From the NCBI GenBank assembly GCA_017528085.1, contig JAFXPH010000004.1:62001-126000 (forward strand): a stretch of 64,000 nucleotides of DNA. The letters run 5' to 3'. The notes under the pieces were generated by a model, which worked only from the letters and a program-made list of their open reading frames with translations, was not told where the DNA came from and did not search any database. This DNA is from Clostridia bacterium. Lineage in GTDB: Bacteria; Bacillota; Clostridia; TANB77; CAG-508. The position numbers were made by a program, and so were the translations under genes. This document shows, one piece after another, positions 1 to 64,000 of the stretch. How positions within the stretch are numbered: position 1 is the stretch's first letter; each line of letters starts with the position of its first letter.

Positions 1-96
1 GATAACTTAGAGTATAAAGAAGAGTTATCAAATGAACTACTTGCAAAAGACAAAGCATTCTTTTATAGTAAATTTATTTTAGAGGAGATAAAATAG
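1..96 (+). CDS. 3' end of an unidentified gene (partial)
   Basis: The first 96 bases are open in frame 1 and end in TAG at 94-96, giving a 31-residue charged tail that ends FILEEIK. The next gene's ATG follows the stop with no gap, so this is very probably the preceding member of the same operon. Its ribosome-site-like GAGGAGAT at the 3' end serves the next gene. The fragment is too short to assign a family. Confidence 0.6.
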   Translation, partial: DNLEYKEELSNELLAKDKAFFYSKFILEEIK

Positions 97-1461
97 ATGG
101 CTGAAATTGAATGGAAGGGAATAGTTTTAATAGGCGCCATTATGATGGTTGCATTTGGAGTATTAAAACTTTTAGAAAAGAAAACTAATATACGTGGAGA
201 ACTGAAAAGAAAAACATTCCATATCACAATGGGACTTATGGTTTTAACATTTCCATATGTTTTTCATAATAGATACTCAGTAGTAGTTGTTGGAGTTTTA
301 TGTTTTATTCTATTCATGATAATGAGACATTCAAAACTTAAAGACACTATGGGATCTGTTTTATATAGTGTTGATAGAGAGTCTTTAGGTGAGATATTCT
401 TTACAATATCTGTAGTACTAATTTTCTATTGGTCTAAAGGAGATAAGATTTTATATAGCATACCAATTTTACTTTTAACATTTGCTGATAGTGTTGCAGC
501 ATTAATTGGTAAGAACTATGGTAAGAATAGTATCTCAGAGCTTAATGAAGACAAGAAAAGTATCGAAGGAAGCTTTATGTTCTTTATGGTAGCATTCCTT
601 CTTACACATATACCACTACTTTTATTTACAAATGTAGGTAGAGAAGAAACATTAATTATTTCTGCAATTGTAGGATTTAACGTTGCATTAATTGAAATGA
701 TTTCACATACAGGTAATGATAATTTACTTATTCCACTTACTACATATGCATTCCTTTATACACATATGAATCTTGATGCTGAGGCACTTAGAGCTCACTT
801 ATTAGTATTAGGCATTATATTCATATTAGTAAGTATAGTAAATAGAGTAAAAGCATGGAGCAAGATGGCTCTTATAGAGGCACTGGTTGTTGGATACTTA
901 ACAGTAACTTTATATGGAGTATATGCTTTAATTCCACCGCTTCTATTATTCTTTAGTACAATGAGATTTCCAAAAATGAAAGAAGAAGAAAAAGGAAATA
1001 CTTACGATGCTAGAATAATTGAAACTAACGTATTAGTTCCAATTGCAATTTGTGGTATAGCAACTGTTCTAAAGCTAAGACAAGAGCTATTTTTAGCATA
1101 TAGCTTAGCATATGCTATGCACCTTACAGTCAATACTTTTGTAAGATTAAAATACTACTTTAAAATGAAAAATTCAGATAGCATAATATTTGCGTTCTTA
1201 AAAGGTTTAACATTTATATATGTACCAAGTTTAATAATATCAGAGATTGTATTTGGTACTATTGGAATACCACTTTATATGGTTTATGTAGAAATAGCAC
1301 TTTTATTTATCAGTGCAATCAAGATTTATATAAAGAAGAAAAATGTTGAAACTGAAGAAATATCTATTAAAAATGGATATATGCATATGAAGATTGTAGC
1401 ATCTTTAACATCAGTATTATTAATTATTGAATTTATTCGTACAACATTCTTTATTGCATAA
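97..1461 (+). CDS. Dolichol/phytol-kinase-like polytopic membrane protein
   Basis: This 454-residue protein has about a dozen hydrophobic segments. The N-terminal half resembles the CTP-dependent polyprenol kinase / CDP-diglyceride synthetase-like fold: a basic cytoplasmic segment (RGELKRKTFHITMG), then TFADSVAALIGKNYGKN near residues 127-143 and a KKSIEGS element around 152-158, which match the nucleotide-binding region of SEC59/VTE5-type kinases. By family knowledge these phosphorylate long-chain alcohols with CTP. The C-terminal half is extra membrane sequence that I do not recognise. The ATG abuts the upstream stop and is preceded by GAGGAGA. The substrate is unknown. The UbiA-like, acyltransferase and ABC genes downstream suggest lipid-alcohol metabolism (inference). 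Confidence 0.7.
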   Translation: MAEIEWKGIVLIGAIMMVAFGVLKLLEKKTNIRGELKRKTFHITMGLMVLTFPYVFHNRYSVVVVGVLCFILFMIMRHSKLKDTMGSVLYSVDRESLGEIFFTISVVLIFYWSKGDKILYSIPILLLTFADSVAALIGKNYGKNSISELNEDKKSIEGSFMFFMVAFLLTHIPLLLFTNVGREETLIISAIVGFNVALIEMISHTGNDNLLIPLTTYAFLYTHMNLDAEALRAHLLVLGIIFILVSIVNRVKAWSKMALIEALVVGYLTVTLYGVYALIPPLLLFFSTMRFPKMKEEEKGNTYDARIIETNVLVPIAICGIATVLKLRQELFLAYSLAYAMHLTVNTFVRLKYYFKMKNSDSIIFAFLKGLTFIYVPSLIISEIVFGTIGIPLYMVYVEIALLFISAIKIYIKKKNVETEEISIKNGYMHMKIVASLTSVLLIIEFIRTTFFIA

Positions 1462-1472
1462 AAGGAGAATAT

Positions 1473-2360
1473 ATGGATTTTAATTTAAGAGAAGATTATG
1501 GAGATGTAGTTATTGAAAAAGATGGAGATATAAAAGCAAGATGCTACTTTAATACTACTCCTGTAGAAAATGGTAAGCACGTTGGTGCAATAGGAGAATT
1601 TAACCCTGATTCAAAAGAAGAAGGAGTTGAAGTCTTAAGAAAATGTGAAGAAGTTCTTAAAAGTAAAGGTTGTGAACTTATAATTGCTCCTATGAATTGT
1701 ACTACTTGGAGAAAATATAGAACTTTAACATATTCAAATGGTGAGCCACCATTTTTACTAGAAAATGTAGATCCAATAGAACATAATGAAATGTTTTTAG
1801 AAGCTGGATTTGAAAAAAAGTATAACTATACAAGTACAAAGGGAAAGATTTCAGATTATGAAGAATCTAAAGTACACAACTTGTTAGTTGAAAGAATGAA
1901 TAAGGAAAATGTAGTTATAAGACATTTTAATAAAGAAAACTATATAGAAGATTTAAAGAAAATATATGAAGTTGCATTACCAAGTTTTTACAGGAATCCT
2001 TTATATACTCCAATAACTGAAGAAGAGTTCTTAGAACAATATACTCCATATATTTCAAAATTTGATGAAGACCTTATTCTAATTGCTGAAAAAGAAGGAA
2101 AGCCAGTTGGATTTTTGTTTACAATACCTGATTTTGATCCTCATACGTTAGTTGTTAAAACAGGTGTCGTTTTAAAAGAATATCAAAGCTTTGCTCTTGG
2201 CAGTATAATCTTAAGTGAACTTAAGAAAATAGCAGTAGAAAAAGGATATACAGATTGGATATTTGCATTTATGTATGAAGAAAATACGTCACAAAAATAT
2301 GCAAAAAGACATCATACTCATTTAATGAGAGAGTATGCACTATATGGAAAAAATATTTAA
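1473..2360 (+). CDS. GNAT-family N-acetyltransferase-like protein
   Basis: This is a 295-residue soluble protein. The C-terminal half (about 150-295) looks like a GNAT domain: ILIAEKEGKPVGFLF is the typical beta4 strand, followed by VVKTGVVLKEYQSFALGS at the acetyl-CoA-binding position and a long helix of ILSELKK type. The N-terminal half (GEFNPDSKEEGVEVL to APMNCTTW) looks like a second, degenerate GNAT-like unit, so a tandem GNAT is possible. AAAGGAGA sits just before the ATG, and the gene begins 11 bp after the previous stop. The acceptor is unknown; acyl transfer to an amine or a small pathway intermediate is inferred from the operon. Confidence 0.65.
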   Translation: MDFNLREDYGDVVIEKDGDIKARCYFNTTPVENGKHVGAIGEFNPDSKEEGVEVLRKCEEVLKSKGCELIIAPMNCTTWRKYRTLTYSNGEPPFLLENVDPIEHNEMFLEAGFEKKYNYTSTKGKISDYEESKVHNLLVERMNKENVVIRHFNKENYIEDLKKIYEVALPSFYRNPLYTPITEEEFLEQYTPYISKFDEDLILIAEKEGKPVGFLFTIPDFDPHTLVVKTGVVLKEYQSFALGSIILSELKKIAVEKGYTDWIFAFMYEENTSQKYAKRHHTHLMREYALYGKNI

Positions 2361-2375
2361 GGAAAAGGTTAATTT

Positions 2376-3866
2376 ATGAACTTAGCAGATAAATTAATTG
2401 AGAAAAACACAGAAGTTAAAGATAAAACATGTTTTGTAGCACATGGAAAAAATGTTTCTTATCATGATTTTTATAAAATGGTATCTTGCTTTAAAGATTA
2501 CCTTCTTTCTAAGGATATTAAAAAAGGTGATAAGGTTTTAATACTAGTTCCAATGTCATTAGAGCTTTATGTAAGCTTATTCTCTATATGGAGCATTGGG
2601 GCTGTACCATGTTTTATGGATGCAGGTTTTATAAAAAATGGAATGAAGAAAAATGACTTTGATGATATCAAAGCAGTAATTGGAATTACAAAGTATATTT
2701 TATATTCAAACATCAATTCTCATTTAAGAAAATTAAAACTTAAAATAAATGTTAATGTAATGTATAGCTTAAAGTATACTCATGAGCTTACAAATGAAGC
2801 ATTAGAAGATGAGTTTCCTGGAATATTAACATATACTAGTGGAACAACAGGAAAACCCAAAGTTGCTCAAAGAAATCATGAATTTCTAAATATACAAGCT
2901 AATATCTTATTTGACAATTTAATGTATGAAGAAAATGATATAGAACTTTCAACTATGCCAATATTTACTCTATCAAATATAAATGCTGGTATAACTACAG
3001 TTATTGCAAAAGGTAATTTTTCTAATCTTGGAAAAACTAATCCAAAAGATATTATTAAACAAATTATGAATAATAATATAAATAGAATTATGGCGGCTCC
3101 TGGACTTCTTGGAATAGTATCAAGATATGCAAATGAAAATGGAATAGTGCTTAATAATGTAACTAAGATAATGACAGGTGGAGGAGCTATCTTCTTAGAT
3201 TTAATTAATAATATAAAGAAAGCCTTTCCAAATGCAATGATTTTAACTGCATATGGATCTACTGAAGCAGAACCAATTTCTAAACTTGATATGACTAATT
3301 TAGATGAATATTACATAAATAAGATTAAAGAAGGCTTCGGAATACCAGCAGGCAGAATAATTGGAGTAGAAGATTGTAAAACTATTATTACTGACAAAGA
3401 AGAATTAGGAGAACTTTCAAGAGAAGAATTCGAAAGACTAATTACTAACAATGTTGGTGAAATAGTAGTTACAGGAAAAAATGTACTTAAAGGTTATGTT
3501 GGTGGAATAGGAGATGCTAAGAATAAGTTCTCTGTAGATGGCATTAAATACCATAGAACAGGTGATATGGGAATATTTGATGAGAGAGGAGAGCTTTGGC
3601 TTCGTGGCAGAAAGAAAGAACCTTTCTTTAATATTGAAGCTAGCCTTCATGCACAGTTTGATATAGATAAAACTGCAGTATTTGAAAATGAAGGAAAGAT
3701 TATTTTAGTATTAGAAAAAGGTCTTAATATAGATGAAAATGGAATAAAAGATAAAATCAAATTTGCCACAATAGATGATATCAAATTTGTAGAGAAAATA
3801 CCATTAGATAAAAGACATAGTAGTAAAGTTGATTATAATGAACTTAGAAAAATTTTATATAAATAA
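2376..3866 (+). CDS. AMP-forming acyl-CoA synthetase/ligase-like enzyme
   Basis: This 496-residue protein belongs to the ANL (acyl/aryl-CoA ligase, adenylation domain) superfamily. The phosphate loop reads LTYTSGTTGKPKVAQ near residues 150-164, the A5-type motif AYGSTEAEP near 292-300, and YHRTGDMG near 390-397. A candidate A10 lysine lies in KRHSSKVDY close to the C-terminus. By family knowledge it activates a carboxylate with ATP to an acyl-adenylate and passes it to CoA or another thiol. No carrier protein gene is seen in the visible operon, so CoA or a direct acceptor is more likely. It would supply the acyl donor for the GNAT or the HxxxDG acyltransferase (inference). Confidence 0.85.
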   Translation: MNLADKLIEKNTEVKDKTCFVAHGKNVSYHDFYKMVSCFKDYLLSKDIKKGDKVLILVPMSLELYVSLFSIWSIGAVPCFMDAGFIKNGMKKNDFDDIKAVIGITKYILYSNINSHLRKLKLKINVNVMYSLKYTHELTNEALEDEFPGILTYTSGTTGKPKVAQRNHEFLNIQANILFDNLMYEENDIELSTMPIFTLSNINAGITTVIAKGNFSNLGKTNPKDIIKQIMNNNINRIMAAPGLLGIVSRYANENGIVLNNVTKIMTGGGAIFLDLINNIKKAFPNAMILTAYGSTEAEPISKLDMTNLDEYYINKIKEGFGIPAGRIIGVEDCKTIITDKEELGELSREEFERLITNNVGEIVVTGKNVLKGYVGGIGDAKNKFSVDGIKYHRTGDMGIFDERGELWLRGRKKEPFFNIEASLHAQFDIDKTAVFENEGKIILVLEKGLNIDENGIKDKIKFATIDDIKFVEKIPLDKRHSSKVDYNELRKILYK

Positions 3867-3876
3867 GAGGTAAGTT

Positions 3877-4767
3877 ATGAACTTTTTAAAAAAATGGTAT
3901 ACATACCAAAAGGAAAGATTTCCAGTACTTACATATGGACTATATTGTTTTACAATAGTATTTGGAACATTCTGCTATTCAAATTGTAAATGTGGTTCAT
4001 GTATTTATGGAGAACCAGTAGAATTCTTAAAAGGAAGCTACAAGTTACTAATACCAATGTTTATAGTTGGTTTTTTACAATTCTTGATGGTAAGAATTAT
4101 TGATGAATTCAAAGACTATGAAGAAGATTGTAAATATAGACCTTATAGACCAGTTCCAAGAGGACTAGTTACTTTAAAAGAATTAAAGGTACTATTTAAC
4201 ATATGTGCAATACTTCAAATTATAATTACATATATTGTTAATCCACCAAGTTTAATATTACTTGCTTTAGTATGGCTATTCTTCTTTGTAATGACAAAGG
4301 GATTCTTTATTAAGAAGATTCTAGATAGACATATTTTACTTGAAGTACTACTTGATGAATTTATGCTTCCTATAACTGTAATTTTTATATCTAGTTTTGT
4401 ATGTAGTGTAACTAGTATTAACTTACTTACATTACTTGCTATGGTATATGTTATTTCATGGCTTATTGAGATATCAAGAAAAGTTAGATGTAAAGAAAAA
4501 GAAGAAGAGGGAGTTAAAACTTATACAGCAGTATTTGGAATTTTTAAAGCAACACTTCTTGTATGGCTTTTAGAAACAATATTACTTGGAATTATCACAT
4601 ATATTGTTGGATTTAGATTATACATAGTTTTATTCTACGCACTTCTTACAATAGTAGATATACTATTTGTTTCAAAGAAGACTTATAAATTATCAAAATG
4701 TGTAGAATATTTAGCAGATTTTTATGCAATGACATTACTTGTTAGTTTAGTACTACTTTTACTATAG
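3877..4767 (+). CDS. UbiA-superfamily prenyltransferase-like membrane protein
   Basis: This is a 296-residue protein with 8-9 membrane segments. The first acidic motif is IDEFKDYEEDCKYRPYRP (about residues 75-92), a DxxxDxxxD variant of the canonical NDxxDxxxD. The second aspartate-rich loop is replaced by RKVRCKEKEEEGVKTYTAVFG-type sequence (about 202-222), rich in Glu rather than Asp. UbiA enzymes transfer prenyl diphosphates to aromatic or polar acceptors. The altered second motif may mean a different donor, different metal use, or a non-classical reaction. It lies 10 bp downstream of the ligase and 19 bp upstream of the dikinase in the same operon. Fold assignment is firm; activity is uncertain. 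Confidence 0.75.
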   Translation: MNFLKKWYTYQKERFPVLTYGLYCFTIVFGTFCYSNCKCGSCIYGEPVEFLKGSYKLLIPMFIVGFLQFLMVRIIDEFKDYEEDCKYRPYRPVPRGLVTLKELKVLFNICAILQIIITYIVNPPSLILLALVWLFFFVMTKGFFIKKILDRHILLEVLLDEFMLPITVIFISSFVCSVTSINLLTLLAMVYVISWLIEISRKVRCKEKEEEGVKTYTAVFGIFKATLLVWLLETILLGIITYIVGFRLYIVLFYALLTIVDILFVSKKTYKLSKCVEYLADFYAMTLLVSLVLLLL

Positions 4768-4786
4768 ATTTTTAGGAGAACAAAAG

Positions 4787-7321
4787 ATGGTTTTTGTAAT
4801 GAACAAAAATGCAAATAGCTCACTTGAGACCCTTATGGGCGGAAAAGGAGCTGCTTTAGCAAAACTTGGAAAGATTATTGATAACATTCCTAATTGGTTT
4901 GTTGTAAGTTTCTTGGGGTTTGATAAAGAAAATAGACAAATTGTTGAAGAGGCTAAAAATGAAATTGAAAAAGCTTTAGAATCATTTAATGATACTGATT
5001 ACTTTGCAGTAAGAAGTTCTGCTGCAAATGAAGACTCTAAAGATACATCATTTGCAGGTCAATTTGATACTTTTCTATATGTTAAAAAAGAAGATGTAAT
5101 TAGTAGAGTTTTAGATGTTTATAATTCTGCATATTCAGAAAGAATAGAAACATATAGAAGAGAAAATAATATAGAAGATGTATCTATTCCTTCAGTAATT
5201 ATTCAAAGGATGATTAATTCTGAAAAATCAGGTGTAGCATTTGGAGCAAATCCAATTACATCTAATGTTAAAGAAGTAATTGTCTCAGCGGTATTTGGAC
5301 TAGGTACTGGACTTGTTGATGGTGATGTTACTGCAGATACTTATACATGCACTCAAGATGAAATAAAAAAAGAAATCGCTAAGAAAGATTTCTATAATAC
5401 AATGGAAAATGGACAAACAGTTCAAAAAGAGCTAGATGAAGATAAAAAGACAAAACAAGTTTTATCAGATGATGAAATAAGACAGGTAAGAGATCTTGTT
5501 AAGAAGACTTCTGAAATCTTTGGCAGATTTCAAGATATTGAATGGGCTTTCGAAGATGGAAAATTATATCTTCTTCAATCAAGACCAATTACAACACTAT
5601 CTAAAGTTAAAAATAAAGATGAAAAGATTAGTGTTTTTGATAATAGTAATATAGTTGAAAGTTATGGTGGTATTACTACACCACTTACATTTTCTTTTAT
5701 AAGAATGGTTTATGAAAATATTTATAGAGAACTTTGTAAGATAGTAAATGTAAAACAAGAAAAAATTGAAATGAATTCTGGTATGTTTAAAAGCATGCTA
5801 GCATTAATAGATGGTAGAGTATACTACAATTTATATGGATGGTACGGACTTTTAGGATTAGTTCCTGGAGTTGGTACTAATAAAAAATTCATGGAGCAAA
5901 TGATGGGAGTAAAAGAATCACTTCCTGATGATTTGTTCCCAGTCCCAGAAACAACATTTAAAGATAAACTAGATTTGATGACAACAGGAATGGGACTATT
6001 TAAAAGTTTTCTTCATTTAAAGAAAATGACAGATAACTTTTATAAAAGGTTAGATGATGCACTTAAAGATAGAGATATAGATAGCATGGATTTATATGAA
6101 CTACATGACTACTATTATGAATTTGAAAATAAACTCCTTCATAAATGGGATGCACCACTTGTTAATGACTTTTTAGCAATGATCTTCTATGGACAACTAA
6201 AGAAAATGTGTGTAGACATATTTAAAGAAGAAGGAAATCTAATTCATAATGATCTACTTTGCTCAGAAGGTGGAATTATAAGTGCAGAGCCTGCAAAGAG
6301 AATAAAAGAACTTGCAAGAATGGCAAAAGATGATGATAAGTTAATTGAACTTCTTGAAAGTGATGATTTATTAGTAATAAAAAAAGAATTAGAAAATTAT
6401 AAAGAGTTTAATGAAAAACTTAATGAATATTTAGATAAATTCTCTGATAGGTGTCTTCAAGAATTAAAACTTGAAACAGAAACTTTAAAAGATAATCCAA
6501 GAACTTTGTATCATTCTATTTCATCATTCGCAAGAAGAATGAAAGAAAATGATGCACCTGACATCGATGCAGAAAAAAATAGAATAGAAGCAGAAAAGAA
6601 AGTAAATAAAGCTTTATTTGGAAGACCATTTGAAAAAGCTAAATTTAATTTCTATTTAAAAAATGCTCGTTATACAGTTAAAAACAGAGAAAACTTAAGA
6701 TTTGAAAGAACTAGAGTTTTTGGTAGAATAAGACAAATCTTTTTAAGAATTGGTTATATTTTAACTTCTATGAATGTAATTGAAACAAAAAGAGATATAT
6801 TCTATTTAGAACTAGATGAAATACTTTTCTATATAGATGGAAAATCTACTACAAACAATTTAAAAGAGTTAATTGAAATTAGAAAAGCTCAATATGAAAA
6901 GTATAAAGATGATTTACCTGATGATAGATTCTATGCTTATGGTGCAGTTAATATCGGAAACGAATTTAAAAAAGAAGAGAAGGTAGAATCTACTGAAGGC
7001 GGAAAAGTAGACTTAAAAGGTATTGGTGCTTCACCAGGAATTGTTCAAGGAAAAGTAAGAGTCGTAAGAGACCCTAAGAATGCAAAAATTGAACAAGGTG
7101 AAATACTAGTAGCAGAATTTACAGATCCAGGTTGGATAATGCTATTCCCATCATCTAGTGGAATTTTAGTTGAAAGAGGAAGCTTACTTTCTCATTCAGC
7201 AATTGTATCTAGAGAACTTGGTATACCATGTGTAGTTGGAATAACAGGACTTATAAGTTCACTTAAAGATGGTGACCAAGTTGAAATGAATGGTACAACT
7301 GGAGAAGTAAAAAAACTATAA
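4787..7321 (+). CDS. Rifampin-phosphotransferase-like dikinase (PEP-synthase-related)
   Basis: This 844-residue protein has an N-terminal PPDK/PEP-synthase ATP-binding domain (about 1-275; VRSSAANEDSKDTSFAGQFD, and IEWAFEDGKLYLLQSRPIT at its end). A long, largely helical middle region follows (about 290-740). It ends with a phosphohistidine swivel domain (about 755-844) containing GSLLSHSAIVSRELGIPCV, with catalytic His803. There is no C-terminal PEP/pyruvate TIM barrel, so it is not a true PEP synthase. The ATP-grasp / substrate domain / His-domain order and the length match rifampin phosphotransferase (Rph). By family knowledge ATP gives AMP, Pi and a phosphorylated small molecule. Here the acceptor is probably a pathway intermediate (inference). 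Confidence 0.8.
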   Translation: MVFVMNKNANSSLETLMGGKGAALAKLGKIIDNIPNWFVVSFLGFDKENRQIVEEAKNEIEKALESFNDTDYFAVRSSAANEDSKDTSFAGQFDTFLYVKKEDVISRVLDVYNSAYSERIETYRRENNIEDVSIPSVIIQRMINSEKSGVAFGANPITSNVKEVIVSAVFGLGTGLVDGDVTADTYTCTQDEIKKEIAKKDFYNTMENGQTVQKELDEDKKTKQVLSDDEIRQVRDLVKKTSEIFGRFQDIEWAFEDGKLYLLQSRPITTLSKVKNKDEKISVFDNSNIVESYGGITTPLTFSFIRMVYENIYRELCKIVNVKQEKIEMNSGMFKSMLALIDGRVYYNLYGWYGLLGLVPGVGTNKKFMEQMMGVKESLPDDLFPVPETTFKDKLDLMTTGMGLFKSFLHLKKMTDNFYKRLDDALKDRDIDSMDLYELHDYYYEFENKLLHKWDAPLVNDFLAMIFYGQLKKMCVDIFKEEGNLIHNDLLCSEGGIISAEPAKRIKELARMAKDDDKLIELLESDDLLVIKKELENYKEFNEKLNEYLDKFSDRCLQELKLETETLKDNPRTLYHSISSFARRMKENDAPDIDAEKNRIEAEKKVNKALFGRPFEKAKFNFYLKNARYTVKNRENLRFERTRVFGRIRQIFLRIGYILTSMNVIETKRDIFYLELDEILFYIDGKSTTNNLKELIEIRKAQYEKYKDDLPDDRFYAYGAVNIGNEFKKEEKVESTEGGKVDLKGIGASPGIVQGKVRVVRDPKNAKIEQGEILVAEFTDPGWIMLFPSSSGILVERGSLLSHSAIVSRELGIPCVVGITGLISSLKDGDQVEMNGTTGEVKKL

Positions 7322-7339
7322 AAAGGATGGTTAAATTAA

Positions 7340-8344
7340 TTGGCAAAACAGAAATTAGACAGTAAAGAAAAGAAACTATTAATTAAAAAATTAATAGATG
7401 AAAATAAGGATTTCTTAAAAGGAAAGAAAAAGTATGATATCAGTGATGAATTTGGTATATTCAAACTTTATAAGTTACCTTTTAATGAAATAACATTTAA
7501 AGCTTCTGATAAACTATTAGAGCTACTTCCAAGTAAGTTTTTAAAAAGTGATGAGGATGTTAAAATAAGTACAAAATCTATTAAAACTGTGGATAAAACT
7601 AAAATCAATCTTTATATTTTTGAAAATAAAAAGATTGCTACAGATAAAGTAATTTTATATATCCACGGTGGAGGATTTGTGTATAGAGGCTCAAAAAATC
7701 AGTTTGATTTATGTAGAAGATTTGCATTAGATGGAACTTATAAAGTAGTATTTGTTGATTATAGACTAGCTTATAATAATGAATTTCCAACATGTATAAA
7801 TGATTCATTTAGTGCATATAAGTGGATTATAAGAAATAAGAAAAGACTAAAAATAGATCCAAAGAAAATAGTGCTTTGTGGAGATTCAGCTGGTGGATGC
7901 CTATGTGTAGATGTTGCAAATAGGGCTAAAAAAGAAAAAGTAATTCCACCAGCATATATGATGCTTTTATATCCAGTTCTTGATAAAAGAATGAATACGG
8001 AGTCTATAAAAAAGTATACAAATACTCCAATTTGGAACTCTGTTTTAAATAAAAAAATGTGGGAACTATATTTAAAAGATGTAGAGTATACTTCACCAAA
8101 TGAGCTAGAAGATATGACACATCTTCCAAATGCTTATATAGAAACTGCAGAATTTGATTGTCTTCATGATGAAGCAGTTGATTTTGCAAGTAAACTAAAA
8201 AAATGTGGAAAGAATGTAATCTTAAATGAAACAAAACATACAATGCATGGTTTTGATATGAAAGAGTGTAAGATTACTGAAGAAGCAATAGAAGAAAGAT
8301 TAGAAATATTAAAGAAAGTATTTAAAAAGGAAAAGAGTAGATAG
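7340..8344 (+). CDS. Alpha/beta hydrolase, hormone-sensitive-lipase type
   Basis: This is a 334-residue alpha/beta-hydrolase. The oxyanion-hole motif is YIHGGGFVYRG (about 108-118), the nucleophile elbow LCGDSAGGCL (about 177-186), the acid lies in AEFDCLHDEA, and the catalytic His in HTMHGFDM near residue 309. These mark the HSL / esterase family IV. The best start in frame is TTG at 7340 with AAAAGGATGG upstream; spacing is longer than ideal, so the start is moderately certain. The substrate is unknown. The stop is directly followed by the ATG of the next gene. It may trim or transfer an ester in the operon's product (inference). Confidence 0.85.
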   Translation: MAKQKLDSKEKKLLIKKLIDENKDFLKGKKKYDISDEFGIFKLYKLPFNEITFKASDKLLELLPSKFLKSDEDVKISTKSIKTVDKTKINLYIFENKKIATDKVILYIHGGGFVYRGSKNQFDLCRRFALDGTYKVVFVDYRLAYNNEFPTCINDSFSAYKWIIRNKKRLKIDPKKIVLCGDSAGGCLCVDVANRAKKEKVIPPAYMMLLYPVLDKRMNTESIKKYTNTPIWNSVLNKKMWELYLKDVEYTSPNELEDMTHLPNAYIETAEFDCLHDEAVDFASKLKKCGKNVILNETKHTMHGFDMKECKITEEAIEERLEILKKVFKKEKSR

Positions 8345-9631
8345 ATGAAGAAGAAACGTTCATGGAGAAAGATGGATAATTCTGCTAAGATTTTTCCAAT
8401 CTCAGGTAATAGAAAATATAGTACAGTTTTTAGATATTCAGTAGTATTACATGATATGATAGATCCTGATATGCTTCAAAAAGCTGTTTATAAAGCTTTA
8501 ATTAAATATAAGAAATTCAATGTTAGAATGAGAGCAGGACTATTTTGGTATTATCTAGAGGATAATCCACAAAAGCCGGTAGTATCAGAAGAAATTACAT
8601 ATCCATGTAAATATATAGATCCTAGAATGAATAATGATTACTTATTTAAAGTTACATATTATAAAAACAAGATTAATATTGATATATTCCATTCACTTAC
8701 AGATGGTAATGGAGGTATGATATTCTTTAAAGAAATTGTTTATTCATACTTAGAACTAGCTCATCCAGAACTTTTAGATAATCAAGAACGCCAAGAAAAA
8801 ATAGAAGAAATTGATTATGATGTTAAAGATAGTTATATAGAAAATTTTGACAAAAAAGCTAAAAGCCCAGGAAAATCTCATAGGGCATATTTACTTAAAG
8901 GTAAGGAAATAAGACTTGGTGCTGTAAGTGCTATTCATCAAATAATTAATAACGAACAATTAAAACAAGAATGTAGTAAGTATGATATATCAGTTACTAA
9001 ATACTTAACAGCAGTACTTATTTATTCAATATATAAAGCAAATTACTTAAAGTATGTTGGAAATAAAAAAGCTAAAAAGCCAATTAAAGTTTGTATACCA
9101 GTTAATTTAAAGAATTATTTTAAATCAAAAACAATGTCAAATTTCTTTTCATATGTAAATATTACTGCAGATATTAATAAATTAGCAGTTTTTGATAGAG
9201 TAGTTGAAATTGTCAAAGATGAGTTTGATTCAAAACTTAATGAAGAAGAACTAACAAAAACAATGGCAATGACTGTAAGAATTGGTCATAATTTTATGAT
9301 TAGTGTTTTGCCATTATTTATAAAAAAAGCTTTACTTAAGATTGGTTATAGATATATTCAAAAGTATATGACTATTACTTTTTCAAATGTAGGAAGAATA
9401 GGAATGATAGGAGATTATCAAAAATATATTGATTATTTCTTACTTCTAATTGCACCAGAAAATATTGAGAAGATAAAATGTTCTGGTTGTACATTTGAAA
9501 ACAAAATGATTTTTACATTTACTTCAATTTTAAGAGACAGCGATATAGAAAAGTATTTCTACGACTTTTTAAGAAATCGTGGAATAGAAGTACAAATCGA
9601 ATCTAATGAAGTAAATGAATTTAAAATATAA
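8345..9631 (+). CDS. HxxxDG acyltransferase (alcohol acetyltransferase / condensation-domain-like)
   Basis: This 428-residue soluble protein belongs to the CoA-dependent acyltransferase / condensation / WS-DGAT-like superfamily. The active-site motif is HSLTDGNGG with His116, Asp120 and Gly121. The second half contains FSNVGRIGMIGDY, resembling the conserved structural element of alcohol acetyltransferases. By family knowledge such enzymes esterify an alcohol or amine with an acyl thioester. No gap separates it from the hydrolase gene: stop at 8342-8344, ATG at 8345, with AAAGGAAAAG inside the previous gene as ribosome site. It is the likely acylation step of the pathway. Confidence 0.75.
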   Translation: MKKKRSWRKMDNSAKIFPISGNRKYSTVFRYSVVLHDMIDPDMLQKAVYKALIKYKKFNVRMRAGLFWYYLEDNPQKPVVSEEITYPCKYIDPRMNNDYLFKVTYYKNKINIDIFHSLTDGNGGMIFFKEIVYSYLELAHPELLDNQERQEKIEEIDYDVKDSYIENFDKKAKSPGKSHRAYLLKGKEIRLGAVSAIHQIINNEQLKQECSKYDISVTKYLTAVLIYSIYKANYLKYVGNKKAKKPIKVCIPVNLKNYFKSKTMSNFFSYVNITADINKLAVFDRVVEIVKDEFDSKLNEEELTKTMAMTVRIGHNFMISVLPLFIKKALLKIGYRYIQKYMTITFSNVGRIGMIGDYQKYIDYFLLLIAPENIEKIKCSGCTFENKMIFTFTSILRDSDIEKYFYDFLRNRGIEVQIESNEVNEFKI

Positions 9632-9649
9632 CTTAAGAAGGAAGAGAAA

Positions 9650-10213
9650 ATGATTTATCCTAAAAGACTAAATAGTAGAAATGGAGAACTAGCAATAAAA
9701 ATTGTTGAGATATCAGTTTTAACTATCTCTATTATTCTACTTATTATTAATAGAATAGTAACGCCAAATTTATATTGGAGTCATTTATCAATTGCAGGAA
9801 TGGTATATGCTTTAATTGCTGCATCATATTCAATTAGAAATGGTAGATCAATTGCAGGACATGTAGTTGTACATTCAATTCTAGCTTCATTAATAACTAT
9901 TTATATTGATTATAGACTAGGCTTTATTGGATGGTCACTTACAATTGCAGTTCCAATAATTATTATGGTAGCAAATGCAACAATGTTTACTATTACAATT
10001 TTTACTTATAAACACTATGGAAGAAATGCTGCAAATCAATTATTTACTTTATTATTTAGTATAATTGCAAATATAGTTATTTTCCAACAAATGCATTCAT
10101 ATAGCATTTTAGCTATTATTGCGATGGGAATAAGCTCAGTTAACTTTTTGCTAAGTATAATTTTATGCTTTAGAGATTTAAAAGAAGAAGTAATTAAGAA
10201 ATTTAATATATAA
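9650..10213 (+). CDS. Small polytopic membrane protein (DUF6320-like)
   Basis: This 187-residue protein is almost entirely membrane segments, about five or six helices, with a short basic N-terminus. I know small membrane proteins of this kind (DUF6320) as partners of alcohol-acetyltransferase-like genes in Firmicutes. The assignment here rests on position directly downstream of such a gene and on general character, not on a motif. AGAAGGAAGAG precedes the ATG. It could be a membrane partner of the acyltransferase or an accessory part of the ABC exporter. Confidence 0.5.
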   Translation: MIYPKRLNSRNGELAIKIVEISVLTISIILLIINRIVTPNLYWSHLSIAGMVYALIAASYSIRNGRSIAGHVVVHSILASLITIYIDYRLGFIGWSLTIAVPIIIMVANATMFTITIFTYKHYGRNAANQLFTLLFSIIANIVIFQQMHSYSILAIIAMGISSVNFLLSIILCFRDLKEEVIKKFNI

Positions 10214-10224
10214 AGAGGTTACAA

Positions 10225-10971
10225 ATGATAGAAATTAAGAATGTTACTCAATCTTACGTTGATGGTAAAACTGTAATTGATAATATGTCACTTACAATTG
10301 ATGATGGAGTAGTTTATGGATTCATTGGACCTAATGGTGCTGGTAAAACTACAACTATTGAAATGATAACTGGAGTCTTAAAAATAGATAAAGGTGATAT
10401 TTTAATTGATGGTCATAGCATCATAACAAATCCAATTGAAGCTAAAAAGAAATTTGGATTTGTTCCTGATTCACCAGATGCATATGAGAAACTAACAGGA
10501 CTTGAATACTTAAACTTTATTGGTGATGTATACAAAGTAGATAAGAAAACTAGATTTGAAAAAGTTGAAAAACTAGCAAAAGAATTTGGAATATATGATC
10601 ACTTAAAAGATAGAATTCAAAGTTATTCTCATGGTATGAGACAAAAACTTATTATAATAAGTGTTCTACTTTATAATCCAAAGAACTGGATACTAGATGA
10701 ACCTATGACAGGACTTGATCCTCAATCATCATATGTTCTTAAAAACTTAATGAGGGAACATAGTAAAAATGGTAATACTGTATTTTTCTCAACTCATGTT
10801 CTTGAAGTTGCAGAAAAAATTTGTGATAAGATTGCAATTATTGATGATGGAAAAATAGTATTTACAGGAACTATTGATGAAATTCATCAAAAGCTAAAAT
10901 CTAATGACAACTTAGAAGAATCATTCTTAAAAATAATTAGAGGAGATACAGAGGATGAAAGTATTAACTAA
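10225..10971 (+). CDS. ABC transporter ATP-binding protein
   Basis: This 248-residue ATPase has Walker A GPNGAGKTTT (about 37-46), signature YSHGMRQKL (about 134-142), Walker B WILDEPMTGLDP and the H-loop FFSTHVLE. The sequence type is that of CcmA/YxlF-like exporters. It energises the permease encoded by the next gene, which overlaps it by 17 bp, so the two are translationally coupled. Since it ends a biosynthetic-looking operon, it probably exports or flips the product, or protects the cell from it (inference). Confidence 0.9.
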   Translation: MIEIKNVTQSYVDGKTVIDNMSLTIDDGVVYGFIGPNGAGKTTTIEMITGVLKIDKGDILIDGHSIITNPIEAKKKFGFVPDSPDAYEKLTGLEYLNFIGDVYKVDKKTRFEKVEKLAKEFGIYDHLKDRIQSYSHGMRQKLIIISVLLYNPKNWILDEPMTGLDPQSSYVLKNLMREHSKNGNTVFFSTHVLEVAEKICDKIAIIDDGKIVFTGTIDEIHQKLKSNDNLEESFLKIIRGDTEDESIN

Positions 10972-12580
10972 AGTTATTTTTAAAAGTGATGTAAGAAGGG
11001 ATAGAAATACATCTAATAAAGTACTTGCTTTTCTTGCATTTTTAATTGTATTTGGCTTTTTAGCTTTAGTTATGACTATTGCTTCAATTTATATAACAAA
11101 TAGACTTGTTGAAATTAAACAACCATATGCTTTTATAAGTTTAATGCTTTTGTTTAACTTTGCAATATTATTTGTTAAGAGTATATTTGAAGTATTAAAT
11201 GTTTTGTTCTTTTCAAAAGACCTAAAAGTACTTTTAAGAATGCCAATTAAATCAAGAGATATCATTCATGCAAAGCTTTTAAAAATGATTGTATCTGAAT
11301 ATGAAATGGAACTTATTATGCTTGCTATTCCTATGCTAATTTATGGAATAAAAACAGGAGTAGATAAAGTGTTTTATTTATATATTCCAATTATTCTTGC
11401 TATTATACCAGTTATTCCTATTTGTATAGTTTCAGTTATAATTTCAATTATAATGCGTTTTACGAATATGATAAAAAATAAGAGTAAAGTATTATACATT
11501 ACATTATTTATAGCAATTGTACTTGTGGATTTGGTATTTAGGTATTCAGGAGAAGGTACATATTCTATTGCTGAATTCCAAAACTCAGTACTATTTGAAA
11601 ATGGACTTGCTATGGAAATAGCTGATAAGTTTAAACTTATTTGGCCAATAATGGAAGGTATGTTAAACTATAACTCTCTAGTTGGAGTTGGATCAATTTT
11701 AAAGTATATCGGCTATAGTGTAATTGCTTATATAGCAGCACTAATCATTATTTCTCCAATATACTTAAAAGGAGCTATAGGAACAGTTATAAATAGTAAT
11801 AGAAAAACCATTACTGATACAAAATTAAAATTAGAAGACTTTAATGAACTTTCAACAAACTATGCATATAGAAAAAAAGAATTTAAAATTATATCAAGAT
11901 CACCAATCTTCTTTATACAATGTGTGATACTTCCTGTTGTTATGGCACTATCTATTTTTGCTATAGCTATTGGTATGACAATATTCTCAAATTATTATAA
12001 TGTGGATATAGTATCAGATGTAAGAGAAAAAGCAAGTTTAGGATGGGGAACAGGAATATTTATTTCTATTTGCCAAGTTTTTTATATGATGAATTTCTCT
12101 TCTATAATAGCAGTATCCAAAGAGGAAAGATGGGCAAGACTAACAAAGTATATGCCAATTAAATTATATTCACAGATGAAACTTAAGATTCATTTAGGAA
12201 AGTTTATAAACTTTATAACAGCACTTCCTGTTATATATTGGTATTATATTTGCTCAGGAAGTATAGTAAATTCTGTTTTACTATTAATAACTGCAGTTAT
12301 GCTTAATTCGTTTGGAGAAAAAGTAAAAATACTAATTGATATGAGAAATCCAAAAATAGATTGGGATAATGAATATACTATGATGAAGCAAAATACAAAT
12401 GTAATGTATGAGCTATTCTACACAATAATAGTTTTGGTAGTTATTATTGGACTTGGATTTTTAGTTTCTAATTTGAGATTTTATTTCCCAGTTTTAATTT
12501 CTTTACTACTTTTAATTAATTTATGGATGAATGATTATTTAAGAATAAAAGATTATAAAATATTTGAAAAATTATATTAA
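10955..12580 (+). CDS. ABC transporter permease, large integral membrane subunit
   Basis: This 541-residue protein has about twelve membrane segments with two soluble stretches around residues 270-310 and 375-410, as in large ABC-2-type exporter permeases. The start ATG at 10955 lies inside the ATPase gene with AGGAGA 8-10 bp upstream. It is the last gene of the operon; a strong bidirectional hairpin follows at 12590. It partners the ATPase just upstream. Substrate unknown. Confidence 0.8.
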   Translation: MKVLTKVIFKSDVRRDRNTSNKVLAFLAFLIVFGFLALVMTIASIYITNRLVEIKQPYAFISLMLLFNFAILFVKSIFEVLNVLFFSKDLKVLLRMPIKSRDIIHAKLLKMIVSEYEMELIMLAIPMLIYGIKTGVDKVFYLYIPIILAIIPVIPICIVSVIISIIMRFTNMIKNKSKVLYITLFIAIVLVDLVFRYSGEGTYSIAEFQNSVLFENGLAMEIADKFKLIWPIMEGMLNYNSLVGVGSILKYIGYSVIAYIAALIIISPIYLKGAIGTVINSNRKTITDTKLKLEDFNELSTNYAYRKKEFKIISRSPIFFIQCVILPVVMALSIFAIAIGMTIFSNYYNVDIVSDVREKASLGWGTGIFISICQVFYMMNFSSIIAVSKEERWARLTKYMPIKLYSQMKLKIHLGKFINFITALPVIYWYYICSGSIVNSVLLLITAVMLNSFGEKVKILIDMRNPKIDWDNEYTMMKQNTNVMYELFYTIIVLVVIIGLGFLVSNLRFYFPVLISLLLLINLWMNDYLRIKDYKIFEKLY

Positions 12581-12589
12581 AAAGAAAGG

Positions 12590-12617
12590 AGCCACGGCAC
12601 TGCCGTGGCTTCTTTTT
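12590..12617. terminator. Bidirectional intrinsic terminator ending the first operon
   Basis: A GC-rich hairpin, AGCCACGG and CCGTGGCT around a five-base loop (12590-12610), is followed by TTCTTTTT on the plus strand. On the minus strand CCTTTCTTTTT follows. It can stop the long operon and the convergent membrane-protein gene. Its GC content is unusual for this genome and it marks the edge of the first foreign-looking cassette. Confidence 0.85.
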
Positions 12618-12648
12618 CCCCAAAATTTAATTAAATCAGATTGACAGT

Positions 12649-13233
12649 TTAGTGGGTCAAATCGTAGGGGATGTTCCAAGCTCCCCAAAAGATAATGACC
12701 AACATAACGACGATGGTGATGGCTACAACAACCCTACGGTTAGTAGCAAGACGCGGAATTCTCTGAAGGAGCCGCATGATGCTCGTGGTAAGCCATCTAC
12801 CAAAGCGGTAGTGAAGAGATAGCCTAGTTATAGTTCTCGCAACGTTCCATCCGAGGAAGGGACGAGATCTATAAGTGTAGGTTCCTCTGGCCGTGTCCTC
12901 AAAAAAGTTATCTCCTCTGATGCCTGCAATAAAGCCAGCAATAAGTAAAACCCAGCTGAGCAAAAGCGTAGCAATCGGAATGAGAAGAAACCTGATGACA
13001 CCAAATCCGTGGCGATGGAAGTGAGGAGGTAAGAACCTTCTCTGGAGCATGATGTTGATCACGAAGTAGATGCCAAGGAGCAAAACAAGAATTGCTCCAC
13101 CATAGTCGCGAATGTAGACGAAGAGGAATACATAGATCGCCTGAACGAACTGTTCCTCGAGGTAAATAATACCAGTAGGGAGTGCTTCCCATGCCATCAT
13201 GAGGGCAAATCTAATCATCTCAAGTATAATCAT
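12649..13233 (-). CDS. Unknown polytopic membrane protein with basic loops
   Basis: This 194-residue protein has about four hydrophobic segments: residues 3-25, 40-62, 80-105 and 170-190. Between the third and fourth is a long Arg-rich loop (about 110-168). I recognise no family. Arginine is mostly CGN-coded, whereas neighbouring genes use AGA, and base composition is visibly richer in GC, so this looks transferred. AAAGGAG lies just upstream of the ATG. The gene has its own promoter at 13344-13372 and a structured leader. It diverges from the HNH gene at 13464, so the two may have arrived together. Confidence 0.7.
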   Translation of the reverse strand: MIILEMIRFALMMAWEALPTGIIYLEEQFVQAIYVFLFVYIRDYGGAILVLLLGIYFVINIMLQRRFLPPHFHRHGFGVIRFLLIPIATLLLSWVLLIAGFIAGIRGDNFFEDTARGTYTYRSRPFLGWNVARTITRLSLHYRFGRWLTTSIMRLLQRIPRLATNRRVVVAITIVVMLVIIFWGAWNIPYDLTH

Positions 13234-13343
13234 GATGAATTCTCCTTTTGGCCTTTAGGCCAGTGTGTTGTTGTTTGATACTTCTATATGATTAAATCCA
13301 GTTTGGGGAATCTGGATGTTGATTGAAATATTTAATTACCTAT

Positions 13344-13372
13344 ATTATATCACTTTTATTGCGTTATGTAAA
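13344..13372 (-). promoter_or_regulatory. Sigma-A-type promoter for the 12649-13233 gene
   Basis: On the minus strand a TTTACA -35 (13367-13372) and a perfect TATAAT -10 (13344-13349) are 17 bp apart. The 31-base block around them is identical at 27 positions, by hand alignment, to the promoter of the cassette gene at 57414. The leader of about 105 nt to the ATG contains two small hairpins (13294-13316 and 13248-13261). Confidence 0.8.
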
Positions 13373-13388
13373 CACAGCAAAACTATGA

Positions 13389-13417
13389 TTGACAATTGCC
13401 TAAAGTCGTTATAATAT
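13389..13417 (+). promoter_or_regulatory. Promoter of the HNH nuclease gene
   Basis: A consensus TTGACA (13389-13394) is followed by overlapping -10 candidates: TATAAT at 15 bp spacing (13410-13415) or TAATAT at 17 bp (13412-13417). It lies back to back with the divergent promoter at 13344-13372, separated by only 16 bp, so one bound protein could affect both. Confidence 0.7.
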
Positions 13418-13463
13418 TATGTTGCAACTAGATGTTAGAGGCTTTATGAAAGGAGGTTAGTTA

Positions 13464-14126
13464 ATGAATATTAGCTTACCAAAGTCTTTTTCCTATGTTG
13501 CAGACTCTCGGAATAGAGCATATATACGAGGTGATACTTTAGTTATCATTGGTAATATTAATTTTGATAGCTTAATGTATGAACTTACTTATGCTACTTA
13601 TGAAGATGATGTTTGCTTCTATTGCGGAGAAAAGGTAACACGAAAGACACGTTCGTTAGATCACATGTATCCTAAAGTATGGGGTGGTGTCAGTATTCCG
13701 GATAATCTCGTCTTAAGCTGCAATAAGTGTAATTCTGAAAAGAATTGTCTTACAACTTGGCAGTATCTAAGGTGGAGTAGGAAGATACGGACAAAGAAAG
13801 ATAAGGAAGAAGTATATCAAAATATGGTAGCTAACAATGCGGCAAAATACCATAATGAGATTATTCTTCCAAGTGACTGGATGATTGATTATCCAACTGC
13901 TTATTTTTCTGACATTGATCTTCCGTTTGGAAAGTTCTATAATAAGACTCATGAGAAACTCTCTAAGTTTTATGAAGAACATGGCCACTATCCAAAACCA
14001 ATGATAGTAACAAGCAATGATTTTATCCTTCAAGGAAAAGATATTCTGTTTCATGCAAGACTGCATGATATAGACTTAGTGCCTGTTATTATCTTAGAGA
14101 ATGTCATAAGGATACAAGAAGACTAA
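13464..14126 (+). CDS. HNH-family endonuclease
   Basis: This 220-residue protein contains an HNH / beta-beta-alpha-metal domain: Cys51-x2-Cys54, the catalytic pair Asp66-His67 (SLDHMYPK), Asn81 (DNLVL) and Cys86-x2-Cys89 followed by Asn90 (SCNKCNSEK). The four cysteines should hold a structural zinc. The C-terminal part (about 110-220) has no family I recognise. By family knowledge it cleaves DNA. The role may be defence, mobile-element homing or phage-type processing. GAAAGGAGG precedes the ATG. The gene is flanked by its own promoter and a perfect terminator and is richer in GC than its neighbours, which suggests transfer. Confidence 0.85.
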   Translation: MNISLPKSFSYVADSRNRAYIRGDTLVIIGNINFDSLMYELTYATYEDDVCFYCGEKVTRKTRSLDHMYPKVWGGVSIPDNLVLSCNKCNSEKNCLTTWQYLRWSRKIRTKKDKEEVYQNMVANNAAKYHNEIILPSDWMIDYPTAYFSDIDLPFGKFYNKTHEKLSKFYEEHGHYPKPMIVTSNDFILQGKDILFHARLHDIDLVPVIILENVIRIQED

Positions 14127-14139
14127 CGAAAGACTCATT

Positions 14140-14169
14140 GGGCGGATTTTAACAAAATCCGCCCTTTTT
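14140..14169 (+). terminator. Intrinsic terminator after the HNH gene
   Basis: A perfect 11-bp stem, GGGCGGATTTT and AAAATCCGCCC, with loop AAC, is followed by TTTTT. It closes the first foreign-looking cassette. Confidence 0.9.
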
Positions 14170-14225
14170 GTTGAAAAAAAAGCTTAAATATAATAAAATA
14201 CTTTGTAGATTTTGGAGGTGTTAAT

Positions 14226-14741
14226 ATGGAATTTAGAGACTTACTAAATCAAAGATATTCTGTAAGAAAATATTCAAATAAAGAAGTAGCAGATGAAAAG
14301 ATTAATAAAATAGTAGATGCAGGTAGAATTGCTCCTACAGCTACTAATAGTCAACCACAAAGATTTTTAGTTTTAAAAACAGAAGAAGCTTTAAAAAAAT
14401 TTGATGAAGTATCAAGAATGCGTTATGGTGCACCTGTTGTAATTGTAGTTTTAGCTGATATGAATAATGTATGGGAAAGCTCAATTGAACCAGGTTACAA
14501 TACATCAGAAATGGATGCAAGTATTGCATGTACTTATATGATGCTTGAAACAGTTAATCAAGGATTAGGATGTGTATGGGTAAGATATTTTAATAGTGAA
14601 GAATTAAGAAACATATTTGATTTAAGTGATAACTTAAAACCAATATGCGTTTTACCTGTTGGATACCCATCTGATGACTCTACTCCAGCAGAAAAACATT
14701 CAATAAGAAACAATTTGGAAGATATAGTTACATATATGTAG
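14226..14741 (+). CDS. Nitroreductase-family FMN oxidoreductase
   Basis: This 171-residue protein has the short nitroreductase fold. RYSVRKYSNKEV at the N-terminus and GRIAPTATNSQPQRFLV (about 33-49) are the FMN-binding elements, and GLGCVWVRYF and LPVGYPSDD mark the second half. By family knowledge it is a homodimeric NAD(P)H-dependent FMN flavoprotein reducing quinones or nitro compounds. The natural substrate is not predictable. TTTGGAGGTG lies before the ATG. The efflux gene starts 20 bp downstream, so they form an operon. Confidence 0.85.
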   Translation: MEFRDLLNQRYSVRKYSNKEVADEKINKIVDAGRIAPTATNSQPQRFLVLKTEEALKKFDEVSRMRYGAPVVIVVLADMNNVWESSIEPGYNTSEMDASIACTYMMLETVNQGLGCVWVRYFNSEELRNIFDLSDNLKPICVLPVGYPSDDSTPAEKHSIRNNLEDIVTYM

Positions 14742-14761
14742 AAAGGATTGAAATTTAAACA

Positions 14762-15865
14762 ATGGATAACAGACAATCAAAAATCATTAAAACAAGTATT
14801 TTAGGAATAGTAGTAAATATTATATTAGTTATTTTTAAGGCAACAATAGGCTTTATTGTAAATTCTATTGCAATTATTCTAGATGCTGTAAATAACTTAA
14901 GTGATGTTATGTCATCAATAATAACAATCGTAGGAACAAAACTTTCAAACAAGAAACCAGATAAAAAACATCCATATGGTCATGGAAGAATAGAATATTT
15001 TACATCAGTAATTATTGCTATTCTTGTTATGTATGCTGGTGTTACAGCATTTAGAGAATCATTTGATAAAATAATTCATCCAGAAGAAGCAAACTATACT
15101 ATAGCATCAATGGTAATAATTGCTGTAGCAGTAGTTGTAAAATTCTTCATGGGTAGATATGTAAAAAAAGTAGGTGAACAGATAGATTCTGATAGTTTAG
15201 TAGCTTCTGGAACAGATGCTACTATGGATTCTGTTTTATCACTTTCAACTTTAATTGCAGCTATAATAAGTTTTATATGGGGAATATCTTTAGAAGGATA
15301 TTTAGGTTTAATAATTTCTGTAATTATTATCAAATCAAGTGTTGAAATATTAAAAGAGACAATTGATAATTTAATAGGAATCAGAGTAGATGCTGAAATA
15401 ACAAGAACTATTAGAACAAAAGTAAATTCATATGATGAAGTACAAGGAACATACGATTTATCACTTCATAATTATGGACCAAATAGTTTTGTTGGATCTT
15501 GTCATATTCAAGTAAGAGATGATATGACAGCAAGAGAAATACACGCCTTAACTCGTAAGATTATTATGGATGTATTTGTAGAGTATGGAATAGTATTAAC
15601 TATAGGTATATATGCTGCAAATGACTCTGGTGAGTATCTAGAAATAAAGAATTATTTAATTAATATGATAAAAGAGTACAAAAATATTCTTCAAATGCAT
15701 GGATTTTATGTTGAAGAAAAAGAAAAAAGAATTTCTTTTGACATTATCATAGATTTTGATGAAGAAAATCCAGATGGCTTAAGAAAGAAAATTATTAAAA
15801 AAATGAAGAAACAATATCCAGAATATGATTATGTAGTTATTATAGATACTGATGTTTCAGACTAA
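14762..15865 (+). CDS. Cation diffusion facilitator (divalent metal efflux) transporter
   Basis: This is a 367-residue CDF-family protein. Six membrane helices occupy about 1-205, with metal-site residues in the NNLSDVMSS segment (about 44-52), the HPYGHGRIEYF loop, and the second site in SGTDATMDSVLS (about 155-166). A cytoplasmic domain follows, with a CDF ferredoxin-like dimerisation fold around 210-290 and an extra charged C-terminal extension. The family exports Zn, Fe or Mn in exchange for protons. Metal choice cannot be read from the sequence. GAAAGGATTG precedes the ATG. Confidence 0.9.
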   Translation: MDNRQSKIIKTSILGIVVNIILVIFKATIGFIVNSIAIILDAVNNLSDVMSSIITIVGTKLSNKKPDKKHPYGHGRIEYFTSVIIAILVMYAGVTAFRESFDKIIHPEEANYTIASMVIIAVAVVVKFFMGRYVKKVGEQIDSDSLVASGTDATMDSVLSLSTLIAAIISFIWGISLEGYLGLIISVIIIKSSVEILKETIDNLIGIRVDAEITRTIRTKVNSYDEVQGTYDLSLHNYGPNSFVGSCHIQVRDDMTAREIHALTRKIIMDVFVEYGIVLTIGIYAANDSGEYLEIKNYLINMIKEYKNILQMHGFYVEEKEKRISFDIIIDFDEENPDGLRKKIIKKMKKQYPEYDYVVIIDTDVSD

Positions 15866-15896
15866 GAGAATACTAATTATTTAAGATATAAATTAA

Positions 15897-15925
15897 TTGC
15901 TTAAAATACTCAAAAATGGTATAAT
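15897..15925 (+). promoter_or_regulatory. Promoter of the Fic toxin-antitoxin operon
   Basis: TTGCTT (15897-15902), a 17-bp spacer and a perfect TATAAT (15920-15925) lie about 40 bp upstream of the antitoxin ATG. An in-frame ATG at 15897 lies within this promoter and cannot be the translation start. Confidence 0.8.
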
Positions 15926-15965
15926 AGTATTGTGGTTTTATGTAAATAAAAAGGAGACAAAAACA

Positions 15966-16142
15966 ATGTCAAATGATGAAAAATTTGAATTTGATATAGC
16001 AAATTTAAGAAAAGATTTTGAAATGGAAAATATGGTCATCACACCAGAAGATGTTGAGATGCTAAGAAGATATAACAATAATGAATTTACTATGAATGAG
16101 ATGATTAATAGTATAAAAAAAGATTATTTAAAAGATAATTAA
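15966..16142 (+). CDS. VbhA-like antitoxin of a Fic module
   Basis: This is a 58-residue acidic protein whose gene directly precedes a Fic gene. The ATG at 15966 is chosen because AAAAGGAGA sits 8 bp upstream. The layout matches VbhA-type (class I Fic) antitoxins: an inhibitory helix, then a TPEDVEMLRRYNNNEFT segment like the antitoxin's C-terminal helices. The inhibitory motif expected is (S/T)xxxE(G/N). Here the best match is Asp17-F-E-M-Glu21-Asn22, with Asp instead of Ser/Thr. By family knowledge the Glu blocks ATP gamma-phosphate placement in the Fic active site. Confidence 0.75.
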   Translation: MSNDEKFEFDIANLRKDFEMENMVITPEDVEMLRRYNNNEFTMNEMINSIKKDYLKDN

Positions 16143-16159
16143 AGAGGAGAATACTAAAG

Positions 16160-16759
16160 ATGAATGAAAGTTTGTACGAAGCTAGAAACTCAATATATTG
16201 CTACGATGGAACTGATGTACTTGTTAACTATCTAGAAATAAAAGATAATAAAACACTTCAAAAAGCTGAAAGAAAGTTAGTTCTAGCAAAACTATATGAA
16301 CTAAGACAAAATAAATCAATAGGAGATTTTGATTTAAATCATTTCTTAGGAATTCATAAATATTTATTTGAAGATATATATCCATTTGCAGGAAAGATAA
16401 GAAGAGAAAATATTTCAAAAGGATTCTTTACATTCGCTGAATGGGAATATATTGAAGATGAACTTAATAAACTACTTAATGATTTAAAAAATGAGAATTA
16501 TTTAAAAGGATTAGATAAATCAGAATTTGTAAAAAGACTTGTTTACTATATGGCAGAACTAAATGTTCTTCATCCATTTAGAGATGGAAATGGAAGAACA
16601 ATAAGAGAGTTCATAAGAGAACTTGCATATAGAAATGGATATTTATTAGATATAACTGGAATTGATTCAAAAGAGCTACTTCAAGCTTGTATGATATCAA
16701 TTGTAGATACAGATCATTTAGAGAAATTATTTAATGAATGTATAAAAGAAGAAGAATAA
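16160..16759 (+). CDS. Fic-domain AMP-transferase (toxin)
   Basis: This 199-residue protein is essentially a stand-alone Fic domain. The full catalytic motif HPFRDGNGRTIRE is present with His138, so the enzyme should be active. The flap region (about 85-95, RRENISKGFFTFAE) and the N-terminal helix LNHFLGIHKYLF fit the fold. By family knowledge it moves AMP from ATP to a hydroxyl side chain of a target protein (DNA gyrase and topoisomerase IV for VbhT/FicT). It starts 17 bp after the antitoxin gene with AGAGGAGA. The pair looks like a chromosomal toxin-antitoxin module. Confidence 0.92.
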   Translation: MNESLYEARNSIYCYDGTDVLVNYLEIKDNKTLQKAERKLVLAKLYELRQNKSIGDFDLNHFLGIHKYLFEDIYPFAGKIRRENISKGFFTFAEWEYIEDELNKLLNDLKNENYLKGLDKSEFVKRLVYYMAELNVLHPFRDGNGRTIREFIRELAYRNGYLLDITGIDSKELLQACMISIVDTDHLEKLFNECIKEEE

Positions 16760-16787
16760 AAAACATCCCATAAGGGATGTTTTTTTA
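16759..16787. terminator. Bidirectional terminator between fic and a small secreted-protein gene
   Basis: The stem ACATCCC / GGGATGT is flanked by A and T tracts (16761-16787). It serves both converging genes. Confidence 0.85.
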
Positions 16788-17060
16788 TTTATCATTATCC
16801 AATTCAATATTTTCTAAATCATCTTTATTTTCTTTTTTTCTTTTAAAAATAAAATAGTAAATTAATGCAATTGCTATTACACCAATAGCTACTTTAACAA
16901 ATATGTGATAAGGGAAACCACCTGAAGCTTGACTTGAAGTAGTACCAACAGATGCAGATTTTACATTTGGTACTCCTTGATAATCAAATTGAGATGCAAA
17001 AGATAGGTTACCAATCAAAATTAATAAAGAAAAAAATATAAAAATTTTTTTAAGTTTCAT
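16785..17060 (-). CDS. Small secreted/membrane protein with signal peptide and C-terminal anchor
   Basis: This 91-residue protein has a signal peptide (MKLKKIFIFFSLLIL... with likely cleavage after SFAS near residue 23). A short Ser/Gly/Thr-rich outside region (about 24-50) follows, then one membrane helix (about 54-71) and a charged KRKKENKDD tail. The topology would be type I: outside N-terminus, cytoplasmic tail. I do not recognise a family. It has AAAGGAG before the ATG. Confidence 0.7.
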   Translation of the reverse strand: MKLKKIFIFFSLLILIGNLSFASQFDYQGVPNVKSASVGTTSSQASGGFPYHIFVKVAIGVIAIALIYYFIFKRKKENKDDLENIELDNDK

Positions 17061-17138
17061 AATTAAAAACTCCTTTAGAATTCTTGAATTAATTATATCA
17101 TATATAAAAAAATCTTAATACTAGTTATAATTTAATTA

Positions 17139-17166
17139 TTGATTTTTAATTAAAATAATATATAAT
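17139..17166 (+). promoter_or_regulatory. Promoter of the aquaporin gene
   Basis: TTGATT (17139-17144), a 16-bp spacer and TATAAT (17161-17166) lie upstream of the 17249 gene. A second TATAAT-like box follows about 13 bp downstream, so the exact start is uncertain. Confidence 0.5.
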
Positions 17167-17248
17167 GAATTTGATATAATAACAAAAATATTTTTACTTA
17201 AGGCTTTTATTAATTTTAAATATAAAGTAAATAAGGGGAGGTATTTTT

Positions 17249-17899
17249 ATGAAAAAATACGTATGTGAATGCCTTGGAACAGCAGTACTTGTACTATTTG
17301 GTTGCGGTATAGCTGTACTTTCAGGAGCAGATTTAGTTGCAACAGCTTTAGCATTTGGCTTAGCAATTGTTGCCATGGCATATGTAATTGGAAACGTATC
17401 TGGATGTCATGTAAACCCAGCTGTTTCACTTGCAATGCTAATTAATAAGAAACTTACAGTTAAGGAATTTTGCCTATATGTAGTTTCACAAGTAATTGGA
17501 GCATTTGTTGGTGCAGGAATTTTATATTTTGTACTTTCAAATGCAGGAATTGGTGTAGAGAATTTAGGAGCAAATGGATTTGGAACATTGTCAGTTGCAG
17601 GAGCATTTGTTGTTGAATTAGTTCTAACATTTGTATTTGTATACACAATATTAGGAGTTACATCAGATGAATCTAAAGCAAGTGTAGCAGGAATAGTTAT
17701 TGGTTTAACTTTAGCATTTGTTCACTTATTAGGAATCAAACTAACAGGAACAAGTGTTAACCCAGCAAGAAGTTTAGCACCAGCTGTTCTTCAAGGTGGA
17801 GATGCTTTAAAACAAGTTTGGTTATTTATTGTAGCACCACTTTGTGGAGGAGCACTTTCTGCTTGTACATTTAAATGGTTAAACAAAGAAGAAAAATAA
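17249..17899 (+). CDS. MIP-family aquaporin / glycerol channel
   Basis: This 216-residue protein has six membrane helices and both NPA boxes: HVNPAVSLA (about residues 54-62) and SVNPARSLAPA (about 169-179), the second carrying the selectivity-filter arginine. Length and the NPAVS/NPARS pair are closer to AqpZ-type water channels than to long GlpF facilitators, but glycerol or lactate passage cannot be excluded. GGGGAGG precedes the ATG. It is a single-gene unit with its own terminator. Confidence 0.9.
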   Translation: MKKYVCECLGTAVLVLFGCGIAVLSGADLVATALAFGLAIVAMAYVIGNVSGCHVNPAVSLAMLINKKLTVKEFCLYVVSQVIGAFVGAGILYFVLSNAGIGVENLGANGFGTLSVAGAFVVELVLTFVFVYTILGVTSDESKASVAGIVIGLTLAFVHLLGIKLTGTSVNPARSLAPAVLQGGDALKQVWLFIVAPLCGGALSACTFKWLNKEEK

Positions 17900-17920
17900 T
17901 AAAAACAATTTAATATTTAT

Positions 17921-17952
17921 AAAAAAGAGCTTAAAAAATTAAGCTCTTTTTT
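17921..17952 (+). terminator. Intrinsic terminator after the aquaporin gene
   Basis: AAAAAAGAGCTT and AAGCTCTTTTTT pair around an A-rich loop, leaving a T tract. Confidence 0.85.
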
Positions 17953-18016
17953 GTTGATTATTTTTTTTATATAAAATATAATTTATGTGAAGGATAAAAT
18001 ATTTAGGAGAAGTACT

Positions 18017-18553
18017 ATGGATAAAGATGTTAATTATTCTAAAACTAGCATTCAATATTATTTAAGCAATATATATTTATTTAATAAATTATTTTATGAA
18101 TTCGAAGACTTGATGTCCGTAATAAACAGTGGACCAGAAGTATTCAAAAAGAATTTAGTTGAATATTGGAACGAGTCTAAAGAAAAACTTGCTTTAAATG
18201 AAAATCTTGAGATAGAGGATAGGTTTAGAGTAGTTACAGAAAATGATTTTGATGTAACATATAACAAATCTGATTCTGGTTCTATGATTTTCTATGTTAC
18301 TTTTCCAGATTCAGAAATTTATAATGCAGAAAGTAAGTGTGTTGCTTTAGCACTTACAAAAGGAAGACCAAGATACTTCACAATGGAATACTTTAAATCT
18401 TTTACAACAGGTGATAAAGGATTCGTATATGGTGAATTTTTCATAGATGATGCAAACCATGTTGTAGGACATAAAAACTATGGTGCAAGAACTAATGTAA
18501 ATATAGCTAATTTTTCTTATTTTGTTAGAGAAAAAGTTTCAAATGAAGAATAA
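18017..18553 (+). CDS. Unknown soluble protein
   Basis: This 178-residue protein has no motif I recognise. Its N-terminal half is predicted helical. The second half (MIFYVTFPDSE, CVALALTKGRPRYFTMEYF) looks like a beta-rich domain. The ATG at 18017 is preceded by AGGAGA, whereas an earlier in-frame GTG at 17987 has no ribosome site. It is followed by a ferredoxin-like gene and a small membrane-protein gene on the same strand; operon membership is possible but unproven. Confidence 0.7.
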   Translation: MDKDVNYSKTSIQYYLSNIYLFNKLFYEFEDLMSVINSGPEVFKKNLVEYWNESKEKLALNENLEIEDRFRVVTENDFDVTYNKSDSGSMIFYVTFPDSEIYNAESKCVALALTKGRPRYFTMEYFKSFTTGDKGFVYGEFFIDDANHVVGHKNYGARTNVNIANFSYFVREKVSNEE

Positions 18554-18583
18554 TTAATTATTTTTATATAAAGGAGCTTTCTT

Positions 18584-18844
18584 ATGGGAAAAGTTATACC
18601 ATGTTCTGGATGCAGACACTGTCAATTTGCATGCCCTAAAAATATTCCAGTAGCTGATTACATTAAGCTATTAAATGATATTGAGATGGGGAAGGATGGA
18701 GAGTCTGGATTTAATAGTATTGTGGAAAGAAGAAAGGTAAAACCTTCTGCTTGTGATCATTGCGGTAAATGTGAAACAGCATGTTCACAACATTTATTTA
18801 TCATGTATAATTTGGACAGAGTAAAAGAAATGTTTGAATCTTAA
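18584..18844 (+). CDS. Small dicluster 4Fe-4S ferredoxin-like protein
   Basis: This 86-residue protein has two cysteine groups: CSGCRHCQFACPKNIP (about 5-20) and CDHCGKCETACSQHL (about 58-72), each able to hold a 4Fe-4S cluster. The spacing and the NIPVADYIKL linker resemble the ferredoxin tail found at the C-terminus of clostridial aldo/keto reductases, here free-standing. The role is electron transfer with an unknown partner. AAAGGAGC lies upstream of the ATG. Confidence 0.8.
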   Translation: MGKVIPCSGCRHCQFACPKNIPVADYIKLLNDIEMGKDGESGFNSIVERRKVKPSACDHCGKCETACSQHLFIMYNLDRVKEMFES

Positions 18845-18862
18845 TTAATTAAAGAGGTTATT

Positions 18863-19114
18863 ATGAAGTATAGAAATAAAGATAAAGATTTACCAATTAG
18901 AATTTTTTACATTATAGATTTTACGATTCTTATTATTAGTGGGATAGTATCTATGGTAGCTAATAATACAAGCTTTTTTAAGAAGACTTTACATTTTAAT
19001 ACTGATGTAATATTGATTTCTACAACAATATGTGTCGCATCATCTGTTGGATTTCTTGCAATGTTTATTATTCAAAAATTAAGAAAAAAAGGCGTATTTA
19101 GAAAATATAATTAA
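18863..19114 (+). CDS. Small two-helix membrane protein
   Basis: This 83-residue protein has a basic N-terminus, two membrane helices (about 11-30 and 49-70) and a basic C-terminal tail, a hairpin topology with both ends inside. No family recognised. It starts 18 bp after the ferredoxin-like gene with AAAGAGG upstream and ends at a shared terminator. Confidence 0.6.
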   Translation: MKYRNKDKDLPIRIFYIIDFTILIISGIVSMVANNTSFFKKTLHFNTDVILISTTICVASSVGFLAMFIIQKLRKKGVFRKYN

Positions 19115-19124
19115 TATAAAACAA

Positions 19125-19153
19125 AAAGACCATAACAAAATGTTATGGTCTTT
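19125..19153. terminator. Bidirectional perfect hairpin terminator
   Basis: A 13-bp perfect stem, AAAGACCATAACA and TGTTATGGTCTTT, with loop AAA, lies between converging genes and can end both. Confidence 0.85.
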
Positions 19154-19162
19154 AATTATTTA

Positions 19163-21298
19163 TTAAAGAGTTGGATCATCAGGACCTTGAGTTGGCTCCT
19201 CAGGATTTTGTTGTTTTGTATCAGTAGATGATTTTTCTGGTTGAGGAGCAATAGGTGTAGATTTACTTGTATCAACGTGTATACTCCTATTAAATGCTTC
19301 TTGTTCAGTTAATTCTTCTGTAGAACCTGAAGAATCTGATGTAGATGTACTATCTTCTTCTACAGCAAAACCATTTGCTTTATCACTATCCTCACGTGCT
19401 TTTCTAAAAGCAGATCTAATCTTTCCAAAAAATCCTTTTGATTCTTTATCTTCACGCATATGTCTCATAAAGTTTGACCAAAAACCTCCAATAGTAGCAG
19501 CACTTTTATCTTCACTTACAATCATTCCAGTATTATTTGAACTTGTTGAAGATGAAGCGGAAGAACTGGAATCGGTTGATGGTGATTCATTTGATCTTTC
19601 TGACAAATTAATACTAGTTTTTTCATTTGTCTTTGTAGGATTATATTGTTTATATGTTGCTTTGTGTCTGAATTCTTCATCAACTAGCATGTTTTCAGTC
19701 CTATCACTTAAAGGACCTTCTGCTTCAGCCTGTTGAATTTCAACTGCATTAGGCTCATATTCTGTAAAAGTAGGATCATCTAATGATGAATCATCAAAAT
19801 CAGCAAGTTTATCATCAGTTGTTCTCAAGTCAAAAGAACCTTTTTGAACGTTAAATATAAAGAAAGAAGTAGCATCATCTTGTGTATAACCATCAACTTG
19901 CATCTGGGGAACACTACTATCTGGACTAGAATAGATTTCTATGTATGGTTGATCAGAAATATTAGTCCTATCGTATTCAGCAGTATTTTTACGATCTTTT
20001 TCTAATTTATATCTATTATATGCATAATTTAATCTTTGACGAGTTGTTTGCTGAGATGTTGAATAGTAACGATGAGAGTCCTCTGTATTAGATGAGTCAT
20101 ACTGGGCTCCGCGCGAGTTACTTGAAACAACATCATTGTCAGAGTCTATTAAATGTTCTTTTTGTTTGTCTGTAATATCATTATAATTATATGTTGGAAT
20201 ACTATTTTTGCTCTCATTATTCCTTTGAATTTCAATAATTTTACCTATTGAAGCCATAATTAATTCTGGACTATAGGCAAATCCACCTTTACCATCTAAA
20301 CCAAAAGAGTTTAGAATAACATCTTTCAGAAGTGGATTATTTAATACTTGTTCTAATTCACTTTGAGACATATTTGGATAATTATTTTGTATAATTTGAG
20401 TTATTTCTTCACGAAAAATAGCTCTAACTTCTGGTTGTCTATAAAAATCTTGCTTTTCATTAAGATTTTCATTAAATTTTTCTTTAATCTCAGGATTCAT
20501 AGACATATCAGTAATAACCTCTTGCGAAAAACCCATTCCTGCTAATTTTTCTAATGTCAAACCACTTTGCAATAATTCTTGAAATTGATTAGAGTTAATA
20601 GCTGCATCAAAACCTTGAGCAGCCACGACATCTAAAAATTTGGAAAATTTTGTCATATTAGCGAAAAGCAATACTCTATCTTCAGGTGAAACTTTTTTAT
20701 TATCAAAAAAAGACTCTGAATCTATAATTCCTCCAAATGGTAAATTATTAAAAATAACATGCATAGCATCAATATTGTTTTTAAAATCAGGTACATTATT
20801 TGCGGCAAATTCGGCATGATCAATACTATGAGCAATTGCTATTGCTGTCTCCATATCTAATCCTCCAAATAAATGTTGGATTTCTTCAGGCTTTATATGT
20901 TCTTCATATAATTCAGCAATGCTTACTGTACCTGCAGTTTTAATAGCTGTCTCTACGATAGACTCATGTTCTAATGAAACACCAGAAACACCTCTTCTAC
21001 GGAATTTTGCATTATCTATTCCTTGATTAATCATACTTTGTGGAATGTTAATGTTAACAACGCCGTTTTGAGCATACACAATATCATTAATATTTGAATT
21101 TGATATTTTTTCTTTTAATAATTCTGATACTGATAGCAATTCGTCATCAGATAATCCCTTAAGTTGCTCTTTAAGAGAGGCAGAAAAATCATCAGGATGT
21201 ACACGCTTTTTTAATATTCCTTGTTTAATTTGTTCATCTTCAGTAGTTTTATAAGCATCGTAAATACCAAAAACTACATCATCTAAAGATAAAGCCAT
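19163..21298 (-). CDS. Large unknown protein, three-member paralogous family, member 1
   Basis: This 711-residue hydrophilic protein has no signal peptide or membrane helix. It is homologous by eye to the proteins at 22007 and 34733. Residues 1-100 are a helical acidic N-terminal domain ending in NINIP. A middle segment has GFSQEVITDMSMNPEI, matched by GFSPTQLDFLNSNPNI in member 2, and LEKDRKN occurs in both. Residues 530-600 are Ser/Thr-rich and probably disordered. Residues 604-640 hold the shared module with core GFFGKIRSAFRKA. A 71-residue Ser/Pro/Asp tail follows. This is the most divergent of the three in the N-terminal domain. AAAGGAAAG precedes the ATG. Function unknown. Confidence 0.8.
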   Translation of the reverse strand: MALSLDDVVFGIYDAYKTTEDEQIKQGILKKRVHPDDFSASLKEQLKGLSDDELLSVSELLKEKISNSNINDIVYAQNGVVNINIPQSMINQGIDNAKFRRRGVSGVSLEHESIVETAIKTAGTVSIAELYEEHIKPEEIQHLFGGLDMETAIAIAHSIDHAEFAANNVPDFKNNIDAMHVIFNNLPFGGIIDSESFFDNKKVSPEDRVLLFANMTKFSKFLDVVAAQGFDAAINSNQFQELLQSGLTLEKLAGMGFSQEVITDMSMNPEIKEKFNENLNEKQDFYRQPEVRAIFREEITQIIQNNYPNMSQSELEQVLNNPLLKDVILNSFGLDGKGGFAYSPELIMASIGKIIEIQRNNESKNSIPTYNYNDITDKQKEHLIDSDNDVVSSNSRGAQYDSSNTEDSHRYYSTSQQTTRQRLNYAYNRYKLEKDRKNTAEYDRTNISDQPYIEIYSSPDSSVPQMQVDGYTQDDATSFFIFNVQKGSFDLRTTDDKLADFDDSSLDDPTFTEYEPNAVEIQQAEAEGPLSDRTENMLVDEEFRHKATYKQYNPTKTNEKTSINLSERSNESPSTDSSSSASSSTSSNNTGMIVSEDKSAATIGGFWSNFMRHMREDKESKGFFGKIRSAFRKAREDSDKANGFAVEEDSTSTSDSSGSTEELTEQEAFNRSIHVDTSKSTPIAPQPEKSSTDTKQQNPEEPTQGPDDPTL

Positions 21299-21330
21299 AA
21301 TCTTTCCTTTTTATAATATACTTCTCTTAC

Positions 21331-21364
21331 ATTATATAAATACTTAAAGATAAATAACATAACA
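21331..21364 (-). promoter_or_regulatory. Candidate promoter with TGTTATG box for family member 1
   Basis: On the minus strand TATAAT (21331-21336) is preceded, 21 bp further upstream, by TGTTATG (21358-21364). There is no good -35 at 17 bp. The same box and a similar spacing occur before the other two family genes. Confidence 0.45.
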
Positions 21365-21392
21365 GAGTATTATCATTTTATTTACAAAAATG

Positions 21393-21421
21393 TTGCAAAT
21401 AAACGATGTTTGTGCTATTAT
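21393..21421 (+). promoter_or_regulatory. Promoter of the 21448 gene
   Basis: TTGCAA (21393-21398), 17 bp, TATTAT (21416-21421). It diverges from the candidate promoter of family member 1, about 30 bp away. Confidence 0.65.
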
Positions 21422-21447
21422 AAAGTATATAATTGGAGGTTGTTCTT

Positions 21448-21957
21448 ATGAGAATAGAAGATGTTTTTGATTTATGTGAAGAAAATGTTGGAAAATTTAT
21501 AAAATATTGCAAAGCTAAACCTGAAGATTCAAAAGAAGATATTAGTATAGCATATAGCTATGTTGATGATGATGGTAAATTAGAACCAAGGACAAGTATG
21601 CCTATGTCTAAAACTAGATATAATAAACAAAAAGATAGAATTGTTAGTATGTTGGGTCAAATTAAACGAATTCATGAATATGAGGAAGATTTATCAGAAA
21701 ATACTGCAGTTTTAGATTTCATAGATTTACAAACTAAATATGATGGAACAAGATGGACAAATGATCCTACATTCACGTTATATCTTTTTCTATTAGGAAA
21801 TGAAGGAGGTTTTTTTGATGCTTTTCGAAAAGGAAAAGATGGTATTTATAGAACTGATTTAAGAAGAGCTATGATTCCAATTCGCCCAATGGAATCTCCT
21901 AAAGATCCAAAATTAGTAAAAAGATTTCCTACAAAAAGGGAACCAGCTGATGATTAA
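21448..21957 (+). CDS. Unknown acidic protein between two family genes
   Basis: This 169-residue soluble protein lies between paralogues 1 and 2 on the opposite strand. The start is ATG at 21448, with TTGGAGG 7-8 bp upstream; an in-frame TTG at 21433 overlaps the ribosome site. The body is helical and charged. A recognisable but unassigned stretch is TFTLYLFLLGNEGGFFDAF (about 117-135). The C-terminus is basic and proline-rich. No family assigned. Its location and the shared divergent control region suggest a link with the paralogue family (inference). Confidence 0.65.
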   Translation: MRIEDVFDLCEENVGKFIKYCKAKPEDSKEDISIAYSYVDDDGKLEPRTSMPMSKTRYNKQKDRIVSMLGQIKRIHEYEEDLSENTAVLDFIDLQTKYDGTRWTNDPTFTLYLFLLGNEGGFFDAFRKGKDGIYRTDLRRAMIPIRPMESPKDPKLVKRFPTKREPADD

Positions 21958-21973
21958 TAATTAAATATATTAT

Positions 21974-22002
21974 AAAAGAGTATAGCTTTGCTATACTCTT
22001 TT
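21974..22002. terminator. Bidirectional terminator between the 21448 gene and family member 2
   Basis: A 13-bp stem, AAAAGAGTATAGC and GCTATACTCTTTT, with loop TTT lies between converging genes. Confidence 0.85.
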
Positions 22003-22006
22003 GGTT

Positions 22007-24619
22007 TTATAATTGCTCTTCTTCAGATTCTGCTTCTCTTTGATCTGAATTTCTAACTTCGTTATTTGTTTTTGTATTTTGTACACCAAGGTTATCAACA
22101 TTAATTCCTTCTCTTAGTCTTTTAGACATCTCATCTAAAGTGTTCGTTGGTTTTGAAATAGCTGCTGAAGATTGGTTTTCTTTTGATACAGCATTGTTAT
22201 CATTTTTATTATCCATAACTTCTTCAGAAAAATTATCTTTGGCATTTAAAAATGCGTTTTTGATACTTGTAAAAATACCTTCATCTTTATTTCTGTTTTT
22301 CATATTATTTCTAAATCTATTTATAAAACCAAATAATCCACCTTGTTGAATAATTGGTAATTGTGTACTATTAATATAATTGCTATAATTAGGAAAATCT
22401 GCTTTAACAGATTGCCCTGATTTCTCATTAATATCAAAATCTTTTTTTTGATAACTATTTGTAGCATTTGAATATTGTTGAGTAGTCTCACCAATGTCTG
22501 ATTTTTCATCTAAACGACTTAAATCTTCAGATAATTTACTAACATTGACATGTTGTTGATTTTTTCTATCTTTTTCTAAGCTATTGTCTTTTTCAAAATT
22601 ATATTTATCTATCGTTTCACGTGATAATCCCGAATCAGAATAAATGGCTTCTTCCATAAATCTATCATGATTTTTTTGAATTAGAGAAACTAGTTTTGAA
22701 AATGATTCTGGATTATCAACAAATTTTTCATCAAATTCAGCTCCAAAATCTTTTAGTACTTTAGAAAACGTTTTTTGATCAAACTTCATTGGCTCAGGAA
22801 AAGAACTGATAAAACTTAATCGTATTGCATGAGATATTGCTCTATTATTAGTCTCCTTAAAACCTAACATTTTTTGAACATCGTCTAAATAATAACTGAT
22901 TCCCATTAATGGAGAATTCTCATTTTTAAGAGCAATTTGAGTTTTATTAGATTCGTGAGCAATATTTAATACGGAATCAATTACGTTTTTATCATGAGAA
23001 ACAAGATTTAACCTGCTTTTAAGTTTTTTCTCATCTATAATATTATTATTATATTTTGACGCATCTTTATTACCTTTTAGGTAAATTTCGTTACTATAGG
23101 ATTTCGTCATTAGTAAAACTATTTTATCTATGTCAATTTTGGATAAATTACTTAAAGATGGAGTATCTAACAAACATTGACGAATGTTTTTCGCTCTATT
23201 ATTTGTTTTCCTTGCCAATTCGTTAATATTTTTTTGATCATATATTTCATATACGGTTTGTAATTCTTTATCAGATACATTACATTTTTTTAAAGTACTT
23301 TCTATATTGCCATTAAGAATACTATTTTTTACTATTTCTTCTAAATCTATTAATGGAAATTTTGTTACATCTTCATAGTCTATTTTTTTATAGAATCTTT
23401 TTAAATAGTCTTTGATGCTATCCTGGGATAAAATATTATTATCTTTACTATCACTATAATCTTTATAAATTAATGTTAAAACGTCTGTATAAGTTTGTGC
23501 TATATTTGGGTTAGAATTTAAAAAATCTAATTGCGTAGGTGAAAAACCTTGAGAATCAATTACCTTTTGAGAAAAATAATGATAATTAGATGAACGTTCA
23601 TACTTTGAAACAAGGCTAGACTCTATTGCTTTTCTTTCTTTACCATATGCAACAGCGAATCTTTCAAAATGCTTTTCAATATATTTGTGGTCTATTGATT
23701 CTGGAGGTACTCCTTTATAAACTGATTCTTTTGCAAAGTCTAATAGCTTATTATAGTATTCTAGAAAATATCGTTTATCTGTTTTTATAGCTTTTATTAA
23801 TTCAGATGGTAAGTTGCTATTTAATAACATATGAGTTACTAAAGGATATCGAGCATCATTTTCTGGATTAAAAGCTTTTTCTTTTTTACTTAGAACAACT
23901 TGAACACCTTGAACAGATGATTCAAGGATATTCTTGAATTTTCTATTTCCACTTCTATATTCATCCATTATAGATTGAAATGATTCTTGAAGTGACTCGG
24001 ATTCATCATTTTCATCAAAAGGAAATTCATCTACAAAGGGTGTTGGAACGACTAATGGACTGCTATATGATTTCTTTTGCTCCTCAATTTTTTTGTCTAA
24101 TAAAGCATTAAGAACCTCTTTATTTGCATTTTTAGTAAAATCTAGCATTTTATCAGGTGACAATTTAAAAAAGTTATTGTACAATTCGTCAACATCGTGT
24201 GTTTTATTATAGTTATCTAATAAAGATTGATATGTAATGGCTGTTTGATTTTGTTTAATAGTAGAAGTATTACTTTGTATTGATTGAGTAGAGCTTTGTT
24301 GCTCAACTATTTCTATAGCAGAACTAATTACACTTCTTACTGATTGTATATTTAAAGAAAAACCTTGATTTACATTACCTGAAATTACTTCACTAACATT
24401 GTCATTAATTTTGTATTCTAACAACCTTTTTGCTTCTTTTTGTTCTTCGGGTGATAAATTAGAAAATTCTCTAGAAAGAGATTGAGAGAAGTCGTTAAAA
24501 GAAGCCTCAGTGAACTCAATTTCATCCTCAGGTTTTAGTTTTCCTTGACTTTTTTCAATTTTTTGCTTTTCGCTTGCTACTCTAAAAAGTTGCATAGCTA
24601 AATCATAAGTGTCAGCCAT
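22007..24619 (-). CDS. Large unknown protein, three-member paralogous family, member 2
   Basis: This is an 870-residue Lys/Asp/Ser/Asn-rich protein without membrane segments. The N-terminal domain (1-105) aligns well with member 3: LAMQLF...EKQ, then FTEASFNDFSQ (FSSADFNSFNQ in member 3), and both reach GFSLN near residues 85-92. A long helical middle follows. LEKDRKN and the GFSP...NSNPNI stretch are shared with member 1. Residues 760-796 carry the shared C-terminal module (core GIFTSIKNAFLNA), with a 74-residue acidic tail behind it. AAAGGAT precedes the ATG. No enzyme motif was seen; a structural, scaffold or secreted-substrate role is speculation. Confidence 0.8.
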   Translation of the reverse strand: MADTYDLAMQLFRVASEKQKIEKSQGKLKPEDEIEFTEASFNDFSQSLSREFSNLSPEEQKEAKRLLEYKINDNVSEVISGNVNQGFSLNIQSVRSVISSAIEIVEQQSSTQSIQSNTSTIKQNQTAITYQSLLDNYNKTHDVDELYNNFFKLSPDKMLDFTKNANKEVLNALLDKKIEEQKKSYSSPLVVPTPFVDEFPFDENDESESLQESFQSIMDEYRSGNRKFKNILESSVQGVQVVLSKKEKAFNPENDARYPLVTHMLLNSNLPSELIKAIKTDKRYFLEYYNKLLDFAKESVYKGVPPESIDHKYIEKHFERFAVAYGKERKAIESSLVSKYERSSNYHYFSQKVIDSQGFSPTQLDFLNSNPNIAQTYTDVLTLIYKDYSDSKDNNILSQDSIKDYLKRFYKKIDYEDVTKFPLIDLEEIVKNSILNGNIESTLKKCNVSDKELQTVYEIYDQKNINELARKTNNRAKNIRQCLLDTPSLSNLSKIDIDKIVLLMTKSYSNEIYLKGNKDASKYNNNIIDEKKLKSRLNLVSHDKNVIDSVLNIAHESNKTQIALKNENSPLMGISYYLDDVQKMLGFKETNNRAISHAIRLSFISSFPEPMKFDQKTFSKVLKDFGAEFDEKFVDNPESFSKLVSLIQKNHDRFMEEAIYSDSGLSRETIDKYNFEKDNSLEKDRKNQQHVNVSKLSEDLSRLDEKSDIGETTQQYSNATNSYQKKDFDINEKSGQSVKADFPNYSNYINSTQLPIIQQGGLFGFINRFRNNMKNRNKDEGIFTSIKNAFLNAKDNFSEEVMDNKNDNNAVSKENQSSAAISKPTNTLDEMSKRLREGINVDNLGVQNTKTNNEVRNSDQREAESEEEQL

Positions 24620-24656
24620 AAAAAAATCCTTTATAAAATCTAATATCTCAACAATA

Positions 24657-24691
24657 ATTATATTGTAAGCTATTCAAAAAAAAACATAACA
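24657..24691 (-). promoter_or_regulatory. Candidate promoter with TGTTATG box for family member 2
   Basis: On the minus strand TATAAT (24657-24662) follows TGTTATG (24685-24691) at 22 bp spacing; the spacer contains a run of nine T. No consensus -35 is present. Confidence 0.4.
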
Positions 24692-24808
24692 AAATGTTTA
24701 AATATTAATTACATATAAGTGACAAGTATCGATTTATTTTTATGGAAAAATATGACAATTTATGATATAACAAAGTTGTAAATAAAAATAAAATTTCAGG
24801 AGGAAATT

Positions 24809-27511
24809 TTGAAAGAAAAATTAGTAGTAATCGATGGTAATAGTATTTTAAATAGAGCATTTTATGGAATTATGGGTTCAAAAATGTTAATGACTGCAGA
24901 TGGAACATATACAAATGCTGTTTATGGTTTTTTAGCAATACTATTTAAGTTATTAGAAGAAGTAGATCCAAAGTATTTAGTAGTTGCATTTGATGTTAAC
25001 AAACCTACAAAAAGACATGAAATGTACAAAGACTATAAGGGCACTAGAAAAGGAATGCCTGAAGAACTTAAAATGCAAATGCCAATTATTAAAGATGTGT
25101 TAGCAGCAATGAATATTTGTGTCATGACTAAAGAAGGATACGAAGCAGATGATATTTTAGGAACACTTTCTAAATATGGTGAAGAACAAGGATTAGATGT
25201 TATACTTCTTACTGGTGATAGAGATTCATTTCAACTTGCATCTGATCATACAGTTATTAGAATTCCTAGAACAAAAGGAGGAAAAACTGAGACTGATATC
25301 TTTGATAAAGATAAGATAAAAGAAGTGTATGGACTTTTACCAAAACAAATGATAGAAGTTAAAGCTCTTCAAGGTGATGCATCAGATAATATACCAGGTG
25401 TACCAGGTATTGGTGAAAAGACAGCTCTTACTCTTATTCAAGAATATGGTTCAGTTGATAATTTATATAAAGATATTGAATCAAGTGATACTAAAATTAA
25501 AGGAAAGCAATTAGAAAACTTAATTAACAATAAGGAACTTGCATATCTTTCAAGAACTCTTGGAACAATTGATAGAGATGCACCAATAGAAAAAGATTTA
25601 AAACTATATGAAGTTGTTCCATGGAACAGAAAAGAAGTTTTTGCAATATTTAAAGAACTTAGATTTAATCGTTATATAGAAAGATTTGAATTAGATAAAG
25701 AAGTGATAGATGACGTTAAATCTAAAGAAGTATCTTTAGAATATTCAAAAGAATATGTTGAAGAAAATGAAAAAGAAGTTTTAGATAGAATCTTAAAGAC
25801 AGGTAAACTTTATTACTCATTCGAAACAAGAAAAGATGACAACTTAGATTTAATATTCTTTGAAAATATTAAATATGCAAATATTTATTCAGAAGAAGAA
25901 AGTAAAGTCTACACATTTAAATTTGGCAAGGAATTATTTAAAGATGTATTTGAGAATAAAGAAATAGAAAAATATGGATGTAAAATGAAACATGATTACA
26001 TTTTACTAAAGCAAGCAGGAATAACTATGCAAAATATCAAGTATGATATTTCTATTGCTGCATATTTAATAAACTCTAATTTAAATGCATATAAAGTAGA
26101 AGATATAGCAAGAGATTATTTATCATATGATATTACTACTTTAGATCAAAAAGAAAATGACAGTAACGTACAAACAAGTCTTTTTGATGAAGTAGCAGAA
26201 GTAGATGTGCCTAGTGAAAAAGACATAGCTAAAGCATATGTTATTTATAAATCAATTGAAATTCTATCTGAAAAGTTAAAAGAAATCGAAGCAGAAAAAT
26301 TATTCTATGAAATAGAAATGCCCTGTGTTGAAGTTCTTGCTGATATGCAATGGGAAGGCATCTTTATTGATGAAAAAGAATTAATTAAATTTGGTGGTAA
26401 GTTAAAGAAAAAATTAGAAGAGCTTACAATAGATATTTATGAAGCAGCAGGTGAGGAGTTTAATATTAACTCTCCAAAACAACTAGGTGCAATTCTATTT
26501 GAGAAGATGAAACTTCCAATTATGAAAAAGACTAAATCAGGTTATGCAACTGATGTAGAAACATTAGAAAAACTAAGACCATTTAGTAATATCATAGATA
26601 AGATTTTAGATTATAGACAAGTACAAAAACTAAATTCAACATATGTTGAGGGAATGATTCCACATATTAATGAAAAAACAGGCAGAATTCATACAACATT
26701 CCATCAAACAGTAACAGCAACAGGAAGACTTTCATCATCAGATCCAAACTTACAAAATATTCCAACAAGAACAGAACTTGGAAAGAAATTAAGAAAAGTA
26801 TTTAAAGCTGAAGATGGTAAAATATTCCTAGATGCAGATTATTCTCAAATTGAACTTAGAGTTTTAGCTGCAGTATCTGGAGATGCTAATATGGTTGAAG
26901 CATTTAAAGAAGGAATTGATATTCACACATCAACAGCATCTAAAATATTCGATGTTCCAATTGAGGAAGTGTCAAAACAATTAAGAAGTAAAGCTAAAGC
27001 TGTAAATTTTGGTATTGTTTATGGTATTTCTGATTTCGGACTTTCAGAACAAGTTGGAATTAATATCAAAGAAGCTAAAAAATATATTGAGCAATACTTA
27101 GATAAATATTCTGGTATTAAAAACTATATGTCTGAGATTGTTGAATCTACAAAGAAAAAAGGATATGTATCAACTCTACTTGGTAGAAGAAGATATATAC
27201 CAGAACTTCAATCTAGCAACTTTATGGTAAGAAAATTTGGTGAAAGAGCAGCTATGAATACACCAATTCAAGGTACTGCTGCAGATATCATAAAGATTGC
27301 TATGGTAAATGTATATAAAACTCTAAAAGAAAATAACTTGAAATCAAAAATTGTTCTTCAAATTCATGATGAGCTATTAATAGAGACATTAGAAGAAGAA
27401 AAAGAAGAAGTAAAGGAAATATTAAAGAGTTGCATGGAAAATGCAATTAAACTTGAAGTTCCATTAAATGTTGAAGTAGAAGAAGGAAAAAATTGGTTCC
27501 AAGCAAAATAG
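24809..27511 (+). CDS. polA: DNA polymerase I
   Basis: This 900-residue protein has the PolA layout. A 5'-3' flap exonuclease makes up about 1-290 (VVIDGNSILNRAFYG, ALQGDASDNIPGVPGIGEKTA). A 3'-5' exonuclease-like domain spans about 300-490. The polymerase domain fills about 520-900 (DADYSQIELRVLAA motif A, RSKAKAVNFGIVYGIS motif B, QIHDELLIE motif C). The Exo I motif DxE is degraded to SFET, so proofreading is probably absent, as in many Gram-positive PolA enzymes. The start codon is TTG with CAGGAGGAAA ideally placed. It repairs gaps and removes RNA primers. The following cassette has its own promoter. Confidence 0.96.
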   Translation: MKEKLVVIDGNSILNRAFYGIMGSKMLMTADGTYTNAVYGFLAILFKLLEEVDPKYLVVAFDVNKPTKRHEMYKDYKGTRKGMPEELKMQMPIIKDVLAAMNICVMTKEGYEADDILGTLSKYGEEQGLDVILLTGDRDSFQLASDHTVIRIPRTKGGKTETDIFDKDKIKEVYGLLPKQMIEVKALQGDASDNIPGVPGIGEKTALTLIQEYGSVDNLYKDIESSDTKIKGKQLENLINNKELAYLSRTLGTIDRDAPIEKDLKLYEVVPWNRKEVFAIFKELRFNRYIERFELDKEVIDDVKSKEVSLEYSKEYVEENEKEVLDRILKTGKLYYSFETRKDDNLDLIFFENIKYANIYSEEESKVYTFKFGKELFKDVFENKEIEKYGCKMKHDYILLKQAGITMQNIKYDISIAAYLINSNLNAYKVEDIARDYLSYDITTLDQKENDSNVQTSLFDEVAEVDVPSEKDIAKAYVIYKSIEILSEKLKEIEAEKLFYEIEMPCVEVLADMQWEGIFIDEKELIKFGGKLKKKLEELTIDIYEAAGEEFNINSPKQLGAILFEKMKLPIMKKTKSGYATDVETLEKLRPFSNIIDKILDYRQVQKLNSTYVEGMIPHINEKTGRIHTTFHQTVTATGRLSSSDPNLQNIPTRTELGKKLRKVFKAEDGKIFLDADYSQIELRVLAAVSGDANMVEAFKEGIDIHTSTASKIFDVPIEEVSKQLRSKAKAVNFGIVYGISDFGLSEQVGINIKEAKKYIEQYLDKYSGIKNYMSEIVESTKKKGYVSTLLGRRRYIPELQSSNFMVRKFGERAAMNTPIQGTAADIIKIAMVNVYKTLKENNLKSKIVLQIHDELLIETLEEEKEEVKEILKSCMENAIKLEVPLNVEVEEGKNWFQAK

Positions 27512-27527
27512 AAAAAGTTTACATAAA

Positions 27528-27577
27528 TTGAACTTTTATTCATAATGTGCTATAATGTATGTGTAACTTAGTTACAC
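27528..27577 (+). promoter_or_regulatory. Cassette promoter with palindrome at the transcription start
   Basis: TTGAAC (27528-27533), 17 bp and TATAAT (27551-27556). A TTTACATAA element lies directly upstream at 27518-27526. A perfect inverted repeat GTGTAAC-TTA-GTTACAC spans 27561-27577, over the expected start site, so it could be a repressor site or a 5' hairpin. Confidence 0.7.
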
Positions 27578-27600
27578 ATAAGACGAAGGGAGTATACTTT

Positions 27601-27939
27601 ATGAAGAAGACATTTTTACGGAACGACAGTTGCAAGATTTTCCTTTTAACCACCTACCCTGAAGGTAGTGAACTCGATGATGTACTGGAAGCAGCATATA
27701 GAATGCCAAGCCTCGGAAACATCGCAGTGGTTATGCTTGGAGCTGAAGGGTATCCGATTGTTCACATCAGAGTCTTAACTGATACTGAAGACTATGATGA
27801 AGCAATGAGATTCTTGAAAGAGGCCATTGTGTCTGATGCATTTATCATTCATGAACTGAAGATGCAAGCAATCATGGACAGAGATGATATCCCCGTACAG
27901 AAGATACTTATAGAGTATTTGGAAGAAGAAGGTTACTAA
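27601..27939 (+). CDS. Unknown 112-residue protein on a foreign-looking cassette
   Basis: This 112-residue soluble alpha/beta protein has no family I recognise. Visible segments are KIFLLTTYPEGSELDDVLE, a central hydrophobic strand (NIAVVMLG) and a C-terminal helical half. The ATG at 27601 is chosen because CGAAGGGAG precedes it; an upstream in-frame ATG would lie inside the leader palindrome. Codons such as CGG, CTC, CCG and ATC, rare in neighbouring genes, are used freely. The unit carries its own promoter and terminator and sits between polA and metK. Probably horizontally acquired. Confidence 0.7.
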   Translation: MKKTFLRNDSCKIFLLTTYPEGSELDDVLEAAYRMPSLGNIAVVMLGAEGYPIVHIRVLTDTEDYDEAMRFLKEAIVSDAFIIHELKMQAIMDRDDIPVQKILIEYLEEEGY

Positions 27940-27976
27940 AAAAGATTCCCTTGTAAGGAGGGATGACGTCTTAGGG

Positions 27977-28009
27977 CAGGAGAGGAGTATCTCCTGTCTT
28001 TCTCTTTTT
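27977..28009 (+). terminator. Intrinsic terminator of the polA-metK cassette
   Basis: CAGGAGA and TCTCCTG (27977-27996) pair around GGAGTA, followed by TCTTTCTCTTTTT. Confidence 0.8.
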
Positions 28010-28013
28010 ATGA

Positions 28014-28042
28014 TTGACATAAATAAAAAACTATAGTAAAAT
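28014..28042 (+). promoter_or_regulatory. Promoter of metK
   Basis: A consensus TTGACA (28014-28019), 17 bp, then TAAAAT (28037-28042), directly upstream of the SAM riboswitch. Confidence 0.8.
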
Positions 28043-28069
28043 AAACCTACTTCGAAAGAAGAATAAAAT

Positions 28070-28223
28070 TAGAATATATGTTATCAAGAGTGGACGAGAG
28101 AATCGGCTTTATGACTCCACAGCAACCTAAGTTTTAAGGTGCTAATACCGACAAAGCAAAAGCTTTGAATGATGATTTAAAAATAGATTTTAAGGCCTTT
28201 GCGATTTTAAGCAAAGGTTTTTT
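28070..28223 (+). promoter_or_regulatory. SAM-I (S-box) riboswitch with terminator, controlling metK
   Basis: The leader has the conserved SAM-I core: TTATCAAGAGTGG (28081-28093), the GAGAGAATCGGC loop region, CAGCAACC (28119-28126), AAGGTGCTAATACC (28136-28149) and a closing TGATGAT. By established knowledge it binds S-adenosylmethionine. The expression platform is a terminator, CCTTTGC (28196-28202) pairing with GCAAAGG (28211-28217) and followed by a T tract. SAM should therefore switch metK off. Aptamer borders are approximate. Confidence 0.95.
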
Positions 28224-28267
28224 GTTTCTATAGAAAATTAATGAGACATATATGGAAAGGAAAAATT

Positions 28268-29377
28268 ATGAGAAGATTTTTTACATCAGAGAGTGTAACA
28301 GAAGGGCATCCAGATAAGTTATGTGATTTAATATCAGATTCTATTTTGGATGAATGCTTAATGCAAGATGAAAATTCAAGGGTAGCTATGGAGACTTTTG
28401 CAAGTGGTAACAAGATTACTATTGCAGGGCAATTAACATCAACAGCAAGAATTAAATTATCAGAGATTGTTAGAAATACTATAAAAGAAATTGGCTATGA
28501 TAATGCTGAAACTGATATCGATTATAGAACTTGTGAGATATCAGCTGATATTACAAGACAAAGTCCTGATATAGCAATGGGAGTTGATATAGGTGGTGCA
28601 GGAGATCAAGGTATCATGTTTGGATATGCCTGTGATGAAACTGAAGAATATATGCCATATGCAATATCAATGGCTCATAAACTATCAAAAAGATTAACAG
28701 AAGTAAGAAAAGAAAAAATTATTCCATATTTAAGACCAGATGGAAAAACACAAGTAACAGTTGAATATTCAGAAGACGGAAAACCAATTAGAATTGAAAC
28801 AATTTTAATTTCTACACAACATTTAGATACTGTAACTATTGAAAAACTTAAAGAAGACATTAAAAAGCATGTAATAGATGCAGTTATACCAAGCAATATG
28901 ATAGATGAGAATACAAATATCTATGTAAATCCTACAGGAAGATTTGTTATCGGTGGACCACTAGGTGATACAGGTTTAACTGGAAGAAAGATAATAGTAG
29001 ATACTTACGGTGGATATGCTCGTCATGGAGGTGGATGTTTCTCAGGAAAAGATGCAAGTAAAGTTGATAGATCAGCTGCATATATGGCTAGATTTATTGC
29101 AAAAAATATAGTAGCAAATGGACTAGCTAAAAAATGTGAACTTCAACTTTCATATGCAATTGGTATGGCAGAACCACTTTCAATTTACATTGAAACGTTT
29201 GGAACAGGAACTGTTTCAGATGAGGAAATAGTAAAGTTAATTAGAGAAAAATTTGATTTAACTCCAAATGGAATTATTAAATATTTAGACTTAAAGAAAC
29301 CAATCTATAGAAAAACTACAAACTATGGTCACTTTGGAAAACCAGATTTACCATGGGAACAAATTATTAAATTATAA
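28268..29377 (+). CDS. metK: S-adenosylmethionine synthetase
   Basis: This 369-residue enzyme makes S-adenosylmethionine from methionine and ATP. Family marks are [16 protein letters not shown] at the start, [12 protein letters not shown] (about 110-121), and [19 protein letters not shown] in the P-loop-like region, with the C-terminus [12 protein letters not shown]. The length is slightly short for the family but all main motifs are present. The ATG at 28268 has GGAAAGG upstream; an earlier in-frame ATG at 28241 has no ribosome site. Control is by the SAM-I riboswitch directly upstream. Confidence 0.97.
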
Positions 29378-29381
29378 AACT

Positions 29382-29414
29382 AATAAGCCAAAGATTTTCT
29401 TTGGCTTATTTTAT
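29382..29414 (+). terminator. Intrinsic terminator after metK
   Basis: AATAAGCCAAAG and CTTTGGCTTATT form a 12-bp stem followed by TTA/T-rich sequence. Confidence 0.8.
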
Positions 29415-29479
29415 TGAACAAAAAAATTATTAATGGTAAAATTTTACTATAAATAAAATACAGAAGACGAGGATAAAAA

Positions 29480-30796
29480 ATGAGAGAAGTAAGTTTAGAT
29501 GAACTATCTAAAAAAAGAAGTGAATACTATCAAAATATTAAGTTTACTATTTCAAGAAGAGCTTTAAATAGAACGAAGATATCAGAGCTTACACATGTAA
29601 GTGAACAATATCCAAAAACTAGATATTACTTTTCAAATTCTATTAAGACAATGGAAGCAACTAACCAAATGTCTAGTGGAAGATGTTGGATATTTGCAGG
29701 ACTAAATATATTAAGAGAAAATGTAGCTAAAAGATATAATATTAAAGATTTTGAACTATCTCAAAACTATGTAGCTTTCTATGACAAACTTGAAAAATGT
29801 AATTACTTTATAGAGTCTATTATAAAACTAAGAACAGTAAATAAATTTGATAGAACTTTTAATCTAATTTTATCAAATGGAATTACTGATGGTGGCCAAT
29901 GGGATATGTTTGTAAATATTATCAAAAAATATGGTGTTGTACCTAAAGATGCATTCCCAGAAACATATCAAAGTTCTAATACTAAAGAAATAGATGCTAT
30001 TATAAATAGATATTTAAGAAAAACAGCATGCATAATAAGAAAAGGCGTAAATACTGATTTAGATGGAATAAAATCAAAAGCTATGCAAGAAATATATGAA
30101 ATCTTGTGTACTGCTTTTGGAGTTCCACCAGAAGTTATAGACTTTGAATATGAGGATAAAGATGAAAAATACCATGTATATAAAAATATTACGCCAGTAG
30201 AATTTTTAAAAGACTTTGTTGAGTTTGACTATGATAATTATGTAAGTATCATAAATGCTCCAACAAAAGATAAACCATTTAATGAAACATATACAGTTCA
30301 ATTTTTAGGTAATGTTATCGAAGGAAAACCTATTAAGTATTTAAATTTAGATTTAAAAAGATTTAAAGAACTAGTAGTAAATCAAATAGTAGATGGCGAA
30401 GTGGTTTGGTTTGGATCAGATTGCTCTCAATATCAAGATAGAGCAGGTGGAGTTTGGGATGATGAAACATTTGACGAAAATACTCTATTCCAAATAGATG
30501 ATAATATGAGTAAAGATGAGATGTTAGATTATTGGGAAAGTGCAATGAACCATGCAATGCTATTTACTGGAGTAAATATAGAAGATGGACAAACAACTAA
30601 ATGGAAAATTCAAAATAGTTGGGGAAAAGATCATGCATTTAAAGGGTATCATGTAGCTACAGATTCTTGGTTTGATAAATATGTTTATCAAGCAGTTATA
30701 AATAAGAAGTACTTAACAGAAGAAGAACTTGGATACTTAAAAATGGAACCAAATAAACTTGATTTATGGGATCCTATGGGAACATTAGCAGACTAA
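29480..30796 (+). CDS. pepC: Aminopeptidase C / bleomycin-hydrolase-type cysteine peptidase
   Basis: This 438-residue peptidase family C1B enzyme has the catalytic Cys69 in SSGRCWIFAG, a His in ESAMNHAMLFTG and an Asn in IQNSWGKDHAFKG. By family knowledge it is a hexameric cytoplasmic aminopeptidase with a central cavity whose C-terminus guides specificity. The length is typical. It is a single-gene unit, followed by a clear terminator, and sits before a second aminopeptidase gene with a separate promoter. Confidence 0.95.
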   Translation: MREVSLDELSKKRSEYYQNIKFTISRRALNRTKISELTHVSEQYPKTRYYFSNSIKTMEATNQMSSGRCWIFAGLNILRENVAKRYNIKDFELSQNYVAFYDKLEKCNYFIESIIKLRTVNKFDRTFNLILSNGITDGGQWDMFVNIIKKYGVVPKDAFPETYQSSNTKEIDAIINRYLRKTACIIRKGVNTDLDGIKSKAMQEIYEILCTAFGVPPEVIDFEYEDKDEKYHVYKNITPVEFLKDFVEFDYDNYVSIINAPTKDKPFNETYTVQFLGNVIEGKPIKYLNLDLKRFKELVVNQIVDGEVVWFGSDCSQYQDRAGGVWDDETFDENTLFQIDDNMSKDEMLDYWESAMNHAMLFTGVNIEDGQTTKWKIQNSWGKDHAFKGYHVATDSWFDKYVYQAVINKKYLTEEELGYLKMEPNKLDLWDPMGTLAD

Positions 30797-30800
30797 ATAA

Positions 30801-30832
30801 AAAAAGATAAGGCTTTTACCTTATCTTTTTTT
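30801..30832 (+). terminator. Intrinsic terminator after pepC
   Basis: AAAAAGATAAGG and CCTTATCTTTTT pair around CTTTTA, followed by T. Confidence 0.85.
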
Positions 30833-30834
30833 GT

Positions 30835-30863
30835 TTGACTTAAAAGAGTTTTTTAGATATTAT
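30835..30863 (+). promoter_or_regulatory. Promoter of the M29 aminopeptidase gene
   Basis: TTGACT (30835-30840), 17 bp, TATTAT (30858-30863). Confidence 0.7.
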
Positions 30864-30901
30864 TTATCGTAAGAAAAATAATATTTTTAGAGGAGAAATA
30901 T

Positions 30902-32017
30902 ATGGTAGACGAAAGAATAAAAAAATTAGCTTACAATTTAGTAAGCTATAGTACTAAAGTTAAAAAAGGTGAAAAGGTTTTAATAGACTTATTTGGACAA
31001 GAAGCAATTCCTTTAGGAAAAGAACTTGTTAAAGAAGTATATAATGCTGGAGGACTTCCAGTAGTTAAAATTTATAATGAAGAAATAACAAATGAGCTTA
31101 TTAAAGGTGGAAATAAAGAATCTTTTAATTTAACTCAAGATATAGACTTTTACGAGATGAATAAGATGGATGCATATATTGGAATTAGAGCATCAAAGAA
31201 TATAAATAACAATTCCAATATTCCTTCTGAGAAAATGAAAGAATATGAAAAAGAATATTTAGATAAAGTTTTAGATGAAAGAGTAGATAATACTAAATGG
31301 GTTATCTTAAGATATCCAAACGGTTCTATGGCACAACTTGCTAGAATGAACACATCAGACTTTGAAGATTTTTATTTCGATGTATGTAATTTAGATTATG
31401 CAAAGATGGATAAAGCAATGGATAATCTAAAAGGTTTAATGGAAAAAACAGATAAAGTTCATATAGTAGGACCAGGAACTGATCTTACATTTTCTATAAA
31501 AGGTATGGGTGGAATTAAATGTGCAGGAGAATTTAATATCCCTGATGGCGAGGTATATTCAGCACCTATTAAAGATTCTGTAAATGGAAAAATATCATAT
31601 AATGCATTCTCAACATATAGAAATTTTACATTCGATAATATTTGTTTAGAATTTAAAGATGGAAAAATAATTAAAGCTACAGCTAATAATACAGAAAAGA
31701 TTAATGAGATTTTAGATACAGATGAGGGAGCAAGATATATAGGAGAATTTGCTATTGGACTTAATCCATATATCAACCATCCAATGAATGATATTTTATT
31801 TGATGAAAAGATTGCAGGTTCATTCCACTTTACTCCAGGTAGAGCATATCAAGATATGTTTAATGGTAATATATCTTCAATTCACTGGGATTTAGTATGT
31901 ATCCAAACACCAGAATATGGTGGAGGAGAAATATACTTTGATGATGTTCTAATTAGAAAAGATGGTAAATTTGTATTACCAGAATTAGAATGCTTAAATC
32001 CAGAGAATTTAATGTAA
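30902..32017 (+). CDS. Aminopeptidase, M29 family (AmpS/PepS type)
   Basis: This 371-residue metallopeptidase of family M29 has the typical N-terminal region (KVKKGEKVLIDLFG), HIVGPGTDLTFSIKGM (about 181-196) and GEFNIPDGEVYSAP (about 204-217, metal-ligand Glu residues). AIGLNPYINHPMNDILFDEKIAGSFHF near the C-terminus provides the metal-binding His/Glu/Asp. It removes N-terminal residues in the cytoplasm using two divalent metals. AGAGGAGA precedes the ATG. The next gene begins 10 bp downstream in the same operon. Confidence 0.93.
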   Translation: MVDERIKKLAYNLVSYSTKVKKGEKVLIDLFGQEAIPLGKELVKEVYNAGGLPVVKIYNEEITNELIKGGNKESFNLTQDIDFYEMNKMDAYIGIRASKNINNNSNIPSEKMKEYEKEYLDKVLDERVDNTKWVILRYPNGSMAQLARMNTSDFEDFYFDVCNLDYAKMDKAMDNLKGLMEKTDKVHIVGPGTDLTFSIKGMGGIKCAGEFNIPDGEVYSAPIKDSVNGKISYNAFSTYRNFTFDNICLEFKDGKIIKATANNTEKINEILDTDEGARYIGEFAIGLNPYINHPMNDILFDEKIAGSFHFTPGRAYQDMFNGNISSIHWDLVCIQTPEYGGGEIYFDDVLIRKDGKFVLPELECLNPENLM

Positions 32018-32027
32018 GGAGAAGTTA

Positions 32028-32576
32028 ATGCCAGGATACGTAATACATTTAGCAATAGCAAAAGAGTATATTAAAAAACACAAAATTGAAGATAGATTAG
32101 AATTTTTAAAAGGTAGTATCGCACCTGATGGAAATCAAAATAAAGTTTTAAGTCATTATTCAATACATGGTACAAGTTCGGGTTCGAATCTATATTTGTT
32201 TTTACAGAAAAACAAGCTAGATAACGATTATAACAAAGGATACTTCTTACATCTTCTTTCAGACTTACTTTTCTACAATAAGTACTTTAGATTTATTGAA
32301 GAGGATAGGTTGGATATTAATGAAATTCATAGAGATTATGATAGAGTTAATAAATATATGTTAGAAGAATTTGATTTTAATGAAGATGAGAAGGAACTCA
32401 TTAAAAATCAATATTGGATAGTAGAAAACGAAGAGCCAGTATATTTAAAAATTGATAAAATCAATGAATTTATCGATATAGTATCAAACTACGATATTGA
32501 TGTATTAGAAAAAGAAGTTTTAAACTTAAAGAAAGATTTCATTCAAATATTTGATACAACTTATTATGAAAAATAA
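32028..32576 (+). CDS. Zinc-dependent phospholipase C-like / HD-like hydrolase, putative
   Basis: This 182-residue protein starts PGYVIHLAIAKEYIKKH, continues FLKGSIAPDGNQNKVLSHYSIHG and then YFLHLLSDLLFYNKYF. The spacing of His and Asp residues in helices matches the zinc-dependent phospholipase C-like family of Firmicutes. Unlike secreted phospholipases there is no signal peptide, so this is a cytoplasmic enzyme of unknown substrate. It is in an operon with the M29 aminopeptidase. Confidence 0.6.
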   Translation: MPGYVIHLAIAKEYIKKHKIEDRLEFLKGSIAPDGNQNKVLSHYSIHGTSSGSNLYLFLQKNKLDNDYNKGYFLHLLSDLLFYNKYFRFIEEDRLDINEIHRDYDRVNKYMLEEFDFNEDEKELIKNQYWIVENEEPVYLKIDKINEFIDIVSNYDIDVLEKEVLNLKKDFIQIFDTTYYEK

Positions 32577-32578
32577 TT

Positions 32579-32606
32579 AAAGAGCATACAAAAGTATGCT
32601 CTTTTT
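32579..32606 (+). terminator. Intrinsic terminator after the 32028 gene
   Basis: AAGAGCATAC and GTATGCTCTT with loop AAAA, then TTT. Confidence 0.85.
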
Positions 32607-32628
32607 ATGCACTGATTTACATAAAATC

Positions 32629-32657
32629 TTGAAATTATGACAAAAATTTGATATAAT
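32629..32657 (+). promoter_or_regulatory. Promoter of the MBL cassette
   Basis: TTGAAA (32629-32634), 17 bp, TATAAT (32652-32657). A TTTACATAA element occurs just upstream at 32616-32624, as near the other cassette promoters. Confidence 0.75.
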
Positions 32658-32702
32658 ATAAAAGCTTTTTAGGGTTTACCACATACTTAAGGAGGATTTA
32701 TT

Positions 32703-33677
32703 ATGGCAAGTGACATAGGTAATCGGAAAAAAAGACTTAAAGCGATAGTAGTAGCAATTATTGTGCTTGTTGGTGTGTATTTTGGATATGGTGATGAAAT
32801 AATCACTATCCTTGAAAACTATAATATAGACACTACACAAGTACAGGAGTACTTGGATGAATTTGATCAGAATAAACTGTATATGCACATGATAAATGTG
32901 GGTCAAGGAGATTCTTTTCTATTCGTTCAAGGTGACGAGACAGCACTTGTAGACTGCGGACCACAATCTGCCGGAGATGACGTAGTAAAATACTTAGATA
33001 AGCTTGGAATTGAAGAGCTAGATCTAGTAATTATCACTCATCCCCATGAAGATCATATGGGAGGCTTATACCAAGTACTTACAAACAAAAAAGTGGATAG
33101 AATCATAATGCCTAAAGTTAAACAAGGACTCGTTGTATCTCAATGGTATTTAAAAGATATTCGGCAAATCAAAACAAGTCGGATACCTGTTACATACCCA
33201 AATCTTAATGATGTATTTGAGATTGGAAGTTCAAAGTTTAAACTTGTTGGCATGATGACTTCCCGGGAAGTAAAAGACGACAACATCAACAACTATTCTT
33301 TGGTTTTCAAAGTGTCATTCGGGAATATGGATGTACTAATGACCGGTGATGCTGAAAAAGAACTCGAAGAAAAACTTGTAAAATCTGGAGCTGACATTGA
33401 TGCTGAAATCTTAAAGGTTGCACATCATGGAAGCAAAACTTCATCTACGGACGAATTTTTAGATGCGGTTAATCCAGATTACGCTCTTATTTCTGTCAAA
33501 CAAGGAAATGATTACAAACACCCCCACAAAGATACCATGGATAAGTTGGAGGAAAGGAGAATCATTTTATTTAGGACAGACGAACTAGGAACAGTCATTG
33601 CAACGATAGGGAGGAATAATGTAACTTTCGATAAGAAGACTTGCGACTATCTAAATGGATCGGAACTATGTACTTAA
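32703..33677 (+). CDS. ComEC/Rec2-like metallo-beta-lactamase-fold hydrolase, membrane-anchored
   Basis: This 324-residue protein has one N-terminal membrane helix (about 11-30) and an outside-facing metallo-beta-lactamase domain. INVGQGDSFLF and the metal motif HPHEDH (His113, His115, Asp117, His118) are followed by DVLMTGDAEKELEEKL and KVAHHGSKTSS, the pattern of the ComEC C-terminal nuclease-like domain. The channel part of ComEC is missing. By family knowledge it is a hydrolase, perhaps a nuclease or phosphodiesterase. GC-richer codons, its own promoter and terminator indicate acquisition. It is linked to the small gene downstream. Confidence 0.85.
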   Translation: MASDIGNRKKRLKAIVVAIIVLVGVYFGYGDEIITILENYNIDTTQVQEYLDEFDQNKLYMHMINVGQGDSFLFVQGDETALVDCGPQSAGDDVVKYLDKLGIEELDLVIITHPHEDHMGGLYQVLTNKKVDRIIMPKVKQGLVVSQWYLKDIRQIKTSRIPVTYPNLNDVFEIGSSKFKLVGMMTSREVKDDNINNYSLVFKVSFGNMDVLMTGDAEKELEEKLVKSGADIDAEILKVAHHGSKTSSTDEFLDAVNPDYALISVKQGNDYKHPHKDTMDKLEERRIILFRTDELGTVIATIGRNNVTFDKKTCDYLNGSELCT

Positions 33678-33693
33678 AGAGGAGGTACTTGTT

Positions 33694-33966
33694 ATGCTGA
33701 GCTATGCAACTATTGAAAGTATAGAGGGAGAAAAGGTCCGGCTTGAAGTAGAGAACGTACCATACCTTGAAAGCAAAGTGGATGACATGGGAAAAGAAAC
33801 CTTCATGGTTACTGTGAGCATGAGATTCTTTAACACTAGATTCTACGATATTAACTATGGAGACATATTCATCGTAGCTCATCAGGACCACGAGATTTTC
33901 TTTATCCTTTCGAAATCTGCAGAAGAGAAATGCAGAAGGGTGGAGTACTTGAGCTCTTTACTCTAA
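33694..33966 (+). CDS. Small partner protein of the MBL hydrolase (DUF3006-like, tentative)
   Basis: This 90-residue protein starts at ATG 33694, 8 bp after AGAGGAGG. It looks like a small beta-barrel: ATIESIEGEKVRLEVENVP, then INYGDIFIVAHQDHEIFFI, ending in a helix KCRRVEYLSSLL. In Firmicutes DUF3006 proteins of this size and shape often follow ComEC-like MBL genes. I propose that relation from context and pattern only. It begins 16 bp after the MBL gene and shares its cassette terminator. Confidence 0.55.
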   Translation: MLSYATIESIEGEKVRLEVENVPYLESKVDDMGKETFMVTVSMRFFNTRFYDINYGDIFIVAHQDHEIFFILSKSAEEKCRRVEYLSSLL

Positions 33967-33988
33967 GTAAGGACTAAAAGTCTTTTTT

Positions 33989-34023
33989 AGCAGGGGTAAG
34001 TAATACTTACCCCTGCTTTTTTT
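33989..34023 (+). terminator. Strong intrinsic terminator of the MBL cassette
   Basis: A 13-bp perfect stem, AGCAGGGGTAAGT and ACTTACCCCTGCT, with loop AAT, then TTTTTT. Confidence 0.92.
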
Positions 34024-34024
34024 A

Positions 34025-34053
34025 TGGACATTAATTTCTATTTATGATATGTT
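34025..34053 (+). promoter_or_regulatory. Promoter of the cytidylate-kinase-like gene
   Basis: TGGACA (34025-34030), 17 bp, TATGTT (34048-34053). Confidence 0.5.
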
Positions 34054-34074
34054 AAACAAAAGGGGAGTGATAAT

Positions 34075-34704
34075 ATGAACAATTTTGTCGTTACAATTGG
34101 AAGAGAGTTTGGCAGTGGAGGAAGAGAAATTGGTGAAAAGTTAGCTGAAAGGTTAGGATTTAATTTTTATAATGATAGACTCTTATCTGATGTATCACAT
34201 AAAACAGGAATAGATAAAAGCTTATTTGAAGATGCAGATGAAAAGCAAAAAGAGGCATCATGGTATATGATGGCAATGAATGTTTTAAATGCATTTGGAA
34301 AAGATAAATCAGTAGATGAACTCCCATCGAGTGAACAATTATTTTTAGAACAATCTAAATTTATTGAAGAACTTGCTGAAAATGAAAATTGTGTAGTTGT
34401 TGGAAGATGCTCTAATTATTTACTTAAAAATAAACCTAATGCTTTACATGTATTTATTTTTGCAGATGAAGATACAAAGATAAGAAGGATAATGGATAGA
34501 CAAGAATTATCTGAAAAAGATGCAAAAAAACATATGCAAAAAATTGAAAAAGAAAGAAAAGAGTATTATGAATATTATACTGGGAAAAAATATGGTAATT
34601 TTCAAGATTATGATTTGTGCATAAGTTCATCAAAATGTAGAATAGAAGAAATTGCAGCAATAATAGAAAGATTAGTTAGAAATAGAATTATATCAGAAGA
34701 ATAA
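34075..34704 (+). CDS. Cytidylate-kinase-like family protein
   Basis: This 209-residue P-loop kinase-like protein starts VTIGREFGSGGREIGEKLAE: the modified P-loop GREFGSGG is that of the cytidylate-kinase-2-like group, not Cmk. NDRLLSDVSHKTG and VVGRCSNYLL follow, then the lid region IRRIMDRQELSEKDA. These proteins are common in clostridia; the phosphate acceptor is not established. GGGGAGTG precedes the ATG. It is a single-gene unit. Confidence 0.85.
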   Translation: MNNFVVTIGREFGSGGREIGEKLAERLGFNFYNDRLLSDVSHKTGIDKSLFEDADEKQKEASWYMMAMNVLNAFGKDKSVDELPSSEQLFLEQSKFIEELAENENCVVVGRCSNYLLKNKPNALHVFIFADEDTKIRRIMDRQELSEKDAKKHMQKIEKERKEYYEYYTGKKYGNFQDYDLCISSSKCRIEEIAAIIERLVRNRIISEE

Positions 34705-34735
34705 AAAAGGTAGATGTTTTTCATCTACCTTTTTA
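34705..34735. terminator. Bidirectional terminator between the kinase-like gene and family member 3
   Basis: AAAAGGTAGATG and CATCTACCTTTT pair around TTTTT, between converging genes. Confidence 0.85.
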
Positions 34736-37561
34736 TATATTTATTTCAGAATCATCATCTTGTGCTCTTGATGAATTATCCTCCTGCGTTTTATTATTTG
34801 AATTGTTATTGTTTTTGGGTTCATAATTACCATTACTATCTCTAACACTTATACTCTGAGAAAAAGAATCTAATTGCTCATGATTAACTGCTTCAGTGTT
34901 TTGATCTGGCTTATAATTATCTGATTCGCTATTAGATATTTTATCTAATTCACTATAATCATTTATAACGTTATTGGCATAAGTAAATGATTCTTTTATC
35001 CTATTAACTAATCCACTTTCTTTATCAGTACTTCTGAATTTTTTTACAAAAGATGATATAAATCCAACAACCCCTTTTGGAGCATCTTGAACAGCAGGAT
35101 GAATGTCTTCGGAAGATGTTACTTTTGTTTGGAAATCCTCGTTTTTTAAATTGTTGCTTTCTTGATTAACTGAAATAGAAGACACTTTTTCTTCTTGTAT
35201 AGGCTCAACTTCGGGTTGAGAAGATATATCATTAATGCTCTTATTATAATCAGATAAGTCATGAGATGAATTTAACTCTCGATATGCTTTATAAGATTCT
35301 GGAGTTAAAAAGCCTGGGTGATCTAAATCTAGTCCTATTTTTCCAGTATTATTAATAAAGTTTTCGTACTCTTCAAAGTGCATAAGATTAACATGGGTAG
35401 ATAAAGCTGTGGCTGTTTCAATCTTTTGACCTGTTCTTGGATCTACGTTTGTTATAAGAGCATCTATAATAGGTTCCATGTTTTTTAAAGTAATCGAATC
35501 TAATAATGATTGGTCAAAATCCTTTAAAAATTCCTTTTTTAATACTTCAAGATTTTTTTCTTGTTGAGAAATATCTATTGTAGAAATTATATTTTTATTT
35601 CCATTTCTATATAACATAGATAATGCTGTGGCAAAAGTAATAAAACGTGAATTATTTATTGGATTAGTATATATATCTAATTGACTTTTGGCTTTCAAAC
35701 GAGACATTCTAATTAATAAAGCATCAAAGTCAAATTTAAACCCACTTTTTAAAGCGCTTTGAGAAGGATATAGCTTATCATACGCTTTAGCTAGCTTTAT
35801 CTTTTCTTCCTCTTTTCCTAAGGCATTTTGAATATCATCATATTTTAAATCCTCAAAAGCAAAATGACATATGTCATAGTTTAACATTTCTTGAAAATTT
35901 TCAAAAGAAGACTTAGCAATTAACTCTTCACTACGATTAGTAGATATTTTGTTTAATGCTTCTGATAAATCTGTTGAGTGTGATACAAAATCGTGTCCTT
36001 CTGGGAGAAATTCAACTTTTAATGCTGAAGAGTATGCTGCAATACTTTGTAATAGTGTCTCAGTATCAACATGAGTATATGCTGAATATCTACGAGTATT
36101 CGTGTTTAATAAATAGCATAAATCTGAATCAGGTATATTAATTCCTGTTTTAGTAAATTTTTCTAGAAAAGGTTTAATTGCTTTTAAATCTTCCTCAGTA
36201 TATTTTAAAGAATTAAGTATTTGTGATGCTTCTTTAGTTTTGTTGACTATATTTATAAATGTATCAGGAAGTTGGCTTAAGAGAGCTCTACCAGTTTCTT
36301 TAATCTCTTCATTAGAAAAATATGAAGTGTCAAAACCTCTTTTTCCTGTTTGTTCAACAAGATCAGGATTTGACTCTATATCAAAGGTAAAATTTTGTTT
36401 GATTTCTTCTTCATCAAATTCTTTTATCATCATATCCAAGCAATCTTTTGGATCTAAGTATGAATATTTTTTGACAAATTCATTGATTTTTCCTTCAATT
36501 GAATCAGGGAGTTTATCAACAAAACCTAGAGATTGTCTCAATAATGAAGAATATTTAAGAGACAATTTAGACCTATTGTTAACTCGATCATAATTGTTAT
36601 AGTAAGAATCTTTTTTTGAATAACGATTATTATTAATAAGGCCTTCTCTAAAATCAGCTCTTTTAAGAGTTATTGCAAGTCCATGAATACCTGGACTATG
36701 CTGAATTATATCTACTAATGAAGCTATTTCAGGGTCTGTTACAGATGATTTTAATTTTTGGCAATAAATTTCTAACGCTTCAGGGTCTATAAAACCTTTC
36801 TTAAGTATATTACCATCAGATATTTGCGCTGCTATATCAGTAGCAAAGAATTCAAAATGGGTTTTTAATTTACTATTACTATTTATCTTATCTAATAGTT
36901 CTTTAGGTAGTCCAAGTCTTCTAATTATCATTTCGAAAAAATCAGCACCTAAATCTGGTTCTCCAACTGTTTTAACTCCTATATTCCTTTTTGCATCGTT
37001 AACGGCTTCTTCTTTTTCTTCTGGTGTATAAGAATTAAATATTTTACCTTTTTCTTCTACTTTAGCTGTATGTACTTTAATAAATGCTTCTGATACTTTG
37101 CCATATTTTGATAATTCATCAATATCTTTTAAACTACTCTCTTGAATTTTGTCAAATAAAGCTGTTTCCTTAATTTCTCTTTCTGATTTTGTTTTGTCTG
37201 AGTTTGAATTTGGGTCTTGTTTTCGATTGAAATTAGGATTTTCAATATTTTTAGATTGTTCTTTTACTTGATTGATAGTTGAAGATATTACTGACAAATT
37301 TAAAGAAAAACCTTTTTCTCCAGGTGTTATGACATCGGTAATATTATGATCCATTTTTGTTTGTAATAAATTTACAAACAAATTTACTTGTTCATTATCC
37401 ATTCCACCAAGCATATTTGATATCTCTTGGTTAAAAGAATTAAAGTCTGCTGATGAAAAATCTATAACATCTTCTTCTTTTATTAAATTATTTACTAGAT
37501 CTTTTTGTTGTTTTTCTCTTGCATAAACAAAAAGTCTTTCAGCAATATCAATATTTGCCAT
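34733..37561 (-). CDS. Large unknown protein, three-member paralogous family, member 3
   Basis: This is a 942-residue hydrophilic protein without signal peptide or membrane helices. The start is the ATG at 37559-37561 (MANIDIAERLF), which aligns with member 2's start and has GAGGAT upstream; a longer in-frame start exists but adds only nine unmatched residues. The N-terminal domain (1-100) shares with member 2 the pattern A-x-x-LF...EKQ, FSSADFNSFNQ and GFSLN. A long divergent helical middle follows. Residues 829-865 contain the shared module (core GLVNRIKESFTYA), with a 77-residue Asn/Asp/Ser-rich tail. Function unknown. Confidence 0.8.
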   Translation of the reverse strand: MANIDIAERLFVYAREKQQKDLVNNLIKEEDVIDFSSADFNSFNQEISNMLGGMDNEQVNLFVNLLQTKMDHNITDVITPGEKGFSLNLSVISSTINQVKEQSKNIENPNFNRKQDPNSNSDKTKSEREIKETALFDKIQESSLKDIDELSKYGKVSEAFIKVHTAKVEEKGKIFNSYTPEEKEEAVNDAKRNIGVKTVGEPDLGADFFEMIIRRLGLPKELLDKINSNSKLKTHFEFFATDIAAQISDGNILKKGFIDPEALEIYCQKLKSSVTDPEIASLVDIIQHSPGIHGLAITLKRADFREGLINNNRYSKKDSYYNNYDRVNNRSKLSLKYSSLLRQSLGFVDKLPDSIEGKINEFVKKYSYLDPKDCLDMMIKEFDEEEIKQNFTFDIESNPDLVEQTGKRGFDTSYFSNEEIKETGRALLSQLPDTFINIVNKTKEASQILNSLKYTEEDLKAIKPFLEKFTKTGINIPDSDLCYLLNTNTRRYSAYTHVDTETLLQSIAAYSSALKVEFLPEGHDFVSHSTDLSEALNKISTNRSEELIAKSSFENFQEMLNYDICHFAFEDLKYDDIQNALGKEEEKIKLAKAYDKLYPSQSALKSGFKFDFDALLIRMSRLKAKSQLDIYTNPINNSRFITFATALSMLYRNGNKNIISTIDISQQEKNLEVLKKEFLKDFDQSLLDSITLKNMEPIIDALITNVDPRTGQKIETATALSTHVNLMHFEEYENFINNTGKIGLDLDHPGFLTPESYKAYRELNSSHDLSDYNKSINDISSQPEVEPIQEEKVSSISVNQESNNLKNEDFQTKVTSSEDIHPAVQDAPKGVVGFISSFVKKFRSTDKESGLVNRIKESFTYANNVINDYSELDKISNSESDNYKPDQNTEAVNHEQLDSFSQSISVRDSNGNYEPKNNNNSNNKTQEDNSSRAQDDDSEINI

Positions 37562-37593
37562 ATTATTATCCTCATATAATAATCTCACTTTAT

Positions 37594-37626
37594 ATTATAT
37601 AATTAATAACTTAAAAATCCATAACA
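37594..37626 (-). promoter_or_regulatory. Candidate promoter with TGTTATG box for family member 3
   Basis: On the minus strand TATAAT (37594-37599) is preceded at 20 bp by TGTTATG (37620-37626). No consensus -35 lies at 17 bp. Confidence 0.45.
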
Positions 37627-37689
37627 AGAAGTTGTTGTTTTGTTTACAAAAAATTTACAAAAATAGCATTAATTTTTAGGGATTTTTTG

Positions 37690-37718
37690 TTGAAACTTAA
37701 AAGAAAAAATTATATTAT
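37690..37718 (+). promoter_or_regulatory. Promoter of upp
   Basis: TTGAAA (37690-37695), 17 bp, TATTAT (37713-37718). Confidence 0.65.
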
Positions 37719-37749
37719 TATAAGTAGAAAAATATAGGGGGGTTAAATT

Positions 37750-38382
37750 ATGAATATTAATGTCTTAAATCATCCGTTAATATCACATAAATTAAGCTTA
37801 CTTAGAGATAAAAAGACGGGAACAAAAGAGTTTAGAGAACTTGTAAGTGAAATATCAGGACTTCTTTTTTATGAATCTATGAAGGATATTAAACTAGAAG
37901 AAAAAGAAGTTGAAACACCAATTTGCAAAACAAAAGGATATGTAATAGACGAAAATAAATTAGCGTTCATTCCTATACTAAGAGCAGGAACAGGAATGCT
38001 TGATGGTTTAATTAGTGTATTTCCAAATGCAAAAATAGGACATATAGGACTATATAGAGATGAAGAAACTTTAAGACCACATAAGTATTTTTATAAAGTA
38101 CCTAAAGACTTAAAGAAAAGAGATGTGTACATTCTAGATCCAATGCTTGCAACAGGTGGTTCAGCTATAGCTGCAATAAAACTAATAAAAGAAGATTTAG
38201 GTAAGAAAAATAAGATTAAATTTTTATCAATTATAGCAGCACCTGAAGGGGTAGAAGCTGTTAATAAAGCTTTCCCAGAAGTTGAAATATATGCTGCAGC
38301 ATTAGATGAAAAATTAAATGAAAAGGGATATATTGTCCCAGGACTTGGAGATGCAGGAGATAGGATTTTTGGAACGAAATAA
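37750..38382 (+). CDS. upp: Uracil phosphoribosyltransferase
   Basis: This 210-residue enzyme makes UMP from uracil and PRPP. Visible marks are LLRDKKTGTKEFRELV near the start, PILRAGTGMLDGL (about 77-89), the PRPP loop LDPMLATGGSAIAAI (about 131-145) and the C-terminal uracil-binding GYIVPGLGDAGDRIFGT. Length and order are standard. GGGGGG precedes the ATG. The phosphatase gene follows at 15 bp. Confidence 0.97.
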   Translation: MNINVLNHPLISHKLSLLRDKKTGTKEFRELVSEISGLLFYESMKDIKLEEKEVETPICKTKGYVIDENKLAFIPILRAGTGMLDGLISVFPNAKIGHIGLYRDEETLRPHKYFYKVPKDLKKRDVYILDPMLATGGSAIAAIKLIKEDLGKKNKIKFLSIIAAPEGVEAVNKAFPEVEIYAAALDEKLNEKGYIVPGLGDAGDRIFGTK

Positions 38383-38397
38383 TTAAAGGAGAAATAG

Positions 38398-39027
38398 ATG
38401 AGAATTATTATCGTAAGACATGGCGAATCAATAATGAATGTCAAAACGGATAATGGGGAAAAACTATATTGTGGAGCTCTAGATATTCCTTTATCAGATA
38501 GAGGCGTATCAGATGCAAAAAAATTAATAGATAATGATTATTTAAAAGATGTTGATAAAGTTTACTCTTCAGATTTAATAAGAGCTTATGATACTGCTAA
38601 GTATGCAACAGGAAGAGAAGATATTATTAAAGATAAAAGAATAAGAGAAAGATCTTTAGGTGATTTTGAAGGTAGATCAGAAGAAACTATGAGACAAATT
38701 TATCCAGAAGTTTATGAAAAAGCTCCAAACGGCAGATTTAGATGTGACTTTGTCTTAAAAACTCCTACTGGAGAGAATTATACTGATGTATCTGCAAGAA
38801 TAAGAAGTTTCTTTGAAGACATTGTAACAAGTGATGATACTAAGATAGCAATATTTACACATATGCATGCAATAAGATGTATGCTATATGTTCTTTTAGG
38901 GTTAGAAAAGGAAGTTGTATCAACCTTAAAAATACCATACTCAACACCAATTGTTCTTGAAGGAAATAGTATTGGTGAATTTAAACTTGTTAATTATGAA
39001 CTAAAAGATTTAATAAAAGTAGTTTAA
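38398..39027 (+). CDS. Histidine phosphatase family protein (phosphoglycerate-mutase-like)
   Basis: This 209-residue protein has the RHGE motif at the N-terminus (IIVRHGESIMN), whose His is the phospho-acceptor. YSSDLIRAYDTA and RIRERSLGDFEGRS follow, and the second catalytic His lies in AIFTHMHAIRC. Family members dephosphorylate sugars, nucleotides or cofactors; the substrate cannot be told. It is probably co-transcribed with upp, which could point to a nucleotide or pentose phosphate role (weak inference). Confidence 0.85.
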   Translation: MRIIIVRHGESIMNVKTDNGEKLYCGALDIPLSDRGVSDAKKLIDNDYLKDVDKVYSSDLIRAYDTAKYATGREDIIKDKRIRERSLGDFEGRSEETMRQIYPEVYEKAPNGRFRCDFVLKTPTGENYTDVSARIRSFFEDIVTSDDTKIAIFTHMHAIRCMLYVLLGLEKEVVSTLKIPYSTPIVLEGNSIGEFKLVNYELKDLIKVV

Positions 39028-39051
39028 TTATAAGACAAGCTATGGTATAAT
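39023..39051 (+). promoter_or_regulatory. Promoter upstream of the 39089 gene
   Basis: TTTAAT (39023-39028), 17 bp, TATAAT (39046-39051). It overlaps the stop codon of the preceding gene. Confidence 0.6.
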
Positions 39052-39088
39052 GCTTATGCAAATATTTAGTGCTTTTTAAGAGGGATAT

Positions 39089-39466
39089 ATGTTAAATAAA
39101 ATTAAATCAAAAATTGAAGAAAATAGATTATATTGTTCAATAAAGAACATGATAAAACTTGGAAGACCTAATGCAAATATTAAGTTTTCAGAAGGTAGTA
39201 ATATACCAGTATTAATCAATAGTGTTATTAATAAAAGAGCATATTTAAACGATATCATTTTAGAAATAGGAATCTATGCTTCTGAACTTAATAATAAAGA
39301 TGTTGTGGAAGACTTATATAAAACTTTTTCTTATGAAGAATTAAAAGGAACTAAGGAAGAAGTATGGGAAGAGCAACTAACAACTGAGATTAATGAGTAT
39401 GATTCTAAAAGAGCAAATCTTTTAGAAAAATTAAATTTTTTAAAAAGAGAAGTAGCAAAGTACTAA
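39089..39466 (+). CDS. Unknown small charged protein
   Basis: This is a 125-residue soluble, mostly helical protein. Its C-terminal third is a likely coiled coil (EINEYDSKRANLLEKLNFL). No family recognised. AGAGGGAT precedes the ATG. It ends in a hairpin that overlaps its stop codon. Confidence 0.65.
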   Translation: MLNKIKSKIEENRLYCSIKNMIKLGRPNANIKFSEGSNIPVLINSVINKRAYLNDIILEIGIYASELNNKDVVEDLYKTFSYEELKGTKEEVWEEQLTTEINEYDSKRANLLEKLNFLKREVAKY

Positions 39467-39484
39467 TTTTATTAGTACTTTTAT
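39458..39484 (+). terminator. Terminator overlapping the stop of the 39089 gene
   Basis: AAGTACTAAT and ATTAGTACTT pair around TTT, then TTATTTT. The stem includes the TAA stop. Confidence 0.7.
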
Positions 39485-39505
39485 TTTAGATAAAGGAGCA
39501 TTTTT

Positions 39506-40735
39506 ATGAGATCAATTAGAGAACTTTATAGAGTTGGAAATGGACCTAGTTCATCACATACAATGGGGCCAAAAAAAGCAGCAGAAGAATTCAAAAAGAA
39601 ATTCTCTGATGCAGACAAATATGTAATAACTTTATTTGGGTCATTAGCACTAACAGGTAAAGGACACTTAACAGATGTAGCAATAAAAGATGCATTAAAA
39701 GAGAAAGAAACTGAAATCATTTTTGATACTAAAACAAAATGTGATTATCATCCAAACACACTTACACTAGAAGCAATTAAAGATGGAGAGCCAGCTGGAT
39801 TTTGGAAAGTGTATTCAGTAGGTGGTGGAGAAATAGAAATTGACGGAGAAGATACTTTTAAAGAAATAAAAGTTGTATATGAAAGAAAAACATATACAGA
39901 TATTGCTTTATATTGTAGCGAAAATAATATGTCTTTAGCAGACTATGTATATTCAAGAGAAGATAAAAACTTTAAGACATTTTTAAAAAATATATGGAAT
40001 ACTATGGAAAAATCTATAGAAAGAGGCTTGAGCACAGAAGGTATTCTTCCAGGAAACATAGGATTAGAAAGATATGCTAAAAGAATTTTAGAGAAGAGTA
40101 ATGAATCTAAAGATGATGCTGTTAAAAAGACAGCAGAACTTACAGCATATGCCTATGCAGTAACTGAAGAAAATGCTTCTGGTGGAGTAATAGTTACAGC
40201 TCCAACATGTGGTTCATCTGGAGTTCTTCCAGCTGTTCTTCATTATGCTAAAGAAATAAATGGCTATACTGATGATCAAATAGTTGATGCATTAGCTGTA
40301 GCAGGCTTAATTGGAAACATCATAAAAACAAATGCATCTTTAAGTGGTGCAGAATGCGGATGTCAAGCTGAAATTGGTTCTGCATGTTCAATGGCAGCTG
40401 CTGCGTATTCTTATTTAAGAGGATTAGATTTTAAGATAATAGAAGCTTCAAGCGAAATTGCAATGGAACATTTTTTAGGACTTACTTGTGATCCAGTTCA
40501 TGGTTATGTTCAAGTTCCATGTATTGAAAGAAATGGAGTTGCTGCAAATAGAGCAGTAGACTCATCTGAACTTGCATATATTCAAAATACTGGAACATTA
40601 ATTCCATTTGATACAGTTGTTGAAACAATGTATGAAACAGGTAAAGATTTAAAGAGCCACTATAGAGAAACTAGTAAAGGTGGACTTGCTAAAAAGTATT
40701 GTAAAAATAAATTCTATAATCCTGATATGGAATAA
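39506..40735 (+). CDS. sdaA: L-serine dehydratase (ammonia-lyase), single-chain iron-sulfur type
   Basis: This 409-residue enzyme turns L-serine into pyruvate and ammonia with a 4Fe-4S cluster. SIRELYRVGNGPSSSHTMGP marks the beta-like N-terminal domain. The catalytic alpha domain has ENASGGVIVTAPTCGSSGVL (about 223-242) and LSGAECGCQAEIGSACSMA (about 275-293), whose cysteines and the later CDPVHGYVQVPC supply the cluster. Both subunit types are joined in one chain, as in E. coli SdaA/SdaB, unlike the split form of Bacillus. The cytoplasmic role is amino-acid catabolism. AAAGGAGC precedes the ATG. Confidence 0.92.
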   Translation: MRSIRELYRVGNGPSSSHTMGPKKAAEEFKKKFSDADKYVITLFGSLALTGKGHLTDVAIKDALKEKETEIIFDTKTKCDYHPNTLTLEAIKDGEPAGFWKVYSVGGGEIEIDGEDTFKEIKVVYERKTYTDIALYCSENNMSLADYVYSREDKNFKTFLKNIWNTMEKSIERGLSTEGILPGNIGLERYAKRILEKSNESKDDAVKKTAELTAYAYAVTEENASGGVIVTAPTCGSSGVLPAVLHYAKEINGYTDDQIVDALAVAGLIGNIIKTNASLSGAECGCQAEIGSACSMAAAAYSYLRGLDFKIIEASSEIAMEHFLGLTCDPVHGYVQVPCIERNGVAANRAVDSSELAYIQNTGTLIPFDTVVETMYETGKDLKSHYRETSKGGLAKKYCKNKFYNPDME

Positions 40736-40748
40736 AATAAAGGGGACT

Positions 40749-40776
40749 ACACAAAACAATAATTTTGTGTTAAAAT
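40749..40776 (+). promoter_or_regulatory. Extended -10 promoter with adjoining inverted repeat, upstream of yebC
   Basis: TG-T-TAAAAT (TAAAAT at 40771-40776) is an extended -10. Immediately upstream the inverted repeat ACACAAAA-N6-TTTTGTGT spans 40749-40770, over the -35 region, and could be an operator. The 14-mer TTTTGTGTTAAAAT recurs before traX. Confidence 0.55.
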
Positions 40777-40825
40777 ATTATTGCTTTTTAATAAAGTTAT
40801 ATAAAGAATAAAGGAGGGAGATAAT

Positions 40826-41551
40826 ATGTCAGGACATAGTAAATGGCATAACATTGCAGCAAAAAAAGGAAAAGCTGATGCTGCAAGAGGTAAAATATTT
40901 ACAAAATTAGGAAGAGAATTATTAATAGCTGTTAAACAAGGTGGTCCTGATCCCGCTGGTAATTCTAAGTTAAAAGATGTTATAGCAAAATGTAAAGCAA
41001 ATAACATGCCTAATGATACAATTAATAATGCAATAAAGAAAGCATCTGGAGCAGGAGCAAATGAGAACTACGAAGAAATTACTTATGAAGGATATGGAGT
41101 AAATGGTGTAGCAGTTATCGTTAATGCATCTACTAATAATAAAAACAGAACAGCTGCAGATGTAAGACATTTATTTGATAAATGTGGTGGAAATCTTGGA
41201 ACAACAGGTTGCGTATCATATATGTTTGAAAAGAAGGGCGTTATCGTTATTGAAAAAGAAACATGCCCAATGAGTGAAGATGATTTAATGCTTCTTGCAA
41301 TTGATGCTGGAGCAGAAGATTTCTCTGCAGAAGACGAAGTATATGAAATTAAAACAGCTCCACAAGATTTTACAAATGTCTCTGAAAAACTACAAGCAGA
41401 AGGAATAGTATTCTTAGAAGCTGCAGTAGAACAAGTTCCATCTACATACATTGAACTAAATGAAGCTGAATCAGAGAGAATGCAAAAATTAATAGATTCT
41501 CTAGAAGACTTAGATGACGTACTAGAAGTATTCCACAACTGGGCTGAATAA
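40826..41551 (+). CDS. yebC: YebC/PmpR-family protein (transcription or ribosome-associated regulator)
   Basis: This 241-residue protein has the family start [19 protein letters not shown], then [34 protein letters not shown] and [19 protein letters not shown]. Length and three-domain layout are standard. Members are described as DNA-binding regulators and, more recently, as helping ribosomes through proline stretches. AAAGGAGGGAG precedes the ATG. It is a single-gene unit with a terminator. Confidence 0.95.
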
Positions 41552-41565
41552 TTTTTAAAAACTAT

Positions 41566-41598
41566 AAGCACTAGCAATTAGGCTAGTGCTTTTGTTTT
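41566..41598 (+). terminator. Intrinsic terminator after yebC
   Basis: AGCACTAGC and GCTAGTGCT pair around AATTAG, then TTTGTTTT. Confidence 0.85.
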
Positions 41599-41624
41599 AC
41601 TAATAATAGTTTTTGTGTTAAAAT
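41596..41624 (+). promoter_or_regulatory. Promoter of the TraX-like gene
   Basis: TTTACT (41596-41601), 17 bp, TAAAAT (41619-41624) with the TG of an extended -10. Confidence 0.6.
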
Positions 41625-41643
41625 GGATTAGAAGGGAAAAAAG

Positions 41644-42327
41644 ATGACAAGTTTTATTTTAAAAGTTATTGCAGCAGTATCAATGCTTATTGATCACTCA
41701 AAGTATATAACTCCAGATTTAAATAATTATATAACAGTTTTTTTAGGAAGAATTTCTTTTCCGATTTTTTGCTTTTTATTAGTTGAAGGTTATACACATA
41801 CTAAAGACTTTAATAAATATGTGAAAAGAATTTTTGTAATGGCCATTGTTTCTCAGGTCCCATTTTTCCTATTTAGGACTTTAACATCTAGTTACAAAGT
41901 ATTAAATATTTGTTTCTCATTGTTAATTGGATTAATAGCTATAAGAGGAATAGATAAGGGAAAAAATTTATTTATTAAGATATTTGTTCCAACACTATGT
42001 GTTATTTGTGCACAAATGCTAAAATCAGATTATGGAGCATATGGAATAATTTTAATAATTAGTTTATTTGTATTTAGAGAAAAAACTTTATATAACAATA
42101 TTTCTTTCGTTATAATTAACTTGTTTTATTATTTAAGACAACTATGGCTAGCAAATCTAATTAAGAATGCAAATATGATAATTGCATTTGGACTTATTGG
42201 AGTATTTACTTCCTTGATTTTTATTAACTTGTATAATGAAAAAGAAGGAAGGAAGAGTAAATTTCTATATTGGTTTTATCCAGTTAGTTTAATTTTTATA
42301 GTATGCATGAATTATTTGATAAAATAA
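41644..42327 (+). CDS. TraX-family membrane protein
   Basis: This 227-residue protein has seven or eight membrane helices. The TraX signature is seen in KVIAAVSMLIDHSKYI (about 6-21) and LGRISFPIFCFLLVEGYTHT (about 34-53). TraX acetylates F pilin in E. coli; chromosomal Firmicute homologues are of unknown role, probably membrane acyltransferases. AGAAGGGAAAA precedes the ATG. It is a single-gene unit. Confidence 0.9.
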   Translation: MTSFILKVIAAVSMLIDHSKYITPDLNNYITVFLGRISFPIFCFLLVEGYTHTKDFNKYVKRIFVMAIVSQVPFFLFRTLTSSYKVLNICFSLLIGLIAIRGIDKGKNLFIKIFVPTLCVICAQMLKSDYGAYGIILIISLFVFREKTLYNNISFVIINLFYYLRQLWLANLIKNANMIIAFGLIGVFTSLIFINLYNEKEGRKSKFLYWFYPVSLIFIVCMNYLIK

Positions 42328-42355
42328 AAACACCTAGAATAATCTAGGTGTTTTG
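42327..42355. terminator. Bidirectional terminator between traX-like gene and GT4 gene
   Basis: CACCTAGA and TCTAGGTG with loop ATAA, flanked by A and T runs. Confidence 0.85.
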
Positions 42356-42369
42356 TTTTATATAAAAAT

Positions 42370-43656
42370 CTATGCAAATGCTTCTTTGCTTTTCTTGAAA
42401 GCAATAAGATTTGTAATATCACTAGCTTTGTTGCTCTTTTTAATGAATTCTTCTTGAGCATCTTGTTTTGCTTGTCTTTCTGCCATTGTCTCACATATAG
42501 CTTTTTGATATGTGAAGTTTGTGTCAGAAGCAATTTTTGTCCAATTATATTTTGCTTTAACTTTTTCAATAGCATTTTTTGAACAAGTTTCAGCTAAATC
42601 TTTATTAAATAGAAGAGTAAGAATTGAATCTGCTAAAGAATTTGGATTTCCACAATAACTCTTCATACCATTTATACCATGATCAACTATTTCATTTAAT
42701 CCACCAGCATCTGAAACTACAACAGGATTTCCTGAAAGCATAGCTTCAATAGCAACTATACCAAATGGTTCATATGTACTAGGGAATACAGATACATCTG
42801 CACATTTGTACATCTTTTGAACATTCTTTCCAGCTAAATATCCAGTGAAGTAAACTTTATCATCTAAGCCTAAAGCATGAACTTGAGCTTTTAATTGATC
42901 TATCATGCCACCTTTACCAGCAACTATTAACTTTGCATCATTATATCCTGCAAGTATTTTTGGCATAGCAGCAATTAAATTTTGAATACCTTTTTCATAA
43001 ACTAATCTACCAATGAATAAAATTATTTTTTCATTATCCATTGCATAGTTTCTTCTGAAATCCCAATCTCTGTCAATACCATCATAAAGATGAAGGTTAA
43101 CACCATTAGGAATTACATTAATTTTTTCATATGGAAGACCAAATAATCTTTGAAGTTCATTCTTCATAAAAATACTATTTACTATAACTTCTGAAGATTC
43201 ATATGTAAGCATCCATTCAGTATCGTTAATATATTTTTGCTCTGGTGTAGATATACCAGAATTTCTTCCTGCTTCCATAGCATGAATTGTTGAAACTATA
43301 GGAGTATTGTAAGCATACTTTAATGTTTTAGCTGCTGATGCAACTAACCAATCGTGAGCATGTATAATATCAAATTTTCCTTTTTCAGCGATAACTTCTC
43401 CGGCTTTTGCAACCATGTTGAAATTAAGTTGAAGGATCCAATCAATGAAATTGTTTGCACTAATCATATAGTTATCAATTCTATAAACTTTAACTCCATC
43501 ATCATCTTCATAGTATGGAGTATTACCATCTCTATAAGTTATTACAGTTACGTCGTTTCCGTCTGCAATTAGACGATGAGATAAATCATAGACAACTCTA
43601 GAAATTCCTCCAACAACTCTTGGAGGATACTCCCATGATAGCATTAAAATTTTCAT
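42370..43656 (-). CDS. GT4-family glycosyltransferase, glycogen/alpha-glucan synthase-like
   Basis: This 428-residue GT-B enzyme starts MKILMLSWEYPPRVVGGISRV, the pattern of glycogen synthase-like GT4 enzymes. IHAHDWLV (about 93-100), INVIPNGVN (about 182-190), the second-domain start KIILFIGRLVYEKG and the acceptor loop YEPFGIVAIEA with the EX7E pair follow. The ATG at 43656 is chosen: AAAGGAAAG is just upstream and a TTG eight codons earlier lies in the ribosome-site region. A charged helical C-terminal tail of about 40 residues is added. It diverges from the DUF4912 and GH57 genes, so it likely builds the alpha-glucan that GH57 branches. Confidence 0.85.
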   Translation of the reverse strand: MKILMLSWEYPPRVVGGISRVVYDLSHRLIADGNDVTVITYRDGNTPYYEDDDGVKVYRIDNYMISANNFIDWILQLNFNMVAKAGEVIAEKGKFDIIHAHDWLVASAAKTLKYAYNTPIVSTIHAMEAGRNSGISTPEQKYINDTEWMLTYESSEVIVNSIFMKNELQRLFGLPYEKINVIPNGVNLHLYDGIDRDWDFRRNYAMDNEKIILFIGRLVYEKGIQNLIAAMPKILAGYNDAKLIVAGKGGMIDQLKAQVHALGLDDKVYFTGYLAGKNVQKMYKCADVSVFPSTYEPFGIVAIEAMLSGNPVVVSDAGGLNEIVDHGINGMKSYCGNPNSLADSILTLLFNKDLAETCSKNAIEKVKAKYNWTKIASDTNFTYQKAICETMAERQAKQDAQEEFIKKSNKASDITNLIAFKKSKEAFA

Positions 43657-44101
43657 CTTTCCTTTGTGTACTCCTTTCAAACAATCAAGTATTTGTCACA
43701 GGTTCGTTGATTTTTAAAATGTGTTTGTCAAGTATTTTTTCTTATCAATTATTTTATATAAAAAAGATTAAAAAGTAAACAAATTTAGTAAAAAGTTTTA
43801 ATAAAAATATATTACATTTTGATTACATTTTGATTACATTTGATAAAAATGTCCAACTGGCATCTAATTTTTAAGAATCGTTTTCATTTTTGGATTGTAA
43901 TAAACCGAATATAAAGTGCGCTATTTAAAGATTAATTTTTTTATGAAAAAATATGATTTTTTAAAATGCGTTTATATATGAAAAATTCTATTAAAAAAGT
44001 TATATTTTCTCTTGTAATTTTTTTTCATTATATATACAATATAAAAAGATTAGAAGTTATAAAAATATACAATAGGTGTTTAATTTTTCGAGGAGGAAAA
44101 A
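43657..44101. other. 445-bp intergenic control region of the glucan locus
   Basis: This very AT-rich divergent region holds no convincing reading frame. Near the GT4 gene a direct repeat TCAAGTATTT occurs at 43685 and 43728. A block of three 11-bp repeats lies at 43811-43842. No consensus promoter pair could be assigned to either flanking gene with confidence. Its length is unusual for this compact genome and suggests regulation. Confidence 0.6.
43811..43842 (+). repeat. Three tandem 11-bp repeats ATTACATTTTG
   Basis: Copies start at 43811, 43822 and 43833; the third lacks one T. The 11-bp period places them on one DNA face, as repeated operator sites would be. They lie midway between the divergent GT4 and DUF4912 genes. 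Confidence 0.75.
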
Positions 44102-45406
44102 ATGTCAGATACTAAAGAAGTAAACGAAAAGAAGAATAACAAACAAGCAACAAAAACAACAAAAACAGCGACAGCGGATAAGAAAACAACAGCTAAAAAG
44201 ATGACAACAACAAAAAAGTCAACTACTAAAAAAGCTGCGACAAAGTCTACAACTGCTGCAAAAAAGACAACTTCTAGTACTGCAAAAAAAGCAAGTGCTA
44301 GTACAAAAACAGCAGCAAAGGAGACAACTACAGCAGCTACAAAAACAAAAAAGACTACAACAGCTACTAAGAAAACTACTGCGTCTAAATCTAAAACAAC
44401 TACAAAAAAGAAAGATGATGTTGTTCTAGAAGTGGTTACACCAAATAAAAAGGGAACAAAGAAAAAAGATGATGTAGTAATCGAAATTGTAGCTCCAAAT
44501 GTAGTAGTAAATAAAGATAATAAAAAAGTAGTATCAAAGATTAAAGTACCAACTGTTGTTGATAAAAGTAAAAAAGAAACTTCTAAATTAAACACTGAAG
44601 CAAAAGATAAAACATTAATAAAAAAAGATGAAGAAACAATAATCGATAAGATTAAAAACTTCTTAAAGAAAATTATCGAAATGCAATCAGAACATAAAGC
44701 TGATGCAGAAGGATCTACAAAAGAGAAAAAAGCAAGAAAGAAAGTTTCAGAAAAAGTAGTAAGAAAACCAAATTATATGCTAGAGTATTACGATCTACCA
44801 TATAGATACAACGAGACAGTTGTTAAGGTTTTAGCACAATCTCCAAATAGATTATTTGTATACTGGGATATTTCTGACAATGACAGACAAAAATATGTAG
44901 AGACTTTCGGAGACAATTTCTTTAATGATACTTATCCAGTATTATTGTTATACAACGAAGATAAGAATTATATTAGAGAAATACCAATTAATGATTTTGC
45001 TAATAGTTGGTACATTGATATTGATAATCCAAAAACAAAGTATTCAATACAATTAGGAAGAAAGTTTAAATCAAAACCTGAGTTTATAAACATAGCAAAA
45101 TTTGAACAAGAGAATGTAATACTTCATAATGACTATTTACCATTCGCAAATTCAAATAAGATTGAAGCTCCTAATGATCATATTTTATTTGAGACATTCT
45201 CAAATAAAATTAAATTTAGAAATGTTAAAACAAATCAAGAAACTATTAAAGATATCAGTGAATTAGCTGGTAAGATTTCTAAAGCATATAACATTGCAAG
45301 CTTTAAAGATATGTTTAGAGAGGTGTATAAAGGAGAAGAATTATCAGATGATAGATTCACACTTAAAAATCCAGCATCTGGAAATCCAACATCATCATTT
45401 AAATAA
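44102..45406 (+). CDS. DUF4912 protein with histone-H1-like Lys/Thr/Ala-rich N-terminus
   Basis: This 434-residue protein has two parts. Residues 1-105 consist of repeated K, T and A (KKTTAKK, KKSTTKK, KKAATKS, KKASAST units), very basic and disordered, like bacterial histone-H1-type tails. Two near-repeats follow: KKDDVVLEVVTPN and KKDDVVIEIVAPN (about 105-142). The C-terminal domain (about 220-434) has YRYNETVVKVLAQSPNRL and FVYWDIS, the DUF4912 mark, with the beta-sandwich look of a carbohydrate-binding module. DUF4912 genes are often next to GH57 genes. The domain may bind glucan while the tail binds an anionic partner (inference). CGAGGAGG precedes the ATG. Confidence 0.8.
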   Translation: MSDTKEVNEKKNNKQATKTTKTATADKKTTAKKMTTTKKSTTKKAATKSTTAAKKTTSSTAKKASASTKTAAKETTTAATKTKKTTTATKKTTASKSKTTTKKKDDVVLEVVTPNKKGTKKKDDVVIEIVAPNVVVNKDNKKVVSKIKVPTVVDKSKKETSKLNTEAKDKTLIKKDEETIIDKIKNFLKKIIEMQSEHKADAEGSTKEKKARKKVSEKVVRKPNYMLEYYDLPYRYNETVVKVLAQSPNRLFVYWDISDNDRQKYVETFGDNFFNDTYPVLLLYNEDKNYIREIPINDFANSWYIDIDNPKTKYSIQLGRKFKSKPEFINIAKFEQENVILHNDYLPFANSNKIEAPNDHILFETFSNKIKFRNVKTNQETIKDISELAGKISKAYNIASFKDMFREVYKGEELSDDRFTLKNPASGNPTSSFK

Positions 45407-45420
45407 TAAGGAGAGATTTA

Positions 45421-47010
45421 ATGAACAATATAAAAGGATATGTTAATTTCGTTTTACATGCGCACTTACCATATATACATCATCCTGAAAGCGAAGATTA
45501 TCTAGAAGAAGAATGGTTATTCGAAGCTATTTCTGAGTGTTATATCCCTCTTTTATTAAACTTTAAAAAATTAGTTGAGGAGGGTGTAGATTTTAGAATC
45601 ACTATGACTATGACTCCGCCACTTCTTAACATGTTAGATAATAAGCTTTTACAAGAACGATATATTAAATATGTAGAAAAACACATTGAACTTTGTGAAA
45701 AAGAGGTAGTACGTACTAAATTTGATGACAGATTAAATAGACTAGCTCACTATTATTTAGATAGATACTCAAATGATTTACATGTGTTTAAAGATATATA
45801 TAAATGTAATTTAATTACAGGATTTAAGGAATTTTTAGACAGAGGTGTATTGGAAATAATTACATGTGGTGCAACACATGGATTCTTTCCAATATTATAT
45901 GTTAATGAAAAAACAGTTAGAGCACAAATTGCAGTTGGTGTTCAAACATATGAAAGATTTTTTGGTAGAAAACCAAGAGGTATTTGGCTTCCAGAGTGCG
46001 GCTATGTACCAGAAGCAGATAAATATTTAAAAGAATTTGGAATAGAATATGCTATGGTTGAATCTCATGCAGCATTGTATGCAGATCCGACACCTATTTA
46101 TGGAACTTTTGCACCTATAGTATCACCAGATGGATTAGTCGTATTCGCAAGAGATATGGAATCATCTAGGCAAGTGTGGAGTTCTATTATTGGTTATCCT
46201 GGTGATTTTAACTATAGAGAGTTTTATAGAGACTTAGGATATGATGCAGATTATGAATATATAAAACCATATATAGCAGCTAATGGTGCTAGAGTAAATA
46301 CAGGTATAAAGTATTACAGAATAACAGGGAAAGATTGTCCTAAAGATTATTACGATGTTCAATGGGCAAAGGATTCTGCTGAGAAACAAGCAGGTCACTT
46401 TATGGATTGTAGAACAGCACAAATAAATAGTTTGGCAAGCTATATGGATGTTCCACCTATAGTTAACTGTCCATATGATGCAGAACTTTATGGTCACTGG
46501 TGGTATGAAGGTCCATATTGGTTATATATACTATTTAAAAAGATATATTATGATGAATGTAACTTTAAATTAATTACACCATCAGAATACATTGACATGT
46601 ATCCTGAGATGCAAGTATGTTCTCCATGTAGATCAACTTGGGGTGCAAAAGGTTACAATGAGGTATGGTTAAATCCTACTAATGATTATGCACATCGTCA
46701 TTTGCACAAAGCAGGAGATAGAATGTGTGAACTTGCTTGGAAGTTTCCAAATGAAGGAGACAACTTAAGAAGACAAGCATTAAATCAATGTGCTAGAGAA
46801 CTACTTCTTGCACAAAGTAGTGACTGGCTATTCATTATTACAAATGGAACAATGGTAGATTATGCTCATAAGGCAATAAAGGATCATATAGGTAGATTTA
46901 CAAAACTTTATAGACAAATTATGAAAGATGAAATTGATCCTGAATATTTACTAGATATATTTACAAAAGATGATATCTTTCCAGATATCGATTACATGGT
47001 ATATTATTAA
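45421..47010 (+). CDS. GH57-family 1,4-alpha-glucan branching enzyme
   Basis: This 529-residue GH57 protein starts KGYVNFVLHAHLPYIHHPES. The catalytic nucleophile is the Glu in GIWLPECGYVPEADKYL, and the acid/base is expected in CPYDAELYGHWWYEGPYWL. A C-terminal DUF1957 helical domain starts near residue 430 (SSDWLFIITNGTMVDYA). By family knowledge it makes alpha-1,6 branches in an alpha-1,4-glucan. It is 14 bp after the DUF4912 gene and faces the GT4 gene, giving a small glycogen-type locus without glgC or glgP in view. Confidence 0.92.
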   Translation: MNNIKGYVNFVLHAHLPYIHHPESEDYLEEEWLFEAISECYIPLLLNFKKLVEEGVDFRITMTMTPPLLNMLDNKLLQERYIKYVEKHIELCEKEVVRTKFDDRLNRLAHYYLDRYSNDLHVFKDIYKCNLITGFKEFLDRGVLEIITCGATHGFFPILYVNEKTVRAQIAVGVQTYERFFGRKPRGIWLPECGYVPEADKYLKEFGIEYAMVESHAALYADPTPIYGTFAPIVSPDGLVVFARDMESSRQVWSSIIGYPGDFNYREFYRDLGYDADYEYIKPYIAANGARVNTGIKYYRITGKDCPKDYYDVQWAKDSAEKQAGHFMDCRTAQINSLASYMDVPPIVNCPYDAELYGHWWYEGPYWLYILFKKIYYDECNFKLITPSEYIDMYPEMQVCSPCRSTWGAKGYNEVWLNPTNDYAHRHLHKAGDRMCELAWKFPNEGDNLRRQALNQCARELLLAQSSDWLFIITNGTMVDYAHKAIKDHIGRFTKLYRQIMKDEIDPEYLLDIFTKDDIFPDIDYMVYY

Positions 47011-47025
47011 TAAGGATGGAATAAT

Positions 47026-47364
47026 ATGAGCACAGTTATGGATAATGCAAATGTTCTTGCAAACTCAATTAGAGAGAGTAAAGAATATTTAGAATATAAA
47101 GAAATCAAAGCAAAAATCTTTTCAGATGCAGATTTAAAAAAACTTGTAGAAGAGTTTGAAAAAATTAGATATGAAGAACAATTATTAGAACTTCAAGGCG
47201 AAAAACAATCTGTAGAGAAGATGCAAAAACTTCAAGAACTATATACAGTTTTAGTTCAAGATAATGATGTAAAAGATTTCTTTGAGAAAGAAGTTAAATT
47301 TAATTTACTTATTGCAGATGTTAATAAAACAATAGGTGATTCAATTAAAGATGTATTAGCTTAA
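47026..47364 (+). CDS. YlbF/YmcA-family protein
   Basis: This 112-residue all-helical protein fits the YlbF/YmcA family (LANSIRESKEYLEYKEIKAKIFSD, then DVKDFFEKEVKFNLLIADVNKTIGD). In Bacillus, YlbF, YmcA and YaaT form an iron-sulfur complex that aids RNase Y and development. Here it lies at the end of the glucan operon, 15 bp after GH57. Whether it acts in RNA decay here is unknown. AAGGATGG precedes the ATG. Confidence 0.8.
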   Translation: MSTVMDNANVLANSIRESKEYLEYKEIKAKIFSDADLKKLVEEFEKIRYEEQLLELQGEKQSVEKMQKLQELYTVLVQDNDVKDFFEKEVKFNLLIADVNKTIGDSIKDVLA

Positions 47365-47369
47365 ATATA

Positions 47370-47403
47370 AAAAAGAGTTTTATTTTAATAAAACTCTTTT
47401 ATT
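47370..47403. terminator. Bidirectional terminator after the YlbF gene
   Basis: A long stem, AAAAGAGTTTTAT with its complement ATAAAACTCTTTT, lies between converging genes. Confidence 0.8.
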
Positions 47404-48565
47404 TTTTGCTTTCTAGTTTTTCTAGTTTTTCTTGTTTTTCTTTTTCTTCTAATGCTTTTGCTTTAGCAAGTGTTTCTTCATTTGCTTTTCTGTGCATTTC
47501 TTCAAAATCTTGCTTTTCTACTAAATCTGGAGCATCTAAAGAATAATATTCATCTATTAATTCTCTATGAAATTTCATATATAAAGAATATGGCAAAATT
47601 GATTTTTTAGCCTCTAGTAATTTATTTATTGTTTGTTCTTCAGTTTTAAAGTAGTTAATATGAATTACTTGACATTGTTTTAGATTGAAAGTAGCTCTTA
47701 CTAAAATATCTTGTAAAATATCAAAATATATTTTTGTTTCTTTTACATAAGAACATACAAAGAACTTACAACTTAAACATTTAACCTTACATCCTTTTTC
47801 AGTATCTAGGTGTTCACATTGCTCTAAAGGAACATTTTTATCTAAAAAATCTGCTTTCTTTTGAGCATGAGCTAAACCAAGATTTCTTTTAAATGAATAG
47901 CAACATCCATTTGCAGTTTCTGGCATATAAGAGCAATTTCTATTTGCTATACATCTGCCATCTCTGAAGTCACAAATATTTCTTGAAATAAATTGATAGT
48001 CTAAAATATCACATAATTTATCATAAACATATGTATAAGTTTCTCTTCTTGTATTAAATATTCTTGAAGCAATAAAAATTGCAATCTCATCATTTATGTC
48101 TTTTGATGTAGTATGAACATCCCCAAGATAGTGAACTGAATTATAATCTACACCAAATGTATAGTTTTTCTTTTTGTATTTATAAAAGATTTTTTTAACT
48201 ACTTTTCCAATTTTAATAATATCTCTTATTTCAATAATAGGAGAAGTATCTACTATAAAGAATAAATTGTTTTCCTCATTCCCAGATTTAGCTATGTTAT
48301 AAATGCTTGCTATATCATACATAACATATGATGCAATCTTTTTTTCAGCTATAAGTAAATCTAATTCTTCATCTGGATATTCTTCTTTTTTCTTATTTGA
48401 AATATATATAATTCTTGTGTTTTTGAAATTTTTATTTAAATTATTTGTACTAGATAATATTTCTAAAAGCTTTTTTGGAAGTCTTGTAGTGAATATGTAG
48501 TTAGTATTATAAACTTCAAGAAACATATTTTCTTTTTGCTTTAAAAGATCTAAATCGCTTTCCAT
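47399..48565 (-). CDS. Unknown cysteine-rich protein, possible metal or Fe-S binder
   Basis: This 388-residue soluble protein has no family I can name. The N-terminal half (about 1-180) is an alpha/beta region with a strand NNLFFIVDTSP. The centre and C-terminal half have clustered cysteines: CDFRDGRCIANRNCSY, NGCCYS, then CEHLDTEKGCKVKCLSC and KFFVCSYV, about ten in under 80 residues. This suggests bound zinc or iron-sulfur clusters. A Lys/Glu-rich coiled tail ends the protein. The ATG at 48565 follows AAGGTGG; an in-frame GTG within that site is discarded. It is a single-gene unit converging on the glucan operon. Confidence 0.7.
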   Translation of the reverse strand: MESDLDLLKQKENMFLEVYNTNYIFTTRLPKKLLEILSSTNNLNKNFKNTRIIYISNKKKEEYPDEELDLLIAEKKIASYVMYDIASIYNIAKSGNEENNLFFIVDTSPIIEIRDIIKIGKVVKKIFYKYKKKNYTFGVDYNSVHYLGDVHTTSKDINDEIAIFIASRIFNTRRETYTYVYDKLCDILDYQFISRNICDFRDGRCIANRNCSYMPETANGCCYSFKRNLGLAHAQKKADFLDKNVPLEQCEHLDTEKGCKVKCLSCKFFVCSYVKETKIYFDILQDILVRATFNLKQCQVIHINYFKTEEQTINKLLEAKKSILPYSLYMKFHRELIDEYYSLDAPDLVEKQDFEEMHRKANEETLAKAKALEEKEKQEKLEKLESKK

Positions 48566-48738
48566 TTCTACCACCTTATAAAAACATAATTAGATTATAT
48601 ATTTTAATATGAAAAAAAACAAGAAAGAAAATGCTGTAATTATTTAAAAATAAATTAAAAAAAACCTTTAAAAAACTATATTTTTTTTGAATTTTATAAT
48701 ATAATATTGAGGAAAATAGATATTCTTGGGAGGAAAGG

Positions 48739-50427
48739 ATGAATAGTAAATGGAAATTTTATAGTCCCGACAAAAAATTAGTTAAAAACTTAATGACAAA
48801 ATATAATTTCTCAGAGCTTTTAGCGACTATACTTGTTAATAGAAATATTTCAACAGAAGAAGATATAAAGATATTCTTAGAGCCAACAAGAAATGATTTT
48901 AGAGATCCATTTGATATGCCTGATATGAAGATTGCTTCAGATAGAATAATAAAAGCAATCAAGGAAAAAGAAAAAGTAATCATATATGGTGATTATGATG
49001 TCGATGGAATTACAAGTATAACAGTACTTAAAAAGTTTTTAGCTGAAAGAGGATTAGACGTAGATTATAAAATACCTAATAGGTTAGACGAAGGATATGG
49101 ATTAAATAGAGCAGCAATAGAAAAAATAGCAGAAGATGGTTATAAGTTAATTATCACAGTTGATTGTGGTATTTCTGGTAATGAAGAAATTGAACTTGCA
49201 AATAGCTTAGGAATGGAAGTAATTGTTACAGATCATCATGAACCATTGGAAGAACTTCCAAAGGCACTAGCAATTGTAGATTGTAAAAGAAAAGATAATA
49301 AGTATCCATGTAATGTACTAGCCGGAGTTGGTGTAGTATTTAAATTAATTCAAGCAATAACTATAACACTTAAACTTGATGAAAAAGAATACTTAAAATA
49401 TTTAGACTATGTTTGTGTAGGAACAATCTCAGACATAGTTCCATTAATTGATGAAAATAGAGTTATTGCTAAACTTGGACTACAACTTGTGTCTCAAACT
49501 AGATCACCAGGTTTAAAAGCTCTAATTAGTTCCGCAGGTTATAGCGAAATAAATTCAAATACTGTTTCTTTTGGAATTGCACCTAGAATTAATGCATGTG
49601 GAAGAATGGGATTTGAAGATGATGCAGTTAAATTATTCTTAACAGATGACATACTTGAGGCAGAAAAGTTAACAAAAAAACTTAATGAATATAACAAACA
49701 AAGACAAGAAATAGAAAAAAGAATTTTAGATGAAGCAATTTTACAAATTGAGAAAAATCATTTAGAAAAAAATAGAGCAATAATTGTTGGCTCAGAAGAT
49801 TGGCATCATGGTGTTATTGGAATAGTTTCTTCTAAAATAACAGATATGTATTTTAAACCAAGTATACTAATTTGCTTTGAAGGAGACATAGGAAATGGCT
49901 CAGGTAGAAGTATACCTGGATTTGATTTACATGATGCACTTTGCAAATTAAGTCCATACCTAGAAAAGTATGGTGGTCATGAAATGGCTGTAGGACTTAC
50001 TCTAAAGAAGAGCAAATTTAAAAAATTCAAAGAAGAATTTGAAAAAATAGCAGAAGAAGCAAAGATTGAAGATATTGTATCTGAAATCGTTGTAGATAAA
50101 GAAATTACATTAAAAGATATTACAATAGAAAATGTAAATGAAATTAAAAAATTAGAACCATTTGGTGAAGCAAATAAAATGCCTGTATTTGTATACAAGA
50201 ATTTAAAGATTGATTCAATTAGAGCTTTATCAGAGGGTAAACATTTAAAATTAACTTTAAAAGATGGTAATTCAATAATTAATGCAATTGGATTTAACAT
50301 GGGTGGATATTCTGAGGATTATTTACTTGGAGATAAAGTTGATGTTTTAGGAAATCTAGAAATTAATTCATTTAATGGAGTTGATTATATTCAAATCAAT
50401 ATGAAGGATATAAGAAAATCTTATTAA
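48739..50427 (+). CDS. recJ: Single-stranded-DNA-specific exonuclease RecJ
   Basis: This 562-residue RecJ has the DHH phosphoesterase motifs: IYGDYDVDGITS (about 83-94), TVDCGISGNEEIE, VTDHHEPLEELP and, in the DHHA1 domain, GSGRSIPGFDLHDAL and GGHEMAVGLTL. A C-terminal OB domain follows. It degrades single-stranded DNA 5'-3' in recombination and mismatch repair with Mn or Mg. Length is normal. GGGAGGAAAGG lies before the ATG. It is the first gene of the recJ-relA unit. Confidence 0.96.
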   Translation: MNSKWKFYSPDKKLVKNLMTKYNFSELLATILVNRNISTEEDIKIFLEPTRNDFRDPFDMPDMKIASDRIIKAIKEKEKVIIYGDYDVDGITSITVLKKFLAERGLDVDYKIPNRLDEGYGLNRAAIEKIAEDGYKLIITVDCGISGNEEIELANSLGMEVIVTDHHEPLEELPKALAIVDCKRKDNKYPCNVLAGVGVVFKLIQAITITLKLDEKEYLKYLDYVCVGTISDIVPLIDENRVIAKLGLQLVSQTRSPGLKALISSAGYSEINSNTVSFGIAPRINACGRMGFEDDAVKLFLTDDILEAEKLTKKLNEYNKQRQEIEKRILDEAILQIEKNHLEKNRAIIVGSEDWHHGVIGIVSSKITDMYFKPSILICFEGDIGNGSGRSIPGFDLHDALCKLSPYLEKYGGHEMAVGLTLKKSKFKKFKEEFEKIAEEAKIEDIVSEIVVDKEITLKDITIENVNEIKKLEPFGEANKMPVFVYKNLKIDSIRALSEGKHLKLTLKDGNSIINAIGFNMGGYSEDYLLGDKVDVLGNLEINSFNGVDYIQINMKDIRKSY

Positions 50428-50452
50428 TTATAGCTAGATTATGGGGGAAAAT

Positions 50453-52654
50453 ATGTCAGAACAAAAGGATGTCACAATTGAGGATATCATAGAAGTTCAA
50501 AAGAAAAATTATCCTAATTGTGATGAGAAGTTAATAAGAAAAGCATATGAATATGCTAAGAAAAATCATGGAGATCAATGTAGAAAGTCAGGTGAACCAT
50601 ATATGATTCACCCTGTTAATGTTGCGTACATTTTAGCTACACTTGAACTTGATGATGAAACTCTTTGTGCAGCACTTCTTCATGATGTTGTTGAAGATAC
50701 AACAGTAACACATCAAGACTTAATTAGAGATTTTAATGAATCAATTGCTGAAATGGTGTCTGGTGTTACAAAACTTGGTAAATTACAATATACAACTAAA
50801 GAAGAAGAACAAGTTGAGAATTATAGAAAAATGTTCTTAGCAATGGGTAAAGATATAAGAGTTATATTAATTAAACTTGCAGATAGACTTCATAACATGA
50901 GAACTCTAAAATATCTTTCTCCAGAAAGACAATATGCTAATGCTAAAGAGACAATGGACCTTTATGCACCACTTGCTAATCGTCTTGGTATTTATTCTTT
51001 AAAATGGGAGCTTGAAGATTTATCATTTAAGTACTTATATCCGGAAGAATACCATGAGATAGTTGTGGGACTAGATAAGAAAAGAGAAGAAAGATTAAAG
51101 TTTATTGATGAAATTAGAGATAGATTATCAAGTGAAATAGAAGCTCAAGGTATTAAAGCAGAAGTAACAGGTAGAGCAAAACACTTATATTCAATCTATA
51201 GAAAAATGCAAAGAGATAATAAGACATTAGATCAAATCTATGACTTATTTGCCTTAAGAATTTTAGTAGATACAGTTAAAGATTGTTATGCAGTTTTAGG
51301 TATAGTCCACGAGATGTATACACCAATGCCAGGAAGATTTAAAGACTACATTGCAGTTCCTAAAAAGAACATGTACCAATCTATACATACTACACTTTTA
51401 GGACTAAAAGGTACTCCATTTGAAGTACAAATTCGTACATGGGATATGCATAGAATTGCTGAATTTGGTATCGCAGCCCATTGGGCATATAAAGAGCAAA
51501 GTAATACTGGAACTAAAAAATCAGTTGTAGTAAATGATGATAAATTAGCATGGCTAAGAGAAACTTTAGAGTGGCAAAAGAATACTGAAAATCCAGATGA
51601 GTTCTTAAAGACATTAAAGACAGAGCTATTTGAGGATGAAGTTTATATATTCACTCCAAAGGGACTTATTAAAGTTTTACCAAGGGGTGCTACACCAATA
51701 GATTTTGCATATAGCATACATGAGCAAATTGGCCATAAGATGGTAGGTGCTAAGATAAATTCTAAAATGATGCCAATTATTACTCCACTTAGAAGTGGTG
51801 ATGTGGTTGAAATTATTACATCTGATCAATCAAAAGGACCTAGCCGTGACTGGTTAAAATTTGTTAAGAGTTCATCTGCTAAAACTAAAATAAATCAATG
51901 GTTTAAAAAAGCTGAAAGAGCAGATAACATTGAAAAAGGAAAAGAAGCAGTTGAAAAAGAAGTTAAGAAACTAGGTATCAAATATGGAGAACTAATGAAA
52001 CAAGAATGGGTTCAAATAGTTCTTGATAGATATAGATTTGCAACAATAGATGATATGTTTGCAAGTATTGGTTTTGGTGGTATATCAGTAAATAAGATTA
52101 TAGTAAGACTACTAGAGCAATATAGAAAAGAGCATGAAGATGATGAAGTAGATAAAAAGATTGAAGAATTATTTGCACAAAAACCACAAAAGCAAGTTAA
52201 AGCATCACATAATGGTGTTGTTGTTAAAGGTATAGATAACTGCTTAGTTAAACTTTCAAAATGCTGTAATCCACTTCCTGGTGATGACATTATAGGATAT
52301 ATTACAAAAGGAAGAGGAGTTTCAGTCCATAGAACAGACTGTGTAAATGTTAAAAGTTTATTTAATGAAGAACAAAGAATAATTGATGTATATTGGGTAG
52401 ATGATATTAAAGGTTCATATAGTGTTGAAATCGAAATTGAAGCTACTGATAGACAAGGTTTACTTCGTGATATCATCAAGCAAATAGACAACTTAAAAAT
52501 AAATCTTATTGGTATGAATACAAGAACTACTAAAGAAAGAATTGCAATTATAGATTTATCAGTTCAAATAGAAAATAAAGATTTATTAAATAAACTTACA
52601 AATTCAATTAATAACGTTGAAGGCGTTTATAATATTTCAAGAAGAAGAGGATAA
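50453..52654 (+). CDS. relA: Bifunctional (p)ppGpp synthetase/hydrolase (RelA/SpoT)
   Basis: This 733-residue Rel protein has, in order: HD hydrolase (about 45-190; LLHDVVEDT, IRVILIKLADRLHNMRTL), synthetase (about 230-370; GRAKHLYSIYRKM, FALRILVD), TGS (about 395-460; YIFTPKGLIKVLPRGATPIDFAY), a helical/zinc-finger part (LSKCCNPLPGDDIIGY) and a C-terminal ACT (about 660-733). Both active sites look intact. It makes and breaks (p)ppGpp in starvation. The ATG at 50453 has GGGGGAAAAT upstream; an ATG four codons earlier sits before that site. Confidence 0.97.
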   Translation: MSEQKDVTIEDIIEVQKKNYPNCDEKLIRKAYEYAKKNHGDQCRKSGEPYMIHPVNVAYILATLELDDETLCAALLHDVVEDTTVTHQDLIRDFNESIAEMVSGVTKLGKLQYTTKEEEQVENYRKMFLAMGKDIRVILIKLADRLHNMRTLKYLSPERQYANAKETMDLYAPLANRLGIYSLKWELEDLSFKYLYPEEYHEIVVGLDKKREERLKFIDEIRDRLSSEIEAQGIKAEVTGRAKHLYSIYRKMQRDNKTLDQIYDLFALRILVDTVKDCYAVLGIVHEMYTPMPGRFKDYIAVPKKNMYQSIHTTLLGLKGTPFEVQIRTWDMHRIAEFGIAAHWAYKEQSNTGTKKSVVVNDDKLAWLRETLEWQKNTENPDEFLKTLKTELFEDEVYIFTPKGLIKVLPRGATPIDFAYSIHEQIGHKMVGAKINSKMMPIITPLRSGDVVEIITSDQSKGPSRDWLKFVKSSSAKTKINQWFKKAERADNIEKGKEAVEKEVKKLGIKYGELMKQEWVQIVLDRYRFATIDDMFASIGFGGISVNKIIVRLLEQYRKEHEDDEVDKKIEELFAQKPQKQVKASHNGVVVKGIDNCLVKLSKCCNPLPGDDIIGYITKGRGVSVHRTDCVNVKSLFNEEQRIIDVYWVDDIKGSYSVEIEIEATDRQGLLRDIIKQIDNLKINLIGMNTRTTKERIAIIDLSVQIENKDLLNKLTNSINNVEGVYNISRRRG

Positions 52655-52655
52655 A

Positions 52656-53297
52656 ATGATTTTTAAAACAATACGAGTAAAGTCAGTTAAAGAGGGCTTA
52701 ACTACTAATTCATATATTATTCTTGACGAAGAAACAAATGAAGTCATGATAATAGATCCAGGTGGAGAGGCTCAAATATTTATAGATGAAGTAAATATGA
52801 TTGACGGTAAATTAAAGTATATATATTTAACTCATTGTCATATAGATCACGTAGGTGCAGTAAAAGATATTAAAAATGCATTAGGTGGTACTATTTTAAT
52901 TAGTAAAGGTGATTATGAAGGGTTATTTGATACAAGCATAAATAGATCTTTTGGTATTGAGTATTCAAAAATTGAAAGAGAAGATATTGATGAAAATCTT
53001 TTGCTAAATGATAATGATAAAATATACTTAGGTGAAAATGAATTTGAAATCATTTCAACACCAGGACATACTAAAGGATGTACATGTTTATATAATAAAG
53101 AGAATAAATTATTATTTTCAGGAGACACAATGTTTTATAGTACATTTGGTAGAACTGATCTTCCAACAGGTAATGAAGATGACATGATGAAATCTTTACT
53201 TGAAAAATTATTAATATTACCAGAAGATGTTGAAGTCCATCCAGGACATGGAAGCTCAACTAATATTAAGGATGAAAAGAATTTATATATAAGGTAG
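52656..53297 (+). CDS. MBL-fold metallohydrolase, glyoxalase-II-like
   Basis: This 213-residue single-domain metallo-beta-lactamase-fold protein has THCHIDHVGAV (about 58-68), TPGHTKGCTCLY (second His), LFSGDTMF and HPGHGSST. This is the common Firmicute hydrolase often annotated as hydroxyacylglutathione hydrolase-like. The start ATG at 52656 follows the relA stop by one base, with AGAGGATAA inside relA as ribosome site. Translation is coupled to relA. The substrate is unknown. Confidence 0.9.
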   Translation: MIFKTIRVKSVKEGLTTNSYIILDEETNEVMIIDPGGEAQIFIDEVNMIDGKLKYIYLTHCHIDHVGAVKDIKNALGGTILISKGDYEGLFDTSINRSFGIEYSKIEREDIDENLLLNDNDKIYLGENEFEIISTPGHTKGCTCLYNKENKLLFSGDTMFYSTFGRTDLPTGNEDDMMKSLLEKLLILPEDVEVHPGHGSSTNIKDEKNLYIR

Positions 53298-53300
53298 GTA

Positions 53301-54770
53301 ATGAAAATGGTTGATGAAAAAGATTTAGAAGAAAAAGAACTAAATGAGAAAGGCAAAGAACAAGATGAAAAATTAAATAAAGAACCTGTTGAGGATGGCA
53401 AAGAAGAACATGAAGAAACAGAGAAAAATAAAAAAGAATCAAATGAATTGGGCTCTGAAAATCCAGAAACTAAAACTCAAGAAGATAAAAACATAGACAA
53501 TAATGAAAAGAAAGGATTTAAAGATTTAGATCCAGAAACAAAATCTAGTGATGAAAACGGTTTAGAAGATGAAAAAACACCTGAATCAGGAGTTGAAAAA
53601 GAATCAGATGGTAAAACAGATTATGATTTTGGTGAAAAAGGACTTGATGAGGACTTTAATAAGGAATCCGAAGGAATTGATGATCTTGAAAGTGAGAAAG
53701 AAGATTTAGGCGATAAAAATGATAAAGAACCAGATGAAAAAGATCTAGGAGACTCAGATTCTGTTAAAAATGACATTCCAAAAGATTCAATGAAAGAGCA
53801 AGAAGGACCTAATAAAGCCATTGTTTATAAGGAAATAGGTAAATACTTTTCAAGTATGGATAAAGCAAAAGGAAATAGATTAATCGCTTCTTTAGGAAAA
53901 GAAAATATTAGAAATGTTACAGACATGGTTTATGATACTCATATAGGTAGTTTCAAAAAAGGAGAAGAACTTGAAGCAGCAAAAGAAATTTATTTACAAA
54001 TGGCATTAATGGGTGGTGCTAAAACTGCTATTGGAAAATTTGAAAATGAAGGAAAAATTGACAATAACAAATTAGTTAAATTAGATCCAAATGAAATGGA
54101 TGATGAGGTAAAGAAATCTGTAAATGTAGCTGTTACTAATCCAAAAGAAACATTAGAAGAAACAAAAACAGCTATGTGTTTGAGAGATAAATTAATGGTT
54201 GCTGTTGGTTTAGACGGAAACCCACTATATGGTTTCCTTCAAGGATTTATGGAAGAAATGGAAAAGGATATATCAGATAATTTAAATCTTATGAATGGTC
54301 CTAGAACAACAGTTCCCAAAGATGTATTATTGGTAGCAGAAAAAGCCTATGAAGAAAAATTAGCAGAACATGAGGCAAGTTTAAATAGTAATAAAGCTAA
54401 AGAATCAATTGAAAAAAATGAAGAAATGCCACAAAAAAATGGCGAGCATGGAAAAATAGAAGAAAAATCTGAAGATGCTGTTTCTTCAAGAGAAAGTAAT
54501 AATGCTATAGATGAAGTACCAAAAGAAGATAGAAGAAATAATGGTGATTTAGATAAGTCTAAAATATTAGATGAAGCTTTAGAAGACTTTGATAAATATG
54601 CTAAAGCAAACGGATTAAATAAAGAAAATGCATCTAAAGAGGTAGTAAATAGAGTTGTAGAAGATGCTATGGATAGGACAAAAGAAAAATTAGCAGAAAT
54701 GGCTGATAGAGAATATATAGAAGAAAAAGAAAATATGGCAGAACAACATAAACATAATCAAGATAGATAG
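53301..54770 (+). CDS. Unknown highly acidic protein with disordered N-terminal region
   Basis: This is a 489-residue protein. Residues 1-165 are almost only E, K, D, N, S and G: disordered and strongly acidic. A central globular-looking helical part (about 170-350) contains AIVYKEIGKYFSSMDKAKG, YLQMALMGGAKTAIG and LVAVGLDGNPLYGFLQGFM-like sequence, with one more charged, helical region to the end. I know no family. The start is either ATG 53301 or ATG 53307; the second has better spacing to AGGTAGG. It lies between the MBL hydrolase and the 54789 gene in the relA-hisS gene string. Confidence 0.7.
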   Translation: MKMVDEKDLEEKELNEKGKEQDEKLNKEPVEDGKEEHEETEKNKKESNELGSENPETKTQEDKNIDNNEKKGFKDLDPETKSSDENGLEDEKTPESGVEKESDGKTDYDFGEKGLDEDFNKESEGIDDLESEKEDLGDKNDKEPDEKDLGDSDSVKNDIPKDSMKEQEGPNKAIVYKEIGKYFSSMDKAKGNRLIASLGKENIRNVTDMVYDTHIGSFKKGEELEAAKEIYLQMALMGGAKTAIGKFENEGKIDNNKLVKLDPNEMDDEVKKSVNVAVTNPKETLEETKTAMCLRDKLMVAVGLDGNPLYGFLQGFMEEMEKDISDNLNLMNGPRTTVPKDVLLVAEKAYEEKLAEHEASLNSNKAKESIEKNEEMPQKNGEHGKIEEKSEDAVSSRESNNAIDEVPKEDRRNNGDLDKSKILDEALEDFDKYAKANGLNKENASKEVVNRVVEDAMDRTKEKLAEMADREYIEEKENMAEQHKHNQDR

Positions 54771-54788
54771 TATACATAGGAGAAAAAA

Positions 54789-55433
54789 ATGAAGGATCTA
54801 AGTAAAGTATATAGTGAATTAAATCAAATAATTAATGTACTAGGAGATAATTATAGAAATGCTCTTCCAAAAAAATTAATTAAATTTTTAAATGATCATG
54901 AAGATAAAAGTTATAAGCCATCTATTAATATTATTAATGATGAATTTGTTGGAATAGCATATAAAGAAACATACTTTTTGTTATCAATATTTTACGTAAA
55001 TTATTGGTGCAAACCTGAAGATAAAGAAAGATTAGTTTCAGAATGGAGTAAGGGACCTGAATATAATGAAGACTACAATAAGATGTTTGATGCGGCTTCT
55101 AAAATTCCAAATAGTATGCCTAAATTAAACAAACTTAAAAGTGCTCCTGATTATCCATTACCACCTCCAAGCCCAGAAGTAGTTGCAAAATATGGTGGTA
55201 TTGGTAATGCAAGTGTAAATAATAATTTTCCTAGTCCTAGTGATTTTACTTCTGAGCCTAGTGTAGATGTAAAAACTACAAATGTAAATACTGAACCAGA
55301 TGAACCACATCCAGAAGTTAATATGAATGTAGAGTTAGATACTGGTAAATATTCAAATTTATTTACAACAATAGAAGATCACTATATAGAAGAAGCTAAA
55401 AATGAGACAAATAAAAAGAAAGGTAAAAAATAA
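54789..55433 (+). CDS. Unknown protein with proline-rich linker
   Basis: This 214-residue protein has a helical N-terminal domain (about 1-90: VYSELNQIINVLGDNYRNALPKK-type start, LSIFYVNYWCKPEDKERL). A proline-rich linker follows (YPLPPPSPE, about 120-130), then an acidic disordered tail and a short basic end KKKGKK. Proteins with a similar N-terminal domain are, to my memory, frequent and unassigned in AT-rich gut clostridia. Here a long tail is added. It sits 18 bp after the acidic protein and 17 bp before hisS. Confidence 0.65.
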   Translation: MKDLSKVYSELNQIINVLGDNYRNALPKKLIKFLNDHEDKSYKPSINIINDEFVGIAYKETYFLLSIFYVNYWCKPEDKERLVSEWSKGPEYNEDYNKMFDAASKIPNSMPKLNKLKSAPDYPLPPPSPEVVAKYGGIGNASVNNNFPSPSDFTSEPSVDVKTTNVNTEPDEPHPEVNMNVELDTGKYSNLFTTIEDHYIEEAKNETNKKKGKK

Positions 55434-55450
55434 GAAAAGAGGGAAATAAT

Positions 55451-56710
55451 ATGATACAAAGACCAAAGGGAACTAGAGATTTACTTCCAAATGAGTCATA
55501 TAAATGGCAATATGTTGAAAGAAAAATAGCTAATTTATTAAACAGATATAATTTTAAAGAAATCAGAGTACCTGTCTTTGAACACACTGAATTATTCCAA
55601 AGAGGAGTTGGAGAAACTACAGATGTTGTACAAAAAGAAATGTATACTTTTGATGATAAAGGAGGAAGAAGCATTTCCTTAAGACCAGAAGGAACAGCAG
55701 GTGCTGTAAGAGCATATTTGGAAAATGGACTTGCAAGTGAAATGAGTCCTGTTAAGCTATGGTATAACATGGCAATGTATAGATATGAAAATGTTCAAAA
55801 AGGACGTTTAAGAGAGTTCCACCAAATAGGAATTGAATGTATTGGCTCAGGTGATTATCAAGCAGATGTTGATACAATATTAATTGGTAAATCAATATTT
55901 AATGAACTAAATATTCCTAATATAAAACTTACAATCAATAGTATTGGTTGTCCAACATGTAGAGCAAAATACCAAGAAGTATTAAGAGAATTTATTGGTA
56001 AGAATTTAAATGAGTATTGTGATACTTGTAAAAGTAGATTTGATAAGAATCCAATGAGAATCTTAGATTGTAAAGAAAAGAGATGTAAAGAATTAAATGT
56101 TGGTGCTCCAATGATGATTGATTATCTTTGTGATGAATGTAAAGAACACTTCGAAAATGTTAAGAATTCTTTAACAAAGATTGGAGTAAAATTTGAAATA
56201 GATCCAAGTATAGTAAGAGGATTAGATTACTATACAAAAACAGTATTTGAATTTATTGATGAGACTTCAGGCCTTACAGTACTTGGAGGCGGTAGATATG
56301 ACGGATTAGTTGAGGAAATTGGTGGAGTACCTACTCCTGCTATTGGATTCGGCCTTGGAGTTGAAAGAATGATGGAATTATTTGATATAAATAATTCAGA
56401 TATCAGAGACTCAGTTCCAGATGTTTATATCTGCACTGCTGACAAAGAAGCAGAATCAGTTGCTACTCTTATTGCGTACAATTTAAGAAATATGGGTATT
56501 CCTGTTGAAAAAGATGTAATGGGAAGAAGTTTTAATAGCCAAATGAAATATGCAAATAAGATAGAAGCAAAATCAATAATAGTTATAGGTGGAAACGAAA
56601 TTTCTGATGGAAAAGTAAAAGTAAGAAGTATGACTGACAAATCTAAAGAACAAGAAGTAGAAATCTATAACTATGAAGAAATAAAAAATGCTATTTCTAA
56701 TGTTATTTAA
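55451..56710 (+). CDS. hisS: Histidyl-tRNA synthetase
   Basis: This 419-residue class II synthetase opens IQRPKGTRDLLPNES. Motif 2 is MYRYENVQKGRLREFHQIGIE (about 114-134), the His-specific motifs are RGLDYYTKTVFEF (about 255-267) and GGGRYDGLVEEIGG, and motif 3 is PAIGFGLGVERMM. A C-terminal anticodon-binding domain ends the protein. It charges tRNA-His with histidine. AAGAGGGAAATA precedes the ATG. Confidence 0.97.
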   Translation: MIQRPKGTRDLLPNESYKWQYVERKIANLLNRYNFKEIRVPVFEHTELFQRGVGETTDVVQKEMYTFDDKGGRSISLRPEGTAGAVRAYLENGLASEMSPVKLWYNMAMYRYENVQKGRLREFHQIGIECIGSGDYQADVDTILIGKSIFNELNIPNIKLTINSIGCPTCRAKYQEVLREFIGKNLNEYCDTCKSRFDKNPMRILDCKEKRCKELNVGAPMMIDYLCDECKEHFENVKNSLTKIGVKFEIDPSIVRGLDYYTKTVFEFIDETSGLTVLGGGRYDGLVEEIGGVPTPAIGFGLGVERMMELFDINNSDIRDSVPDVYICTADKEAESVATLIAYNLRNMGIPVEKDVMGRSFNSQMKYANKIEAKSIIVIGGNEISDGKVKVRSMTDKSKEQEVEIYNYEEIKNAISNVI

Positions 56711-56722
56711 ATAGGAGGATGT

Positions 56723-57343
56723 ATGGTTGAGGTTTTATTTGCTACAACAAATCCAGCCAAAATTCAAAAATATAAAGATAGATTAGAAAGTAAAAATAAT
56801 AATATTAAGGTATTAACACTAAAAGATTTATCCAGAACAATTGATGTAGATGAAAATGGTAAAGATTGTATGGAAAATGCTTATATTAAAGCAAAAGCAT
56901 ATAATGACTTTACTGGCTACATAACAATTGGTATGGATAATTCTTTATTTATAGAAGAATTACCTGATGAGAAACAACCAGGAACTCATGTAAGAAGAGT
57001 AGGTGGAAAAACACTTACTGATGATGAAATGATAGAGTACTATTCTAATCTAACTAAAGAATATGGCGGAAGATTAACTGCTAAATGGGTATATGGTATG
57101 GTAGTAATAAAAGGGAATGAAAAAGAGGAATATACGTGGACAAAAGATCATTTTTATTTTGTAGATAAGGTGAATGATTTAAGAAACCCAGGATATCCAC
57201 TAGATTCTATGAGTATTATGCCAAGTGTTAATAAATATTTTGTTGAGCTTACAAAAGAAGAAAAAGATAGTTTAAATAGAAATAAAAATGAAGAAGATGT
57301 TATTGAATTTTTAGAAAAAAGTATAATGAAACTAACAAAGTAG
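56723..57343 (+). CDS. Non-canonical purine NTP pyrophosphatase (RdgB/HAM1)-like
   Basis: This 206-residue protein starts EVLFATTNPAKIQKYKDRL, the HAM1/RdgB pattern, with CMENAYIKAKAYNDFTG and GMDNSLFIEELPDEKQPGTH following. Family enzymes hydrolyse ITP/XTP to monophosphates. The usual active-site ADDSGL is here MDNSLFI, so specificity may differ. AGGAGG precedes the ATG. The promoter of the following cassette begins at the base after its stop codon, with no terminator between, so read-through into the cassette is possible. Confidence 0.8.
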   Translation: MVEVLFATTNPAKIQKYKDRLESKNNNIKVLTLKDLSRTIDVDENGKDCMENAYIKAKAYNDFTGYITIGMDNSLFIEELPDEKQPGTHVRRVGGKTLTDDEMIEYYSNLTKEYGGRLTAKWVYGMVVIKGNEKEEYTWTKDHFYFVDKVNDLRNPGYPLDSMSIMPSVNKYFVELTKEEKDSLNRNKNEEDVIEFLEKSIMKLTK

Positions 57344-57372
57344 TTTACATAACCACATAAAAGTGGTATAAT
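57344..57372 (+). promoter_or_regulatory. Cassette promoter with spacer inverted repeat
   Basis: TTTACA (57344-57349), 17 bp, TATAAT (57367-57372). It abuts the previous stop. An inverted repeat ACCAC-N6-GTGGT (57352-57367) fills the spacer. 27 of 31 bases match the promoter at 13344-13372. Confidence 0.8.
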
Positions 57373-57413
57373 AAGTATGCAACTTAAGGACCCAGTTTGA
57401 AAGGAGCGTGCTT

Positions 57414-57737
57414 ATGCTAAAATTAGTTGAGCTACTTACTTATGCAAAAAGTGACTATCTGACTGACGAAAAACGGCAGGTAGCCAAAGCGAATGAACTC
57501 GCAAAACAGGATGACGCAGAAGAGACTTTCAGAGAAGGTTGTGCGAATTTTTCTGTTGAGTTCAAACTCCAGTGGTTGAAACTTTTCATCAAGAATAAAG
57601 GATGTAAAGTTCTCATCGAATATGCTGGAGATCAGGCAGTGGAAGATGGCTTTACAAAGATGACTATTGAACCGAGAGTGTTCGACTCAGGAACTGCAGC
57701 AGTGATTAAGTTCACTATGCCAACGAGGGTGTTCTAA
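57414..57737 (+). CDS. Unknown 107-residue protein on a foreign-looking cassette
   Basis: This 107-residue protein starts at ATG 57414 after AAAGGAGCG; a GTG two codons earlier is in the ribosome-site spacing and is not chosen. An N-terminal helical part (LVELLTYAKSDYLTDEKRQ) precedes a region with alternating strand-like segments (KVLIEYAGD, AAVIKFTMP). No family recognised. Codons CGG, GCG, CTC and CCG appear, unlike in the neighbours. It has its own promoter and terminator. Probably acquired. Confidence 0.65.
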   Translation: MLKLVELLTYAKSDYLTDEKRQVAKANELAKQDDAEETFREGCANFSVEFKLQWLKLFIKNKGCKVLIEYAGDQAVEDGFTKMTIEPRVFDSGTAAVIKFTMPTRVF

Positions 57738-57793
57738 TCGTCATGAAAACTAACTTTCTAGTAGCTGTGACAACTTATTTTAAACGCTAAAAA

Positions 57794-57838
57794 AAAGAGA
57801 CCGAAAACCGATAACTATGGCTTTTGGTCTCTTTTTAA
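57794..57838. terminator. Bidirectional terminator after the 57414 cassette
   Basis: AGAGACCGAAAACC pairs, with two G-U type mismatches, with GGCTTTTGGTCTCT, flanked by A and T runs. It lies between converging genes and overlaps the 3' end of tmcAL. Confidence 0.8.
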
Positions 57839-59067
57839 TTTTTAAGTTCAATTACCTTATTTGTATAGTCTAAATTTGCGAGTGGCTTTTGCTTATATGC
57901 CATTGTGTATACATTACTTGCAAATATGTCTTTTGAAATCATATTGCGAAGTGCATTATCATTACATGATTCCATAAATTTTTTAACTGATACAATTATT
58001 TTTGTCTTTGGATTTGCAGCAGCTATAGCAGAAATGATTCTTTTACCATGCTTGTTAAATCCAAGAACTCTAATATATGGATTAACTCTTTTTGATTGAT
58101 TCATATCTTTATCTGTAATTCCAAGCAAAGCATAAAGCATAATTCTTTGAATTCTAGTTTGAGTATATCTTTTTGTTTTTACATATTCTATTACTTCAGA
58201 TAAGTGGTTATATGTATTAACTGCCATTTTAATTCTGTTTTCTAATCCTTCAGTAACATCAGGTAGGCATGCTATTTCTTGAAGTGACATCTTTCTTAAA
58301 GTATATATTATTTCTTTTTCAAAAACAGATATGTCTGGGATGATTTGTCCAAGTTTAGCTTGTCTTTGAAGTAGATCTAATGTATCTTTAGGAACAACAG
58401 TCTTAATATTCTTATTTGATTTAATCATAGTTCTAATAGCAGTTGCTGATGCAATACCTTTTTTTACTTGATTAGAATTGTAATCACTATAATCTCTTTT
58501 AACAGTAAATGCTCTTATGTTACATCTTCTTCTTTTAATAGACTTTAAATATTCAACACCAAGAATATTATTTGGATTTTCTAATACTTCAGTATAAATA
58601 GGTGATGTTCCAAAGTACATATTAAGAGCAATTTCTCTTGCTTTTGGATAAGAAAGTCCAGATTTTAATTGGCGATTTATGATATTTGAAAATTCTTTTG
58701 GCTCATGAGCAAGAATAGAAGCAACTTCATCTAATGGTTGGATTCTACCAATCTCACTACCAAATGATAAATAATCAACTACTCCTAGGCTATTGATGAT
58801 TTTGATAGCACCATCAGCAAAATTTTCCGCACTTGAAGTAGCATATACAGTTGGAAGTTCAATTACTAAATCTATTCCAGCTTTTAATGCCATCTCAGTT
58901 CTAGTCCATTTATCAACTAGGGCTGCATCACCACGTTGAGTGAAATTACCACCCATTACTGCGACAGTAAAGTCAGCTTTAGTTATGTCCTTTGAATAAT
59001 TGTAATGCATAAGGTGCCCGTTGTGAAATGGATTATATTCAGATACTATTGCAAGTATGCCACCCAA
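57835..59067 (-). CDS. tmcAL: tRNA(Met) cytidine acetate ligase TmcAL (YlbM)-like nucleotidyltransferase
   Basis: This 410-residue protein begins GGILAIVSEYNPFHNGHLMH; the HNGH is the HxGH nucleotidyltransferase signature. VAVMGGNFTQRGDAALVDKWTRTEMAL and DLVIELPTVYATSSAENFA follow, all marks of the TmcAL/YlbM family. In Bacillus it uses acetate and ATP to make N4-acetylcytidine at the wobble position of elongator tRNA-Met. Length is typical. It is a single minus-strand gene diverging from rnhA. Confidence 0.93.
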   Translation of the reverse strand: MGGILAIVSEYNPFHNGHLMHYNYSKDITKADFTVAVMGGNFTQRGDAALVDKWTRTEMALKAGIDLVIELPTVYATSSAENFADGAIKIINSLGVVDYLSFGSEIGRIQPLDEVASILAHEPKEFSNIINRQLKSGLSYPKAREIALNMYFGTSPIYTEVLENPNNILGVEYLKSIKRRRCNIRAFTVKRDYSDYNSNQVKKGIASATAIRTMIKSNKNIKTVVPKDTLDLLQRQAKLGQIIPDISVFEKEIIYTLRKMSLQEIACLPDVTEGLENRIKMAVNTYNHLSEVIEYVKTKRYTQTRIQRIMLYALLGITDKDMNQSKRVNPYIRVLGFNKHGKRIISAIAAANPKTKIIVSVKKFMESCNDNALRNMISKDIFASNVYTMAYKQKPLANLDYTNKVIELKN

Positions 59068-59083
59068 AATATCACCACCTATA

Positions 59084-59112
59084 TTGTAAAATATATTATT
59101 TATTGGTATAAT
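59084..59112 (+). promoter_or_regulatory. Promoter of the rnhA-coaE-queA-tgt operon
   Basis: TTGTAA (59084-59089), 17 bp, TATAAT (59107-59112), about 70 bp before rnhA. Confidence 0.65.
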
Positions 59113-59182
59113 ATCATAAATTACGGAGATTTACAAGCTTATTAAAGTAGCCCGAAAAAACAAAAATAAGAAAGATGGATTT

Positions 59183-59617
59183 ATGAAAGAAGTTACAATT
59201 TACACTGATGGAGCATGTTCTGGCAATCCTGGACCAGGTGGTTGGGGAACTGTCTTAATTTACGGAGAACATAAGAAAGAAATATCAGGAGCTAAAAGAG
59301 AAACTACAAATAATGAAATGGAACTTACAGCTGTAATAGAAGGTCTTAAGCTTCTAAAAGAGCAATGTAAAGTAGTTCTATATTCAGATAGTGCTTATGT
59401 AGTAAATGCGTTTTTAAATAATTGGCTTGAATCTTGGAAGAAAAATGGCTGGAAAACAGCTGGTAAAAAACCAGTTAAAAATCAAGAGTTATGGGAGGAG
59501 TTAGATAAACTAACTTCTTATCATGATGTTACATTTAATAAGGTTAAAGGCCATAGTGATAATGAACTAAATAACAGATGTGACTTTTTAGCTACATCTG
59601 CTATTAAAAATTTATAG
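59183..59617 (+). CDS. rnhA: Ribonuclease HI
   Basis: This 144-residue enzyme removes RNA from RNA-DNA hybrids. Visible are [17 protein letters not shown] with the first catalytic Asp, [13 protein letters not shown] with the Glu, [11 protein letters not shown] with the second Asp, and [14 protein letters not shown] with the last Asp. It is of normal bacterial length without an N-terminal hybrid-binding domain. First gene of the operon; AAGATGGA is a weak ribosome site before the ATG. Confidence 0.96.
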
Positions 59618-59633
59618 TGTATTGGGGAAATAT

Positions 59634-60218
59634 ATGAAAGTAATAGGAATTACAGGAAATTCTGGATCTGGTAAAACAACGGCATCTAAAATATTAGAAG
59701 AGAAACTTTCAGCATATGTTATAGATGCTGATAAAGTTGTTAAGGATATGTCACAACCAGGTACAGAATATTTTAATGCAATAAAAAGAGTATTTGGTGA
59801 TAATTTCTTCACTGATGATGGTAATATAAATAGGAAGAAACTTGCTGATGAAATATATAATCAAAAAGATTCTCTTCATAGACTAAATGATCTTACATTT
59901 AAATATGTAAAAGAAGAAATTGAAAATCAAATATCAGCTAATAAATCAGAAAATGAATATGTAGTAATAGATGTACCATTATTATTTGAAGCGGGTTTAG
60001 ATAAATCATGTGATGTGGTTATAGCTATGGTGGCAGATGATGAGAAAAAGATTGAAAGAATAATGGAAAGAGATGGAATAGACTATGCAACTGCAAAAAA
60101 AAGACTAGACATTCAACCTGATGATGATATGTATTTAGAGAAGGCAGACTTTATAATTGATAATAGTAACGATGATGAGTTATGGCAAAAACTAAGTGAA
60201 ATATTACAAATGATTTAA
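59634..60218 (+). CDS. coaE: Dephospho-CoA kinase
   Basis: This 194-residue P-loop kinase starts VIGITGNSGSGKTTASKIL (Walker A). YVIDADKVVKDM, INRKKLADEIYNQ and VIDVPLLFEAGLDKSCDVV, plus the RMERDG-type lid region, follow. It performs the last step of coenzyme A synthesis. The ATG at 59634 is preceded by TTGGGGAAAT; an in-frame TTG at 59622 overlaps the site and is rejected. It begins 16 bp after rnhA. Confidence 0.95.
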   Translation: MKVIGITGNSGSGKTTASKILEEKLSAYVIDADKVVKDMSQPGTEYFNAIKRVFGDNFFTDDGNINRKKLADEIYNQKDSLHRLNDLTFKYVKEEIENQISANKSENEYVVIDVPLLFEAGLDKSCDVVIAMVADDEKKIERIMERDGIDYATAKKRLDIQPDDDMYLEKADFIIDNSNDDELWQKLSEILQMI

Positions 60219-60235
60219 GAAATAAAGAGGAATGT

Positions 60236-61591
60236 ATGAGAAAGTTTTTTAAGATTTTGTGGAAGTTAATATTAATAGCGATATTAGTAGTGGCAATATC
60301 TTATTTTAAAACACACTTTTTTAATGACTACATAAGAGTAAGAAAAAACGAAAGTATTGAATTTAGAAGAAGCATTAAAATGGAAGGCTCTAAGCAAAAA
60401 AGCTATATGATTCATGCAGATAATTATTCAAATGGGCTTTTTTATAAGACGGTAGCAGTTGAACCTAACAAAAACTATAGAGTAAGATGCTTTATTAAAA
60501 CTGAAGACGTTTCTGGAATAGATAATGAAGAGTTTACAGGAGCAAATATCTGCCTTTATGGTGACGGAATTCATTCTGACTTTATAAAAGGAACTAATGA
60601 TTTCCAAGAGGTTTCATTATATTTTAATTCTAAAAACAAAACAGAGGTAAATATAGCATTTAGATTAGGGAATGATTATAAAGATGCTAAAGGAACAGCT
60701 TACTTTACTGATATAAAATTTGAAGAAAGTACAGCTTCACTTGATACTAAGTGGAAATTCTGTGCCTTTATATTTAAGAATTTAGATGTAAAAATAGGCG
60801 ATAAAGAATATAAAGAAGAAATGACAGGTGAAGATATTAGCTTGATTGAAGAAAATCTATCTATGTTTAAAAATGATATTGCAACTTTATCACAACAAGC
60901 AATTAATGCAGAAATAGATAGAAAATATATTGATGCACCTATAGATAAAATATCTCATGATGATACAAATGGCTATTATATAGATCTTAAAGATGTTTAT
61001 AAGTATATTAAAGATTATATTGTTGAAAATAATTATGATCATATATTCATTATCTTTAAATCAGATGCACTTAATAAAGAAGATCTAACTAAATCAGAAG
61101 AACAAGATTGGATAGGTCTTGGAGGTATGATTTATAATCAAATAGGTTATTCAAATATTAGAATACCAGATGAAAACAATAAAGGAAGATACATGGTAAT
61201 TTATAATTCTCAAACTAATAGATTTCCAGATGAAGTATTTATCCATGAATTCCTTCATTATATAGAAAGAATTTCAAATGAACTTAATAGACCAATACCA
61301 GTACTTCACAATTATAAAGATTTTAATTATAGAAAAGTAACTGGCCTTGGACTTAAAACATGGTATGGTGATTATATGTCACATAATGTAGATGATATTT
61401 TACATGGAACTAAAGTAGGTGTGGATAAAACAGTTTACCATGATGCAAAACTATCTAAAAGGGAATTCTTTGAAAATCCTAAAGAAATAGAATTTGATGG
61501 AGAGCCACATTCTATTGCCGAATTTATAGATTTAATATCTAGAGTTGCAAAAGATAATTATAGTAAAATAAAACAAAATGATGATTTTTAA
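60236..61591 (+). CDS. Membrane-anchored putative zinc metallopeptidase with beta-sandwich domain
   Basis: This is a 451-residue protein. An N-terminal membrane helix (about 9-26) is followed by a beta-rich region (about 30-165: [36 protein letters not shown]) resembling carbohydrate-binding or jelly-roll sandwiches. The C-terminal half (about 200-451) has the zincin motif HEFLHYIE near residue 343. A helix-rich end with [13 protein letters not shown]-type sequence follows. The protease domain should face outside. The substrate and family are unknown. It sits between coaE and queA in the operon. Confidence 0.7.
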
Positions 61592-61608
61592 GTAAAGAAG
61601 AGGAGATT

Positions 61609-63787
<2,179 letters not shown>

Positions 63788-63798
63788 GAGGAAACAAT

Positions 63799-64000
63799 AT
63801 GAATCTTGAAGAGAGTGAACTATTTAGTTCTGAAATGGAAAAAATTAACAGAAAGAAGACTTCAACAATAGTTTTAATTATTATATTAGCTATTTTGGCT
63901 ATTGGATTGTTTATTATGGCGGCACAAGTTAGAGCTGCTGAAGCAAGAAGATTTAAAGTCTTTTTAAATGATAAGGAAGTAACTACAAAGGATTTATATA
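63799..64000 (+). CDS. N-terminal part of a single-span membrane protein (cut by the window end)
   Basis: An open frame from ATG 63799, with CTAGGAGG ten bases upstream, runs off the end. The 67 visible residues give a short acidic cytoplasmic start, a basic NRKK, one strong membrane helix (about 23-42) and the start of an outside domain (KVFLNDKEVTTKDLY). It is not YajC by sequence, although yajC often follows tgt. Family unknown. Confidence 0.75.
   Translation, partial: MNLEESELFSSEMEKINRKKTSTIVLIIILAILAIGLFIMAAQVRAAEARRFKVFLNDKEVTTKDLY

Follow-up and report, generated by a model that had tools for sequence, protein, structure and literature searches.

A DUF4912 protein with a lysine-rich N-terminal tail as a possible localisation adaptor of a GH57 alpha-glucan branching module

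Introduction

Why should a protein encoded directly ahead of a glycogen-type branching enzyme carry about a hundred residues of lysine-, threonine- and alanine-rich sequence? The question is raised by a gene in a 64,000-nucleotide stretch of a Clostridia genome (contig JAFXPH010000004.1, positions 62,001 to 126,000; hereafter the window). A first-pass annotation, made from the sequence alone, had described its product as a DUF4912 protein joining a histone-H1-like tail to a likely glucan-binding domain, and had proposed that it organises glucan granules or tethers them to the nucleoid or to anionic polymers. For PHB and polyphosphate granules, proteins that tether them to the nucleoid have been described. 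Here we ask what the tail, the domain and the neighbouring genes say about a comparable role for an alpha-glucan.

Results

The DUF4912 protein and its lysine-rich N-terminal segment

The gene and the parts of its product lie in the window as follows.

44102..45406, + strand: DUF4912 protein gene, an open reading frame with an ATG start (434 aa)
44090..44096, + strand: ribosome-binding site GAGGAGG, read from the sequence, preceding the DUF4912 gene
44102..44407, + strand: Lys/Thr/Ala/Ser tail, residues 1-102 (composition and family comparison)
44408..44437, + strand: repeat 1, KKDDVVLEVV, residues 103-112
44462..44491, + strand: repeat 2, KKDDVVIEIV, residues 121-130
44618..44710, + strand: predicted amphipathic helix, residues ~173-203 (AF2 model and hydrophobic moment)
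44807..45097, + strand: DUF4912 (PF16258) match, residues 236-332 (Pfam profile)
44816..45184, + strand: FN3-like beta-sandwich in the model, residues 239-361 (AF2 model and fold search)
45368..45403, + strand: conserved C-terminal motif NPASGNPTSSFK (alignment)

The Lys/Thr/Ala-rich stretch of about 100 residues reported by the first-pass annotation is real. Residues 1-103 comprise 35 Thr, 30 Lys, 17 Ala, 9 Ser and only 5 Asp or Glu, with Thr, Lys, Ala and Ser filling 80 of the 83 positions from residue 21 onwards. The richest 100-residue stretch of the protein holds 90 of these four residues; in the window's 54 remaining genes (taken as greedy-longest frames) the richest stretches have a mean of 30.7 (sd 5.0), and none exceeds 47. 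Because those genes fall so far below it, the tail cannot be put down to chance or to AT-rich composition. The residues ahead of the DUF4912 domain have a net charge of +37. The comparison with histone H1 holds for lysine richness and fails elsewhere: proline is absent from the first 103 residues as read, and no linker-histone domain was reported in a Pfam scan of the protein (E 0.1). The "tail", moreover, sits at the N-terminus. An open frame antisense to it (44080-44595, − strand, 171 aa) probably just mirrors the low-complexity sequence.

DUF4912 is the only domain that Pfam found in the protein, scoring 60.3 bits against a gathering cut-off of 29.4 over positions 1-100 of the 118-position profile, and no second DUF4912 gene was found in the source genome. 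The two KKDDVV(L/I)E(V/I)V repeats are present as described; they are unique to this protein among the 204 loci compared (all 49 genus loci included), and we rejected them as a conserved element. The predicted helix at residues 173-203 has a hydrophobic moment of 0.585, matched by 102 of 10,000 shuffles, and is modelled with fair confidence (mean pLDDT of 69, 94 and 85 for its ten-residue blocks).

At the other end of the protein, an N-P-S-S-like motif was recognised in 42 of 46 genus proteins and in 31 of 46 from the rest of the family, with a Ser in it at least 90% conserved in our DUF4912 alignment (A3). The motif is kept across the family despite the variable linker ahead of it, and is possibly a docking peptide for GH57.

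The neighbouring genes form an alpha-glucan setting

Three neighbours are relevant.

45421..47010, + strand: GH57 1,4-alpha-glucan branching enzyme, 529 aa (PF03065 plus BE_C), 14 bp downstream of the DUF4912 gene
42370..43656, − strand: GT4 glycosyltransferase, divergent; first ATG at 43656, with a TTG frame reaching 43680
47026..47364, + strand: YlbF/YmcA-family protein, next after GH57 with a 15 bp gap; membership of the unit judged by position only

The GH57 product matched Glyco_hydro_57 at 145.8 bits and BE_C at 124.6 bits (Pfam), and its closest PDB relative was the T. maritima structure 2b5d (E 9e-166), followed by 5wu7 (8.9e-90), with which its regions WLPECGY and PYDAELYGHWW align, and 3n8t (8e-87). 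It is thus a clear relative of the GH57 glycogen-branching enzymes of T. maritima (AmyC), T. kodakarensis and P. horikoshii, the first of which has been re-identified as a branching enzyme (PMC6616209). It scored below the equivalog cut-offs of NF041133 (341 of 1000 bits) and NF041566 (280 of 920), NCBIfam models that are clade-specific judging by their names.

The GT4 neighbour fell under the GlgA cut-off (TIGR02149, 157 versus 302 bits), this being its best match among 51 families. An alpha-glucan phosphorylase is encoded elsewhere on the same contig (TIGR02094, 826 bits). No GlgC above cut-off was present in the genome (96.7% complete), where the best TIGR02091 match scored 30 bits against a required 424.9 and belongs to a gene that reads like GlmU. 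By gene content, then, this is an alpha-glucan locus, bearing out the glycogen-type setting first described, and its pathway is probably not the classical ADP-glucose route, because it combines a phosphorylase with a GT4 below the GlgA cut-off and no GlgC. Since no GlgC passes the cut-off, glycogen accumulation in this organism is something that we infer.

The YlbF/YmcA gene recurs in 54 of 71 sufficiently long loci (of 80 named related loci); its orientation is co-directional in the closest relatives and opposite in those further away. Beyond it lies a frame for a 391-aa cysteine-rich protein without a family (47399-48574, − strand), which gave only a weak, chance-level match and is not encoded in any of the 80 named related loci. 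All the named relatives are assemblies of uncultured Clostridia, and many carry labels that place them in animal guts.

DUF4912 and the GH57 branching enzyme occur together

Across 199 phylum genomes, DUF4912 and BE_C were both present in 97 and both missing from 99, leaving 2 with DUF4912 only and 1 with BE_C only. Among 94 genomes of the order the corresponding figures were 58 with both, 35 with neither, none with DUF4912 only and 1 with BE_C only; two order families (f2 and f5) lack both (0/3 and 0/32). Shared ancestry among the sampled genomes means that these counts do not represent independent events. Of the two genomes with DUF4912 only, G585 fits the association, because its DUF4912 gene directly precedes a GH57-GT4 fusion, the GH57 part of which shows no BE_C; the other, G459, has a weak DUF4912 match whose frame is interrupted by an internal stop.

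GH57 lies downstream of DUF4912 in 78 of 79 genus and family loci, the remaining one ending at a contig edge. Of 97 class/phylum DUF4912 proteins, 91 have GH57 in their locus. Long GH57 frames proved to be fused in frame to a GT4 of the same kind as that in the window (14/14; L289-L300, L196 and L198, these being 14 of the 15 GH57 frames above 900 aa, all but G500:C2). In all 12 fusion loci checked, a DUF4912 gene, often short, stands just upstream. The genomic link between DUF4912 and the GH57 branching enzyme is well supported, and on these sequence comparisons the gene studied here and that for GH57 make up a conserved pair, with which a GT4 is associated.

We found no mention of this partnership in the titles, abstract openings and passages searched. 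The passages on gene neighbourhood in the T. maritima and Petrotoga GH57 papers mention no DUF4912 partner, and the searched text of a Chem Rev review contains no word beginning with DUF; among the papers searched, the term "DUF4912" occurs in one, a cotton callus transcriptome study.

The tail is widespread in the family and absent from sister families

Of 53 genus genomes, 49 have DUF4912 (28/28 among those of high quality), as do 112 of 117 from the family. We compared 92 tails, 49 from the genus and 43 from the rest of the family, with starts chosen by ribosome-binding-site scoring; the comparison left out two loci open at the 5′ end (L057 and L069) and one without a start (L075). The 46 family loci outside the genus are the top-scoring matches of the family and order searches together with four from the class search, and so do not form a random sample. 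The tails range from 48 to 253 residues across the family and show no sequence conservation. Many open with M-P-(R/K)-K, and MPRK itself starts 20 of the 92 (L001-L112), a short conserved beginning before a variable tail.

The family comparison that the first-pass annotation had called for upheld the basic character of the tail for most members and not for all. Net charge was at least +10 in 41 of the 43 tails outside the genus (median 31% Lys+Arg and 7% Asp+Glu), the other two, L101 and L059, being at zero or below. Within the genus it was at least +10 in 30 of 49, and 7 of 49 were neutral or acidic (down to −19). In two sister families (f3 and f4), at most 30 residues separate the preceding stop from the DUF4912 domain in all 11 proteins, which have no tail and no amphipathic helix. 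Absence of the tail from close homologues, named in the first-pass annotation as what would refute its idea, is thus found outside the family and not within it. The tail looks like a single family-level acquisition, since it is widespread in the family and absent from f3 and f4; its basic character seems to have been maintained by most members and to have relaxed in part of the genus.

The amphipathic helix has a narrower distribution: 40 of 49 genus loci have its motif, none of the 43 other family loci does, and the tree shows one origin. Genus tails with the helix have a lower charge density than those without it (median 0.109 versus 0.222; Mann-Whitney p 0.0003; p 0.063 for raw net charge). 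We do not claim that the helix replaces basic charge, because the tree provides one origin and one independent pair.

Distant relatives carry other modules at the same position

We then classified the N-termini of 97 class/phylum DUF4912 proteins, made up of 89 of 123 phylum places (the window's own excluded) and 8 proteins from a class search. The 89 places comprise 30 loci and 58 stretches chosen to spread over families, L189 contributing two; L203 and L204 repeat order genes and stand outside the counts. A membrane-type segment was assigned to 42 proteins from 23 families, by a 19-residue Kyte-Doolittle window of at least 1.7 rather than a trained predictor, and those of L103 and L104 are probably artefacts of a far-upstream start. 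A further 23 proteins have fewer than 30 residues ahead of the domain and 32 have other N-termini; the Lys-rich class was found in none of the 97.

Nucleic-acid-type modules also occur at this position. Rho_N exceeded its Pfam cut-off in three proteins (L118, L163 and L200) and fell just below it in L199, all four encoded beside GH57. A helix-hairpin-helix (HHH_3, E 3.8e-21) was found in L171, away from GH57, and the second DUF4912 copy of the same genome adjoins GH57. A helix-turn-helix match in L184 stayed below the Pfam cut-off. A Glucodextran_B-like match was present in 18 of the 97 proteins; in L118, L163, L199 and L200 it is C-terminal, with the Rho_N match at the N-terminus.

As judged from these domain assignments, the N-terminal segment is interchangeable between lineages, and the variety of anchors at one position suggests a localisation module. 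That one core domain carries so many anchors is our chief ground for taking the tail to be a localisation device. The tethering proposed in the first-pass annotation fits these swaps; its nucleoid target is not the sole candidate surface, given that a membrane helix is the commonest anchor of distant relatives.

The DUF4912 domain models as an FN3-like sandwich

AF2 models were made for the window protein (113 sequences) and for a distant relative, L115 (65 sequences). The best fold match of the former was the FN3-type 6tpt (Z 9.6, rmsd 2.2, 92 residues aligned). The L115 model matched the FN3-type 6tpu_A (Z 9.7, rmsd 2.9, 94 aligned) and tied with 6u4z, a GH76 glycoside hydrolase domain (Z 9.7, rmsd 2.5, 93 aligned). 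DUF4912 therefore models as an FN3-like sandwich, homology not being implied, and the best matches, mostly animal FN3 domains in a tie, are uninformative on function.

FN3-like sandwiches bind proteins as well as sugars, Ig/FN3-type sandwiches are a common scaffold of starch-binding domains, and a carbohydrate-binding module, CBM48, brings GlgB to its polymer. No CBM was matched in the Pfam scan of the window protein, none is named as such among the fold matches listed, and a profile search of the PDB returned no solved DUF4912 relative; MurB and glucodextranase, at E 0.43-0.63, were dismissed as chance-level. The earlier call of a "likely glucan-binding domain" thus drew no support from sequence or fold search, and the modelled fold itself neither shows nor excludes glucan binding.

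Discussion

We interpret the DUF4912 protein as a localisation adaptor of an alpha-glucan branching/synthesis module, a reading that we put at evenly balanced as a whole and whose parts differ in strength. That the protein is an adaptor or partner of GH57 is probable. That its basic tail serves as an electrostatic tether is a real possibility, a little short of even, and that the nucleoid is what the tail targets is doubtful. In the proposed arrangement, the FN3-like domain and the C-terminal motif would dock either on GH57 and GT4 or on the glucan, leaving the N-terminal segment to fix the complex to a cellular surface. The anchor would vary by lineage: mostly a membrane helix among extended forms, Rho_N or helix-hairpin-helix in some, and in the family of the window protein a presumably disordered basic Lys/Thr/Ala tail, supplemented by an amphipathic helix in most of the genus. 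Such a tail would bind a polyanion non-specifically, the likeliest candidate being the nucleoid, as for PhaF and AlgP, with the anionic membrane as another possibility, so that glucan granules would be made and shared out at fixed places.

A membrane adaptor is the strongest rival, because the membrane helix is the commonest anchor in the phylum sample (42 of 97 proteins, 23 families, with L103 and L104 perhaps start artefacts) and the genus adds an amphipathic helix. The tail and helix would then attach together to the inner, anionic surface of the membrane, as the membrane helix of distant relatives would, leaving the nucleoid uninvolved. The helix's high hydrophobic moment agrees with this, as does the example of STBD1, a membrane-bound glycogen-binding protein of animals. 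The helix is, however, confined to one genus clade (40/49, with 0/43 elsewhere), helix and tail are both missing from f3 and f4, and the composition of the tail is that of known granule-nucleoid tethers. We regard the membrane adaptor as rather unlikely. More improbable to us is that DUF4912 is a plain subunit stabilising or regulating GH57, with the tail a fast-evolving disordered linker or solubility tag that has no specific partner. The unconserved sequence and variable length (48-253 residues) of the tail, its loss of charge in several congeners and the adjacency of tail-less sister-family forms to the same GH57 would all follow from this; the 7% Asp+Glu and 31% Lys+Arg of family tails outside the genus (medians) are not what AT-rich drift gives, the window's other genes holding no more than 47 Lys, Thr, Ala and Ser per 100 residues, and the varied anchors at one position speak for a localisation module instead.

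It could also be that DUF4912 is itself a carbohydrate-binding domain bringing GH57 to the polymer, and that the tail does no more than compact or crosslink the granule. An obligate association with an alpha-glucan enzyme, the Glucodextran_B-like match in 18 of 97 relatives, the tie of a GH76 domain with FN3 chains among the fold matches and the frequent use of Ig/FN3 sandwiches as starch-binding domains argue for it. Against it, no CBM family was recognised by sequence and no PDB relative by profile, the fold matches are tied, mostly animal FN3 and silent on function, and the invariant Trp of the VYWDIS strand appears to occupy the place of the FN3 core Trp. We consider this version rather unlikely, on a par with the membrane adaptor.

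The localisation adaptor that we favour has parallels among known granule proteins. PHB granules are tethered to the nucleoid through a histone-like domain in PhaM and PhaF and a helix-hairpin-helix in PhaH (PMC13052382). These proteins likewise combine a granule-side and a DNA-side part, the latter varying by lineage as do the Lys-rich tail, Rho_N and helix-hairpin-helix of DUF4912 proteins; they differ in their polymer, PHB, and in the phasin that forms the granule side, whereas here an alpha-glucan and DUF4912 are concerned and the DNA side, an N-terminal tail, is putative. AlgP of Pseudomonas aeruginosa bears a Lys-rich, disordered, H1-like tail on a polyphosphate granule protein (PMC9239181). 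The window tail resembles it in lysine richness and strong charge; AlgP shares with PhaF proline-containing C-terminal KPAA repeats, whereas the window tail is N-terminal, built of Lys, Thr and Ala, and free of proline, and we found no homology between the tail and AlgP. By sequence, the window protein is not a member of the PhaF or AlgP families, because it has no proline repeats and no phasin domain and carries its tail at the opposite end.

STBD1 provides a third comparison, with an anchor at one end and a polymer-side domain at the other. It is a eukaryotic protein with a CBM20, and in both respects, as well as in lacking homology, it differs from the DUF4912 protein.

A broader proposal, unlikely at present, is that DUF4912 proteins are the missing positioning and segregation system of bacterial alpha-glucan granules: a general GH57-GT4 adaptor whose N-terminus is swapped between membrane, nucleoid and other anchors and which here would act as a nucleoid tether sharing glycogen between daughter cells. 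The basic tail, Rho_N and helix-hairpin-helix would, equally tentatively, make up its nucleoid-anchor class. The word "glycogen" is absent from the available part of a 2025 review of bacterial organelle positioning.

If DUF4912 is an adaptor, it would be a glucan counterpart of the granule tethers, arrived at by a similar exchange of anchors. Whatever the merits of that reading, the near one-to-one link with GH57 gives an uncharacterised domain a firm functional context and makes DUF4912 a likely missing partner of GH57 branching enzymes that have been studied alone in vitro.
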